Origin: SAR202 cluster bacterium
GTDB lineage: Bacteria; Chloroflexota; Dehalococcoidia; Lucifugimonadales; Lucifugimonadaceae
DNA: 45,773 bases
Reading direction: 5' to 3'
Assembly: GCA_008373205.1 (NCBI GenBank)
Contig: RQOS01000036.1
Coordinates: forward strand, 1 to 45,773
Of the stretch, positions 1 to 45,773 are shown piece after piece. Position 1 is the stretch's first letter, and each line of letters starts with the position of its first letter. Both the position numbers and the translations under genes were made by a program. Below the pieces are notes generated by a model. It was not told where the DNA came from and ran no database searches. It saw nothing but the letters and a program-made list of their open reading frames with translations.

Positions 1-414
1 TAAAACTTTACCTGATTTATATAAGGGATCAACATTATCTGAGTTCAGAAATACCCATGGAATAACGATAGCTGCTAATAATACAGAAAAAAAAGTTGTA
101 AACATTAATATTAGTGGCTTTTTTGATTTAGGAAATTTTTCTATTCTTCTTGTTAGGACATTATTTTCTGAATCAATTTCAACGTACTCCAATCCTAATT
201 CTGAAAATCCACTTATTGCAAAATCAAAATATACCCTAGAAACATTATCTTTAGTTTCAATTTTGTTTACTGAATAATTTTTCTCTTTATTTCGAAAATC
301 AGGACCATACTCATACTCATTATCAATTAAGTGTTTATGAGCATTATCAATTAAGTCTTTATGATCAATAAATTTTTTATAATCCAAGGTAATTTTTTTT
401 TCTTCAGCACTCAT
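1..414 (-). CDS. Partial membrane protein of unknown function (N-terminal part)
   Basis: An open frame of 138 codons runs from an ATG at 412-414 to the window edge without a stop, so only the N-terminus is visible. It begins MSAEEKKITL. About 100 hydrophilic residues are followed by one strongly hydrophobic stretch (about residues 103-124, containing LILMFTTFFSVLLAAIVI), which I read as a transmembrane segment with the N-terminus probably cytoplasmic. The coding stretch includes a tandem duplication of eight codons (residues about 17-32). It starts 3 bases after the cysteine desulfurase stop on the same strand, so the two are probably cotranscribed. I do not recognise the family and assign no function; the rest of the protein lies outside the window. 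Confidence 0.6.
   Translation of the reverse strand, partial: MSAEEKKITLDYKKFIDHKDLIDNAHKHLIDNEYEYGPDFRNKEKNYSVNKIETKDNVSRVYFDFAISGFSELGLEYVEIDSENNVLTRRIEKFPKSKKPLILMFTTFFSVLLAAIVIPWVFLNSDNVDPLYKSGKVL
318..365. repeat. 24-bp direct tandem repeat, two copies, in frame
   Basis: Copies at 318-341 and 342-365 match at 22 of 24 positions. The unit is a multiple of three, so it duplicates eight residues (HKDLIDN / HKHLIDN-like) in the partial membrane protein without breaking the frame. Probably a slippage-type duplication in a poorly constrained cytoplasmic segment. Confidence 0.85.
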
Positions 415-417
415 TAT

Positions 418-1587
418 TTAGTCAGTTAAATCTTTGTATATATCAAAAAGGGTATCAGCTATATAATCAACTTCTTCTATTGTGTTTTTAATACCAAAAG
501 ATAATCTTACAGATCCTAGTGCGATATTTTCCTCAACATCTTTAGCAAGCAAAACATGCGAAGGTTCCACAGATGCAGTTGAACAAGCCGAACCACTAGA
601 TGCCATTATACCCTTAAAATCTAACGAAATTAATATTGGTTCTCCTTGAATATTTGGAATTGAAAAATTCAATATATTAGGTAACCCATTCCGCGAACTG
701 TGAAAAACTACTTCAGGCAATTTATTTTCTATCTTCATTCTCATTCTTTCGATTAAAGTATGAGTGTGTGAATAAAAATTTTCTCTATTTGACTCTGCTA
801 ACTCTATAGCTTTTCCTAGACCAACAATACTTGGAACGTTTTCAGTTCCTGATCTATTTTGTCTTTCTTGTCCACCTCCATCAAGAAGAGGTTCCAGAAA
901 TAATTCATCCCTAACAAATAGAGCTCCAATACCCTTAGGTGCATTAAATTTATGGCCAGATATAGATAGAAGGTCTAAGTCAAGATCAACTACATCAATT
1001 TTAATCTTGCCAATTGCTTGAACAGCATCACTGTGAAAGATAATTTTTTTATCAAAAAGTTTTTCTTTCTTTCTTACTATTTCTATTAATTCTTTTATCT
1101 TTTGAATTGATCCTATTTCGTTGTTAGCAAATATAATAGATATAAATTTAGTTCTTTCATTAATTAATTTTTCGAACTCATTTACTTTTATTAATCCATT
1201 TTCATCTACATTACAATATCTGATTTTGTATCCAATACTAGTCAATTGTTCTGCAGGATGAATAATTGCGTGATGTTCAATAGATGAAATTATAATTTCA
1301 TCTTGATCTTCAGTAATATCTGATTTACAAAAACCTTTTAGTGCAAGATTATTAGATTCAGTTCCTCCGCTCGTAAATATTATTTCGGATGATTGTGAAT
1401 TTATTACCTTTGCTACTTTATCTCTTGCAAACTCAATTGCAGCTTTTGATTCTTGACTTAACATATATAAACCAGAAGGATTTCCATAGCTTTTAGTAAA
1501 ATATGGAAGCATTTCGTTCAGCACTTCTTCTGTTACAGGAGTAGTAGCAGCATTATCTACGTATATCTCATTTAAATCTAAACTCAT
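418..1587 (-). CDS. iscS: Cysteine desulfurase (NifS/IscS family)
   Basis: PLP enzyme of 389 residues that takes sulfur from L-cysteine as an enzyme persulfide for Fe-S clusters and thio-modifications. Class V aminotransferase fold: YVDNAATTP near the N-terminus, SGGTESNN at 73-80, Schiff-base lysine K213 in SGHKFNAPKG, and active-site C335 in SGSACST. Length and motif order are those of the IscS/NifS group I rather than SufS. No IscU, SufB or SufC gene is visible, so the scaffold system must be elsewhere; the MIP18-family and Mrp genes at 34240-35358 may belong to the same Fe-S supply. A perfect TATAAT on the minus strand sits 7 bases before the ATG, so the mRNA may be leaderless. The symbol iscS is by family; nifS would serve equally. 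Confidence 0.93.
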   Translation of the reverse strand: MSLDLNEIYVDNAATTPVTEEVLNEMLPYFTKSYGNPSGLYMLSQESKAAIEFARDKVAKVINSQSSEIIFTSGGTESNNLALKGFCKSDITEDQDEIIISSIEHHAIIHPAEQLTSIGYKIRYCNVDENGLIKVNEFEKLINERTKFISIIFANNEIGSIQKIKELIEIVRKKEKLFDKKIIFHSDAVQAIGKIKIDVVDLDLDLLSISGHKFNAPKGIGALFVRDELFLEPLLDGGGQERQNRSGTENVPSIVGLGKAIELAESNRENFYSHTHTLIERMRMKIENKLPEVVFHSSRNGLPNILNFSIPNIQGEPILISLDFKGIMASSGSACSTASVEPSHVLLAKDVEENIALGSVRLSFGIKNTIEEVDYIADTLFDIYKDLTD

Positions 1588-1594
1588 AGAATTA

Positions 1595-1600
1595 ATTATA
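1595..1600 (-). promoter_or_regulatory. Candidate -10 element for the cysteine desulfurase gene
   Basis: Reads TATAAT on the minus strand, with 7 bases between it and the ATG at 1587. This spacing would put the transcription start at or within one base of the start codon. No Shine-Dalgarno sequence is present and no good -35 box is visible. In such AT-rich DNA a TATAAT can occur by chance. Confidence 0.4.
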
Positions 1601-1684
1601 AATTACATTACAAAAATAAGGTGAAAAATTACAATTTTCGATACACTAGAAAGGATAAAAAATTAGCATAGTGAGAAAAGTTTA

Positions 1685-2644
1685 TTGATTAGAGTCGAAC
1701 ATTTCTATAAAAATTACGGGCCCTACCCTGCTGTAATAGATGTCTCTTTTGAAGTTTTAAAAGGAGAGATAGTAGGATTCTTAGGACCAAATGGTGCTGG
1801 TAAGACAACTACGATGAGAACTATAACTGGTTACTTACCTCCTACCTCAGGGGAAATCACTGTGAGTGGATATGACTCTGTGAAGTATTCTCTTGAAGCT
1901 AGAAGGCACATTGGATATCTGCCAGAAACGGTTCCTTTATATTTAGATATGACTGTTACAGATTACCTAAGCTTTATGGGCAAAATCAGAGGAATGAATC
2001 AAAAGTGGATTAATGAAAGAATTAACAAAGTTATTGATCATGTGAGACTTGGTGACTATAGAAATACCCATATAGGTAAATTGTCAAAAGGTTATAGACA
2101 AAGAACAGGAATAGCTCAAGCTATACTGCATGAGCCAGATGTATTAATAATGGATGAGCCAACTATTGGAATTGATCCAATTCAAGTAGTTGAAACTAGA
2201 GAATTAATAAGTGAACTTGGAGAATCTCACACTTTATTAATTTCTTCACATATTCTTCCTGAAGTTTCTGCTATATGCCCAAGAGTTTTAGTTATATCAG
2301 ATGGAAGAATTGTTGCTGATGATAAACCTAATAATTTATCCCAAAGATTATCAGGCACTGAAAGAATAGAACTTGGTGTATCCGGTTCAAAATCTACAGA
2401 TATTATTTCTAAAATCAGAACAATAGATTCTGTTATTGACGTTAGATCAGATTCTAGAGCTGAACAAATTGACCAAGCTAATAAGGAAAATTACATTCCA
2501 ATAGTAGTAGATGCAAAAACAAATGAAAATTCTTCTGAAAAAATTGCCAAAATAATCGTAGATAGCGGTTGGGGTCTTAGAAACTTGACTCCTCTACCTA
2601 TGACTTTAGAGGAAATATTCCTACAACTTACACAAGAAAATTAA
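1685..2644 (+). CDS. ABC transporter ATP-binding protein (GldA-like)
   Basis: ATPase subunit of 319 residues. Walker A GPNGAGKTT is at 34-42, the signature LSKGYRQR at about 134-141, Walker B VLIMDEPT follows, and the H-loop is in LLISSHIL. The C-terminal 90 residues form the extra domain seen in ABC-2 exporter ATPases. It opens a run of four genes (ATPase, ABC-2 permease, GldG-like protein, DUF4340 protein), an order known from gliding-motility-type and related exporters in several phyla. The start is TTG at 1685, chosen because homologues begin with a similar MIxVEHxxKxYG sequence; no strong ribosome binding site is seen. Substrate unknown; the presence of this cassette does not by itself imply gliding. 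Confidence 0.9.
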   Translation: MIRVEHFYKNYGPYPAVIDVSFEVLKGEIVGFLGPNGAGKTTTMRTITGYLPPTSGEITVSGYDSVKYSLEARRHIGYLPETVPLYLDMTVTDYLSFMGKIRGMNQKWINERINKVIDHVRLGDYRNTHIGKLSKGYRQRTGIAQAILHEPDVLIMDEPTIGIDPIQVVETRELISELGESHTLLISSHILPEVSAICPRVLVISDGRIVADDKPNNLSQRLSGTERIELGVSGSKSTDIISKIRTIDSVIDVRSDSRAEQIDQANKENYIPIVVDAKTNENSSEKIAKIIVDSGWGLRNLTPLPMTLEEIFLQLTQEN

Positions 2645-2646
2645 AT

Positions 2647-3408
2647 ATGAAAAATATTTTTATAATTTTATCTAAAGAAATAAGAACTTACTTTGCCTCA
2701 CCAATGGCTTATATAGTTGCAGCTGCATATCTTGCAATAACAGGGTTTTTCTTTGTAGCCTCTGTTTCAGATGCTTTTTCCGAAGCTACTATTAGAGGTT
2801 ATCTAGCGGGAGCTACATTTTTTATGATTTTTATGTCACCTGCAATAACTATGAGATTAATTGCTGAAGAACAAAAATTAGGTACTCTTGAGTTACTACT
2901 AACTTCTCCAGTAAAAGAAGCTGAAGTTGTAATAGGTAAATTTTTAGCCTCATTAGTAACAGTCAGTGTGATGATATTTTTCTCACTTTATTTTGTGATT
3001 TTACTTTACGTGTTTGGAGATCCTGATTCTGGGCCATTATTTAACGGGATTTTTGGGTTAGTATTATATTCATCTGCCACTTTAGCGATAGGATTATTTG
3101 CATCTGCACTATCACCAAATCAAATAGTCGGTCTAATTGTTGGATCAGGAATTTTAACAAGTTTGACTATTATAGACTTTATATCTACTAGAGTTTCAGG
3201 AATTGGAAGTGAAATATTGAGCTTTTTACAATTAGGAGCTTCTTTCTCTGTATTTGATCTTGGATCTTTAGGAGTATCAGAAAGTGGACATTTTGCAGAT
3301 TTTTCTAGAGGAATATTTTCCTTGATTGATGTGGTTTTTTATATCTCAGTTACTATTGTTTTTTTATTACTAACAATAATAATTTTAGAATCAAGAAGGT
3401 GGAGATAG
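2647..3408 (+). CDS. ABC-2 type permease (GldF-like)
   Basis: Membrane subunit of 253 residues with about six hydrophobic segments, starting with a short cytoplasmic stretch (IILSKEIRTYFASPMAYI) typical of GldF/ABC-2 permeases. The motif LIAEEQKLGTLELLLTSPV in the first cytoplasmic loop is characteristic of the family. It starts 2 bases after the ATPase stop and ends 1 base before the next ATG, so the genes are one operon. It should pair with the ATPase to form the export channel. The transported substrate cannot be inferred from the sequence. Confidence 0.9.
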   Translation: MKNIFIILSKEIRTYFASPMAYIVAAAYLAITGFFFVASVSDAFSEATIRGYLAGATFFMIFMSPAITMRLIAEEQKLGTLELLLTSPVKEAEVVIGKFLASLVTVSVMIFFSLYFVILLYVFGDPDSGPLFNGIFGLVLYSSATLAIGLFASALSPNQIVGLIVGSGILTSLTIIDFISTRVSGIGSEILSFLQLGASFSVFDLGSLGVSESGHFADFSRGIFSLIDVVFYISVTIVFLLLTIIILESRRWR

Positions 3409-3409
3409 T

Positions 3410-5161
3410 ATGAGTACTAATAATGATAAAAGACCTTCGATAGATTCAACAAAATTTAGCTTAAGTAAATTATTTACTGAAATTAGAAATAATATTAGAT
3501 CATTGAGACAAGGGCTTCTTCTTGCTTCGATTTCATCATTGATTTTAGGATTTATAGTTTGGATATTCTTTAGAGATCTTTCAACAATAGGTCTTTGGAT
3601 AATGTTGGCTGGAACAATTTTATCTATCCTCATTGCAATAATTTCAATAAATAATATCTTTACATTTATTTTTGGAAGAAGAGGAAGATATGGTATAAAT
3701 ACTTCAATAATTTTCATTACATCTCTTGCCCTTGTTATTCTTTTAAATTCTTTATTATTTTGGTTATCAGGTAGACCTGATTCTCCTGATTGGCTAAGAA
3801 TTGATACTACTGCTACTAAACAATTTATTTTAGAAGACCAAGCTATAAAAGTTATAGGAAACTTAAACGAAGATGTAAAAATAAATGTCTTTATGGCTAC
3901 AAATACTCCTTCAAAAGCTGCAGCTTGGAGATCTACAGAAGATCTACTATTGGAATTCAAGAGAAGATCTAAAAAAGTAAATTTTGATTATGAAAAAATT
4001 GATCCTGAATTAGATCCAAATAGTCCAGCAAAATATGGAGTTAATTCTTTTCCTTCAATCGTTGTAGAAGCAATTGATTCTAGACGAACCCAAGTGATTC
4101 CAGGAAGAAATACAAATATTTCTGAATCTGTTTTTACTGAGCAAGATATCATTACAGGCTTACTAATTGTAAATCAATTAAAACAAAAAGAAGTAATTTT
4201 CTTGACTGGACACGGAGAAAGAGATATTACAGATTTTGATGGAAATTCTTCAGGCATGGGATTAGTATATTCCGATCTTCTAGCACAAAATTATAAAGTT
4301 ATGTCAGCAACCTCACAAGAACTAGCTATTTTATTATCTGAAAACAGTATTCCAGCTGTTCTGGTTATTGCTGGGGCTGTATCGAATATTTCAGTTCAAG
4401 AATCAGCAATAATTTCTGAATATTTGTGGAAAGGCGGAACTTTACTTCTTATGATTGAGCCAGAAATTACGCCTGATGGAATCAAAACATTTTTATATAA
4501 ATATGGAATTGGAGTTGGTGAAGGTACAATATTTGATATGGCTAGTTTTGTAGCTCCTAAACCAAATTATTTACAAATTAAAAAGACTAATGGTCAAATC
4601 CCTCCGCATGAAATAACTAGCGATTTTGACGTTTTATATTTTCCTGGATCTGCATTTTTGGGTTCTACTATAACTCCTGAAACTGTTCCAGTAAGTGACA
4701 ATGGTGAACCATTCATCAAACATATACCCTTAGCTTACACAACTCTAGAAAGTTGGTCTCAAATTACTTCAGATACTGAAGATATACGTTATGATTCTTC
4801 TTCTGATATTATGGGCCCTTTCCCAACAATATTAGCGGTTGAATCTATTTCTGAATTAGGTAAAGCTCCTATAGAAAAAGAAGATGGAACATTAGCTCAA
4901 ACATCACTTGTGGTTATTGGAGATACTGATTTTGCTTCTAATAAATATGCGGGATCAGCTATGAATAGCGATTTAATAATAAATAGTATAAATTGGTTAG
5001 CTAAAGATTATGAACTTATTACAATTAGACCCAAAACCCAGTCATTTAGAGAGTTAGTATTAACATCAAGCGAGAGAGACTTTATTAGATGGAGTGGATG
5101 GTTACTAATGCCTTCTTTAATAGGAATGGGAGGCGTAATCAGTTGGTGGCGAAGAAGATAA
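3410..5161 (+). CDS. GldG-like ABC exporter auxiliary membrane protein
   Basis: Protein of 583 residues resembling the ABC_transp_aux/GldG family. Three hydrophobic segments lie in the first 130 residues (around 33-52, 60-82 and 94-118). A long extracytoplasmic domain follows, including EVIFLTGHGERDI at about 262-274, the conserved signature of the family. A C-terminal anchor (WSGWLLMPSLIGMGGVISWW) ends in arginines. The start is supported by an AAGGTGGAG ribosome binding site inside the end of the permease gene. In GldG-type systems the protein is thought to be an extracytoplasmic partner of the permease; the exact role is unknown. Confidence 0.85.
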   Translation: MSTNNDKRPSIDSTKFSLSKLFTEIRNNIRSLRQGLLLASISSLILGFIVWIFFRDLSTIGLWIMLAGTILSILIAIISINNIFTFIFGRRGRYGINTSIIFITSLALVILLNSLLFWLSGRPDSPDWLRIDTTATKQFILEDQAIKVIGNLNEDVKINVFMATNTPSKAAAWRSTEDLLLEFKRRSKKVNFDYEKIDPELDPNSPAKYGVNSFPSIVVEAIDSRRTQVIPGRNTNISESVFTEQDIITGLLIVNQLKQKEVIFLTGHGERDITDFDGNSSGMGLVYSDLLAQNYKVMSATSQELAILLSENSIPAVLVIAGAVSNISVQESAIISEYLWKGGTLLLMIEPEITPDGIKTFLYKYGIGVGEGTIFDMASFVAPKPNYLQIKKTNGQIPPHEITSDFDVLYFPGSAFLGSTITPETVPVSDNGEPFIKHIPLAYTTLESWSQITSDTEDIRYDSSSDIMGPFPTILAVESISELGKAPIEKEDGTLAQTSLVVIGDTDFASNKYAGSAMNSDLIINSINWLAKDYELITIRPKTQSFRELVLTSSERDFIRWSGWLLMPSLIGMGGVISWWRRR

Positions 5162-5162
5162 A

Positions 5163-6146
5163 ATGAACCTAAGAATTTCATTAATTTTAATAACTATTTT
5201 AGCTTGGGTTTCAATATTTGGAGTACTTATCTACAAATCTGATATAGGTGAAGAGAAAGTAGTTCAAGACAGCTCATTCTTTTACAGAATTTCTTCTCAA
5301 GATATCTCAAATATTTCAATTACAAATAACTCTAAATCGTTCAGTTGGTATTTAGGGGATGATAGAGTTTGGTATTTTGATGGTATGAATAAAATCCCTA
5401 CTGATAGTTTTAGATGGGGAGGAATAATTGATCTTTTAGCAGGACCTAAATTATACAGAACGATTTCTGAAAATATTGATGATAAAAGTAAGTATGGACT
5501 TGAAAATCCTAACACTGAAATTTCAATTTACCTAAATAATGGAGATAAAAGAACACTATATATTGGAAACGAAACTCCAGATAATTTAAACAACTATGCA
5601 TATCTAGAAGGAGTTGAAAAATTAGTAATGTTAGATGCTACTTGGAAAGGAGTTTTAGGAAGATTAGTAGATGAACCTCCTTACCCAAAGTGGATGTATA
5701 ATTTAGTTCCAGAAGAAGCTTTGGAAATAGTAATTATTAAAGATAATGAAATTTATAAAGCTTATGCAAAAAATGATGAAGGATGGCATGAGTGTGATTT
5801 ACCTATTTCATCCACACCATGTAATGGAAACAATCAAGCGGAAAAAGAATATATTGAAAACTTCCTAGTTGATTTCTCTAATATAAATATTTTAGGTGCA
5901 GTTCAGCTCAACTTATTATTTGAAGAAGACTATAAGCAATATGGGCTAGGCCTTGAAGCTCCCTATGTAGATATAAAAACTATATCTAGAGATGCTTCAG
6001 GTACTAACACAATTTATAATACATCCATAAGTATAGGAAAGCTAAATGAAGATAAAACGGGGTATTTTTCTGTAGCCAAAGAGACCAAAGACGTTATTCT
6101 CACTGAAAAAGAATGGACAGAAAAAATACTTCAAGTTTTCGATTAA
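5163..6146 (+). CDS. DUF4340 domain protein, membrane-anchored
   Basis: Protein of 327 residues with a hydrophobic N-terminal segment (about 4-24, ISLILITILAWVSIFGVLIY) acting as signal anchor, then an extracytoplasmic domain rich in beta strands. The stretch containing KYGLENP and YIGNETP matches the DUF4340 pattern, a family that commonly follows GldG-like genes. It starts 1 base after the GldG-like stop. Its stop codon overlaps the stop of the convergent VWA gene by 4 bases (TTAA at 6143-6146 is read in both directions). Function unknown; probably an accessory of the exporter. Confidence 0.8.
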   Translation: MNLRISLILITILAWVSIFGVLIYKSDIGEEKVVQDSSFFYRISSQDISNISITNNSKSFSWYLGDDRVWYFDGMNKIPTDSFRWGGIIDLLAGPKLYRTISENIDDKSKYGLENPNTEISIYLNNGDKRTLYIGNETPDNLNNYAYLEGVEKLVMLDATWKGVLGRLVDEPPYPKWMYNLVPEEALEIVIIKDNEIYKAYAKNDEGWHECDLPISSTPCNGNNQAEKEYIENFLVDFSNINILGAVQLNLLFEEDYKQYGLGLEAPYVDIKTISRDASGTNTIYNTSISIGKLNEDKTGYFSVAKETKDVILTEKEWTEKILQVFD

Positions 6147-9100
6147 GTAGTAAGGTTTTTGTATAGCTCTGGCAATCTAGCAGGCAGCATAGAAATATCA
6201 GATAAAACCTCATATGAAAAATCATCCATCATAGTCTTTAGATAATCATGACCAGATTTATCTACAGTTAGGCAAAAAGGAGTAATCCCTTGCTGTCTTG
6301 CTTCTATCAAGGCTTGTCTTGTGTCATATACAGCATATTCTTTTTCGACACCTTCTCTTGAATAGCCTCTATCTTGAGGTCTTCCATCAGTTATTAAGAA
6401 TATAAATCTTGACCGCGCTTCATGGTCTGCAAGCTTTGTAATAGTATGTCTTATTGCTGGTCCCATTCTAGTTGCATGAAGTGGAGCAACTCGATCAATT
6501 CGGCCTGAAATTGAATCATTGAATTTTTCATCTAGATCTTTTATTGTATAAAACTCTACATTTTCTCTTCCATAGCCGGAGAATCCATATATTCCATAGT
6601 CATCACCAAGCATTTCTAAGGAATTCACCATTAAGACTATACCTTCTTTTTCTACATCAACAATTCTTTTATAAGATCTTCTTAGACCTTCGGCTCTTCT
6701 TGATCTAAGCCAAATCATATATTCAACAGGATCATCTGGAGCACCCCAATCATCACTGTTAGACTTAGAGTTGTCATCAATAGCCTCAGCTGTTGAAGCA
6801 GACATATCTATAAGCATAGCTACTGCAACTGATCTTTCAGTTTTGTTTCGTCTCCAATAAATTTTTTCATCGGGAGTAACTCCAGATCTTAAGTCTATAA
6901 GTGCTTCAATACCTGCATCTAGATCTGCTTCTTCTCCATCTTCTAAACGTTTTTGCTTTCTGTATTGCTCAGGAACAAATAGTTCAAATTGTTTTTTTAT
7001 CTGATAAACCAGTGAAGAATTATTAGTTAATGTATCTTTGTAAAAGTTTGCTTCTCCATCTGGCAGTTTCTTTTCATGCAAAAGACACCAGTTGGGTTTA
7101 TATTCAACATCTCTGAAATCCCACTCTGGATACGTAAATGTATCTGGCTCTTTTGCCTCTAGAGGCCCTCCTTCTTCATCGATGTGCATTGGATCTCCGC
7201 CTGTAAAAGAGGAGCTATCAAGATCTCTATTTTTCAATTCTTTCATAAGGTTTTCTAGAAGTTCTTGATTCTCTGAAGCATCTACTTCAGGATTTTCATC
7301 AGATTCTTTTGTTTCTAAATCAGGAGAATTTTGCACTAATTCTTCTATTTGCTCTTGAGTTAGCCCCTGAATTTCTTCACCTTCTCCAAGTCCTTCTTCT
7401 CCTGATGCAGTTAGCATTTCTGTTAATAATTGACCAAGTTCAGGTTTAAAATCACCCTGATATTCTACTGGATCAGCTGGACTATAATTTTCTTCCATAG
7501 GATCAATTGTTTCTTGATCTTGAGTTTCTTCTCCTGATTGTTCTCCCATGCTTGAATCATACATATCTCCAAAATAGGACATCATTTCTTCTACAGTTTC
7601 AGGATCATTATACTCATCTTCAGATTCATCAAGATCTGGCAATTCTTCAATTTCCTCTAATGGTTCATTTTCTTTATCGTTTGTAATTTTCCTTATGTTG
7701 TCGAATAATCTAACTGTCACCATCATAGAATCTTCAACTGTCATTATATTCTTATCAAAATTAGTTAATGTTCTTAGATAATTAGTTATTTTATTAAAAA
7801 TAGATTTAGTTCCCTTCGGGACATTAAAATTGGTTTCTTTACCTAAGGTAAATTTTATGACTTCTTCTATAAAAATTTCTCTTTTATTTTCTCTGTCACT
7901 AGTACGATTATTTAAGGTTTCTAGTCTTATTTTTCTAAACTCATTTCTTAATCCAGGGTATTTTTTTAGAATTAATTCATCAATTCTATATGCTTCGACG
8001 ATATTAAATAACTCAGCAGCAAATTGAGGGTCTGCAATAAATGGTTTTGCACCTCTTAGAACTTTAGCAATTCTTGTTGCATGTTCTTCACCCATTTCTG
8101 ATACTTGTTCAAGTAATTTATTAAAAATCTCTTTTGAATATGGATTAATTGGTTCAAGCCTATAGTCATATTTAAATGTTCCATATTCAGAATATGCAGC
8201 TTGACGTGCAGAAATTATCTTATAGTAACTAAAATTCTCTTCTTTAGTTGAATATTGTTTAATAACGCTTGGGAGGTATATAGTCTTACCATCAGTTGTA
8301 GGTAAATCGGTATCTGTCCATCCTATATTTTTTTCTACATTTTTTGAAGTTTCCGAGATTGCTACATCGACATCACATAATGCTGTACAAAAAAGTTTCA
8401 TCAGATCCTTGATTCTATGTAATTCAACACTTGATGAAATTCGATCAATCAAATCATTTGATTCTTTAGATTGTAATTTGAAAAATTGAGATGCTGGAGA
8501 TGTATTTGTATCCTGATCAATTGCCAGTCTGATTCCTTGAGATTTCCACTGATCTAATTGATCAATATCTAAGTTATCTAATAATCTAGGTGTATTGGTT
8601 AGAAAATCCATACTTGCATATGGAACATTATTAACAATTTGTTGATTCATTTGAAGAATTTGATCTCTATCGTTTTGATTTACTAGAGCTAATGTCTTTA
8701 GGATCAACTGTAAAAATTCTGAAATTTTTATTCCAGCAGTTCCATATATTCTTCTACACATATCAAAAATTAGCTTTACATTAGCATTAGGTAATTTAAT
8801 AATTTGATCATTTACTATCTCATATACTGGCTTTATATCTCTCCATTCTTTCTCAGTAATTAACAATGAAAGATGAATCAAATCATCAATTTCAAGAAAG
8901 TTGGATTTATAAATTTCAATTGAATTATCTAAAATTTCAGATGCATAGTCATAGGATCTATTAGAAAGAACATCAATAAAATCAACAAGTTTACAATACT
9001 GATCAAAAGATAATGTTTCTAAAATTACTGGAGTTGATTCAAATAATTTACAGGTTAAATTAGTAGATTTCCATGTCCCTTTATAAAGCTTAGTTACTCT

Positions 9101-9475
9101 AGTAACCCAATCATCAATATATCTTGGTCTTAATCTGATCATTGTCATAGGGCTGGAAGTTAAGAATGATTCAGCTATCTTAGTACTTTCTTTTGAAAGC
9201 TTGTAACCCGCTTTGCTCCATCCTAAAAATTGACCAGATGGTAAGTACTGCTGAACCTTAACTGATACATTAAAATATGCAAGTGCAGATTCCCATGATC
9301 TTGCAGATTCTTTTGATATATCTACACCAATATTTTCCCATTGGTACAATATTTCTTCTGGTAACTTTTTCTCCAGAATTTCTCTAGATTCAAGATAGGC
9401 ATTTGTTACCTCTTCAGGATAAGCCTTTAGAAGTCTCTTGATTTTTTCATGATCAAATTTTGAAATATTTTCCAT
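6143..9475 (-). CDS. Large VWA-domain protein of the CbbO/NorD type
   Basis: Protein of 1110 residues. The first 600 residues look like helical repeats with no recognised motif. About 615-790 is a very acidic, low-complexity linker rich in E, D, S and Q. The C-terminal part is a von Willebrand A domain with an intact metal-ion (MIDAS) site: DMSAS at 890-894, T1002 in HATRMGP and D1030 in LITDGRPQD. This layout, next to a CbbQ-type ATPase, matches CbbO/NorD proteins, which act with a MoxR-class AAA+ ring to remodel or activate a client enzyme. The familiar clients (Rubisco, nitric oxide reductase) are absent from the window. It follows the NUDIX gene by 2 bases. No signal peptide, so cytoplasmic. 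The client is unknown. Confidence 0.82.
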   Translation of the reverse strand: MENISKFDHEKIKRLLKAYPEEVTNAYLESREILEKKLPEEILYQWENIGVDISKESARSWESALAYFNVSVKVQQYLPSGQFLGWSKAGYKLSKESTKIAESFLTSSPMTMIRLRPRYIDDWVTRVTKLYKGTWKSTNLTCKLFESTPVILETLSFDQYCKLVDFIDVLSNRSYDYASEILDNSIEIYKSNFLEIDDLIHLSLLITEKEWRDIKPVYEIVNDQIIKLPNANVKLIFDMCRRIYGTAGIKISEFLQLILKTLALVNQNDRDQILQMNQQIVNNVPYASMDFLTNTPRLLDNLDIDQLDQWKSQGIRLAIDQDTNTSPASQFFKLQSKESNDLIDRISSSVELHRIKDLMKLFCTALCDVDVAISETSKNVEKNIGWTDTDLPTTDGKTIYLPSVIKQYSTKEENFSYYKIISARQAAYSEYGTFKYDYRLEPINPYSKEIFNKLLEQVSEMGEEHATRIAKVLRGAKPFIADPQFAAELFNIVEAYRIDELILKKYPGLRNEFRKIRLETLNNRTSDRENKREIFIEEVIKFTLGKETNFNVPKGTKSIFNKITNYLRTLTNFDKNIMTVEDSMMVTVRLFDNIRKITNDKENEPLEEIEELPDLDESEDEYNDPETVEEMMSYFGDMYDSSMGEQSGEETQDQETIDPMEENYSPADPVEYQGDFKPELGQLLTEMLTASGEEGLGEGEEIQGLTQEQIEELVQNSPDLETKESDENPEVDASENQELLENLMKELKNRDLDSSSFTGGDPMHIDEEGGPLEAKEPDTFTYPEWDFRDVEYKPNWCLLHEKKLPDGEANFYKDTLTNNSSLVYQIKKQFELFVPEQYRKQKRLEDGEEADLDAGIEALIDLRSGVTPDEKIYWRRNKTERSVAVAMLIDMSASTAEAIDDNSKSNSDDWGAPDDPVEYMIWLRSRRAEGLRRSYKRIVDVEKEGIVLMVNSLEMLGDDYGIYGFSGYGRENVEFYTIKDLDEKFNDSISGRIDRVAPLHATRMGPAIRHTITKLADHEARSRFIFLITDGRPQDRGYSREGVEKEYAVYDTRQALIEARQQGITPFCLTVDKSGHDYLKTMMDDFSYEVLSDISMLPARLPELYKNLTT

Positions 9476-9477
9476 AT

Positions 9478-10062
9478 TTAATCCTTTAGCAATTCTGATA
9501 ATTGAATTATCATTCTAGCTGACGCTCCCCAAATTAATTTGTCTTCATAAGCATAAGCTCTAGAATCGATTCTTTCATCTTCTTTTGTAAATGAAACATA
9601 TCTTTTATTTTGTTTTTCAAGTAAATCAAAAAGTGGAATTTTTGCTAATTCTTCAACTTCTTCTTTGTTAATATTAATTTTTGAATTTTTAGTTATTTCT
9701 CCAACAAATGGTTGAATAATCCAACCTGTTCCTAAGGTCATAACAGGGTCTAATTCTCCCCATAAAGAAAAGTCAGATTCTAAAACTCCTATTTCTTCAT
9801 TTGTTTCTCTTGTAGCCGTATCTTCCAAATCATTATCTATTTTTTCTACCTTCCCTCCTGGGAAAGCCCACTCTAAAGCATGTTTACCTTCATTAGCTCT
9901 TTTAATCATATAAATAGGAAAGTCAGGGTTATCTTTTTCAATCAGTATGCTAACAGCAGCCACCATTAGATCCTCAACTTCCAAGTTTCTTTTGTCAGTA
10001 GTTCTACCTGAAATTTTTTTTTCTAATAATTTATACTTTTCTATACTCAAACTATTACTCAA
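9478..10062 (-). CDS. NUDIX hydrolase, CoA pyrophosphatase-like (NudL/NUDT7 type)
   Basis: Protein of 194 residues. The NUDIX box is readable as FPGGKVEKIDND followed by LEDTATRETNEEIGV. Compared with the generic consensus it has one extra residue between the glycine and the RE core, a spacing seen in the CoA pyrophosphatase branch, and the following GELDP...GTGWIIQPFVGEI also resembles that branch. These enzymes split CoA or acyl-CoA into 3',5'-ADP and phosphopantetheine; substrate here is inferred. The TTG start at 10062 overlaps the end of the CbbQ gene by 8 bases, and the VWA gene starts 2 bases after its stop, so it is embedded in the ATPase-VWA operon. No ribosome binding site is obvious; a TTG four codons later is an alternative start. 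Confidence 0.7.
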   Translation of the reverse strand: MSNSLSIEKYKLLEKKISGRTTDKRNLEVEDLMVAAVSILIEKDNPDFPIYMIKRANEGKHALEWAFPGGKVEKIDNDLEDTATRETNEEIGVLESDFSLWGELDPVMTLGTGWIIQPFVGEITKNSKININKEEVEELAKIPLFDLLEKQNKRYVSFTKEDERIDSRAYAYEDKLIWGASARMIIQLSELLKD

Positions 10063-10903
10063 AGATTGAAGATACTATTTGATCTACAGTCTCTTGGATC
10101 TGCAACTCATCAGTTATCCCCCAGGTTAAAGCTACTTGGCATGCCCTTTTAGGTGATATGCCTTGTTTGATCAACCTTCCTGCGTAAATAAGTAGCCTTG
10201 TACTTGCACCTTCTTCAAGACCATGTTCTCGTAGATTTCTTATTTTTTGCCCAAGAACAGCAAGTTGATTTGAAATACCTTCATCTATTTCTGCTTCATG
10301 AGCAATGATTTTAGTTTCTCTTTCAACCTCGGGAAAATCAAACTCAATTGCAACAAATCTTTGTCTAGTTGAGTGCTTAAGATCTTTTACTGCATTTTGG
10401 TACCCCGGATTATAAGAAACCACAAGTAAAAATCCGTCGTCTGCTTGTATAACTTGACCTAGTTTATCAATACTTAATGTTCTTCTATGGTCAGTAAGTG
10501 GGTGGATAATAACAGTTGTGTCTTTTCTAGCTTCAACAACTTCATCCAAATAGCATATACCACCAGACTTAACGGCTCTTGTTAGAGGTCCATCAATCCA
10601 CCTAGTTCCACTAGCATCTAATAAATATCTTCCAACTAGGTCACTAGCAGTTAAATCTTCATGACAAGCTACTGTGATCAATGGAATATCTTTAGATTTA
10701 TTTTTATTTTCATTTATCTTCCAAGACATGTATTCTACAAATCTTGTTTTACCTGTTCCAGTAGGACCTTTTAGGAGTATTGGTACTCTCTCGTTATAGG
10801 CAGCTTGAAAGACTTCAACTTCATCAGAAGTTGGCATAAAGAAAGGCTCTTTATCAACTATATAATCTTCTGCATTTACTTCTTTATAACTCTGAGTAGC
10901 CAT
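10055..10903 (-). CDS. MoxR/CbbQ-type AAA+ ATPase
   Basis: ATPase of 282 residues from the chosen start. Walker A GPTGTGKT (residues 46-53), Walker B ICYLDE (116-121), sensor stretch VVSYNPGYQ and arginine-rich STRQRFVAIEF follow the CbbQ/NirQ/NorQ pattern, and the C-terminal region (EEGASTRLLIYAGRLI) is the CbbQ_C type. The family works as a hexameric ring with a VWA protein, here the 6143-9475 product. A longer frame begins at 10924, but an in-frame GGAGA at 10911-10915 stands 7 bases before the ATG at 10903, so the shorter start is preferred. It begins the three-gene minus-strand operon, divergent from selA. Confidence 0.9.
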   Translation of the reverse strand: MATQSYKEVNAEDYIVDKEPFFMPTSDEVEVFQAAYNERVPILLKGPTGTGKTRFVEYMSWKINENKNKSKDIPLITVACHEDLTASDLVGRYLLDASGTRWIDGPLTRAVKSGGICYLDEVVEARKDTTVIIHPLTDHRRTLSIDKLGQVIQADDGFLLVVSYNPGYQNAVKDLKHSTRQRFVAIEFDFPEVERETKIIAHEAEIDEGISNQLAVLGQKIRNLREHGLEEGASTRLLIYAGRLIKQGISPKRACQVALTWGITDELQIQETVDQIVSSIFE

Positions 10904-10910
10904 GAATTTT

Positions 10911-10915
10911 TCTCC
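10911..10915 (-). promoter_or_regulatory. Ribosome binding site deciding the CbbQ-type ATPase start
   Basis: GGAGA on the minus strand with 7 bases to the ATG at 10903. It would lie inside the coding sequence if the upstream ATG at 10924 were used, which argues for the shorter protein starting MATQSYKEV. Confidence 0.7.
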
Positions 10916-11016
10916 ATTCATCATGTTTTAATTAAAAAGCTAAAACAAATATAAACTCTTTCTTCTATTCATTCAATTCCTATGATAGAAAAAAAGAGTA
11001 ATAATTTAGAAATAAG

Positions 11017-12372
11017 ATGAATCTAAAAAAAATACCTAGTGTAAATGATCTGCTTATATCAAAGAAATTTTCAAAAAAAAATATAAGAAGAGATCTACTA
11101 AAAAATATAATTAATAAAGAGCTAGATTTAGTAAGAAAAATTCTAAAAAATGATGATTCAGTAAGTATTTCTAAAGCTGAAATTGAATCAAATATATTAT
11201 TAAGAATTGACTCACTCAGTAATTCGTATTTAAGAAAAATCATCAATGGTTCCGGTGTGATTTTACATACAAATTTAGGAAGAGCCCCATTGTCTAAAGG
11301 TATTTCAAAGAATATTTATGAAGTAATAAGTAATTATAGCGATCTAGAGATGAATATAACAACCAAAACTAGAAACTCAAGATTAGACAATATATCAAAG
11401 TTACTAAACTTAATTACTGGAGCTGAAAAAGCTGCTGTATTTAATAATAATGCTTTGGCATTAATTGTTACTTTAGCAAGTTTAGGTAAGGGAAAAGAAA
11501 TATTAGTTTCTAGGTCAGAATCTATTGAAATTGGAGGTGGATTTAGGATACCAGAAATAATTAAATTATCCGGTTTAAAAATAGTAGATATAGGAACCAC
11601 TAATAAAACTTATGTTAAGGATTATGAAGAAAATATAACAAAAAATACAGTTGGTTTTTTAAAAGTTCATAAATCAAACTATAAAATCAAAGGTTTTACT
11701 AACGAAATTTCTATAAAAGAATTAAGTGAACTTTCTAAAGAAAAAAATATACCCCTAATTCATGATTTAGGTTCAGGAACATTAGTAAATACCGAGAAAT
11801 TCGACCTCCCCTATGAACCTACTGTTGTTGATAGTGTGAACAATGGTGCTGATATTACATTATTTTCTTCAGATAAATTACTTGGAGGTCCTCAGTCAGG
11901 AATAGTGTTGGGTAAGAAAAAATTAATTGAAAAAATCAATTCATCTCCTTTATCAAGAGCTGCAAGAATTGATAAATTAAATTTGAGTATCTTAAACGAT
12001 ACTCTTATAAATTATCTAAAGAATGATTATCAAGAAACTATACCTGTTTGGAATTTAATTAATTTATCTAAAGATTCATTGAAAAAAAGAGCTAATGATA
12101 TTATTCATAAAATCCCTAAAAACACATTTAGGATCAGGGAAGATATTAAGTCTACAATTGGAGGGGGGACTTTCCCTGATACATTTATAGATAGTGTCGG
12201 TATAAGTATAGGCAAAACACATAAAATTTCAGATTTAGAAAACTATTTACTAAACCTTAGCAATCCAATAGTAGGGAGAATTGAAAATGATGAGTTTTTG
12301 CTAGATTTAAGGACTATTTTTGAAGAATATGATAATTACTTAATTAGCAACATAAACAAATACTTTAAGTAA
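11017..12372 (+). CDS. selA: L-seryl-tRNA(Sec) selenium transferase
   Basis: PLP enzyme of 451 residues that converts Ser-tRNA(Sec) to Sec-tRNA(Sec) using selenophosphate. Full-length for the family. The N-terminus carries IPSVNDLL, then the SelA signature INGSGVILHTNLGRAPLS (76-93), and the Schiff-base lysine K287 lies in SSDKLLGGPQSG. These features distinguish true SelA from the SelA-like enzyme at 36220-37380. selB, selD and the tRNA-Sec gene are not in the window, so a working selenocysteine system is implied but not shown. The next gene, rarA, starts immediately after the stop, with no bases between. Confidence 0.92.
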   Translation: MNLKKIPSVNDLLISKKFSKKNIRRDLLKNIINKELDLVRKILKNDDSVSISKAEIESNILLRIDSLSNSYLRKIINGSGVILHTNLGRAPLSKGISKNIYEVISNYSDLEMNITTKTRNSRLDNISKLLNLITGAEKAAVFNNNALALIVTLASLGKGKEILVSRSESIEIGGGFRIPEIIKLSGLKIVDIGTTNKTYVKDYEENITKNTVGFLKVHKSNYKIKGFTNEISIKELSELSKEKNIPLIHDLGSGTLVNTEKFDLPYEPTVVDSVNNGADITLFSSDKLLGGPQSGIVLGKKKLIEKINSSPLSRAARIDKLNLSILNDTLINYLKNDYQETIPVWNLINLSKDSLKKRANDIIHKIPKNTFRIREDIKSTIGGGTFPDTFIDSVGISIGKTHKISDLENYLLNLSNPIVGRIENDEFLLDLRTIFEEYDNYLISNINKYFK

Positions 12373-13689
12373 ATGACTTTATTTGAGCATAATATAAGAA
12401 AAGAATTACTCTCAGATTCACCTTTATCTTCAAGAATGAGGCCTAAGAATTATGATGAATTTGTTGGTCAAAATCATATTTTAGGGAAAGGAAAAATCTT
12501 AAGAAATCTTATTGAAAATAAAACTATTCCTTCAATGATTCTATGGGGTCCTCCAGGTTCTGGTAAAACCACTCTTGCTAAATTGATTTCTGAACAAGTA
12601 GAAATGAATTTTAAATCATTATCTGCAGTTTCATCAGGATTATCAGATATTAGGAAGATTTCAGAAGAAATAATTAATAATAGGACTGTAAATAATAATA
12701 AAACAATCTTATTTTTAGATGAAATTCATAGGTTCTCTAAAAGTCAGCAAGATTCATTATTACCATTAGTTGAAGAAGGTATAATAATTCTTATTGGTGC
12801 TACTACAGAAAATCCCGGTTTCTCAATTATTAATCCTTTATTATCTCGTATTAAGGTTTTTAAGTTTGAGGAACACACTAAAGAAAGTTTAAATAATTTA
12901 GTTGAAAGAATCCTTAAAAATAAAAAAGAATATTTTAATTATGAAAATATCGATATCAAAAAAGAAAGTATTGAAAGATTAATAATAGGATCCAATGGAG
13001 ATGCTAGAAAATTAATAGATACCCTAGAGCTATCTATTCTTTCTACAAAAGAAAAAAATAAGAAAAAAATAATCTCAGTTGAAAAAGTCAATGAATTACT
13101 TGAAAATAATTCTGTTTACGATAAAAAAAGCGATAATCATTACAATAATATTTCTGCATTCATCAAATCTATTAGAGGATCAGATCCTAATGCAGCAATT
13201 TATTACTTAGCAAGGATGTTAAAAAATGGTGAAGATCCATTATTTATAGCAAGAAGACTAATAATCAGTGCATCTGAAGATATTGGATTAGCAAATCCAA
13301 ATGCAATGATTATAGCTAATACAACATATGATTCTTTGAGTAAAATAGGAATGCCTGAAGGAAGGATAACCCTTGCAAATGCAACAATATATCTTTCATT
13401 ATCTGAAAAAAGTAATTCATCTTACATAGCTATAAATGAAGCTTATGATGAAGTTACTGAAAATCCAATAACTCAAGTTCCTAACCACTTGATTAATGCT
13501 GTTACTGATTTTGATAAAAAATCAGGTGTTGGTGAAGGTTATACGTATGATCATAATTCTAAAGATGCTTTCATAAAAAAAGATAATTTCCCACAAAAGA
13601 TAAATAATAGAACTTTTTATCATCCTAAAGAAAAAGGAATTGAAAAAAATCTCAAAGAAAGATTTGAAAAACTTTGGAATTCAAGCTAA
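12373..13689 (+). CDS. rarA: Replication-associated recombination protein A (RarA/MgsA)
   Basis: AAA+ ATPase of 438 residues of the RarA/MgsA/WRNIP1 family, which acts at stalled replication forks. It opens with SSRMRPKNYDEFVGQNHIL, shared with clamp-loader relatives. Walker A GPPGSGKT is at 59-66 and Walker B ILFLDEIHRF at 112-121, followed by the sensor GATTENP. The C-terminal half carries the family motifs IRGSDPNAAIYYLARML and ASEDIGLANP. The ATG abuts the selA stop, so the two are translationally coupled. The stop overlaps that of the convergent threonine aldolase gene by 4 bases. Confidence 0.95.
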   Translation: MTLFEHNIRKELLSDSPLSSRMRPKNYDEFVGQNHILGKGKILRNLIENKTIPSMILWGPPGSGKTTLAKLISEQVEMNFKSLSAVSSGLSDIRKISEEIINNRTVNNNKTILFLDEIHRFSKSQQDSLLPLVEEGIIILIGATTENPGFSIINPLLSRIKVFKFEEHTKESLNNLVERILKNKKEYFNYENIDIKKESIERLIIGSNGDARKLIDTLELSILSTKEKNKKKIISVEKVNELLENNSVYDKKSDNHYNNISAFIKSIRGSDPNAAIYYLARMLKNGEDPLFIARRLIISASEDIGLANPNAMIIANTTYDSLSKIGMPEGRITLANATIYLSLSEKSNSSYIAINEAYDEVTENPITQVPNHLINAVTDFDKKSGVGEGYTYDHNSKDAFIKKDNFPQKINNRTFYHPKEKGIEKNLKERFEKLWNSS

Positions 13690-14714
13690 ATTGAATTCAT
13701 TACCTTAGACATTGAAGAAATAGTAGTGTCTATATGCTCACTCTCAATTCCATAATGAGGTACCATTCTTAACTCTGTATATGATCCATTTATTAAAATT
13801 CCAAAATCTTTAAGTTTATCTGAGACCTCAAATCCTTTATTTTCTGGAACTTTAAATTTTACAAGATTAGTATGAATATTATCTGGATTAATTTCAACTT
13901 TAGAAATTTCAGATAAACCTATCGCTAGTTTTTTTGCATTTTCATGATCATCAGCTAGTCTATCAATCATATTATCCAATGCAATTATTCCACATGCAGC
14001 TAATACACCCACTTGTCTCATTGCAGATCCCAATAATTTTCTTATCCTTCTTGCCTCAGCAATTTGATCTTTCTCTCCAACTATAATACTTCCTACAGGG
14101 CAAGACAGTCCTTTAGAAAGACAAAATGTTGCTGAATCAACATGCTCAGTTAGATCCTTAACGGATGTATTCAAAGCTACAGAAGCATTAAATATTCTTG
14201 CTCCATCCATGTGAACCCTTAGACCAGCTTTTTTAGCAGCTAATGCCATTTTATCTGAGGATTCTTTAGAAATAGGCATTCCACTTACTCCTCCATGTGT
14301 ATTCTCAAATGCAAAAAGTTTAGTGCTAGGTTTATGATAGTCATCAGGCTTTACTGCTTCCGTAATTCTTTCTTCATCGATAGTACCATCTGGATTAGTT
14401 TTTAGTGGATACATGACTACACCGCCCAAAACTGAAACTCCACCAGCTTCAGATCCAAAAATATGGCATATATCTCCTAATAAAATTTCATCACCTCTAT
14501 TAGCTTGAGATAATACTGAAACTAAGTTTCCTTGAGTTCCCGAAGAAACAAAAATTGCATCCTCTTTTCCAAACAATTCTGCAGCTTTTTCTTCTAATTT
14601 ATTTACAGTTGGATCACCCTTGTAAACATCATCGCCTACTTCAGCGTTGGCCATAGCTTTTCGCATTTCGGGAGAAGGTTTAGTTACTGTATCTGACCTT
14701 AGATCTATTTCCAC
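13686..14714 (-). CDS. ltaE: Low-specificity L-threonine aldolase
   Basis: PLP enzyme of 342 residues that cleaves threonine or allo-threonine to glycine and acetaldehyde. The N-terminus IDLRSDTVTKPSPEMRKAM is typical, with GDDVYKGDPTV after it. The PLP-binding lysine is K201 in CLSKGLSCPVGS, and MDGARIFNA lies just upstream. The start codon is GTG at 14714, supported by a GGAG 6 to 7 bases upstream. Only 33 bases separate it from the divergent lspA gene, so their promoters must overlap. The stop overlaps the rarA stop. Confidence 0.92.
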   Translation of the reverse strand: MEIDLRSDTVTKPSPEMRKAMANAEVGDDVYKGDPTVNKLEEKAAELFGKEDAIFVSSGTQGNLVSVLSQANRGDEILLGDICHIFGSEAGGVSVLGGVVMYPLKTNPDGTIDEERITEAVKPDDYHKPSTKLFAFENTHGGVSGMPISKESSDKMALAAKKAGLRVHMDGARIFNASVALNTSVKDLTEHVDSATFCLSKGLSCPVGSIIVGEKDQIAEARRIRKLLGSAMRQVGVLAACGIIALDNMIDRLADDHENAKKLAIGLSEISKVEINPDNIHTNLVKFKVPENKGFEVSDKLKDFGILINGSYTELRMVPHYGIESEHIDTTISSMSKVMNSI

Positions 14715-14735
14715 TTATTACTCCAAAAATTAATT

Positions 14736-14741
14736 TATAAT
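14736..14741 (+). promoter_or_regulatory. Candidate -10 element for lspA
   Basis: Perfect TATAAT with 6 bases between it and the lspA ATG at 14748, placing the predicted transcription start at the start codon. No Shine-Dalgarno sequence exists in the 33-base gap and no strong -35 box is seen. The gap between the divergent genes is too short to hold a conventional promoter plus leader for lspA. Confidence 0.5.
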
Positions 14742-14747
14742 ATATAT

Positions 14748-15251
14748 ATGCAAAATTATAACTCAATAAGAAAAAAATTTATTAATTCATGGCTGTTTAA
14801 AGATAAATTATTTTGGATAACATTTCCTTCAGTTTTTATATTTGATCAAATTACTAAATATCTTGTTTATTCAAATATGTATCTTGGTGAATCAATTCCA
14901 GAAAGTGCCTTTATAAGAATTACATACGCTAGAAATACAGGAACTGCCTTTAGCTTATTTAGATCATATGGAGATATTCTTTTATATCTATCAATTTTTG
15001 TTGCTGTATTTTTTACTATTTATTTTATTTTTATAGAAAAACCAAAAATTTTTATGAGACTTTTCATATCTCTAGTTGTAGCTGGAGCTTTAGGGAACAT
15101 CCTAGACAGAATTAGATTTGGTTATGTCAATGATTTTATAGATGTTGGTTCTTGGCCAATATTTAATATCGCTGATTCCTCAATTTCAATCGCAATAACA
15201 ATTTATATAGTTGATACATTAATTTTAAGTAGAAAAAAAGATGAAAATTAG
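14748..15251 (+). CDS. lspA: Lipoprotein signal peptidase (signal peptidase II)
   Basis: Inner-membrane aspartyl protease of 167 residues that removes signal peptides from diacylglyceryl-modified prolipoproteins. Four hydrophobic segments are visible. FDQITKYLV (about 32-40), ARNTGTAFSLF (61-71) and the GNILDRIRFG block are conserved; the catalytic dyad is D129 (YVNDFID) and D143 (FNIADSS). The N-terminus is about 10-15 residues longer than usual, but no other start codon is available in frame. It begins a plus-strand run with the pseudouridine synthase, whose start lies inside its last codons. Confidence 0.95.
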   Translation: MQNYNSIRKKFINSWLFKDKLFWITFPSVFIFDQITKYLVYSNMYLGESIPESAFIRITYARNTGTAFSLFRSYGDILLYLSIFVAVFFTIYFIFIEKPKIFMRLFISLVVAGALGNILDRIRFGYVNDFIDVGSWPIFNIADSSISIAITIYIVDTLILSRKKDEN

Positions 15252-16116
15252 GCTTATTGCAAACAGAAAAGTTAGATTAGATAAATATATATCTGATAAT
15301 TCAGATCTATCTCGAGAACAAATAAATAAAATTATAGAACAAAAAAACTGTTTAGTTGATGGAAGCCCCGCAATAAAGAAATCCCAAATCATTGACATAG
15401 ACAACACAATAATTATTGATACTAGAGATAATATAGAAAAAAATAACGATTTGATCCTAAATTATGAGTATATAGATGAAGATATCATTGTTTTGAATAA
15501 GCAAAAAAATACTATAACCCATGGCATTAATAATAATCATTTAGGAACTATTAATGGAGCATTAATTAGAGACTACCCAGAAATAAAAAATATTGGAGAC
15601 ATTGAAAGACCAGGTGTAGTACATAGATTAGATAAAGGCACTTCAGGATTAATGATTTTTTCTAGAAGCCAAAAGTCATATGAAGTATTAAAAAATATGA
15701 TAAAAGATAGAAAGATTTCAAGAAATTATACAGCTTTAATTGTAGGTAAACCAAAAAGCTCAAAGGCAATTATAGAAGCACCAATACTAAGAGATCCTAA
15801 TAACCCTTTAAAAAGAAAAGTTTCTCCAAAAGGGAAATATTCAAAAACAATGTATACGACATTAAAAAATTTTACTAAGTATACTTTGCTTGAGGTAAAA
15901 TTATTTACTGGAAGAACTCACCAAATAAGAGTTCATATGTTAGAAATGGGAAACCCTATTGTTGGCGATGATGTATATGGTAATAATAATAGTTTTTTAG
16001 ACAGACCATTTCTTCATAGTTCAAGTATAAAATTTAAACATCCTGTAAAAAATGAAGAAATGTATTTTGAAAGCAAATTACCAGAGGATCTAAATAATTT
16101 TTTGAAAGAAATATAA
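15241..16116 (+). CDS. rluD: RluA/RluD-family pseudouridine synthase
   Basis: rRNA pseudouridine synthase of 291 residues. An N-terminal S4 RNA-binding domain (about 9-60, VRLDKYISD) is followed by the catalytic domain with HRLDKGTSGLM (catalytic D131) and the RTHQIRVH motif. RluD modifies helix 69 of 23S rRNA; the exact target here is inferred from family and from the common lspA-rluD pairing, so the symbol is tentative. The ATG overlaps the end of lspA by 11 bases and the stop lies 2 bases before gltX. Confidence 0.87.
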   Translation: MKIRLIANRKVRLDKYISDNSDLSREQINKIIEQKNCLVDGSPAIKKSQIIDIDNTIIIDTRDNIEKNNDLILNYEYIDEDIIVLNKQKNTITHGINNNHLGTINGALIRDYPEIKNIGDIERPGVVHRLDKGTSGLMIFSRSQKSYEVLKNMIKDRKISRNYTALIVGKPKSSKAIIEAPILRDPNNPLKRKVSPKGKYSKTMYTTLKNFTKYTLLEVKLFTGRTHQIRVHMLEMGNPIVGDDVYGNNNSFLDRPFLHSSSIKFKHPVKNEEMYFESKLPEDLNNFLKEI

Positions 16117-16118
16117 TC

Positions 16119-17588
16119 ATGACAAATAAAGAGAAAGTTATTGTTCGTTTTGCTCCTAGCCCTACAGGAAATTTACATATTGGTGGAGTTAGAACTGCTA
16201 TTTTTAATTGGCTATTTGCAAGAGCAAATAATGGAAAATTTATATTAAGAATTGAAGATACAGATAGAAGCAGATATGACGAAAATTCAGAAACCTCAAT
16301 TTTATCTAGTCTTTCATGGCTAGGAATAGATTGGGACGAAGGACCAATCTATCAGTCAAAAAGAAAAGATATATACAGAGAAATAGCAAATAAGCTTATA
16401 GATTCAGGATGGGCTTATTATGATGATACAACTCCTGAAGAACTGGATGAACTAAGAAAGCAGCAAATAAGAGAAAAGAAACCACCTCGATACGATAATA
16501 GAGGCCGCTATAAAGAGATTTCTCATTCAGATTATGAAGAAAATAATAATGAAGAAACTCCAATTGTTGTTAGATTCAAAGTTCCTGACTCTGGTGCTAA
16601 ACCCTTTCAGGACGAAATAAGAGGTAAAGTTGAGTTTAATCTAAAAGAAATCGATGATTTTGTAATATTAAAATCTGATGGAATGCCAACCTATCACTTA
16701 GCTCATGTTATAGATGATAAGCTTATGGATGTAACTCATGTAATAAGAGGTGAAGAATGGATCTCAAGTACACCTAGGCATGTGCTAATACACGATGCAT
16801 TGAAATGGGAGTTACCGAAATATGTGCATGTTCCATTAATATTAGGTAAAGATAAAGCCAAGCTATCAAAAAGACATGGAGCCGAATCTGCTCTGGAATA
16901 TAAAGCAAGAGGCTATTTGCCTGAAGCCTTGCTTAATTTTTTAGCTTTACTGGGTTGGTCACCTGGTGATAATACAGAAATAATGACACTAGATGAAATA
17001 TTAAGCAAATTTACTATTAATAGAATTCTTGGACATCCAGCAGTTTTTGATCCTGAAAAATTAGAATGGATGAATGGATCTTATATAAGAAACCTTGATG
17101 ATGAATATCTATCAGAACAAATATTAGATGAGGTCAACAAAGATTTATCAGAGGGAGGATTAATTTCTGAAAAAGTTGATAGTAATACTTTAAAATCTAA
17201 AATCTATGAAATTACTCCTTTGATAAAAGAACGACTTAAGACTTTAGATGAGTCATCAAATTTAGTTGAATATTTCTTTTATGAAAATTTTGAGATTGAT
17301 AAGGATAAATTAGTACCTAAGAAAACCGAAAAAAGTGAAATAATAATTGGACTAAAGAGATCAATCGAACTTATAGAGAAAACAAAATTATTTGAACCAG
17401 AAAACTTAGAAATAGAATTTAGAGCATTGGCAGAAGAATTAGGATTAAAAGCTGGGCAATTATTTTTTCCAATTAGAATTGCTTTGACTGGTAGAAGAGA
17501 ATCTCCTCCTTTGTTTGATACAATGAAGGCTATTGGAACTGAAAGTTCTATTAAAAGACTTAATAATGCGATAAATATTCTCGAATAA
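16119..17588 (+). CDS. gltX: Glutamyl-tRNA synthetase
   Basis: Class I aminoacyl-tRNA synthetase of 489 residues, full length. The HIGH-type motif is in FAPSPTGNLHIGG (11-23) and the KMSKS-type motif is KLSKR at 248-252. The C-terminal anticodon-binding domain ends with the ALTGRRESPPLFDTM motif seen in both discriminating and non-discriminating enzymes. Whether it also charges tRNA-Gln cannot be told here, since no gatCAB genes or glnS are in the window. It starts 2 bases after the pseudouridine synthase stop. Confidence 0.97.
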   Translation: MTNKEKVIVRFAPSPTGNLHIGGVRTAIFNWLFARANNGKFILRIEDTDRSRYDENSETSILSSLSWLGIDWDEGPIYQSKRKDIYREIANKLIDSGWAYYDDTTPEELDELRKQQIREKKPPRYDNRGRYKEISHSDYEENNNEETPIVVRFKVPDSGAKPFQDEIRGKVEFNLKEIDDFVILKSDGMPTYHLAHVIDDKLMDVTHVIRGEEWISSTPRHVLIHDALKWELPKYVHVPLILGKDKAKLSKRHGAESALEYKARGYLPEALLNFLALLGWSPGDNTEIMTLDEILSKFTINRILGHPAVFDPEKLEWMNGSYIRNLDDEYLSEQILDEVNKDLSEGGLISEKVDSNTLKSKIYEITPLIKERLKTLDESSNLVEYFFYENFEIDKDKLVPKKTEKSEIIIGLKRSIELIEKTKLFEPENLEIEFRALAEELGLKAGQLFFPIRIALTGRRESPPLFDTMKAIGTESSIKRLNNAINILE

Positions 17589-17650
17589 AACACATAAAAT
17601 ATTTATTTAGAATAAAATAGGTAATACTAAGAAAATTTACACGGAGATAT

Positions 17651-17845
17651 ATGGTAGAAGTTAGAATAAAAGATGACGAAAGCTTTGAAGCTTTACTAAG
17701 AAGGTTTTCAAAAAAAGTACAACAAGAATCTATTGTTTCTGAGGCAAGAAGAAGACAAAATTTTGAGTCACCTACATCCATTAGAAAGAAAAAAATATCT
17801 AATAAAAAAAGAAAAAGTTACCGTACTACTTTAAAAAATCAATAA
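17651..17845 (+). CDS. rpsU: 30S ribosomal protein S21
   Basis: Small basic protein of 64 residues. MVEVRIKDDESFEALLRRF and the lysine- and arginine-rich C-terminus match S21, a late-assembling 30S subunit protein near the mRNA anti-Shine-Dalgarno region. An ACGGAGAT ribosome binding site stands 4 to 5 bases before the ATG. It sits alone between gltX and purQ with 62 and 70 base gaps, so it may have its own promoter. Confidence 0.95.
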   Translation: MVEVRIKDDESFEALLRRFSKKVQQESIVSEARRRQNFESPTSIRKKKISNKKRKSYRTTLKNQ

Positions 17846-17915
17846 AAGTCATAGAACTTCTTAAAAATTTAAATATCATATACTTGTTTTAAATTAAAAT
17901 TCATTACTTAATCAA

Positions 17916-18611
17916 TTGAAAATAGGTATAGCTGTATTTCCAGGAACATGGAGTGAAACTGATACTCATTACGCTACTCAAGACGTATTGGGAATAACCT
18001 CTGAGTATATTTGGCATAAAGATCAAAATCTTAACAATGTAGATTTTATTATTTTACCTGGTGGTTTTTCTTACGGGGATTATCTAAGAACAGGAGCTAT
18101 TGCTAGCTTTTCACCTATTATGGAAAAAATAAAAGAATTTGCTAACTCTGGTGGTCCTGTACTAGGTATCTGTAATGGGTTCCAAATATTATGCGAATCA
18201 AATTTATTACCTGGAATTTTGATAAGAAATAAGACCTTGTCATTTGTTTGTAAAAATTCCAATCTTAAAGTTAACAATAATTCAAAATTTACAAATTTAT
18301 ATAAAAAAGATCAAATTATTAAGATTCCAATTTCTCATGGTGAGGGTAATTATCAAGCTGACAAAAACACTATAAATAAACTAGAAGAAGAAAATAGAGT
18401 TATATTCAGATATTCTTCAAGATCAGGTGATATTTCAGAACAATATAATCCCAATGGCTCAATAAATAATATAGCAGGAATTATAAATGATGCGGGAAAT
18501 ATTTTAGGTATGATGCCGCATCCAGAAAAGGCTTGTGAAAAAATCATTGGAAGTGACGATGGGTTAGGTATATTTTCTTCAATTATTAGTTCAATGGTAA
18601 AAAATGGTTAA
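17916..18611 (+). CDS. purQ: Phosphoribosylformylglycinamidine synthase subunit PurQ
   Basis: Glutaminase subunit (231 residues) of FGAM synthase, supplying ammonia to PurL in purine synthesis. Class I glutamine amidotransferase: nucleophile C86 in LGICNGFQIL and the pair H202/E204 in MPHPEKA. The start is TTG at 17916, giving MKIGIAVFPG, the normal family N-terminus; no ribosome binding site is seen. The last 8 bases overlap purL. The third subunit, PurS, usually found just upstream, is not in the 70-base gap before purQ. Confidence 0.95.
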   Translation: MKIGIAVFPGTWSETDTHYATQDVLGITSEYIWHKDQNLNNVDFIILPGGFSYGDYLRTGAIASFSPIMEKIKEFANSGGPVLGICNGFQILCESNLLPGILIRNKTLSFVCKNSNLKVNNNSKFTNLYKKDQIIKIPISHGEGNYQADKNTINKLEEENRVIFRYSSRSGDISEQYNPNGSINNIAGIINDAGNILGMMPHPEKACEKIIGSDDGLGIFSSIISSMVKNG

Positions 18612-20799
18612 AGAAGAAACTTTAAAAGAATTAGCACTTTCTAGATCAGAATATAATCTTATACTAGATAAACTCGACCGTGAACCAAATGATTTAGAAT
18701 TAGGACTTTTTGGAGCTTTATGGAGTGAACATTGTGGATATAAGCATACAAAAAAATTATTAAGATCTATAAAATCTACTTCTGAATTTACCCTAACTGA
18801 AGCAGGAGCAGAAAATGCAGGTGCTGTAAATATCGGTTCAAATAAAGCAATAGTTATGAAAATAGAATCTCACAATCATCCTTCAGCTGTAGAGCCATAT
18901 GAAGGAGCTGCTACAGGTGTTGGAGGTATTGTAAGAGATATTTTTGCCATGGGAGCAAGACCTATAGCTCTTTTGAATTCACTAAGGTTTAGTAATTTAG
19001 AATCTGATAGAAACGTACAAATTGCCAAGGGAGTTATTGAAGGAATTTCTGGATATGGAAATTGTCTTGGAATTCCTAATATTGGAGGGGAATGCTTTTT
19101 TGATGAATCCTATGAAAGTAATCCTTTAGTTAATGCAATGTGTGTTGGACTAGTAGATGCTGACAAAATATTAAGTGCAAAAGCAGATAGACCCGGAGAT
19201 TTATTAATAATTATTGGAGCTGAAACGGGAAGAGATGGAATTCATGGTGCATCAGGTTTAGCATCTCAAAACTTTGAAGAGACAATTGAACTTAGATCTG
19301 CTGTACAAGTAGGTAATCCATTTTTAGAAAAATTACTTATTGAAGCGTGTTTAGAAATTTCTAATTTTAATGAACTTGTTGGAATGCAAGATTGTGGTGC
19401 TGCAGGTATTACTAGTGCTGCAATTGAAATGGCTGAAAGATCAGAATTAGGACTAAAGATTGATGTTTCCAAAGTTCCAGTTAAAGAAGATTCTATGACT
19501 CCATATGAAATAATGCTCTCTGAATCTCAAGAAAGAATGCTTATAGCAGTAAAGAAAAATCAACATCAAAGAATTTTTGATATTTTAGAAAAATGGGATC
19601 TCAAGTGTTCAATTATTGGAGAGTTTATTGAAGGTAATGAAGTTCAAATTTTTGATGGTGAAAAAATTATTTCTCAAACATCAATTGAAGCCTTAACTTC
19701 ACCACCAGAATATGATTTATCTCTATTATCGAAAGGTTATAAAAATAAAAAAAATAAAATTAAAATAAAAGAAGAATATAAAAACTTTGACAAAAAAATA
19801 ATCAATAAATATTTATTTGAAATTTTGGGCTCAAATAACTTAATTAGTAAAGAAAGTATATATAGAAAATATGATCATCATGTTCAGACTAATACAGTTG
19901 TAGAACCAGGTTCAGATGCCGCTGTAATAAGAATAAAAGGAACAGATAAATACCTTATATTTTCATGTGATGGTAATTCAAGATTTTCATTAATAAATCC
20001 TGATGTAGGAGCTCAAATAAATATTGCTGAAGCATGTAGAAATATTTCTGTGTTAGGAGGAGAGCCAATATCTTTGACTGATGGATTGAATTTTGGTGAC
20101 CCTACTAAACCAAAAGGTGCTCATGAACTTATTGAAACATTTAAGGGTTTTAACAAAGCATGCAAAGTTTTTGAAATTCCAATAATTAGCGGAAATGCTA
20201 GCTTATTTAATGAGGGACATAATTCATCTATAAATCCTACGCCAATAATCGGAGCTATGGGCATTATGAACAATAAGACAAAGATTATAAATAAAAATTT
20301 TATGAATGAAGGAGACTATATAGGAGTAATAGGAAAATCACTTTGGGGAACAGAGAATGGATTGTCAGGAAGTGAATTTCAATCTTTTTTTGATAAAACA
20401 ATATCAGGAGAAATAAATATAAATTTAGATTTTGAAGAAAAAATTCAAAAAAATATAAGAAATCTAATTAAAAATAATCTTATTAACTCTGCAACAGATA
20501 TTTCTCTTGGCGGATTAATAATGGGTTTAATTAAATCTTGTGAAAAAAATAATTTAGGAGTAAATATTGATAAAGCTATTCCAAATAATTGGGCTGGAGC
20601 TTTATTTGGAGAAGATCAATCAAGGATAATTTTCTCTTTTGATCCAAAAAATGAAAAACTAATAAAAGAAAGTCTTTCAAATGTAGATTGGGAGAAAATT
20701 GGATTAGTTAGTAAAGAAAATATAAAATTTGAAAATATTTTCTTTGAAAGTGATGATCTATTTTTAAGATATAATAAAGGTTTTAGTACAGATATTTAA
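18604..20799 (+). CDS. purL: Phosphoribosylformylglycinamidine synthase subunit PurL
   Basis: Synthetase subunit of 731 residues, the small PurL form that needs PurQ and PurS. The N-terminal region has LFGALWSEHCGYKHTK and the ATP/FGAR-binding KIESHNHPSAVEPYEGAATGVGG-type block in shortened form at about 91-115; the second half repeats the fold (PGSDAAVIRI, ISGNASLFNE). It catalyses ATP-dependent conversion of FGAR to FGAM. Its ATG lies within the last codons of purQ, so translation is coupled. Confidence 0.96.
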   Translation: MVKEETLKELALSRSEYNLILDKLDREPNDLELGLFGALWSEHCGYKHTKKLLRSIKSTSEFTLTEAGAENAGAVNIGSNKAIVMKIESHNHPSAVEPYEGAATGVGGIVRDIFAMGARPIALLNSLRFSNLESDRNVQIAKGVIEGISGYGNCLGIPNIGGECFFDESYESNPLVNAMCVGLVDADKILSAKADRPGDLLIIIGAETGRDGIHGASGLASQNFEETIELRSAVQVGNPFLEKLLIEACLEISNFNELVGMQDCGAAGITSAAIEMAERSELGLKIDVSKVPVKEDSMTPYEIMLSESQERMLIAVKKNQHQRIFDILEKWDLKCSIIGEFIEGNEVQIFDGEKIISQTSIEALTSPPEYDLSLLSKGYKNKKNKIKIKEEYKNFDKKIINKYLFEILGSNNLISKESIYRKYDHHVQTNTVVEPGSDAAVIRIKGTDKYLIFSCDGNSRFSLINPDVGAQINIAEACRNISVLGGEPISLTDGLNFGDPTKPKGAHELIETFKGFNKACKVFEIPIISGNASLFNEGHNSSINPTPIIGAMGIMNNKTKIINKNFMNEGDYIGVIGKSLWGTENGLSGSEFQSFFDKTISGEININLDFEEKIQKNIRNLIKNNLINSATDISLGGLIMGLIKSCEKNNLGVNIDKAIPNNWAGALFGEDQSRIIFSFDPKNEKLIKESLSNVDWEKIGLVSKENIKFENIFFESDDLFLRYNKGFSTDI

Positions 20800-20809
20800 T
20801 TTATAAATA

Positions 20810-21097
20810 ATGCCAACTTACGAATTTAAAAATACGAAAACAGGAGAAATTGAAGAATATTTATTATCTTTCAGTGAGGTAGATAAATTCAAAGAAGATA
20901 ATCCTCATTTGTCTAGAATTTGGACAGGTACTCCCAGTGTTATTTATAAAGGTAGTGGATTTTATTCTACAGATTATAAGTCCACACCAAAAAGCAAAAC
21001 AAGCAAAAAAACTGAAAATAATAATTCTCAAACCAAAGAATCTTCAAAAAAAGAATCAACTCCTAAACAAAATAAAAGTAATAAAAAATCAAGTTGA
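20810..21097 (+). CDS. FmdB-like small protein lacking the zinc-ribbon cysteines
   Basis: Protein of 95 residues. It starts MPTYEFKN and has IYKGSGFYSTDYK at about 45-57, two hallmarks of the FmdB/CxxC zinc-ribbon regulatory family (MPTYEYRC...FKGSGFYxTDY). There is, however, no cysteine anywhere in the protein: both CxxC pairs are replaced by residues such as NTKTGEIEE and DNPHLSRI. The last 40 residues are a K/S/T/N-rich, probably disordered tail. The final codons overlap the dtd start (TTGA at 21094-21097). Function unknown; it cannot bind zinc in the usual way. Confidence 0.7.
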   Translation: MPTYEFKNTKTGEIEEYLLSFSEVDKFKEDNPHLSRIWTGTPSVIYKGSGFYSTDYKSTPKSKTSKKTENNNSQTKESSKKESTPKQNKSNKKSS

Positions 21098-21540
21098 GAT
21101 CTCTTATTCAAAGAGTAACTTCTGCTTCTGTTCAAGTTGAGGATAAAATTATATCTGAGATCGGATCTGGTTTAGTAGTTTTATTAGGAATTACACACAA
21201 TGATTCGGTGGATGACTCAAATTATTTAATTAATAAAATTTTAAATTTAAGGATTTTTGGTGATGAAAATTCAGATAATTTCGAATTATCCTTATTAGAT
21301 ACTAACAAAGAAATTCTTATAATTTCTCAGTTCACTCTATATGCTGATACAAAAAAAGGTAGAAGGCCTAGTTTTATAGAATCTGCTAAATCTGATGTTG
21401 CAAAAAAAATTTATGATGAATTTATATCGCTAATTAAGACACAAACAGAAATAAATGTTAAAACAGGTATATTTGGTGCAAAGATGTTAGTAAATATTAA
21501 TAATGATGGTCCGGTTACAATTTCTATGGATTCTAGGTAA
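21094..21540 (+). CDS. dtd: D-aminoacyl-tRNA deacylase
   Basis: DTD of 148 residues, which hydrolyses D-amino acids wrongly attached to tRNA (and Gly-tRNA-Ala). It begins MRSLIQRVTSASVQV, contains SQFTLYADTKKGRRPSF (about 77-93), and ends with NDGPVTISMDSR, whose Gly-cisPro element forms the D-chirality filter. The start is TTG at 21094, overlapping the TGA stop of the preceding gene in the sequence TTGA. The stop end overlaps the convergent nadC gene by 8 bases. Confidence 0.95.
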   Translation: MRSLIQRVTSASVQVEDKIISEIGSGLVVLLGITHNDSVDDSNYLINKILNLRIFGDENSDNFELSLLDTNKEILIISQFTLYADTKKGRRPSFIESAKSDVAKKIYDEFISLIKTQTEINVKTGIFGAKMLVNINNDGPVTISMDSR

Positions 21541-22408
21541 AATTTAGAGATATATCTAGTGCCTTTGCAGAATGGGTCAGCTTACCTACAGATATAATGT
21601 CTATTCCAGAAATTTTGTTTAAATTTACTAGTCTATTTTTATCAACATTTCCTGACACTTCTACAAGTTTTTTCCCTTTGATTCTATTTATGCTCTTAAT
21701 AATTTGTTCATCAGTCATATTGTCTAGCATAATAATATCTGCATCTGATTCAATCACTTCATCAAGCAAATCAAAGTTATCAACTTCTATTTCAATTTTT
21801 ATAGTATGAGGAGAATTTTTTCTTGATATATCAATTAAATCCTTAATTGATATATTTTGCTTTCTTGCAGCCTCAATATGATTATCTTTAATTAGAACGC
21901 CGTCACCTAAATTTCTTCTATGGTTAAATCCACCACCACATTTTACAGAATATTTATCTAGATTTCTCCAACCTGGTATAGTTTTCCTAGTATCACTTAT
22001 AGATATAGTATCCACAAGAGTTACATACTCATTTGTCAATGTGGCAACTCCTGACATTCTTTGCATAAAATTAAGAGCTATTCTTTCAGCTGACAATATT
22101 GAATTTTTATTCCCATAAATTTCTGAAATAATAGAACCCTCTTGCAAGCAGTCGCCATCCTGCAATTTTTCTTCATATTTAATTGTATTATCAATTTTTT
22201 TAAAAACTTCTTTAGCAACAAAGTTTCCACATAATATGCCTGAGTCTTTTGAAATAATTAAGCACTTTATATTTTCAGATTTCAAGTTTAAAGATTGAGT
22301 TGTTATATCCCCCAAAGATAAGTCTTCATTAATAGCAATTCCGATTATTCTATCCAGATCTGGGATTATCGTATTTATATCTACAACCTTCTTAACTCGG
22401 TAGATCAA
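21533..22408 (-). CDS. nadC: Nicotinate-nucleotide pyrophosphorylase (carboxylating)
   Basis: Quinolinate phosphoribosyltransferase of 291 residues, making nicotinate mononucleotide from quinolinate and PRPP. NEDLSLGDITT near the N-terminus, ALNFMQRMSGVATLT, DTRKTIPGWR and HRRNLGDGVLIKDNH are conserved family blocks; EVDNFDLLDEV and IMLDNM follow. The frame starts with TTG at 22408 inside the last codons of nadA; no ATG is available nearby. It forms a coupled pair with nadA, which produces its substrate. Confidence 0.95.
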   Translation of the reverse strand: MIYRVKKVVDINTIIPDLDRIIGIAINEDLSLGDITTQSLNLKSENIKCLIISKDSGILCGNFVAKEVFKKIDNTIKYEEKLQDGDCLQEGSIISEIYGNKNSILSAERIALNFMQRMSGVATLTNEYVTLVDTISISDTRKTIPGWRNLDKYSVKCGGGFNHRRNLGDGVLIKDNHIEAARKQNISIKDLIDISRKNSPHTIKIEIEVDNFDLLDEVIESDADIIMLDNMTDEQIIKSINRIKGKKLVEVSGNVDKNRLVNLNKISGIDIISVGKLTHSAKALDISLNFT

Positions 22409-23615
22409 GCATTCTCTGAAGACTTAGCTTAGAGAATTCTTGAGTTTTATCATCAACTTTTATCTGGTTAATTACATAACCTGCTACTAATCCTTCCATT
22501 ACCCAAAGTAAGTAAGCAGGATGAACACGATACATAGTTGAACATGGACAAATCATATCGTCCAAACAAAAAACATTCTTATCCGTGTATGTGTGAGCTA
22601 GTCTCTTTACAAGGTTTATTTCTGTACCTATGGCCCAATTGCTTCCGCTTGGAGCATTATGAACCATATTTTTTATATACTCAGTTGATCCAACATAGTC
22701 TGCTTTTGAAACTACTTCATTGGTACATTCGGGATGAACAAGTATATTAACATCTGGATATTTTTTTCTAGCAGAATTTATTTGGTCAACAGAAAACCTT
22801 GTATGTACAGAGCAATGCCCTTTCCATAAGATAAGTTTAGATTTTATAAGCTCTTCATCTGATAATCCACCATTCTTTTTATAAGGGTCCCAAATTACCA
22901 TTTCAGATTCTTTAATCCCATAATCTAATCCTGTGTTTCTTCCAAGATGTTGATCAGGAACAAATAATATTCTTTCTCCTCTTTCAAATGCCCACTCAAA
23001 AGCTTTATCAGCATTTGATGAGGTGCACACAATCCCATTATTTTCACCACAAAGTGCTTTAATTGAAGCAGTACTATTCATATAAGTTACTGGTATAACT
23101 GGTTTTTTGTCATTGGTTGATGATAATGTTTCATTTATTTGCTTCCAACTTCTCTTAACATCTTCAGTTGCAGCCATATCAGCCATAGAACAACCAGCTG
23201 CCATGTTTGGTAAAATCACTTTTTGATTATTCGCAGATAAAATTTCTGCAGTTTCAGCCATAAAATGCACACCACAAAATATTATGATTTCTGAATCATT
23301 TTTCTCAGCTGCTAGTTTTGACAATAAAAAAGAATCACCCTGTAAATCAGAAAATTCAATAACATCTTCTCTTTGATAGTGATGCCCAAGAATAGTAACT
23401 TTACTACCCATAGCATCTTTCAATTTCTTTATTGATTCCCTAATTTCATCAGGTGAAAGCTTGAGATATCTAGTAGGTATTTTTTGCCATCTAACGCCCG
23501 AATTGAACTCTTCTTCTAAAGTTTTAGTTCTAAAATTAGATCCATCCTGACAAAACGCCGACTGCTCTAGCTCGGTTATAGGAATATTTATTTTGTTTTG
23601 ATATTTTATTACCAT
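22392..23615 (-). CDS. nadA: Quinolinate synthase A
   Basis: [4Fe-4S] enzyme of 407 residues (a long form; the short form is about 300-350) that condenses iminoaspartate with dihydroxyacetone phosphate. Candidate cluster cysteines are C114 (FCGVHFMAETAEIL), C297 (HPECTNEV) and C356/C358 (DDMICPCSTM). The first 50 residues are an extension before the core ILGHHYQREDV. nadB (L-aspartate oxidase) or an aspartate dehydrogenase is not in the window. No Shine-Dalgarno sequence precedes the ATG; an inverted repeat sits just upstream. Confidence 0.95.
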   Translation of the reverse strand: MVIKYQNKINIPITELEQSAFCQDGSNFRTKTLEEEFNSGVRWQKIPTRYLKLSPDEIRESIKKLKDAMGSKVTILGHHYQREDVIEFSDLQGDSFLLSKLAAEKNDSEIIIFCGVHFMAETAEILSANNQKVILPNMAAGCSMADMAATEDVKRSWKQINETLSSTNDKKPVIPVTYMNSTASIKALCGENNGIVCTSSNADKAFEWAFERGERILFVPDQHLGRNTGLDYGIKESEMVIWDPYKKNGGLSDEELIKSKLILWKGHCSVHTRFSVDQINSARKKYPDVNILVHPECTNEVVSKADYVGSTEYIKNMVHNAPSGSNWAIGTEINLVKRLAHTYTDKNVFCLDDMICPCSTMYRVHPAYLLWVMEGLVAGYVINQIKVDDKTQEFSKLSLQRMLDLPS

Positions 23616-23622
23616 TTTATTA

Positions 23623-23646
23623 TTTTTCTATACAACTATAGAAAAA
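23623..23646 (-). promoter_or_regulatory. Inverted repeat directly upstream of nadA
   Basis: Arms of 10 bases pair perfectly (TTTTTCTATA and TATAGAAAAA) around a 4-base centre, 7 bases before the nadA ATG. It could be an operator for an NAD-responsive repressor, a hairpin in the mRNA leader, or chance in AT-rich DNA. The position over the start region of a pathway operon is the only argument for function. Confidence 0.35.
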
Positions 23647-23714
23647 AATTTAATAATCAATTGTATATACATTTCATATAAAATCAAACACCTAAGTTAA
23701 TTTTATATAATTTT

Positions 23715-25010
23715 TTAAACTTTTGCTCCTATAAGAGAATATGACGATATTTCAATTATTTTGGTTTTTTGTATTTTACCAATAACTGAATCGTTAGCAT
23801 TTTCTATGTAAACAAGCTTATCACCCTCTGTTCTGCCATAGAGTTTATTTCTTATATAACCCTCAACTAAAACATCTTGTTCTGATCCTAAATATTTACT
23901 ATTCAATTCAAACTGAATTTTATCTTGAAGGTCATTTACAACATTCAATCTTCTTCTTTTTTCTTGCTGTGTCAAATTGTCGTCAATTTTTCTAAATGCA
24001 TATGTACCTTTTCTTTCAGAATATGCAGCAACATGAACTTTATCAAATTTGACTAGATTTAATATTTCTAAAGAATCTTCAAAATCTTTTTCTGTTTCTC
24101 CAGGAAACCCAACAATTAAGTCTGTAGTTAGTGTTGCATCTGGTACTATTGATTTTATTTCTTCTATCTTCTTAAGATATTGATCCCTTGTATAACCTCT
24201 TCTCATATTTGCTAATATTCTATTTGATCCTGCTTGAAAAGGAAGATTTATTGACTTACAGACTTTTGGCAAATCTCTGATTGTTTCTATTAGCTTTCTC
24301 GACATATCATTAGGGTGAGATGTTAGAAATCTTATTCTCAAGATATTATCTAACTCACTGATTGAATACATTAAGTCTGAAAGATCTTTCTTCGGAAGTA
24401 AATCATGTCCATATGAATCAACATTTTGCCCTAGTAATGTAACCTCAAGAGTTCCATTTTGTGAGAGGCTTTGAACTTCATTGACAACAACATTCAAGGG
24501 TTTACTTGTTTCTCTTCCTCGCCTGTAAGGGATTACACAAAATGTACAAAATTTATCACACCCTTGAACAATTGGAACAAATTCAGCAAATTTAGATTTT
24601 TCAGGAATTAAGTTTTCCAAACATCCATCTGAAGATAAGTCTAAATAGTCTGCAATATTTTCTATTATTAATGATGTATCTTGAGGTTTTGCCCAAAGAT
24701 CCACATGAGGAAATCTTTGTTCTAGTTCTTTTATTGTTGATTCAACCATACATCCAGTAACACAAATGAAAGTATTATTTTTCTTTTTTTGTTTACTTAG
24801 TTTTCCTAATAGGCCAGTAGCAGTATCTTCTGCTGACTGACGTACTACGCAAGTGTTTAGTACAACAATCCCTGCATCTTCTATATTTTTCTCTTCATCA
24901 AGACCAAGTCTTTTTAGACCAACATCTACTCTCTGAGAATCAGCTACATTCATTTGGCATCCGACTGTCCAAATGTGAAAAGAATCTAATTTTTTTTCTT
25001 CAGTTATCAT
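23715..25010 (-). CDS. miaB: tRNA-2-methylthio-N6-dimethylallyladenosine synthase
   Basis: Radical SAM methylthiotransferase of 431 residues that adds the 2-methylthio group to i6A37 of tRNAs. The N-terminal UPF0004 domain supplies C18, C54 and C87 for the auxiliary cluster; the radical SAM cluster cysteines are C151, C155 and C158 in CDKFCTFCVIPYRRG. A C-terminal TRAM domain covers about 370-431. The RTEGD-type motif GRTEGDKLVYI supports MiaB over MtaB or RimO. The ATG lies only 7 bases after the encoded CCA end of a tRNA-Ser gene, with no room for a ribosome binding site outside the tRNA. Confidence 0.92.
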   Translation of the reverse strand: MITEEKKLDSFHIWTVGCQMNVADSQRVDVGLKRLGLDEEKNIEDAGIVVLNTCVVRQSAEDTATGLLGKLSKQKKKNNTFICVTGCMVESTIKELEQRFPHVDLWAKPQDTSLIIENIADYLDLSSDGCLENLIPEKSKFAEFVPIVQGCDKFCTFCVIPYRRGRETSKPLNVVVNEVQSLSQNGTLEVTLLGQNVDSYGHDLLPKKDLSDLMYSISELDNILRIRFLTSHPNDMSRKLIETIRDLPKVCKSINLPFQAGSNRILANMRRGYTRDQYLKKIEEIKSIVPDATLTTDLIVGFPGETEKDFEDSLEILNLVKFDKVHVAAYSERKGTYAFRKIDDNLTQQEKRRRLNVVNDLQDKIQFELNSKYLGSEQDVLVEGYIRNKLYGRTEGDKLVYIENANDSVIGKIQKTKIIEISSYSLIGAKV

Positions 25011-25017
25011 ATTTATA

Positions 25018-25105
25018 TGGCGGGGAGAGCGGGATTCGAACCCGCGTGGGGTAAAACCCCTCCCACTTAGCAGGCGGGTGCACTAGGCCTCTATGCGATC
25101 TCCCC
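25018..25105 (-). tRNA. tRNA-Ser, anticodon GCU
   Basis: Read on the minus strand, the acceptor stem GGGGAGA pairs with TCTCCCC, the D arm is closed by GCA/TGC, and the anticodon stem CCCGC/GTGGG (one G-U pair) encloses the loop CTGCTAA with anticodon GCT. A long variable arm (AGGGG TTTT ACCCC-type) is typical of serine tRNA, and the T arm GCGGG-TTCGAAT-CCCGC is perfect. Discriminator G and the CCA end are encoded (25018-25021). It reads AGU and AGC codons. miaB follows 7 bases downstream on the same strand. Confidence 0.97.
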
Positions 25106-25175
25106 TAGTAATAATTAAGCTATTTATATTAAACTAAATTATACTAATAAGTGTATCAAAATATTTATTACTAAA

Positions 25176-25868
25176 ATGATAAAAATAAAAATTAAATTCT
25201 TTGCAAAATTAAAAGAAGATATAGGTCATCAAAGTCTATCAATATCACTTGAAAATCCAAAAAAAGTTATAGATGTTGTCAAAATAATTTCTAAAGACTT
25301 TGGGGTAAACATCATTAATAGAAATAATTATTTATATGCTAAAAATTTAGAGTATTGTTCAATGGACACAATTCTTGATGATAATGATGAGCTCGCAATA
25401 ATTCCTCCAGTATCTGGTGGATCCATTGATTACGACAAAAATTCTAATTTCAATGTTGAAATAACAAAAGAAAAAATAAATCTTAATGATTTTATTGAAG
25501 ATAAATTTTCATCAAAAGATGGCTCTGAAGTTATTTTTTTGGGAATTACTAGAGATCATAATTTAGGCAGAGAAGTTGATAAATTATTCTACGAGTCATA
25601 TTCTGACATGGCAAGTAAAGAAATTTATAAAATAATAGATACTATAAAATCTAAATGGAATATTAGTTCACTAAGAATTATACATAGATTGGGAACAGTA
25701 TATCCTTCAGAAATAAGTATGGTCCTAATCGTCACTTCATCTCATCGAAAAGAATCTTTTGAAGCTGCCGAATTTTTTGTAGATGAATTAAAGAAATCGG
25801 TACCTATCTGGAAAAAAGAATTTTTTCAGGACGGAACAGTGTGGATAAATGATAAAATAGTAGAGTAA
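25176..25868 (+). CDS. MoaD-MoaE fusion, molybdopterin synthase
   Basis: Protein of 230 residues joining both subunits of molybdopterin synthase. Residues 1-82 are a MoaD/ubiquitin-like domain ending in IPPVSGG, whose G81-G82 corresponds to the normal thiocarboxylated C-terminus. A linker leads to a MoaE domain (about 93-230) with HRLGTVYPSEISMVLIV, SSHRKESFEAAEF and the lysines around 206-214 (KKSVPIWKKE) expected at the active site. The enzyme adds dithiolene sulfur to precursor Z. In known fusions of this kind (MoaX) the GG must be released by cleavage to function; that is inferred here. No other moa genes are in the window. Confidence 0.9.
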   Translation: MIKIKIKFFAKLKEDIGHQSLSISLENPKKVIDVVKIISKDFGVNIINRNNYLYAKNLEYCSMDTILDDNDELAIIPPVSGGSIDYDKNSNFNVEITKEKINLNDFIEDKFSSKDGSEVIFLGITRDHNLGREVDKLFYESYSDMASKEIYKIIDTIKSKWNISSLRIIHRLGTVYPSEISMVLIVTSSHRKESFEAAEFFVDELKKSVPIWKKEFFQDGTVWINDKIVE

Positions 25869-25901
25869 AATTCAAAAGTACAAAAAAACATAAGGTAGAT
25901 A

Positions 25902-26168
25902 ATGGTAAGAATAAGATTACGAAGAATGGGTAGTAAAGGTAAACCTTTTTATAGAATAGTTGTTGCTGATCAAAGAGCACCTCGAAACGGTAAATATTTA
26001 GATCTGATTGGAACATATGACCCTCATCAAGACCCTCCAGAAATTTCAATTGACGAAGAAAAAATATCTAAATGGATAGGTAATGGAGCACAACCATCTG
26101 ATTCAGTTAGCAGTTTGCTAAGGACTAAAGGAATAGATGTTAAGGGAGTTGCAAATGGCAAAAAGTAA
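25902..26168 (+). CDS. rpsP: 30S ribosomal protein S16
   Basis: Ribosomal protein of 88 residues: MVRIRLRRMGSKGKPFYRIVV is the family signature, followed by RNGKYLDLIGTYDP. It is an assembly protein of the 30S body. AAGG about 7 bases before the ATG serves as ribosome binding site. It is followed by the KH-domain gene, whose start lies inside the last codons of rpsP; in many bacteria rpsP, khpA and rimM-trmD are neighbours, but rimM and trmD do not follow here. Confidence 0.97.
   Translation: MVRIRLRRMGSKGKPFYRIVVADQRAPRNGKYLDLIGTYDPHQDPPEISIDEEKISKWIGNGAQPSDSVSSLLRTKGIDVKGVANGKK
26142..26148 (+). promoter_or_regulatory. Ribosome binding site deciding the khpA start
   Basis: AAGGGAG inside the end of rpsP, 6 bases before the ATG at 26155. 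An earlier in-frame ATG at 26137 lacks such a site and would give an unusual N-terminus, so 26155 is the preferred start. Confidence 0.75.
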
Positions 26169-26409
26169 TGATCCAAGTAATCCTGAAGAGCTAGTAAAAT
26201 ATATTGCTAGTTGTTTAGTAGAAAATGCAGATAAAATTGATATAGAAACAGTTGAGGAAGATAATAAAACTATCCTAAAACTAACTGTAGACGAAACTGA
26301 TAAGGGAAAAATTATTGGGAAAAATGGAAAAATCGCTAAATCCATTAGAAATGTTCTAAAGTTAGCATCAACTAAAAATAATAATAAATATATCTTAGAA
26401 ATAACCTAA
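26155..26409 (+). CDS. khpA: KH-domain RNA-binding protein KhpA
   Basis: Small protein of 84 residues with one type II KH domain; the GxxG loop is in KIIGKNGKIAKSIRNVL. KhpA binds many RNAs and, in Firmicutes, forms a complex with KhpB/Jag that affects cell division. The partner is not in the window. It overlaps the end of rpsP by 14 bases, and the YebC gene starts 1 base after its stop, giving a tight rpsP-khpA-yebC unit. Confidence 0.88.
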   Translation: MAKSNDPSNPEELVKYIASCLVENADKIDIETVEEDNKTILKLTVDETDKGKIIGKNGKIAKSIRNVLKLASTKNNNKYILEIT

Positions 26410-26410
26410 T

Positions 26411-27169
26411 ATGTCCGGTCATTCAAAATGGAGTACTATAAAACATAAAAAGGGTATTGCAGATGCCAAAAAAGGTGTTTTATTTACAAAACTCTCAAGA
26501 GAAATTACTGTTGCTGCTAAATCTGGAGACTCAGATCCTGAATTAAACTTTAGACTCAGATTAGCTATAGATAATGCTAAATCTCAAAATATGCCCAAAG
26601 ACAATATAGAAAGAGCCGTTGCTAAAGGCTCAGGTGGGGGTGCAGGTGGAGACAATTTTGAAGAAATAACATATGAAGGAATAGGACCTGGAGGCATAGG
26701 AATAATAATCCAAACCTTAACTGATAATAAAAACAGGTCTGCTGCAACGGTAAGGTCTACTATTACTAGAGCCGGTGGAACTTTTGCAACAACAGGTGCT
26801 GTTTCTTGGAATTTTGAACAAAAAGGTCAAATAGTTCTAAATATTTCTGAAGGTGACCCAGAAATGATTGCATTAGAAAGTATAGATCAAGGCGCTGAAG
26901 ATTTTGATGTTTTTGATAATACTGTTGAAATAACATGCGCTTTTTCAGATCTTTCAAATATACAAAAACAAATATCAGAAAATCAATCTGTTACTGTTGA
27001 AAAAGCTGAACTAGCTCTCGTTCCAAACTCTACTGTTTCTCTAGATAAAAATCAATCAAGCCAGACATTAAAACTTCTTGATGATCTAGAGGATCTAGAT
27101 GATGTACAAAAAGTTTTTACTAATGCTGATTTTAATGAAGAAGCATTAAGTTCTTACGCTGAGAAATAG
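26411..27169 (+). CDS. YebC/PmpR-family protein
   Basis: Protein of 252 residues with the invariant N-terminus MSGHSKWSTIKHKKGIADAK and the block AVAKGSGGGAGGDNFEEITYEG. The family includes DNA-binding regulators (PmpR) and translation factors that relieve ribosome stalling (YebC2, TACO1); the sequence alone does not settle which applies. The neighbours rpsP and khpA fit a translation-related role. The yebC-ruvCAB cluster common elsewhere is not present; an ABC exporter follows 6 bases later. Confidence 0.93.
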   Translation: MSGHSKWSTIKHKKGIADAKKGVLFTKLSREITVAAKSGDSDPELNFRLRLAIDNAKSQNMPKDNIERAVAKGSGGGAGGDNFEEITYEGIGPGGIGIIIQTLTDNKNRSAATVRSTITRAGGTFATTGAVSWNFEQKGQIVLNISEGDPEMIALESIDQGAEDFDVFDNTVEITCAFSDLSNIQKQISENQSVTVEKAELALVPNSTVSLDKNQSSQTLKLLDDLEDLDDVQKVFTNADFNEEALSSYAEK

Positions 27170-27175
27170 AAAAAG

Positions 27176-28057
27176 ATGAGTGCTGTAAATACAGTAGTAG
27201 TTAAAAATTTATCTAAATCTTATGGAAATTTTTTGGCTATCAACAAAATCAATTTTTCAGTAGAAAAAGGGACTATTCATGGATTACTAGGTGAGAATGG
27301 TGCCGGTAAAACTACAACAATGAGATGCCTACTGGGTCTTAGTTATTCTGATTATGGTGAAATGTACATTAATCAAGAAAAAATTTCTAAAAAAAATCAT
27401 AAAATAAGAAGAAATACATCTTATCTGGCCGGAGATTTTAGACCGTATGAAAATATTAAACCTATGGAATATTTCAAATATATTTTAAAATTAGAAAATA
27501 ATAAGTCTGATAGATATTTGGAATTATCCGAATTATTCAAACTAGATTTAAATAAAAAAATCAAAGAATTATCTAAAGGAAATAAACAAAAAGTAGGTAT
27601 TGTCCAAGCATTTATGAGAAACAGCGATATACTTATCCTAGATGAACCAACAAGTGGTTTAGATCCAAATTACCAAAGAGTGTTCAGAGAATTAATATTT
27701 TCTGAAAAGAAAGCTGGTAAAACTATCTTACTTTCTTCTCACGATCTTTTAGAAATTTCTAATTGCTGTGATTATGTAACGATAATTAAAGAAGGCAAAG
27801 TAATATCATCGCAAAGTAAAGAAGATTTGATAAAACAAACAATTAAAAAGATTTCTGTGAAATTTTCAAATCCACCTGATGAAAAAAGAATAAGTAGCAT
27901 CAAAGCTATAAATAACTTTGAAGTAAATGATGATCAAATAACTTTTTTCGTCTCAGGAGATATAAATGAATTTATAAAATTTATATCAGAATTTGAAATA
28001 CTTGAATTAGAAACTGAATCATCTAATCTAAGCCAAACACTTTTGGAGTATTTTTAA
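27176..28057 (+). CDS. ABC transporter ATP-binding protein (ABC-2 exporter)
   Basis: ATPase of 293 residues. Walker A GENGAGKTTT is at about 39-48, the signature LSKGNKQK at about 138-145, Walker B ILILDEPTSGLDP directly after, and the H-loop in LLSSHDL. The last 80 residues form an accessory domain as in drug or natural-product exporters (DrrA/CcmA-like). The next gene encodes its permease. The substrate is unknown. Confidence 0.9.
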   Translation: MSAVNTVVVKNLSKSYGNFLAINKINFSVEKGTIHGLLGENGAGKTTTMRCLLGLSYSDYGEMYINQEKISKKNHKIRRNTSYLAGDFRPYENIKPMEYFKYILKLENNKSDRYLELSELFKLDLNKKIKELSKGNKQKVGIVQAFMRNSDILILDEPTSGLDPNYQRVFRELIFSEKKAGKTILLSSHDLLEISNCCDYVTIIKEGKVISSQSKEDLIKQTIKKISVKFSNPPDEKRISSIKAINNFEVNDDQITFFVSGDINEFIKFISEFEILELETESSNLSQTLLEYF

Positions 28058-28058
28058 G

Positions 28059-28841
28059 TTGAACGTTTTACTTAATTCATTATCTAGAAACAAAAGAAAA
28101 TTACTTTCTTTTAGTTTAGCTTCTATTTTTTATGTTATTTTTTTGTTGTATGTTTGGACACTAATGGCAGATACTTTTTCTCAAGTTTTAGATCTTTTCC
28201 CTGACTCATTAAAAACAATTGCAGGTTTTGGAGATGATTTGTCTACCGCTGGGTTTCTAAATGGAGAATTTATGCACCTTATAGGTCCATTAATTATGGG
28301 AGCTTTTGCCATTACAATAGGGGCTACAATTCTTGCATCAGAAGAAGAAAATAAAACTATAGATCAATTCTTAGCGTTATCAATCTCAAGAAGTAGATAT
28401 TACACTGAAAAATACCTATCTTTAACTATATTAATACTTTCTTTAGCTTTTATATTTTCATTAACTCTTTTCATATCAAATTTTATATATGATATAAACC
28501 TAAATTTTTCTAATATTTTTTATTCTGGATTATGTTTATTTATATACGGTACAACGGTTGGTTCAATAACATTTTTTTCAGGTGCTATATTTGCGAAAGT
28601 TTCTCAATCAGCAGGAATAGGTGGAGGAATTGCGATAATAGGTTATGTATTTGATTCAGTTTATAAAACAGTTAGCTCTTTAGGATACTTAAAATACTTA
28701 TCATTACACTACTACTATAATGATAATGGTGTAATTCTAAATGGTTTTGACTTTATTCATTTAATTGTAATGCTGTCTATTACTTTTTCCTGTTATTTAT
28801 TTGGACTCTATATTTTTAATAAAAGAGACATTAAGTCTTAG
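28059..28841 (+). CDS. ABC-2 family permease
   Basis: Membrane protein of 260 residues with about six hydrophobic segments and a short cytoplasmic N-terminus (NVLLNSLSRNKRKLL). The block ILASEEENKTIDQFLALSISR in the first cytoplasmic loop is the usual ABC-2 permease motif. The start is TTG at 28059, 1 base after the ATPase stop; the residue pattern leaves no better start. It should form the channel for the ATPase at 27176. Substrate unknown. Confidence 0.85.
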   Translation: MNVLLNSLSRNKRKLLSFSLASIFYVIFLLYVWTLMADTFSQVLDLFPDSLKTIAGFGDDLSTAGFLNGEFMHLIGPLIMGAFAITIGATILASEEENKTIDQFLALSISRSRYYTEKYLSLTILILSLAFIFSLTLFISNFIYDINLNFSNIFYSGLCLFIYGTTVGSITFFSGAIFAKVSQSAGIGGGIAIIGYVFDSVYKTVSSLGYLKYLSLHYYYNDNGVILNGFDFIHLIVMLSITFSCYLFGLYIFNKRDIKS

Positions 28842-28895
28842 TTGGTGCTTGCATTAGATTTTTAATAGAATGAATAAAAAACTATAAGAGATTTA

Positions 28896-29858
28896 ATGAC
28901 TATAGAGAATATTTTAATTTATTTGTTCGCATCAACAATATTATTTTTAATTATTTTTTTTAACGCAAGAATAAGAAAAAATAACAAGAATTACAAATCT
29001 ATAATTTTTAATCTTGAAAAAAAGAACTTAATTCAAATTGAAAATCAAAGAGTTCTTGATTCAATAAATTTATTATTTGAAAACAATAATGATCCGCGTC
29101 AAAATTTATGTAATTCAATTAGAATTGCTAGTGATAGTAATACAGTTATATTATCTGAAATGAATACTCAAAATGGTTCATTTCAGGTTACAAATTTTTC
29201 TAGTAGCAGTTCGATTGATATAAGTAATTTTTCTCCTGAATATGATGAAGATAAAACATTAGCGATTATTACAGGTATTGAAGGAACATCAAAAGTTTTA
29301 GATTACGATCAAAATAAAATATTTCCTGGATGGTTTGATGAGTTTGATTATAAGCAAATTATCTCTATACCTATAATTAAAGGATTTCAAACATATGGAT
29401 GCATATATATATTTTTTTCAGAAAAGAACGAAGGTAAAATACTTGAAAAAAAACTAAATCACTCAAATATAATAACAAAGATATTTCAAAATTTATTTAA
29501 AGAAAATAATCAAGTCCCTGATGAGAAAAAAGCTCCAGAAGAAATTGTTGCCAAAAATAATGTCATACCAATAATATATGATGATAATTTACAGACTATT
29601 AGATTCGAAAATAGTGAGATTTCATTATCAAACTCAGAATATCTTATCCTAAAAAATTTAATTGGTAAAAATGGTGAATTATTACCTTATGAAGATATTG
29701 AAAAAATACTTTGGCCAAATAATGATGGAGTCAATAAGTCTGCAATGAGATTACATATCCATAGATTAAGAGAAAAAACTAATACTATAACAAATCATAT
29801 AGATTTCATAAAAACAGTAAGAGGCAAAGGAATTTTTATAGATTCAAGCTTATTTTAA
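28896..29858 (+). CDS. Membrane-anchored GAF-like and winged-helix transcription regulator
   Basis: Protein of 320 residues with an unusual layout. Residues 4-24 (ENILIYLFASTILFLIIFF) form one transmembrane segment followed by positive residues (NARIRKNNK), so the rest is cytoplasmic. Residues about 40-205 look like a GAF-type sensor domain. Residues about 228-318 form an OmpR/PhoB-type winged helix: an N-terminal beta element, ISLSNSEYLILKNLI, then MRLHIHRLREK and TVRGKGIFI. No receiver domain is present. It may sense a small molecule or redox state near the membrane and act on DNA while tethered. Target unknown; the ABC exporter upstream is a candidate. The stop overlaps the convergent aminotransferase. 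Confidence 0.72.
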   Translation: MTIENILIYLFASTILFLIIFFNARIRKNNKNYKSIIFNLEKKNLIQIENQRVLDSINLLFENNNDPRQNLCNSIRIASDSNTVILSEMNTQNGSFQVTNFSSSSSIDISNFSPEYDEDKTLAIITGIEGTSKVLDYDQNKIFPGWFDEFDYKQIISIPIIKGFQTYGCIYIFFSEKNEGKILEKKLNHSNIITKIFQNLFKENNQVPDEKKAPEEIVAKNNVIPIIYDDNLQTIRFENSEISLSNSEYLILKNLIGKNGELLPYEDIEKILWPNNDGVNKSAMRLHIHRLREKTNTITNHIDFIKTVRGKGIFIDSSLF

Positions 29859-31016
29859 GTCTTTGATCATTTGAGATAATCTATCTATAGATTTTGAAAG
29901 ATTTTCTTCAGAATTTGCAAAGGAAATTCTAATATAATCATCTCCATATTCTCCAAATGCTGTGCCTGAAAGTAATGCTACACCATATTTGTTTAAAGCA
30001 ATTTCAGCAAAATCTGAACTTGATAGCCCAGTATTAGAAATATTAGGGAATGCATAAAATGCACCTAATGGAGTACGACAATTTATTCCATCAATAGAAT
30101 TTAATCCATCCACTACTATTTTTCTTCTTATCTTAAATTTTTCCATCATATTTATAGTAAAATCTTTAGGTCCCTCTAAAGCTGCTATTGCAGCCATTTG
30201 ACTGAAGACTGATGTGCAAGAAACAGAGTTTGTCATTAATTTTGTAACATCTTCAATCATAAATTCAGGGAATATGCCATAGCCTAATCTCCAACCAGTC
30301 ATTGCATAGCTTTTAGAAAAACCATCCAAAATGATAGTTCTTTCTTTCATTCCATCGAATTTAGTTATAGAGTAATGTTCTCCTTCATAGTACATATCTT
30401 TGTAAATTTCATCTGATAGTACAATAATGTCATTTTCAACAGCTATTTTTGCTATTTCTTCTAAGTCTTCTACACTAGTAACTGATCCACATGGATTATT
30501 AGGACTATTAATAATCATCATTTTTGTTTTGCTAGTTATTAATTTTTTTAGATCATCAATATTTGCATTGAAATTTTTACTTTCCTCTAATTTCATTGGG
30601 ACAGGAGTACCACCTGCATAATTGATCATAGATTCGTAAATAGGGAAACCAGGGTTTGGATATATTACTTCATCTCCTTTTTCAATTAAGGCTAAAATAG
30701 AGAAAAACATAACTGGCTTACCACCAGGAGTAACTATAACTCTTTCTGGTGAAATAGAATAGCCATTAAATTCTCCCTGGTGAATAGCAATTGCTTCTCT
30801 AAGCTCTTGTTGACCTGCAGACGGTCCATAATGGGTAAAACCATCGTCTAAAGCTTTTTTTGCTGCTTGAATCACATGATCAGGACTATCAAAATCAGGT
30901 TCACCTATTTCTAGATGAACAATATCTTTCCCTTGTGCCTCTAGCTTTTTAGCTTTTGCAAGAGTTTCAAAAGCAGTTTCTGTTCCTAGTCTTTGTTGTC
31001 TTGTAGATAATTGCAT
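29850..31016 (-). CDS. Class I/II pyridoxal phosphate aminotransferase
   Basis: Aminotransferase of 388 residues, fold type I. ETAFETLAKAKKLEAQGKDIVHLEIGEPDF near the N-terminus, the substrate-binding NSPNNPCG (about 170-177), the SDEIY block and the PLP-lysine motif DGFSKSYAMTGWRLGYG (lysine about 236) are clear. The conserved C-terminal arginine lies in DDYIRISFANSEENL. It belongs to the aspartate/aromatic (class I, group gamma) transaminases; the exact substrate, aspartate or others, is not settled. Confidence 0.9.
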   Translation of the reverse strand: MQLSTRQQRLGTETAFETLAKAKKLEAQGKDIVHLEIGEPDFDSPDHVIQAAKKALDDGFTHYGPSAGQQELREAIAIHQGEFNGYSISPERVIVTPGGKPVMFFSILALIEKGDEVIYPNPGFPIYESMINYAGGTPVPMKLEESKNFNANIDDLKKLITSKTKMMIINSPNNPCGSVTSVEDLEEIAKIAVENDIIVLSDEIYKDMYYEGEHYSITKFDGMKERTIILDGFSKSYAMTGWRLGYGIFPEFMIEDVTKLMTNSVSCTSVFSQMAAIAALEGPKDFTINMMEKFKIRRKIVVDGLNSIDGINCRTPLGAFYAFPNISNTGLSSSDFAEIALNKYGVALLSGTAFGEYGDDYIRISFANSEENLSKSIDRLSQMIKDLK

Positions 31017-31120
31017 TTTTGATATTAGAAATTTCTTAATATTACTTATAATTATAAAATCTTAATTAAAAAGAAATTAAAGTAAATAGTAAACAAAGTA
31101 ATTAGTAAATATTTTAAAAA

Positions 31121-31897
31121 ATGACGCAATATAAAACTAACTATAAAAATTGGGCAAATTGGTATGATTTAGTTTATGAAATAATCAAACCCAAAGACTT
31201 AATTCTATATAAATCATTAATTAATAATCAAACCAGAGATGTTCTAGAAATGGGAATTGGTACAGGTAGGATATTTAAATCATTTTTTCAAAATAAAATA
31301 AATTGGACAGGAGTTGACGATTCTGAAGAGATGATAAATTTATGTAAAGAAAAAATAGAACCTCTTCAGCCTCTTAAAGGAAAACTAAAATTAATAAATG
31401 AAGATATGACAAAATTAGATATAAGAATTGATGACAAATCAATTCATAACTCTAAGTTTGACTTAGTAATTTATCCTTCAAATGCATTAATGAGTGTAGG
31501 TAACATTAATCAACAAAAAGATGCTTTATGTTCCGGATTAAAGCATCTTAGAGATGATGGAATATTATTGTTTGATCTTCATAACCCTAATAACTATGAA
31601 ATTAAGAATGAATTTCAATTAATGGGATCTTCTAAGATAAATAATATTAATCATGAAATTTTTGGTAGAAGTGAGGTAGATTTTACAAATAAACTACACA
31701 CAAACTTTCAAAAAATAATTATAAATTCTGATGAGGTAATTGAACTTAAATCTTATGATAATTTTCTCTATATTGAAGATGTGATTTCCATTTGTGATGA
31801 GCTTCATATAGAAATATTAAACATGTTTGGAGGATATAATAAAGAAAAGATATCAGATAATTCTGAAGAAATAATTTTCATCTGTAAAAAGAAATAA
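31121..31897 (+). CDS. Class I SAM-dependent methyltransferase
   Basis: Protein of 258 residues. Motif I is DVLEMGIGTGRIFKSF (about 36-51) with an acidic residue ending the next strand (WTGVDDSEEMI), and motif II-like FDLVIYPSNALMSVG follows at about 116. The C-terminal part is poorly conserved. It probably methylates a small molecule, but the substrate is unknown. The stop lies 1 base before uvrB, so the two are cotranscribed. No ribosome binding site precedes the ATG. Confidence 0.78.
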   Translation: MTQYKTNYKNWANWYDLVYEIIKPKDLILYKSLINNQTRDVLEMGIGTGRIFKSFFQNKINWTGVDDSEEMINLCKEKIEPLQPLKGKLKLINEDMTKLDIRIDDKSIHNSKFDLVIYPSNALMSVGNINQQKDALCSGLKHLRDDGILLFDLHNPNNYEIKNEFQLMGSSKINNINHEIFGRSEVDFTNKLHTNFQKIIINSDEVIELKSYDNFLYIEDVISICDELHIEILNMFGGYNKEKISDNSEEIIFICKKK

Positions 31898-31898
31898 A

Positions 31899-33881
31899 AT
31901 GGAAAATCAGATCCCATTCAAAATAATTTCTCCATTCAATCATACCGGAGACCAGCCTAACGCAATAAAAAAAATGGTCCAAGGATTAGATGACGGACTA
32001 AGATTTCAAACATTATTAGGAGTTACAGGCTCTGGTAAAACCTTTACTATGGCAGGCATAATAGAAAAGGTTCAAAAACCAACATTAGTTATAGCTCATA
32101 ATAAAACTCTGGCAGCTCAATTAGCTAGTGAACTACAAGAATTTTTTCCAAATAACTCTGTTCAATATTTTGTTTCTTATTATGATTATTATCAACCAGA
32201 AGCATATATACCAAGAACAGATACTTACATAGAGAAAGAATCCGATATAAACGATGAAATAGATAGGCTCAGACATGCTTCTACTAGATCTATATTAACT
32301 AGAAACGATACGATTATTGTTGCTTCAGTTTCTTGCATATATGGACTAGGATCTCCCCATGAATATAAATCAATTTCACAAGAAATAAAAATTGGAGATT
32401 CAATAGATTCTTCTGAATTATCACGAAAGCTTATTTCTATGTATTTCAACAGAGATGACTATGAAAATCATAGAGGCTCTTTCTCTATAAAAGGAGATAC
32501 TATGGAAATCATTCCCTCATATGAAGAATTTTCAATAAAGATTGAATTTTTTGGAGATATAATAGATAAAATTTCAGAAGTAGACATATTAACAAAAAAT
32601 AAAATAAGAGATCTTACAGAAGTTTCAATCTATCCTAGTAAACACTTTGTTACTCCTGAAGAAAGTCTTTCTGACGCACTTTATGATATTCAAGATGAAT
32701 TAGAAAAAAGAATTTCTCATTTTGAAAATCATGGGAAGTTACTTGAAGCTCAAAGAATCAAAGAAAGAACAAACTATGATTTAGAAATGTTAAGAGAAAC
32801 AGGTTCTTGCCCAGGAGTAGAAAATTACTCGCTACATTTAGGTAGAAGAAAAATAGGAAGTCCACCATGGACTCTTTTAGATTATTTCAACGATAACTAT
32901 CTGATTTTTATCGATGAATCTCACATAACAGTGCCTCAAATCAATGGAATGTATAAAGGAGATCAATCTAGGAAAGGAACTTTGGTTGAACATGGCTTTA
33001 GGCTTCCTTCTGCCAAAGACAACAGACCTTTATCTTTTGATGAATTTGAAAATCGTATACCTCAAACTATTTTTGTTTCAGCTACTCCAGGGAAATATGA
33101 AGAATTAAACCAACAAGATCATGTTGAGCAAATAATTAGACCCACTGGATTATTAGATCCTAAAATAATCCTTGAACCCACAAAAAATCAAATAGACAAT
33201 CTTATTTCTAGAATTCAAGAAAATGTTGAAAATGGTCAAAGAACTCTTGTTACTACCCTCACAAAAAAAATGTCTGAAGAATTATCTGAATATATGAGAG
33301 AGTTAGGAATAAAGGTTCACTACCTACATTCTGAAATAGATACTATTGAAAGAATAGAAATATTAAGAGATCTTAGATTGGGCACTTATGATGTTGTCGT
33401 AGGAATAAATCTTCTTAGAGAAGGACTAGACCTTCCTGAAGTTTCTCTTGTTGCAATATTAGATGCTGATAAGGAAGGCTATCTGCGATCGTCAACATCT
33501 TTAATTCAAACGATTGGAAGAGCAGCAAGGCATGAAGAAGGAAGAGTTGTAATGTATGCGGACAATATTACAAAATCTATGAAGACGGCTATAGATGAAA
33601 CTAATCGACGAAGGGAGATTCAAGAACAACATAATATCAAGAATAATATAGTCCCTACCACTATTGTTAAGGAAGTAAGAGATATTACAGAGAAACTTAA
33701 AGAAAGTAACTCTTATGATGAAGAAAAAGAAACTAAAATAGAAAATATTTCAGATAAAAATATTTATAAACTTATAAAAGATTTAGAAAAAGAGATGAAA
33801 AATTCAGCAAAAGTTTTAGAATTTGAAAAAGCAGCTTTAATCAGAGACCAAATATCTGAATTAAGAAAAAATTTACAATAA
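31899..33881 (+). CDS. uvrB: Excinuclease ABC subunit B
   Basis: DNA repair helicase-like protein of 660 residues that loads onto damage with UvrA and recruits UvrC. Walker A GVTGSGKT is at 41-48; the beta-hairpin YYDYYQPEAYIP at about 92-103 clamps the DNA; FIDESHITVPQ, TLTKKMSEELSEYM and QTIGRAAR are helicase motifs. The UVR domain at the C-terminus (about 622-657, with VLEFEKAALIRDQI) binds UvrC. uvrA and uvrC are not in the window. Confidence 0.97.
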   Translation: MENQIPFKIISPFNHTGDQPNAIKKMVQGLDDGLRFQTLLGVTGSGKTFTMAGIIEKVQKPTLVIAHNKTLAAQLASELQEFFPNNSVQYFVSYYDYYQPEAYIPRTDTYIEKESDINDEIDRLRHASTRSILTRNDTIIVASVSCIYGLGSPHEYKSISQEIKIGDSIDSSELSRKLISMYFNRDDYENHRGSFSIKGDTMEIIPSYEEFSIKIEFFGDIIDKISEVDILTKNKIRDLTEVSIYPSKHFVTPEESLSDALYDIQDELEKRISHFENHGKLLEAQRIKERTNYDLEMLRETGSCPGVENYSLHLGRRKIGSPPWTLLDYFNDNYLIFIDESHITVPQINGMYKGDQSRKGTLVEHGFRLPSAKDNRPLSFDEFENRIPQTIFVSATPGKYEELNQQDHVEQIIRPTGLLDPKIILEPTKNQIDNLISRIQENVENGQRTLVTTLTKKMSEELSEYMRELGIKVHYLHSEIDTIERIEILRDLRLGTYDVVVGINLLREGLDLPEVSLVAILDADKEGYLRSSTSLIQTIGRAARHEEGRVVMYADNITKSMKTAIDETNRRREIQEQHNIKNNIVPTTIVKEVRDITEKLKESNSYDEEKETKIENISDKNIYKLIKDLEKEMKNSAKVLEFEKAALIRDQISELRKNLQ

Positions 33882-33899
33882 AGTAGCAAAGGGGAAACT

Positions 33900-34193
33900 A
33901 TGTACGCACACTTAAGAATCTATACTGTAAATAAAGGGATGATGGATGAATGGGTAAAACTATTCAATGAAAAGCTAATTCCTCTTTTGATAGAAGCTGA
34001 TATAAAAGTAGAATCTTCATGGGTTAATGAAGAAAAATCTCAATTTATTTGGATTAGATCTTATGGTAATTCTTTAGATGATATTGAAAAGAAAGAAGAA
34101 AAATTCTATGGTTCTGATTGGTGGATAAAAAATGTTGATATGGTAAGAAGTCATCTTGCACATAGAGAGATATTAACTATAGAATCCAATTAA
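33900..34193 (+). CDS. NIPSNAP-like small protein
   Basis: Protein of 97 residues: MYAHLRIYTVNKGMMDEWVKLF, EADIKVESSWVNEEKSQFIWIRSY and the FYGSDWW segment match the dimeric alpha/beta-barrel NIPSNAP fold. A GGGGAAA ribosome binding site stands 4 bases before the ATG. The family has no settled enzymatic role; members are often found near oxidoreductases. It sits between uvrB and the MIP18-family gene. Confidence 0.72.
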   Translation: MYAHLRIYTVNKGMMDEWVKLFNEKLIPLLIEADIKVESSWVNEEKSQFIWIRSYGNSLDDIEKKEEKFYGSDWWIKNVDMVRSHLAHREILTIESN

Positions 34194-34239
34194 TATATAA
34201 TAATTACTACAACAAAAAAAATTAAAAAATAATATAACC

Positions 34240-34545
34240 ATGGAAGTATTAAATAAAGATTCAATAATAGATGCATTAAAAGATGTTTATGATCCTGAAA
34301 TACCAGTTAATGTGGTTGATTTAGGGTTAATTTATAACGTCGAAGTAGAAGACAATGAAGTTCATGTTGAAATGACTTTAACAGCTCAAGGTTGTGGAAT
34401 GGGCCCTTATATTGCTCAACAAGCAGAGTGGCGAATAGCAGAAATTGAAGAAGTTGAAGATGTTGTTGTTGATTTAGTTTTTGAACCTCAATGGACTCCT
34501 GAATTGATTACCGAAGATGGTAAAAGGCTTCTAGGAATAGACTAA
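34240..34545 (+). CDS. MIP18/SufT-family (DUF59) iron-sulfur maturation protein
   Basis: Protein of 101 residues. KDVYDPEIPVNVVDLGLIYNV (about 14-34) is the family signature, and C48, in TLTAQGCGMGPYI, is the conserved cysteine. Relatives (SufT, PaaD, human CIAO2) take part in loading Fe-S clusters on target proteins. The C-terminal block FEPQWTPELITEDGKRLLGI is typical of the SufT branch. It starts after a spacer of 46 bases and is followed immediately by the Mrp-type ATPase, which in other bacteria can be fused to a MIP18 domain. Confidence 0.88.
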   Translation: MEVLNKDSIIDALKDVYDPEIPVNVVDLGLIYNVEVEDNEVHVEMTLTAQGCGMGPYIAQQAEWRIAEIEEVEDVVVDLVFEPQWTPELITEDGKRLLGID

Positions 34546-35358
34546 ATGGCTGAACCAAGAAAGCTAACTCCCGCTGAAGAGGCTCGTCTTGCTCAAGTCA
34601 GAGATCAATTTAAGCAAAAGCAAGCAATTAGTAACTCATTAAATTCCATTAAATATAGAATTGGCGTGTATTCAGGTAAAGGCGGAGTAGGTAAAACTAC
34701 AGTAACGACAAATCTAGCCCTAACTTTAGCTAAACATGGAAGAAAAGTAGCAATATTAGATTGTGATATTGATTGTCCAAATGTAACTCGTGTACTAAGG
34801 ATTTCTGAAAGACCAGGCGCAGACAATGAAGGTAAAATGATACCTCCTTCAAAGCATGGTGTTTCGGTTATGTCTATGGGCTTTTTTCAAGAGAATGAAG
34901 ATGAAGCTATAGTCTGGCGAGGCCCAATGATTCATAATGCTATAAACCAATTTATATCTAAAACTAATTGGGGAGATATAGATTATCTTATATGTGATTT
35001 ACCCCCAGGTACATCAGACGCCCCATTAACAGTTATGCAAACTTTAAATCTTGATGGATTTATAGTTGTTTCAACCCCCCAAGAATTAGCTGCTCTTGAC
35101 GCTAAAAGGTCAATTAATATGATAAAAAAACTTAATTTAAAAGTTTTTGGTGTAGTAGAAAATATGACTGGTGGAATTTTTGGAAAAGGTGCTGCGATAG
35201 AAATGGCCGAAGAACTTGAACTCCCTGTACTTAGTGAAATTTCATTGCTTAGTGATTATTCAGATAGTTTTGACCCAGTTGTTCATACCAATGATACATC
35301 TGAAAAAGAATTTGAAAGATTAATGAAAAATCTAGATTCTATAACTTCTCAGTTATAG
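34546..35358 (+). CDS. Mrp/ApbC-type P-loop ATPase lacking the CxxC motif
   Basis: ATPase of 270 residues. The deviant Walker A GKGGVGKT is at 44-51; DCDIDCPNV, DYLICDLPPGTSDAP and STPQELAALDAKRSINM follow the Mrp/NBP35 order, a family that carries Fe-S clusters to targets. The CPxC-type pair normally found after VVENMS is absent: the segment reads VVENMTGGIFGKGAAIEMAEE. Cluster binding between monomers in the usual way is therefore doubtful. It starts directly after the MIP18-family stop, so the two probably act together. Confidence 0.88.
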   Translation: MAEPRKLTPAEEARLAQVRDQFKQKQAISNSLNSIKYRIGVYSGKGGVGKTTVTTNLALTLAKHGRKVAILDCDIDCPNVTRVLRISERPGADNEGKMIPPSKHGVSVMSMGFFQENEDEAIVWRGPMIHNAINQFISKTNWGDIDYLICDLPPGTSDAPLTVMQTLNLDGFIVVSTPQELAALDAKRSINMIKKLNLKVFGVVENMTGGIFGKGAAIEMAEELELPVLSEISLLSDYSDSFDPVVHTNDTSEKEFERLMKNLDSITSQL

Positions 35359-35362
35359 ATAT

Positions 35363-36223
35363 TTAATATAAATCTTCAAAAAATTCTTTGCCTTCTACTT
35401 TTATTTCATCTGGAAGAAGCCTTTTACTACCAAGTTTTGAAGAGGATACTTTTTTATAAATATCATATGAACCCTTATGGAAGTTTCCTGAAACATCATT
35501 ATCAATATAAGTATTTGATATTTCCTGCATCTCCCCTATCCATCTATGAGCTTTACTAGGAATACCTTTTAATTTTTTTAGATCCTCAAATACCCTAGGT
35601 TGAGAATATTCTAATTCATCCATCAATGAGTCAAAATTATTTGTCTTAATTGAAAGCATTACAGCAGCAATTAATAGAGATGAGTAACCTTTAGTAATTG
35701 AAGCATAAGCCATTTTCATAGCTGAAGCTTCACCTATATTACCACCCATATCAATAACTTCCATACCCATATTATTTAATTGCATAAATATTTTTGAGTG
35801 AGGTCCAGATACATAAATTCTAGGAAATTTATTTTCTGTTGGAGGCGTACCTATGATACCCCCATCAATAAACTTAATTTTTGTACCGGAAAGAATTTTT
35901 TCCATATTTTCTACAGTTTTTGGAGAAATTGCGTTTAAATCTGCAAAATATACATCTCTATCTAAGTTAGTAGATTCTTCTTTAATTTTTTCTGCTAATT
36001 TCTTTGCATCGCTTGGAACTAATATTGATACTATAATGTCTGTTTGCTTCAATGAATTGGCAAGATTTCCTGAATCAATAATTCCATTTTTTTTTGCCCT
36101 AATTTTTGTTTTATCAGATCTCTCATTAAGTGGTGATATCACCTCAATACCATTAGAAATAATATGTTTAGCAATAGGAGAGCCCATTTCCCCTGGGCTA
36201 ATTAGTGTCACATTTTTTATCAA
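35363..36223 (-). CDS. 6-phosphogluconate-dehydrogenase-like NAD(P)-binding protein, DUF1932 type
   Basis: Protein of 286 residues. The N-terminal Rossmann fold begins LISPGEMGSPIAKHI, similar to 3-hydroxyisobutyrate/6-phosphogluconate dehydrogenases, with FIDGGIIGTPP at about 119-129. The C-terminal helical domain (about 175-270) with KMAYASITKGYSSLLIAAV resembles DUF1932. The start is TTG at 36223; the stop TGA of the SelA-like gene overlaps it as TTGA. It is the last gene of a three-gene run with an acyl-CoA synthetase and a PLP enzyme. Substrate unknown. Confidence 0.75.
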   Translation of the reverse strand: MIKNVTLISPGEMGSPIAKHIISNGIEVISPLNERSDKTKIRAKKNGIIDSGNLANSLKQTDIIVSILVPSDAKKLAEKIKEESTNLDRDVYFADLNAISPKTVENMEKILSGTKIKFIDGGIIGTPPTENKFPRIYVSGPHSKIFMQLNNMGMEVIDMGGNIGEASAMKMAYASITKGYSSLLIAAVMLSIKTNNFDSLMDELEYSQPRVFEDLKKLKGIPSKAHRWIGEMQEISNTYIDNDVSGNFHKGSYDIYKKVSSSKLGSKRLLPDEIKVEGKEFFEDLY

Positions 36224-37380
36224 AGTTTTAGAACCTCTAATTCTCTCTTTATTACTTCTGATACTATTTCAGACTGTTCTTCGGTCATTCCAAATACATG
36301 AATGACTATTGTATTTTCTCCGTCAGGAACTCTAGTCCAAATTTGAGGATCTGAGTTCTTAAGGATTTCAACAAATTTTTCATTATTAGTAGCAAAGAAT
36401 TTATCATCAATATCTAGAGATAAACCAAAAGGTTGATGGCCAATTATATTATCTATTAATTTCACTGTAATTCCTTCAATATTTTTAAGCTCATTAATTA
36501 TATTGAAAGTCTTTTTTTCCGCTATTGATAATCTCTCTTCATGATTCATAGACATCCATCTCTTCACTGCATACAAAACTCCAATAATTTCTTGTCTGTC
36601 TATTTTATGAGGACGACCAATTCCTCTTATTCTTCTGCTTTCATAACCTACAAATGAGTGTCTGGATATTGAGTCTATGACATCCTTTGTTCCTATTGCA
36701 ATACCTGTGGAATGTGGAGCTCCCATATATTTTGCTGCAATACATTGAAAATCAGCTCCCATTTTTACATATTTTCCAAAATTTTCTAGCGGATAAATTT
36801 GACCAGCAGCGTCTACAGAAACTGGTTTATTTTTGGAGTGTGCTATTTCAATAACTTCTTCTAAAGATAGTATATTAGGATCTTTATCATCTTGCTCATA
36901 CACAGGATAATGCACACAAGCTGTATGTTCATCAATTGCATCCATTAATTGTTCTGCAGTGGTTCCAGATTCATCACCAACCTCAACAAGTTTTCCTCCA
37001 GATAATTCCATACATCTGTCATACCAATATCTTTGTCTTTTTTGTATCAGAATTTTATTAGGCATACCTGATGTATCAGGAAGTTGTTGAATTTTATCAT
37101 CATCTTTTCCTGCCATAAATGATGCTGCTGCAAGAGTTAATGCTGAGCCAGCACCAGATGTTATATAAGCCGCAGGAACATCTAGGATTTTAGCAATTTG
37201 GTCGCCAACTTTTTGTTCTAATAAGGTCATAGGAATATATACATCATTTGCTAAATCCATCCCTTCTTGAACTTCTTTAGCAACTACTGAACCTCCTAAT
37301 GCAGTTACACTTCCAGTAGCATTAATTATTGGCTCTAATCCCAAATCTTTGTAAATTGATCCCCATTCAGCATTATTCAT
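36220..37380 (-). CDS. SelA-like PLP-dependent enzyme
   Basis: Protein of 386 residues resembling the SelA/DgaE-like fold type I group. LEPIINATGSVTALGGSVV near the N-terminus and the PLP lysine in IAAKYMGAPHSTG (about 218) define it. The segment VSVDAAGQIYP precedes the lysine. True SelA is encoded at 11017-12372 and has the different motif DKLLGGPQ, so this is not a selenocysteine synthase. Related enzymes act on amino-sugar acids or as lyases; the reaction here is unknown. AAGGAG 7 bases before the ATG is a good ribosome binding site. It lies between the acyl-CoA synthetase and the dehydrogenase-like gene. Confidence 0.72.
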   Translation of the reverse strand: MNNAEWGSIYKDLGLEPIINATGSVTALGGSVVAKEVQEGMDLANDVYIPMTLLEQKVGDQIAKILDVPAAYITSGAGSALTLAAASFMAGKDDDKIQQLPDTSGMPNKILIQKRQRYWYDRCMELSGGKLVEVGDESGTTAEQLMDAIDEHTACVHYPVYEQDDKDPNILSLEEVIEIAHSKNKPVSVDAAGQIYPLENFGKYVKMGADFQCIAAKYMGAPHSTGIAIGTKDVIDSISRHSFVGYESRRIRGIGRPHKIDRQEIIGVLYAVKRWMSMNHEERLSIAEKKTFNIINELKNIEGITVKLIDNIIGHQPFGLSLDIDDKFFATNNEKFVEILKNSDPQIWTRVPDGENTIVIHVFGMTEEQSEIVSEVIKRELEVLKL

Positions 37381-37399
37381 TTCTACTCCTTATATTGTT

Positions 37400-39157
37400 T
37401 TAATCATCTTCTAAGGTAGAGATATCCCCTTCTGGTTCTCCTAATTCTCGCGCTTTTAATAAACGCCTCATGATTTTTCCAGATCTAGTTTTTGGCATAG
37501 TTTCTAAAAAATCTATTTCTCTTGGAGCAACACCAGCTGATAATTTTTCTCTTGAAAATCTTATAAGTTCTCTTCTTAGCTCATCAGTTTGTTCGTAATC
37601 AGGATTTAATGTCACAAAAGCTTTAACTATTTCCATAGCAATTGGATCAGGTTTACCAATTACTCCTGCTTCTGCTACTGCAGGATGCTCAATTAATGCA
37701 CTCTCTACTTCGAATGGTCCTACTAGATGGCCTGCTGTGTTTATAACGTCATCAGCTCTCCCTTGAAACCAAAAATAGCCTTCTTTATCTCTTGAAGCTT
37801 GATCACCGGTTATATACCAACCTTTCTTAAATCTCGAATTATGCATATCATCTTGCTTCCAATATGCAAACATTTGAGATGGCCAACCAGGTCTTACTGC
37901 AAGAATTCCACTATCTTCATTTTCTATTTCATTATATTGGTCATCTAAAATACCCATTGTAATACCAGGAAAAGGTCTACCCATTGACCCCGGTTTAATA
38001 TTTGTTGAAGAATAGTTTGCACACATTATGGCTCCTGTTTCTGTTTGCCACCAATTATCATGTATAGGAAGCTTATAATTTCTTTCTCCCCATACAACTG
38101 CCTCAGGATTTAATGGTTCTCCAACAGATCCAATAAACTTGAGAGAGGTTAAGTCATACCTATTTACTACCTCTTCACCTGATCTCATTAATAATCTAAT
38201 AGCTGTAGGAGCTGTATACCAAACATCCACTTTATATTTCTGAATTATTTCATACCAAGATGATGCACTAAAACCACCCTCATAAATTATTTGAGTTACT
38301 CCATTTGTCCAAGGTGCAATCATTCCATAAGAAGTACCAGTTACCCAACCTGGATCAGCTGTGCAAAAATAAATATCACCATGACTTAATTCCAAAGCCC
38401 AGTGACCAGTAAGCATCTGTTGTACAACTGCTTGATGTCTATGTAAAACACCTTTAGGTTTCCCTGTTGATCCAGATGTATAATGCATTATAGAAAAATC
38501 ATACTGAGATGTATTAACCAACTTAAATGATTCTGCATTTACATCTTTCATTAAGGCTTCATAGTCCAAATCATTATCTACTAATGGATCTTCGAATCTA
38601 TTATCTTTATTAACAACTATTATCTCTTTAAGGGTCTTTATATCCTTTATTATTGGAGATATTTTTTTTCTTAAGTCTGGTGATGTCACAAGATAAGCAG
38701 CACCGGCATCAAGCATTCTATCTTTTACTGGATCTGGTCCAAATGCTGAGAATAATGGAGCAATTACTCCTCCAGCTTTTAAAATACCCATTGCAGCAAA
38801 ATAAAGCTCTGGTAACCTATCCATGAAAATGAAAACTCTATCGCCTTTTTCCATGCCTAAATTTATCATCACTTGACCAAATTTGTCTGACTGATCCTTA
38901 AAATCTTTATATGTATAATTTTCTTCTTCACCATTTTTACCAAGCCAAACTAAAGCTAATTTGTCACCAAATCCGTTTTTTACATGCCTATCAACACATT
39001 CGTAAGCATTGTTTAATCCTCCATCTGGAAGCCAATCTAATTTTGAAAAAGCATCTCTATACCAATCAAAATTTTCATACTGTTTTTTATAGTCTAATAA
39101 GTTGGGTTTATTTGAATCTGAATAATTAGTATCTTTTATAATTTCATCAAATTGCAT
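37400..39157 (-). CDS. acsA: Acetyl-CoA synthetase-like AMP-forming acyl-CoA ligase
   Basis: Ligase of 585 residues from the chosen start, which activates acetate or a short acid to its CoA ester through an acyl-AMP. The P-loop is MHYTSGSTGKPKGVLHRH; DNWWQTETGAIM and WYITGDQASRD are adenylate-forming motifs; PKTRSGKIMRRLL near the C-terminus holds the catalytic lysine that Pat-type acetylases can modify. The W in NWWQTETG points to acetate or propionate. A frame start at 39169 exists, but GGAG at 39164-39167 stands 6 bases before the ATG at 39157, so that start is used. It heads the run of three minus-strand genes. Confidence 0.87.
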   Translation of the reverse strand: MQFDEIIKDTNYSDSNKPNLLDYKKQYENFDWYRDAFSKLDWLPDGGLNNAYECVDRHVKNGFGDKLALVWLGKNGEEENYTYKDFKDQSDKFGQVMINLGMEKGDRVFIFMDRLPELYFAAMGILKAGGVIAPLFSAFGPDPVKDRMLDAGAAYLVTSPDLRKKISPIIKDIKTLKEIIVVNKDNRFEDPLVDNDLDYEALMKDVNAESFKLVNTSQYDFSIMHYTSGSTGKPKGVLHRHQAVVQQMLTGHWALELSHGDIYFCTADPGWVTGTSYGMIAPWTNGVTQIIYEGGFSASSWYEIIQKYKVDVWYTAPTAIRLLMRSGEEVVNRYDLTSLKFIGSVGEPLNPEAVVWGERNYKLPIHDNWWQTETGAIMCANYSSTNIKPGSMGRPFPGITMGILDDQYNEIENEDSGILAVRPGWPSQMFAYWKQDDMHNSRFKKGWYITGDQASRDKEGYFWFQGRADDVINTAGHLVGPFEVESALIEHPAVAEAGVIGKPDPIAMEIVKAFVTLNPDYEQTDELRRELIRFSREKLSAGVAPREIDFLETMPKTRSGKIMRRLLKARELGEPEGDISTLEDD

Positions 39158-39163
39158 TCTTTG

Positions 39164-39167
39164 CTCC
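39164..39167 (-). promoter_or_regulatory. Ribosome binding site deciding the acyl-CoA ligase start
   Basis: GGAG on the minus strand with 6 bases to the ATG at 39157. The alternative ATG at 39167-39169 overlaps this site and has no ribosome binding site of its own. Confidence 0.6.
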
Positions 39168-39215
39168 ATCTTTCTTTGTTATGATTAAAGATACTAGCAT
39201 AAAAACATTATGATT

Positions 39216-39234
39216 CTACAATTAAGAATTGTAG
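39216..39234 (+). promoter_or_regulatory. Inverted repeat between the acyl-CoA ligase and rplI
   Basis: Arms CTACAATT and AATTGTAG are perfect complements around a 3-base centre in the 110-base divergent gap. A TATGAT at 39209-39214 on the plus strand is a possible -10 box for rplI, in which case the repeat would overlap the transcription start. Could be an operator or a short leader hairpin; chance is not excluded. Confidence 0.3.
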
Positions 39235-39267
39235 TAACAAATATTTCATAGGAGAATTGTAATAGTA

Positions 39268-39888
39268 ATGGACATATTATTTTTAAAGGATCTTTTGCCT
39301 ACTGCAAGAGCAGGTGATGTAAAGAATGTAAAACCAGGTTTTGCAAGAAATTATTTGATACCCCAAGGTGTTGCAGTTTTAGCAACAGAAGAAGCACTGC
39401 AGAGAGCAACAAAATTAAGAGCTGAAGCTGAAGAGCGAAAAGTACAAGAAACAAAAGATTGGAAAGTTGTTGCAGACAGCCTTGAAGATACTGAGTTAGA
39501 AATTGAAGTTAGAACCGGACCAACAGGCAGACTTTATGGATCTATAACCCCTGCTATAATTGCTGATTCTCTTGCAGAAAAATTAGGAAAAGAGATGAAC
39601 AAAAGATTTTTCAATATTCTAGAGCCAATAAGAGTACTTGGTAAATATAAAATATTTGTAAAATTTGTTGAAGAAGTAAACTTCAACTTAACCCTTAATG
39701 TTGTTCCTGATGAAGAATCTCAAAAAGTAATTGAGGAACATAAAGAAGAACAAGAAAAATTGAAAAAATTAGAAGAAAAAGAGCAGAAATCTGAAGCTAA
39801 TTCTGAAGAAGAATTAAATAAAGAAGAAAATGACCAAAAAACCTCTTCTGAAAAAAATGAAATAGAAGATAATAATTCAAATAATTAA
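39268..39888 (+). CDS. rplI: 50S ribosomal protein L9 with acidic C-terminal extension
   Basis: L9 of 206 residues; usual length is about 150. The N-terminal domain MDILFLKDLLPTARAGDVKNVKPGFARNYLIPQG is shortened here to its recognisable core GDVKNVKPGFARNYLIP, and the C-terminal domain has GPTGRLYGSITPAII. After about residue 152 a glutamate-, lysine- and asparagine-rich tail of about 54 residues follows, mostly EE, KE and EN pairs, probably disordered or coiled. AGGAG is present but 13 bases from the ATG. It leads an operon with dnaB, an order common in bacteria. Confidence 0.95.
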   Translation: MDILFLKDLLPTARAGDVKNVKPGFARNYLIPQGVAVLATEEALQRATKLRAEAEERKVQETKDWKVVADSLEDTELEIEVRTGPTGRLYGSITPAIIADSLAEKLGKEMNKRFFNILEPIRVLGKYKIFVKFVEEVNFNLTLNVVPDEESQKVIEEHKEEQEKLKKLEEKEQKSEANSEEELNKEENDQKTSSEKNEIEDNNSNN

Positions 39889-39906
39889 ATTAAATTTGGA
39901 TTTTAA

Positions 39907-41292
39907 ATGGTTTTATCTGATAAGCTTTTTCCACATGATATATCTGCAGAAGAGTCTGTAATTGGATCACTATTATTAGATGGTTTATCATTTACTAAAA
40001 TTGCATCATTCTTAGAACCTGAGCATTTTTATTTAGAGCCAAATAGAATCATTTTTGAAATAGCAAGAGATCTTTTTAATAGACAAGAACCTATCAATCA
40101 AATAAGTATTGCTCATGAACTTGAGACGCAAGAAAAGCTTGAAGATGTAGGTGGAAGAGCGTATCTAGCAAAGGTTGTAGATGTAGTTCCAACATCAATT
40201 CACATAAAACATTATGCAAATCTTGTTAGAAGAACAGCTACAATGAGAACTCTAATTAATGCTGCTGAAAATATTTCTGAAATAGGATTTGATAATGATC
40301 CAGATATTGAAAATGCTTTATCCAAAGCTGAGGATATAATTTACAGCATTAGAAATGATCAACCTAGTAGAGATTTTGTTCCGTTAAGAGAAACTCTTAC
40401 CCCATATTTAGAAACATCTTCATCTGATTTAGCTGATGATGAAAATAGACCTATCAGTTCAGGCTTTAAGTTGTTAGATGATCTTTTAGGAGGGCTACAA
40501 AGATCTGATATGCTAGTTTTAGCTGCGAGGCCATCAGTAGGAAAATCAATGTTTGCATTAAATTTAGCTATAAATGCAGCTATGAATGATCAAAAAGTAG
40601 CAATTTACTCATTAGAAATGGGTAGAGAACAAATAGCCACAAGAATGCTAGCTACTCAAGCTCGAGTAAATATGCATTCATTAAGAATGATGAGACTTAG
40701 CTCATCTCAGGAAAATAGATTAGTTGATGCAATCGGTAGGCTATCTGACCTTTCTATATTTATTGATGATTCTCCTGTTCAAGGAGTAGCAGAAATGAGA
40801 GGTAAAGCTCGTAGGTTACAACTGGAGTATGGTTTAGATTTTATAATAGTCGATTATATGCAATTGATAAGTAATAACAAAGGAAGCAGGGAGACTAATA
40901 GAGCGCAAGAAGTCTCAGAGATATCACGTCAAATAAAAGCTATGGCAAGAGACTTAAGAGTTCCTGTTATTGCAATTTCACAATTATCTAGAGCAATAGA
41001 ACATAGACAATCTCATAGGCCATTACTTTCTGACTTAAGAGAATCTGGTTCTATCGAACAAGATGCTGATGTAGTTATGTTCATACATAGGGAGGAAAAA
41101 TTTACTACAAAAGAAGATTGGATAAAAAATAATCCTGGTGTTCCCTATCCTGAAGGTCAAGCTGAAATTATTGTTGCAAAACATAGAAATGGTCCTACAG
41201 ATACCATTCCTTTGGCAGTTGATGATTCAATTGGAAGATTTGTAACCATAGATTCTGCAAGAAATAATCAATTATCAACTCAAGAGAATTAA
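39907..41292 (+). CDS. dnaB: Replicative DNA helicase
   Basis: Hexameric 5'-3' replication-fork helicase of 461 residues. The N-terminal domain spans about 8-110 (DISAEESVIGSLLLDG). The RecA-like domain has Walker A ARPSVGKS at 207-214, Walker B IIVDYMQLI, and the arginine-rich ISQLSRAIEHR plus SDLRESGSIEQDADVVMFI. No intein is present. It starts 18 bases after rplI and its stop lies 2 bases before the tandem AAA+ gene, a probable loader. Confidence 0.97.
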   Translation: MVLSDKLFPHDISAEESVIGSLLLDGLSFTKIASFLEPEHFYLEPNRIIFEIARDLFNRQEPINQISIAHELETQEKLEDVGGRAYLAKVVDVVPTSIHIKHYANLVRRTATMRTLINAAENISEIGFDNDPDIENALSKAEDIIYSIRNDQPSRDFVPLRETLTPYLETSSSDLADDENRPISSGFKLLDDLLGGLQRSDMLVLAARPSVGKSMFALNLAINAAMNDQKVAIYSLEMGREQIATRMLATQARVNMHSLRMMRLSSSQENRLVDAIGRLSDLSIFIDDSPVQGVAEMRGKARRLQLEYGLDFIIVDYMQLISNNKGSRETNRAQEVSEISRQIKAMARDLRVPVIAISQLSRAIEHRQSHRPLLSDLRESGSIEQDADVVMFIHREEKFTTKEDWIKNNPGVPYPEGQAEIIVAKHRNGPTDTIPLAVDDSIGRFVTIDSARNNQLSTQEN

Positions 41293-41294
41293 TT

Positions 41295-42650
41295 TTGGAA
41301 AGTTTAAAAGAAATATTAAATAATAGGAAACAACAAGGAGTTGTTTCCGTAGATTCAAATAAAGATCCTTACAATGAAGATTGTAATATTTGTAACTCAG
41401 CTCGCTGGGTAATAGTAAATAATGAAACTGTTCCTTGTAACGTATGCCAAAATAATTCTCAAGATGACTTAGATCTAAAGATAAGAATTAAGTATGCAGG
41501 AGTAAATCAACTTCTAGAATATAATTTAAATAATTTCAAAATTGATGGGTCTGTTGGTAAGTCTGAACCTAAAAATTTAAGAAATTTTCTAAATCTCGCT
41601 AAGGATTATTCTAAAAACCCCATGGGTTGGTTGGTTATAAATGGACCTACAGGCACAGGTAAAACTCATCTAGCAGCAGGTATAGCTATAAGATGTGTAG
41701 AAAATAGTACGCCGGTTATTTACAAGTCTATTCAAGAAATAGTTGATGTTATAACAAACACAAATCCTGAAGACGAATCATTTAATGATCTTATAGATTT
41801 TCCCTTTTTAGTTATTGATGATTATGGGAATCAAACATATTCTGATTGGATTGAGGAAAAAATTGATCATCTTTTTACACATAGATATACTAGAAAATTA
41901 CCTACTGTAATAGCCTTAAGTTCGAATATTTTAGACTTAGATGATAGATCGCAAATGAGATTTACTGACCCTAAACTTGTTCAAAGTATAAATTTAGAAT
42001 CAAAACAAATAACAATATTTTCAAATGGTATTCCTAAAGCATTTGAAAAAGCTAAACTAACAAAAGAATTAAAAAAACCAATCAAAAATTCAAGTCAATC
42101 AGATAAAGTTACCTATGATTCTATAGAAATGGCTCTATTTAAGTCTAAGGAGTATGTAAATAGTAAAAATCCAAATTGGCTATACATACATGGAGAAACT
42201 GGATCTGGTAAAAGTTACTTATCAGCTGCAATTGCTAATGAACTTATAAATAAAGGAAATGATATTTATTTTATTAGCTCTTCGGAACTAATAGAGAAAG
42301 TTAGAGAGCAATTTGGGAACAATCCTGGAAAAGGTTGGGAATATGAAAAAGCCAAAGATGTTGATTTTCTATTTATAGATGATCTCTGGGGTCATAATAA
42401 TACTAAATGGTCAGATGAATTAATTTACAACTTATTGGTTTATAGACAAGACAACCTAAAAGCTACAGTTTTAAATTCAAGTATCATTTACGACAAAATA
42501 AAAGCGTATAAAACTAAAAAAAATCAAATTTCTTCCGATACTATTTTTACGGAAAAGATTTGTTCAAGACTTTCAAACAAAAATATAGTTGAACAAATAT
42601 CTTTAGTATCATCTGATATAAGAAAAAAAAATCTAATTAAAAAAGTCTAA
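41295..42650 (+). CDS. Tandem AAA+ DnaC/DnaI-like protein with zinc-ribbon N-terminus
   Basis: Protein of 451 residues, about twice the size of DnaC. A CxxC pair at C30/C33 and another at C48/C51 form a likely zinc ribbon, as in some DnaI/DnaC relatives. The first AAA+ domain has Walker A GPTGTGKT (117-124) and Walker B FLVIDDYG (171-178). A linker of about 30 residues (248-277) leads to a second with GETGSGKS (300-307) and FLFIDDLWG (358-366). Both domains end with a similar R...L..(V)...I.L pattern, so they look like a duplication. The start is TTG at 41295, 2 bases after the dnaB stop. Placement suggests a helicase loader; this is inferred. The next gene starts on the last base of its stop. 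Confidence 0.78.
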   Translation: MESLKEILNNRKQQGVVSVDSNKDPYNEDCNICNSARWVIVNNETVPCNVCQNNSQDDLDLKIRIKYAGVNQLLEYNLNNFKIDGSVGKSEPKNLRNFLNLAKDYSKNPMGWLVINGPTGTGKTHLAAGIAIRCVENSTPVIYKSIQEIVDVITNTNPEDESFNDLIDFPFLVIDDYGNQTYSDWIEEKIDHLFTHRYTRKLPTVIALSSNILDLDDRSQMRFTDPKLVQSINLESKQITIFSNGIPKAFEKAKLTKELKKPIKNSSQSDKVTYDSIEMALFKSKEYVNSKNPNWLYIHGETGSGKSYLSAAIANELINKGNDIYFISSSELIEKVREQFGNNPGKGWEYEKAKDVDFLFIDDLWGHNNTKWSDELIYNLLVYRQDNLKATVLNSSIIYDKIKAYKTKKNQISSDTIFTEKICSRLSNKNIVEQISLVSSDIRKKNLIKKV

Positions 42651-43567
42651 TGGTTAAAATTGTTAGAGACAAAAAAGATCTAAAAACTGGAATAGAAATA
42701 ATTCAGGATAAATCAAAAGAATTATTTAAATCAAATTCAGAAATAAAAAAAATATTTGAAGGATGTTTATGGGCTGAAGGGCCTGTTTTTCTAAAAGACG
42801 AAAATCTCTTAGTTTGGTCTGATATTCCTTTCAACAGAATGCTTTATTTTGATATTTCTAATGGTAAAACTGGTGTTTTTAGAAACCCTTCTTATTTTTC
42901 TAATGGGAACAGTGTGGATTTAAATGGAAATCAAATCACAGCTGAACATGGCAGAAGAGGGATAAGCCAAACTAATAAAAATGGTGAGATAAAAGTAATT
43001 GTAGATAAATTTGAAGGTAAAAGATTGAATTCTCCAAATGATTTAGTATGTAAGTCTGACGGAACAATATGGTTTACTGATCCACAATACGGAATAAAGA
43101 CTAATTATGAAGGCTATCAGAGTGAGTCTGAAATAGGATTCAACGGTGTTTACATGATAGATAATAACAATAATTTAAGCTTATTAACCAAAGAAATTGA
43201 TGGCCCAAATGGAATAGCATTTTCTCCTGATGAAAAAACTTTATATGTAACAGACACTGAAACTACTGGGAATATTTTTTCTTATAAAGTTTCAGAAAAT
43301 AAAATTTTTGATAAACACGTATTTGCAACTCCTAGACCAGGTAAACCTGATGGAATTAAAGTTGATGAATATGGTAACGTGTTTTCTTCTGCTTGGGATG
43401 GTGTTCAAATTTTTACACCTGAGGGAGAACTAATCGCAAAAATTCAAATACCTGAACAAAGAACAGCAAATTTATGCTTTGGAGGCAATGAATTTAATAT
43501 ACTTTTTATAACTTCAGATAAATCTTTATATACAATAGAGATGAACGTTAAGGGAAATCAGAATTAA
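42650..43567 (+). CDS. SMP-30/gluconolactonase-like beta-propeller protein
   Basis: Protein of 305 residues. CLWAEGPVFL (about 40-49) supplies the metal-binding glutamate, LNSPNDLVCKSDGTIWFTDPQYG is the family signature, and GPNGIAFSPDEKTLYVTDT carries the third metal ligand region. These are calcium- or zinc-dependent lactonases that open sugar lactones such as gluconolactone. No signal peptide is obvious, so it is probably cytoplasmic. The ATG overlaps the TAA of the preceding gene by one base. The neighbour transketolase fits sugar metabolism; the true substrate is uncertain. Confidence 0.82.
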   Translation: MVKIVRDKKDLKTGIEIIQDKSKELFKSNSEIKKIFEGCLWAEGPVFLKDENLLVWSDIPFNRMLYFDISNGKTGVFRNPSYFSNGNSVDLNGNQITAEHGRRGISQTNKNGEIKVIVDKFEGKRLNSPNDLVCKSDGTIWFTDPQYGIKTNYEGYQSESEIGFNGVYMIDNNNNLSLLTKEIDGPNGIAFSPDEKTLYVTDTETTGNIFSYKVSENKIFDKHVFATPRPGKPDGIKVDEYGNVFSSAWDGVQIFTPEGELIAKIQIPEQRTANLCFGGNEFNILFITSDKSLYTIEMNVKGNQN

Positions 43568-43587
43568 AACAATAAAAAGGTTATTTT

Positions 43588-45579
43588 ATGAATATTGAAG
43601 AAAAATGTATAAATGCTCTGAGATTTCTTTCTATTGATCAAGTAAATAAAGCTTCATCTGGACACCCTGGGGCCCCTATGGGAGCTGCAGCTATAGCTTA
43701 TGTTTTGTTTAATAACATAATGAATCATAATCCAAATAATCCAAATTTCATAAATAGAGATAGGTTTATTCTTTCAATAGGACATGCATCAGCTCTTTTA
43801 TACTCTGTTCTTCACTTATCGGGATATAAGTTCTCTGTAGAAGACCTTAAGAATTTTCGACAATTAGGTTCAATAACTCCTGGTCATCCAGAAAGAGATA
43901 TAGATTTAGGAATTGAAGTTACTACCGGACCACTAGGCCAAGGTTTTGCAAATGGAGTTGGTATGGCAATTTCTGAGAAAATGATGTCTCAAAAATATTC
44001 TGACTTAATTAATCACTATATTTATGGAATAGTAGGAGATGGAGATTTACAGGAAGGCATTTCTTCAGAATCAGCTTCTTTGGCAGGAACCTTAGGCTTG
44101 GGAAAATTAATTTATATATATGATTCAAATGGTATATCTATTGATGGAAGTAATGACCTCGCATTTACTGAAAATGTTGCTGAAAGATTTAAATCATATA
44201 ATTGGCATGTGATTGAAAACATTAATGGAAATGATATTAATTCTATTCAAAATGCAATAGAAATTTCTAAAAATGAATTATCTAAACCATCACTAATTAT
44301 CGCAGACACAACAATAGGTTTTGGATCACCTAATAAAGCAGGTAGTGAAAGTGCACATGGAGAACCTCTAGGAGAAGAAGAAACAAATTTAACTAGAGAT
44401 AATCTAGGGTGGGATTATAAAGAGTTTGAAGTACCTGAAGATGTCGTAAAACATATGAATCAGATAATTACAAAAGGTAATAACTTAGAAAAAAAATGGA
44501 AAAAAGATGCTGAAAATTTCAAAGCTGAAAATCCAGATCAATATAATAATTTTCTTCAGATAATGAAAAATGAATTTCCTGAAGATTGGGATGAACAATT
44601 ATTAGAGAATATTAAAAATTCAAATGAACCTGAAGCTACCAGAGCTTCATCAGGTTTTGCAATTAATTTAATATCCAACTCTTTAGATAATCTTATAGGA
44701 GGTTCTGCTGATTTAACAGGATCAACTAATACACTCATAAAAAACTCTGAAAATTTTTCTAAAAGTACACCAAATGGAAAAAATATTAAGTTTGGAGTTA
44801 GAGAGCATGGGATGGGTGGAGTGATGAATGGGATTTCAGCTTATGGATCTCATCGAGTTTTTGGAGGTACGTTTTTAGTTTTTTCAGACTATATGAGAGC
44901 ATCTATAAGACTTAGTGCTTTATCAAAATTAAATAGTATATGGATATTTACCCATGATTCTATAGGCTTAGGAGAAGATGGACCAACTCATCAACCAATT
45001 TCTCAATTAATGAGCTTAAGATCTATACCTAACTTAAATGTCTTTAGGCCAGCTGATAGAAGAGAAACTTTACTTGCTTGGAGACATGCATTAAATGAAG
45101 TGGATAAACCTTCTGCCTTAATTTTTTCAAGACAATCATTACCTGATATAAGTACAATCTCAGATTCAAAAATAGATTCAGCTACCTTTTCAAAAGGAGC
45201 TTTTTCAGTCTATGATAATTCTGATGATGACCCAGAAATAATTCTAATTTCAACAGGTTCAGAACTAGCCAACACAATAGAAGCAGCAAAAAACTTTGAT
45301 AAAAATAATTCAATCAGAGTAATTTCAATGCCTTGTTGGGAACTTTTTGATCAACAGGATAATAAATATCAAAAAAACTTAATTCCTGAAAACACTAAAC
45401 ATATAATATCAGTTGAAGCTGGGGTTGGATTAGGTTGGCAAAAATATACTAGAAGTAATGATTCTATTATTTCAATTGAAACATTTGGGGCATCTGCTCC
45501 TGGAAATAAGCTAATTGACCACTTTGGTTTTTCCACTGATAAAATTACCGATAGGGTAAAAAAAATAATAAGTGAATAA
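43588..45579 (+). CDS. tkt: Transketolase
   Basis: Thiamine-diphosphate enzyme of 663 residues of the non-oxidative pentose phosphate pathway. ASSGHPGAPMGAA (about 22-34), the TPP motif GDGDLQEG (about 151-158) and the pyrimidine-domain block FGVREHGMGGVMNGI (about 400-414) are clear; HDSIGLGEDGPTHQP follows. AAGG stands about 10 bases before the ATG. The neighbouring rpiB gene encodes ribose 5-phosphate isomerase, whose product is one substrate of transketolase, so the two probably share an operon. Confidence 0.97.
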   Translation: MNIEEKCINALRFLSIDQVNKASSGHPGAPMGAAAIAYVLFNNIMNHNPNNPNFINRDRFILSIGHASALLYSVLHLSGYKFSVEDLKNFRQLGSITPGHPERDIDLGIEVTTGPLGQGFANGVGMAISEKMMSQKYSDLINHYIYGIVGDGDLQEGISSESASLAGTLGLGKLIYIYDSNGISIDGSNDLAFTENVAERFKSYNWHVIENINGNDINSIQNAIEISKNELSKPSLIIADTTIGFGSPNKAGSESAHGEPLGEEETNLTRDNLGWDYKEFEVPEDVVKHMNQIITKGNNLEKKWKKDAENFKAENPDQYNNFLQIMKNEFPEDWDEQLLENIKNSNEPEATRASSGFAINLISNSLDNLIGGSADLTGSTNTLIKNSENFSKSTPNGKNIKFGVREHGMGGVMNGISAYGSHRVFGGTFLVFSDYMRASIRLSALSKLNSIWIFTHDSIGLGEDGPTHQPISQLMSLRSIPNLNVFRPADRRETLLAWRHALNEVDKPSALIFSRQSLPDISTISDSKIDSATFSKGAFSVYDNSDDDPEIILISTGSELANTIEAAKNFDKNNSIRVISMPCWELFDQQDNKYQKNLIPENTKHIISVEAGVGLGWQKYTRSNDSIISIETFGASAPGNKLIDHFGFSTDKITDRVKKIISE

Positions 45580-45584
45580 TTGTT

Positions 45585-45773
45585 ATGAAAATATGCATAA
45601 GTGCTGACCATGGTGGATTTGAATTAAAGAAAATCATTATTGAACATATAAAATCGATGGGACTAAATGTAGATGACCTTAATGATAATGAATATGACGC
45701 TGAAGATGACTATCCCGACACAACAAAATTAGTAGCAGAATCAATTTCAAAAAATGAATATGACAAAGGAATT
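45585..45773 (+). CDS. rpiB: Ribose 5-phosphate isomerase B, N-terminal part
   Basis: The ATG at 45585 opens a frame of 63 codons to the window edge, with no stop. It begins MKICISADHGGFELKKII, the RpiB/LacAB signature, and contains DDYPDTTKLVAESI further on. The enzyme interconverts ribose and ribulose 5-phosphates. It follows transketolase by 5 bases. The remaining portion, about 85-90 residues in typical members, lies beyond the window. Confidence 0.85.
   Translation, partial: MKICISADHGGFELKKIIIEHIKSMGLNVDDLNDNEYDAEDDYPDTTKLVAESISKNEYDKGI

Follow-up and report, generated by a model that had tools for sequence, protein, structure and literature searches.

The loader of the replicative helicase DnaB is DciA in most bacteria, and E. 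coli uses DnaC, which acts as six protomers with a single AAA+ domain each. It is unsettled how many loader ATPase domains act on a single DnaB ring, and if adjacent members of the loader ring are equivalent to each other: E. coli has six DnaC protomers, whereas the crystal of B. subtilis DnaI contains three dimers that are asymmetric. DnaI also has one AAA+ domain per chain, carries an N-terminal zinc domain for interaction with the helicase and works together with DnaD. On DnaB it is present as three dimers, in which the two monomers contact the helicase differently and are non-equivalent (PMC3791466).

For the Chloroflexi, Brezellec et al. (2016) reported that a dna[CI] gene was domesticated once; Dehalococcoides and Anaerolinea are among the species in their data (PMC5109545). 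The main text of that paper does not mention a tandem arrangement or a second AAA+ domain, and the domesticated genes very probably belong to the same gene family as the one described here. Our literature search, in which coverage of subscription journals was thin, found no description of tandem or two-domain helicase loaders, in agreement with a preliminary description of this DNA that knew of none. The protein presented below is apparently an undescribed variant of the DnaC/DnaI loaders.

A gene with two AAA+ domains downstream of dnaB

The DNA analysed, called the window in the following, is a stretch of 45,773 nucleotides from a SAR202 cluster bacterium of the phylum Chloroflexota (contig RQOS01000036.1). 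Close to its end it contains these genes and domains:

39268..39888, + strand: rplI, for ribosomal protein L9, at the head of the conserved cluster; Pfam Ribosomal_L9 N and C
39907..41292, + strand: dnaB, replicative helicase and presumed partner of the loader; Pfam DnaB_C and DnaB N-terminal domain
41295..42650, + strand: gene of the predicted tandem helicase loader (451 aa; TTG start; coordinates include the stop codon)
41382..41447, + strand: four-cysteine ribbon, residues 30-51, probable helicase-binding N-terminal domain (cysteine conservation; role taken from DnaI)
41484..42008, + strand: N-half AAA+ domain, residues about 64-238 (PF01695 at 36.8 bits alone; model against 3ecc)
42009..42080, + strand: linker joining the AAA+ domains, residues about 239-262 (low-confidence stretch of the model)
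42081..42647, + strand: C-half AAA+ domain, residues about 263-451 (PF01695 at 32.6 bits alone; model matches)

The loader frame starts 2 bp past the dnaB stop on the same strand, as had been described from the sequence before, and the TTG start is backed by homologues beginning with ME.L.EIL. Neighbours of the loader in the window are rplI, dnaB, an SMP30-like gene and a transketolase gene, the last two named by inspection.

The protein had been taken for a DnaC/DnaI-like protein with two complete AAA+ domains, and this holds: scored separately, both halves pass the cut-off (24.1 bits) of Pfam PF01695, the DnaC/DnaI/IstB ATPase family, and both have an AAA+ fold in the predicted structure. 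The best NCBIfam DnaC/DnaI-like models reach E values of about 1e-20 for each half. The loader remains below the cut-offs of the equivalog models for DnaI (NF006505; 99.1 bits, cut-off 228) and DnaC (NF005931; 77.8 bits, cut-off 357). Among solved structures compared by sequence, E. coli DnaC is the best match, with DnaI and A. aeolicus DnaC next in order, and the two halves align to different entries. The chain thus shares the AAA+ family of DnaI and DnaC but contains two linked, complete AAA+ domains where each of these has one, together with a single ribbon. The N-terminal domain of DnaC is not homologous to the zinc type.

An AlphaFold2 model of the single chain, calculated from an alignment of 41 relatives, has a mean pLDDT of 84 and contains two complete AAA+ cores; residues 238-241 in the linker fall below a pLDDT of 50. 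The fit of residues 70-238 (N-half) to A. aeolicus DnaC (3ecc) has a Z score of 20.3, and residues 241-451 (C-half) match IstB, DnaC, DnaI (2w58) and DnaA with Z scores of 17.6-19.4. The second domain, for which the fold had been the point in doubt, is therefore predicted to be a true AAA+ domain, and the first one likewise.

When the whole model was used in a Foldseek search, double-ring AAA+ proteins such as p97 led the matches. This could point to a machine in which each DnaB hexamer is bound by six tandem chains, their N-halves and C-halves forming two stacked rings as in p97, NSF and ClpA; the one ribbon per chain would then supply six docking domains for the six DnaB subunits, as with DnaC. 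However, superpositions of both domains together on p97-type proteins are weak (Z about 12, rmsd 5-9 A) compared with the single-domain matches (Z 18-20). Since the Z scores are so far below the single-domain values, these matches mostly reflect the presence of two AAA+ domains in one chain, and we judged them a by-product of it. To our knowledge, domains of the DnaC/I clade do not form stacked rings, and we regard this arrangement as improbable. The model itself does not separate side-by-side from stacked arrangements, since its placement of the domains relative to each other is unreliable (pTM 0.52).

Distribution and gene neighbourhood in Chloroflexota

A match to the loader was found in 189 of the 197 genomes of the window's order and in 225 of the 245 genomes of its class, the open frame being 450-550 aa long in most cases, and the tandem is the predominant form of the loader in this class. 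Across the phylum, 76 of 261 genomes contain a full-length profile match that spans both domains in one frame; the remaining matched genomes of this sample have mostly single-domain matches. A second class (that of genome G524), which we take to be probably Anaerolineae, has the tandem in 69 of 80 genomes. In other Chloroflexota, outside the two tandem classes, only single-domain loaders were seen. All of these numbers come from a survey restricted to Chloroflexota.

A close relative of the window is the MAG 'Chloroflexi bacterium TMED70', whose loader protein is 97% identical. An artificial joining of two separate genes by sequencing or assembly, a concern raised in the preliminary description, is ruled out, as the tandem is encoded in one frame in more than 130 distinct genomes (76 plus 69, about 11 of them shared); independent named MAG records with 97, 74 and 66% identity contradict it as well. 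Since the fused form is conserved in two classes, it is a real architectural variant of the DnaC/DnaI loaders.

Six single-contig genomes of the window's class (1.4-1.9 Mb) contain 19-30 reductive dehalogenase matches each, which makes them Dehalococcoides- and Dehalogenimonas-like and identifies the class as Dehalococcoidia; these genomes also carry the tandem. The protein is thus also present in genomes resembling cultured reductive-dehalogenating bacteria, and annotators should not take the DnaC-like ATP-binding protein encoded next to dnaB in such bacteria for an ordinary DnaC.

Some single-AAA+ loaders of other Chloroflexota are extended at the N-terminus. In L079, L080 and L081, Walker A lies at residue 377-416 of 515-554 aa, and in L182, L183 and L184 the AAA+ match begins at about residue 250-275 of 543-558; all six share a long N-terminal part ahead of the AAA+ domain. 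On four viral contigs (L095, L099, L105 and L153) the loader domain nests among the single-domain loaders of Chloroflexota, and these contigs could possibly be phages of Chloroflexota that have taken up or donated a loader gene.

The gene neighbourhood is conserved in the relatives. The loader gene is nearly always located on the same strand as dnaB, either directly after it with a gap of 2-4 bp or after dnaB-dnaD, and rplI precedes dnaB wherever the locus extends that far, giving rplI-dnaB-dnaD-loader as the usual order. In most genomes, dnaB and the loader gene are about 500-850 bp apart, and the gap contains a gene for a protein of about 200-250 aa. This protein is of the DnaD type: PF07261 has matches in 29 of the 41 genomes of the family, in most of them immediately before the loader gene, and the DnaD domain of the Dehalococcoides-like copy is matched at 1.6e-13. 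The usual presence of dnaD next to the tandem loader recalls DnaI and its partner DnaD.

Between dnaB and the loader of the window (41293-41294) there is no dnaD, and the gene is apparently also missing there in genus g10 and family f18. PF07261 had no match in five genomes of the window's genus, and a search of nine genomes of this genus with the Dehalococcoides-like DnaD protein, run without a positive control, found none.

A search for DciA (PF05258) found no match in the window genome (82% complete), in the sister genome G028 (97% complete) or in 58 of the 60 genomes searched in the class, and the window genome, at this completeness, contains no other DnaC/I-type protein above the Pfam cut-off. 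With neither DciA nor another protein of the DnaC/I type, the tandem is the only recognisable loader candidate. It is likely that the tandem protein functions as a DnaB loader.

Pfam names the AAA+ family IstB_IS21, and the fold matches IstB, the helper protein of IS21 transposition. The gene might on these grounds be a transposition helper or a phage remnant and not a housekeeping loader. We reject this reading as extremely improbable: unlike istB genes, the tandem has no adjoining istA and no transposon context, its position in the dnaB-dnaD cluster is fixed across the phylum, and the IS21 helper model gives 92.5 bits at a cut-off of 200. Among 50,697 phage records, 72,556 plasmids and the best 80 viral contigs, only single-domain loaders and no tandem form were found, which also speaks against a recent phage or plasmid origin. 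Throughout the phylum sample, the gene is resident and linked to replication genes rather than to mobile elements.

Origin of the pair and probable return to single domains

Within one protein, the N-half and the C-half are 28-60% identical (31.5% in the window protein), which argues that the AAA+ domain was duplicated within the gene and speaks against a joining of two unrelated genes. In the tree with 155 domains, one branch parts N-type from C-type halves, and 1 of 142 lies on the wrong side. Smaller trees misplace 2-9 domains (best branches 4 and 9) and have weak deep support; gene conversion between the halves may be a factor in these trees. When phage loaders served as outgroup, 18 single-domain loaders from other parts of the phylum formed one group with four phage loaders (bootstrap 95), distinct from the halves of the tandem proteins (66). 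That the two classes acquired the tandem independently is disfavoured by the split between N-halves and C-halves, for which deep support is modest.

Single-AAA+ loaders adjoining dnaB also occur within the window's tandem-bearing class, in families f59 (L059, L060, L061) and f18 (L062, L063) and in genus g10 (L064). Their AAA+ domains fall among the C-halves, with a support of 94-98 for f59. Going by this grouping, they are loaders that have lost the N-type domain and retained the ribbon. The simplest history, which we favour without regarding it as proved, would be a single-domain ancestor, one duplication ancestral to the two tandem classes and several reversions. The pair can be dispensed with, as several families of the class have returned to a single AAA+ domain.

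Conserved motifs and possible action on DnaB

The following motifs and residues were compared between the halves, with counts taken from 71 tandem proteins:

41643..41666, + strand: Walker A of the N-half, residues 117-124, GPTGTGKT (K123 in 71 of 71)
41808..41822, + strand: Walker B of the N-half, residues 172-176 (D175 in 70, D176 in 69 of 71)
41847..41849, + strand: W185 of the N-half, equivalent of the ssDNA-binding Tyr179 of DnaC (W in 71 of 71)
41946..41960, + strand: box VII of the N-half, R218 and R222 (R218 in 64 of 71; R222 is R in 62 and K in 9 of 71)
42192..42215, + strand: Walker A of the C-half, residues 300-307, GETGSGKS (K306 in 70 of 71)
42369..42383, + strand: Walker B of the C-half, residues 359-363 (D362 and D363 in 70 of 71 each)
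42408..42410, + strand: W372 of the C-half, equivalent of DnaC Tyr179 (W in 71 of 71)
42567..42569, + strand: box VII of the C-half, R425 (R in 68, K in 3 of 71)
42621..42623, + strand: sensor II of the C-half, R443 (R in 68 of 71; counterpart in the N-half absent here)

The paired Walker A and Walker B motifs noticed earlier are thus present and near-invariant. The C-terminal pattern then thought to be shared by the halves is shared in part. A basic box VII residue (R or K) is found in all 71 N-halves and all 71 C-halves; R222 and R425 could each be the arginine finger or a coupler, between which the alignment is ambiguous. The sensor II arginine belongs to the C-half only in the window protein, and an arginine is present in this variable column of the N-half in about 8 of the 71 tandems, all of them outside the window's class.

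The four cysteines of the ribbon (30, 33, 48 and 51), likewise described before, are invariant across 41 aligned homologues. Their spacing is C-X2-C-X14-C-X2-C here, and in most relatives C-X2-C-X21/22-C-X-C according to a spacing census. By analogy with the zinc domain with which B. subtilis DnaI contacts the helicase (PMC3791466), the ribbon is probably a helicase-binding domain and may bind zinc.

In E. coli DnaC, single-stranded DNA is bound by a tetrad of Lys143, Phe146, Ser177 and Tyr179 (PMC8213410), and the tandem has equivalents of these residues as it has of the Walker and box VII residues of DnaC. In most relatives, counterparts of all four (R, F/Y, T/S and W) are present in both halves. 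The C-half of the window protein has R337, F340, T370 and W372; its N-half has S183 and W185 only, with T154 at the Lys143 site and the Phe146 position empty. This lack of Lys143 and Phe146 counterparts in the N-half, but not in the C-half, is common to the window's genus.

Selection was estimated against four relatives, and dN/dS values are 0.03-0.18 and about equal between the halves. With both sets of motifs kept and purifying selection on each, neither half is decaying freely, yet the halves are not equivalent.

One explanation of the pair would need no new mechanism: either half would suffice, and a ratchet-like co-dependence would keep a neutral duplicate. The repeated reversion to single-AAA+ loaders beside dnaB in f59, f18 and g10 is what such a history could produce, but the intact ATP sites of both halves across two classes and the strong purifying selection on each argue against it, and we consider it quite improbable.

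Other paired AAA+ machines have inactive partner domains, and the preliminary description had suggested that one half might have become regulatory. The ATPase work of the loader would then fall to the C-half, and the N-half would be a nucleotide-binding domain with a regulatory or scaffolding role, acting as a brake or sensor. The scarcity of sensor II in the N-half, against its presence in 68 of 71 C-halves, fits this suggestion, as do the partial tetrad of the N-half and the fact that lineages of the window's class that lost one half retained the C-type AAA+ domain. What the suggestion does not explain is that the N-half retains the Walker A lysine (71 of 71), the Walker B aspartates (69-70 of 71) and the box VII basic residue and is under about the same purifying selection as the C-half. 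In addition, a loader that lacks sensor II may still be functional, because a DnaC sensor II mutant without ATPase activity still loaded DnaB normally (PMC8213410). We think such a specialisation of the halves somewhat unlikely, although it is the main rival of the reading that follows.

The reading we put forward, and to which we give about an even chance, is that the protein is a covalently linked dimer of the DnaI/DnaC type that arose by intragenic duplication of the AAA+ domain, serves as the DnaB loader of the cell and acts with three chains per hexamer. DnaB binding, loading, the 3:6 stoichiometry and the division of labour between the halves are inferred by analogy with the described loaders. 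The N-terminal ribbon would dock onto DnaB, and three tandem chains would provide six AAA+ domains per hexamer, an assembly already suggested in the preliminary description, each chain replacing one of the three DnaI dimers found on DnaB in Bacillus (PMC3791466). With ATP at both types of site, the paired pore tryptophans might grip single-stranded DNA, and the DnaB ring would be opened and then placed on the DNA. Canonical ATPase activity would reside in the C-half. In the window's lineage the N-half, which keeps the nucleotide site and the arginine finger region but is without sensor II, probably works more slowly or has a more structural role. We favour three chains per hexamer since a chain in which two AAA+ domains share one ribbon is the natural counterpart of one DnaI dimer; as DnaC in E. 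coli uses six separate protomers, other stoichiometries are possible.

More specifically, the two classes of Chloroflexota might load DnaB with covalently paired, asymmetric protomers, in which three chains would let canonical ATP sites alternate around the DnaB ring with sites lacking sensor II. We hold this to be a possibility that falls a little short of even. If true, the tandem would have the asymmetric DnaI dimer fixed in a single gene, and bacteria would have a third helicase-loader architecture beside single-AAA+ DnaC/DnaI and DciA. The tandem offers a natural test of loader pairing on the helicase, and this question can be addressed directly, because in a naturally linked dimer each site can be mutated separately without engineered fusions.

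Two further genes of the window were recorded in passing. A protein of 1110 aa (6143-9475, - strand) has a C-terminal von Willebrand A domain (residues 949-1082) as its sole recognised domain, and selA, encoding L-seryl-tRNA(Sec) selenium transferase, is present at 11017-12372 (+ strand) in this genome of 1.3 Mb.
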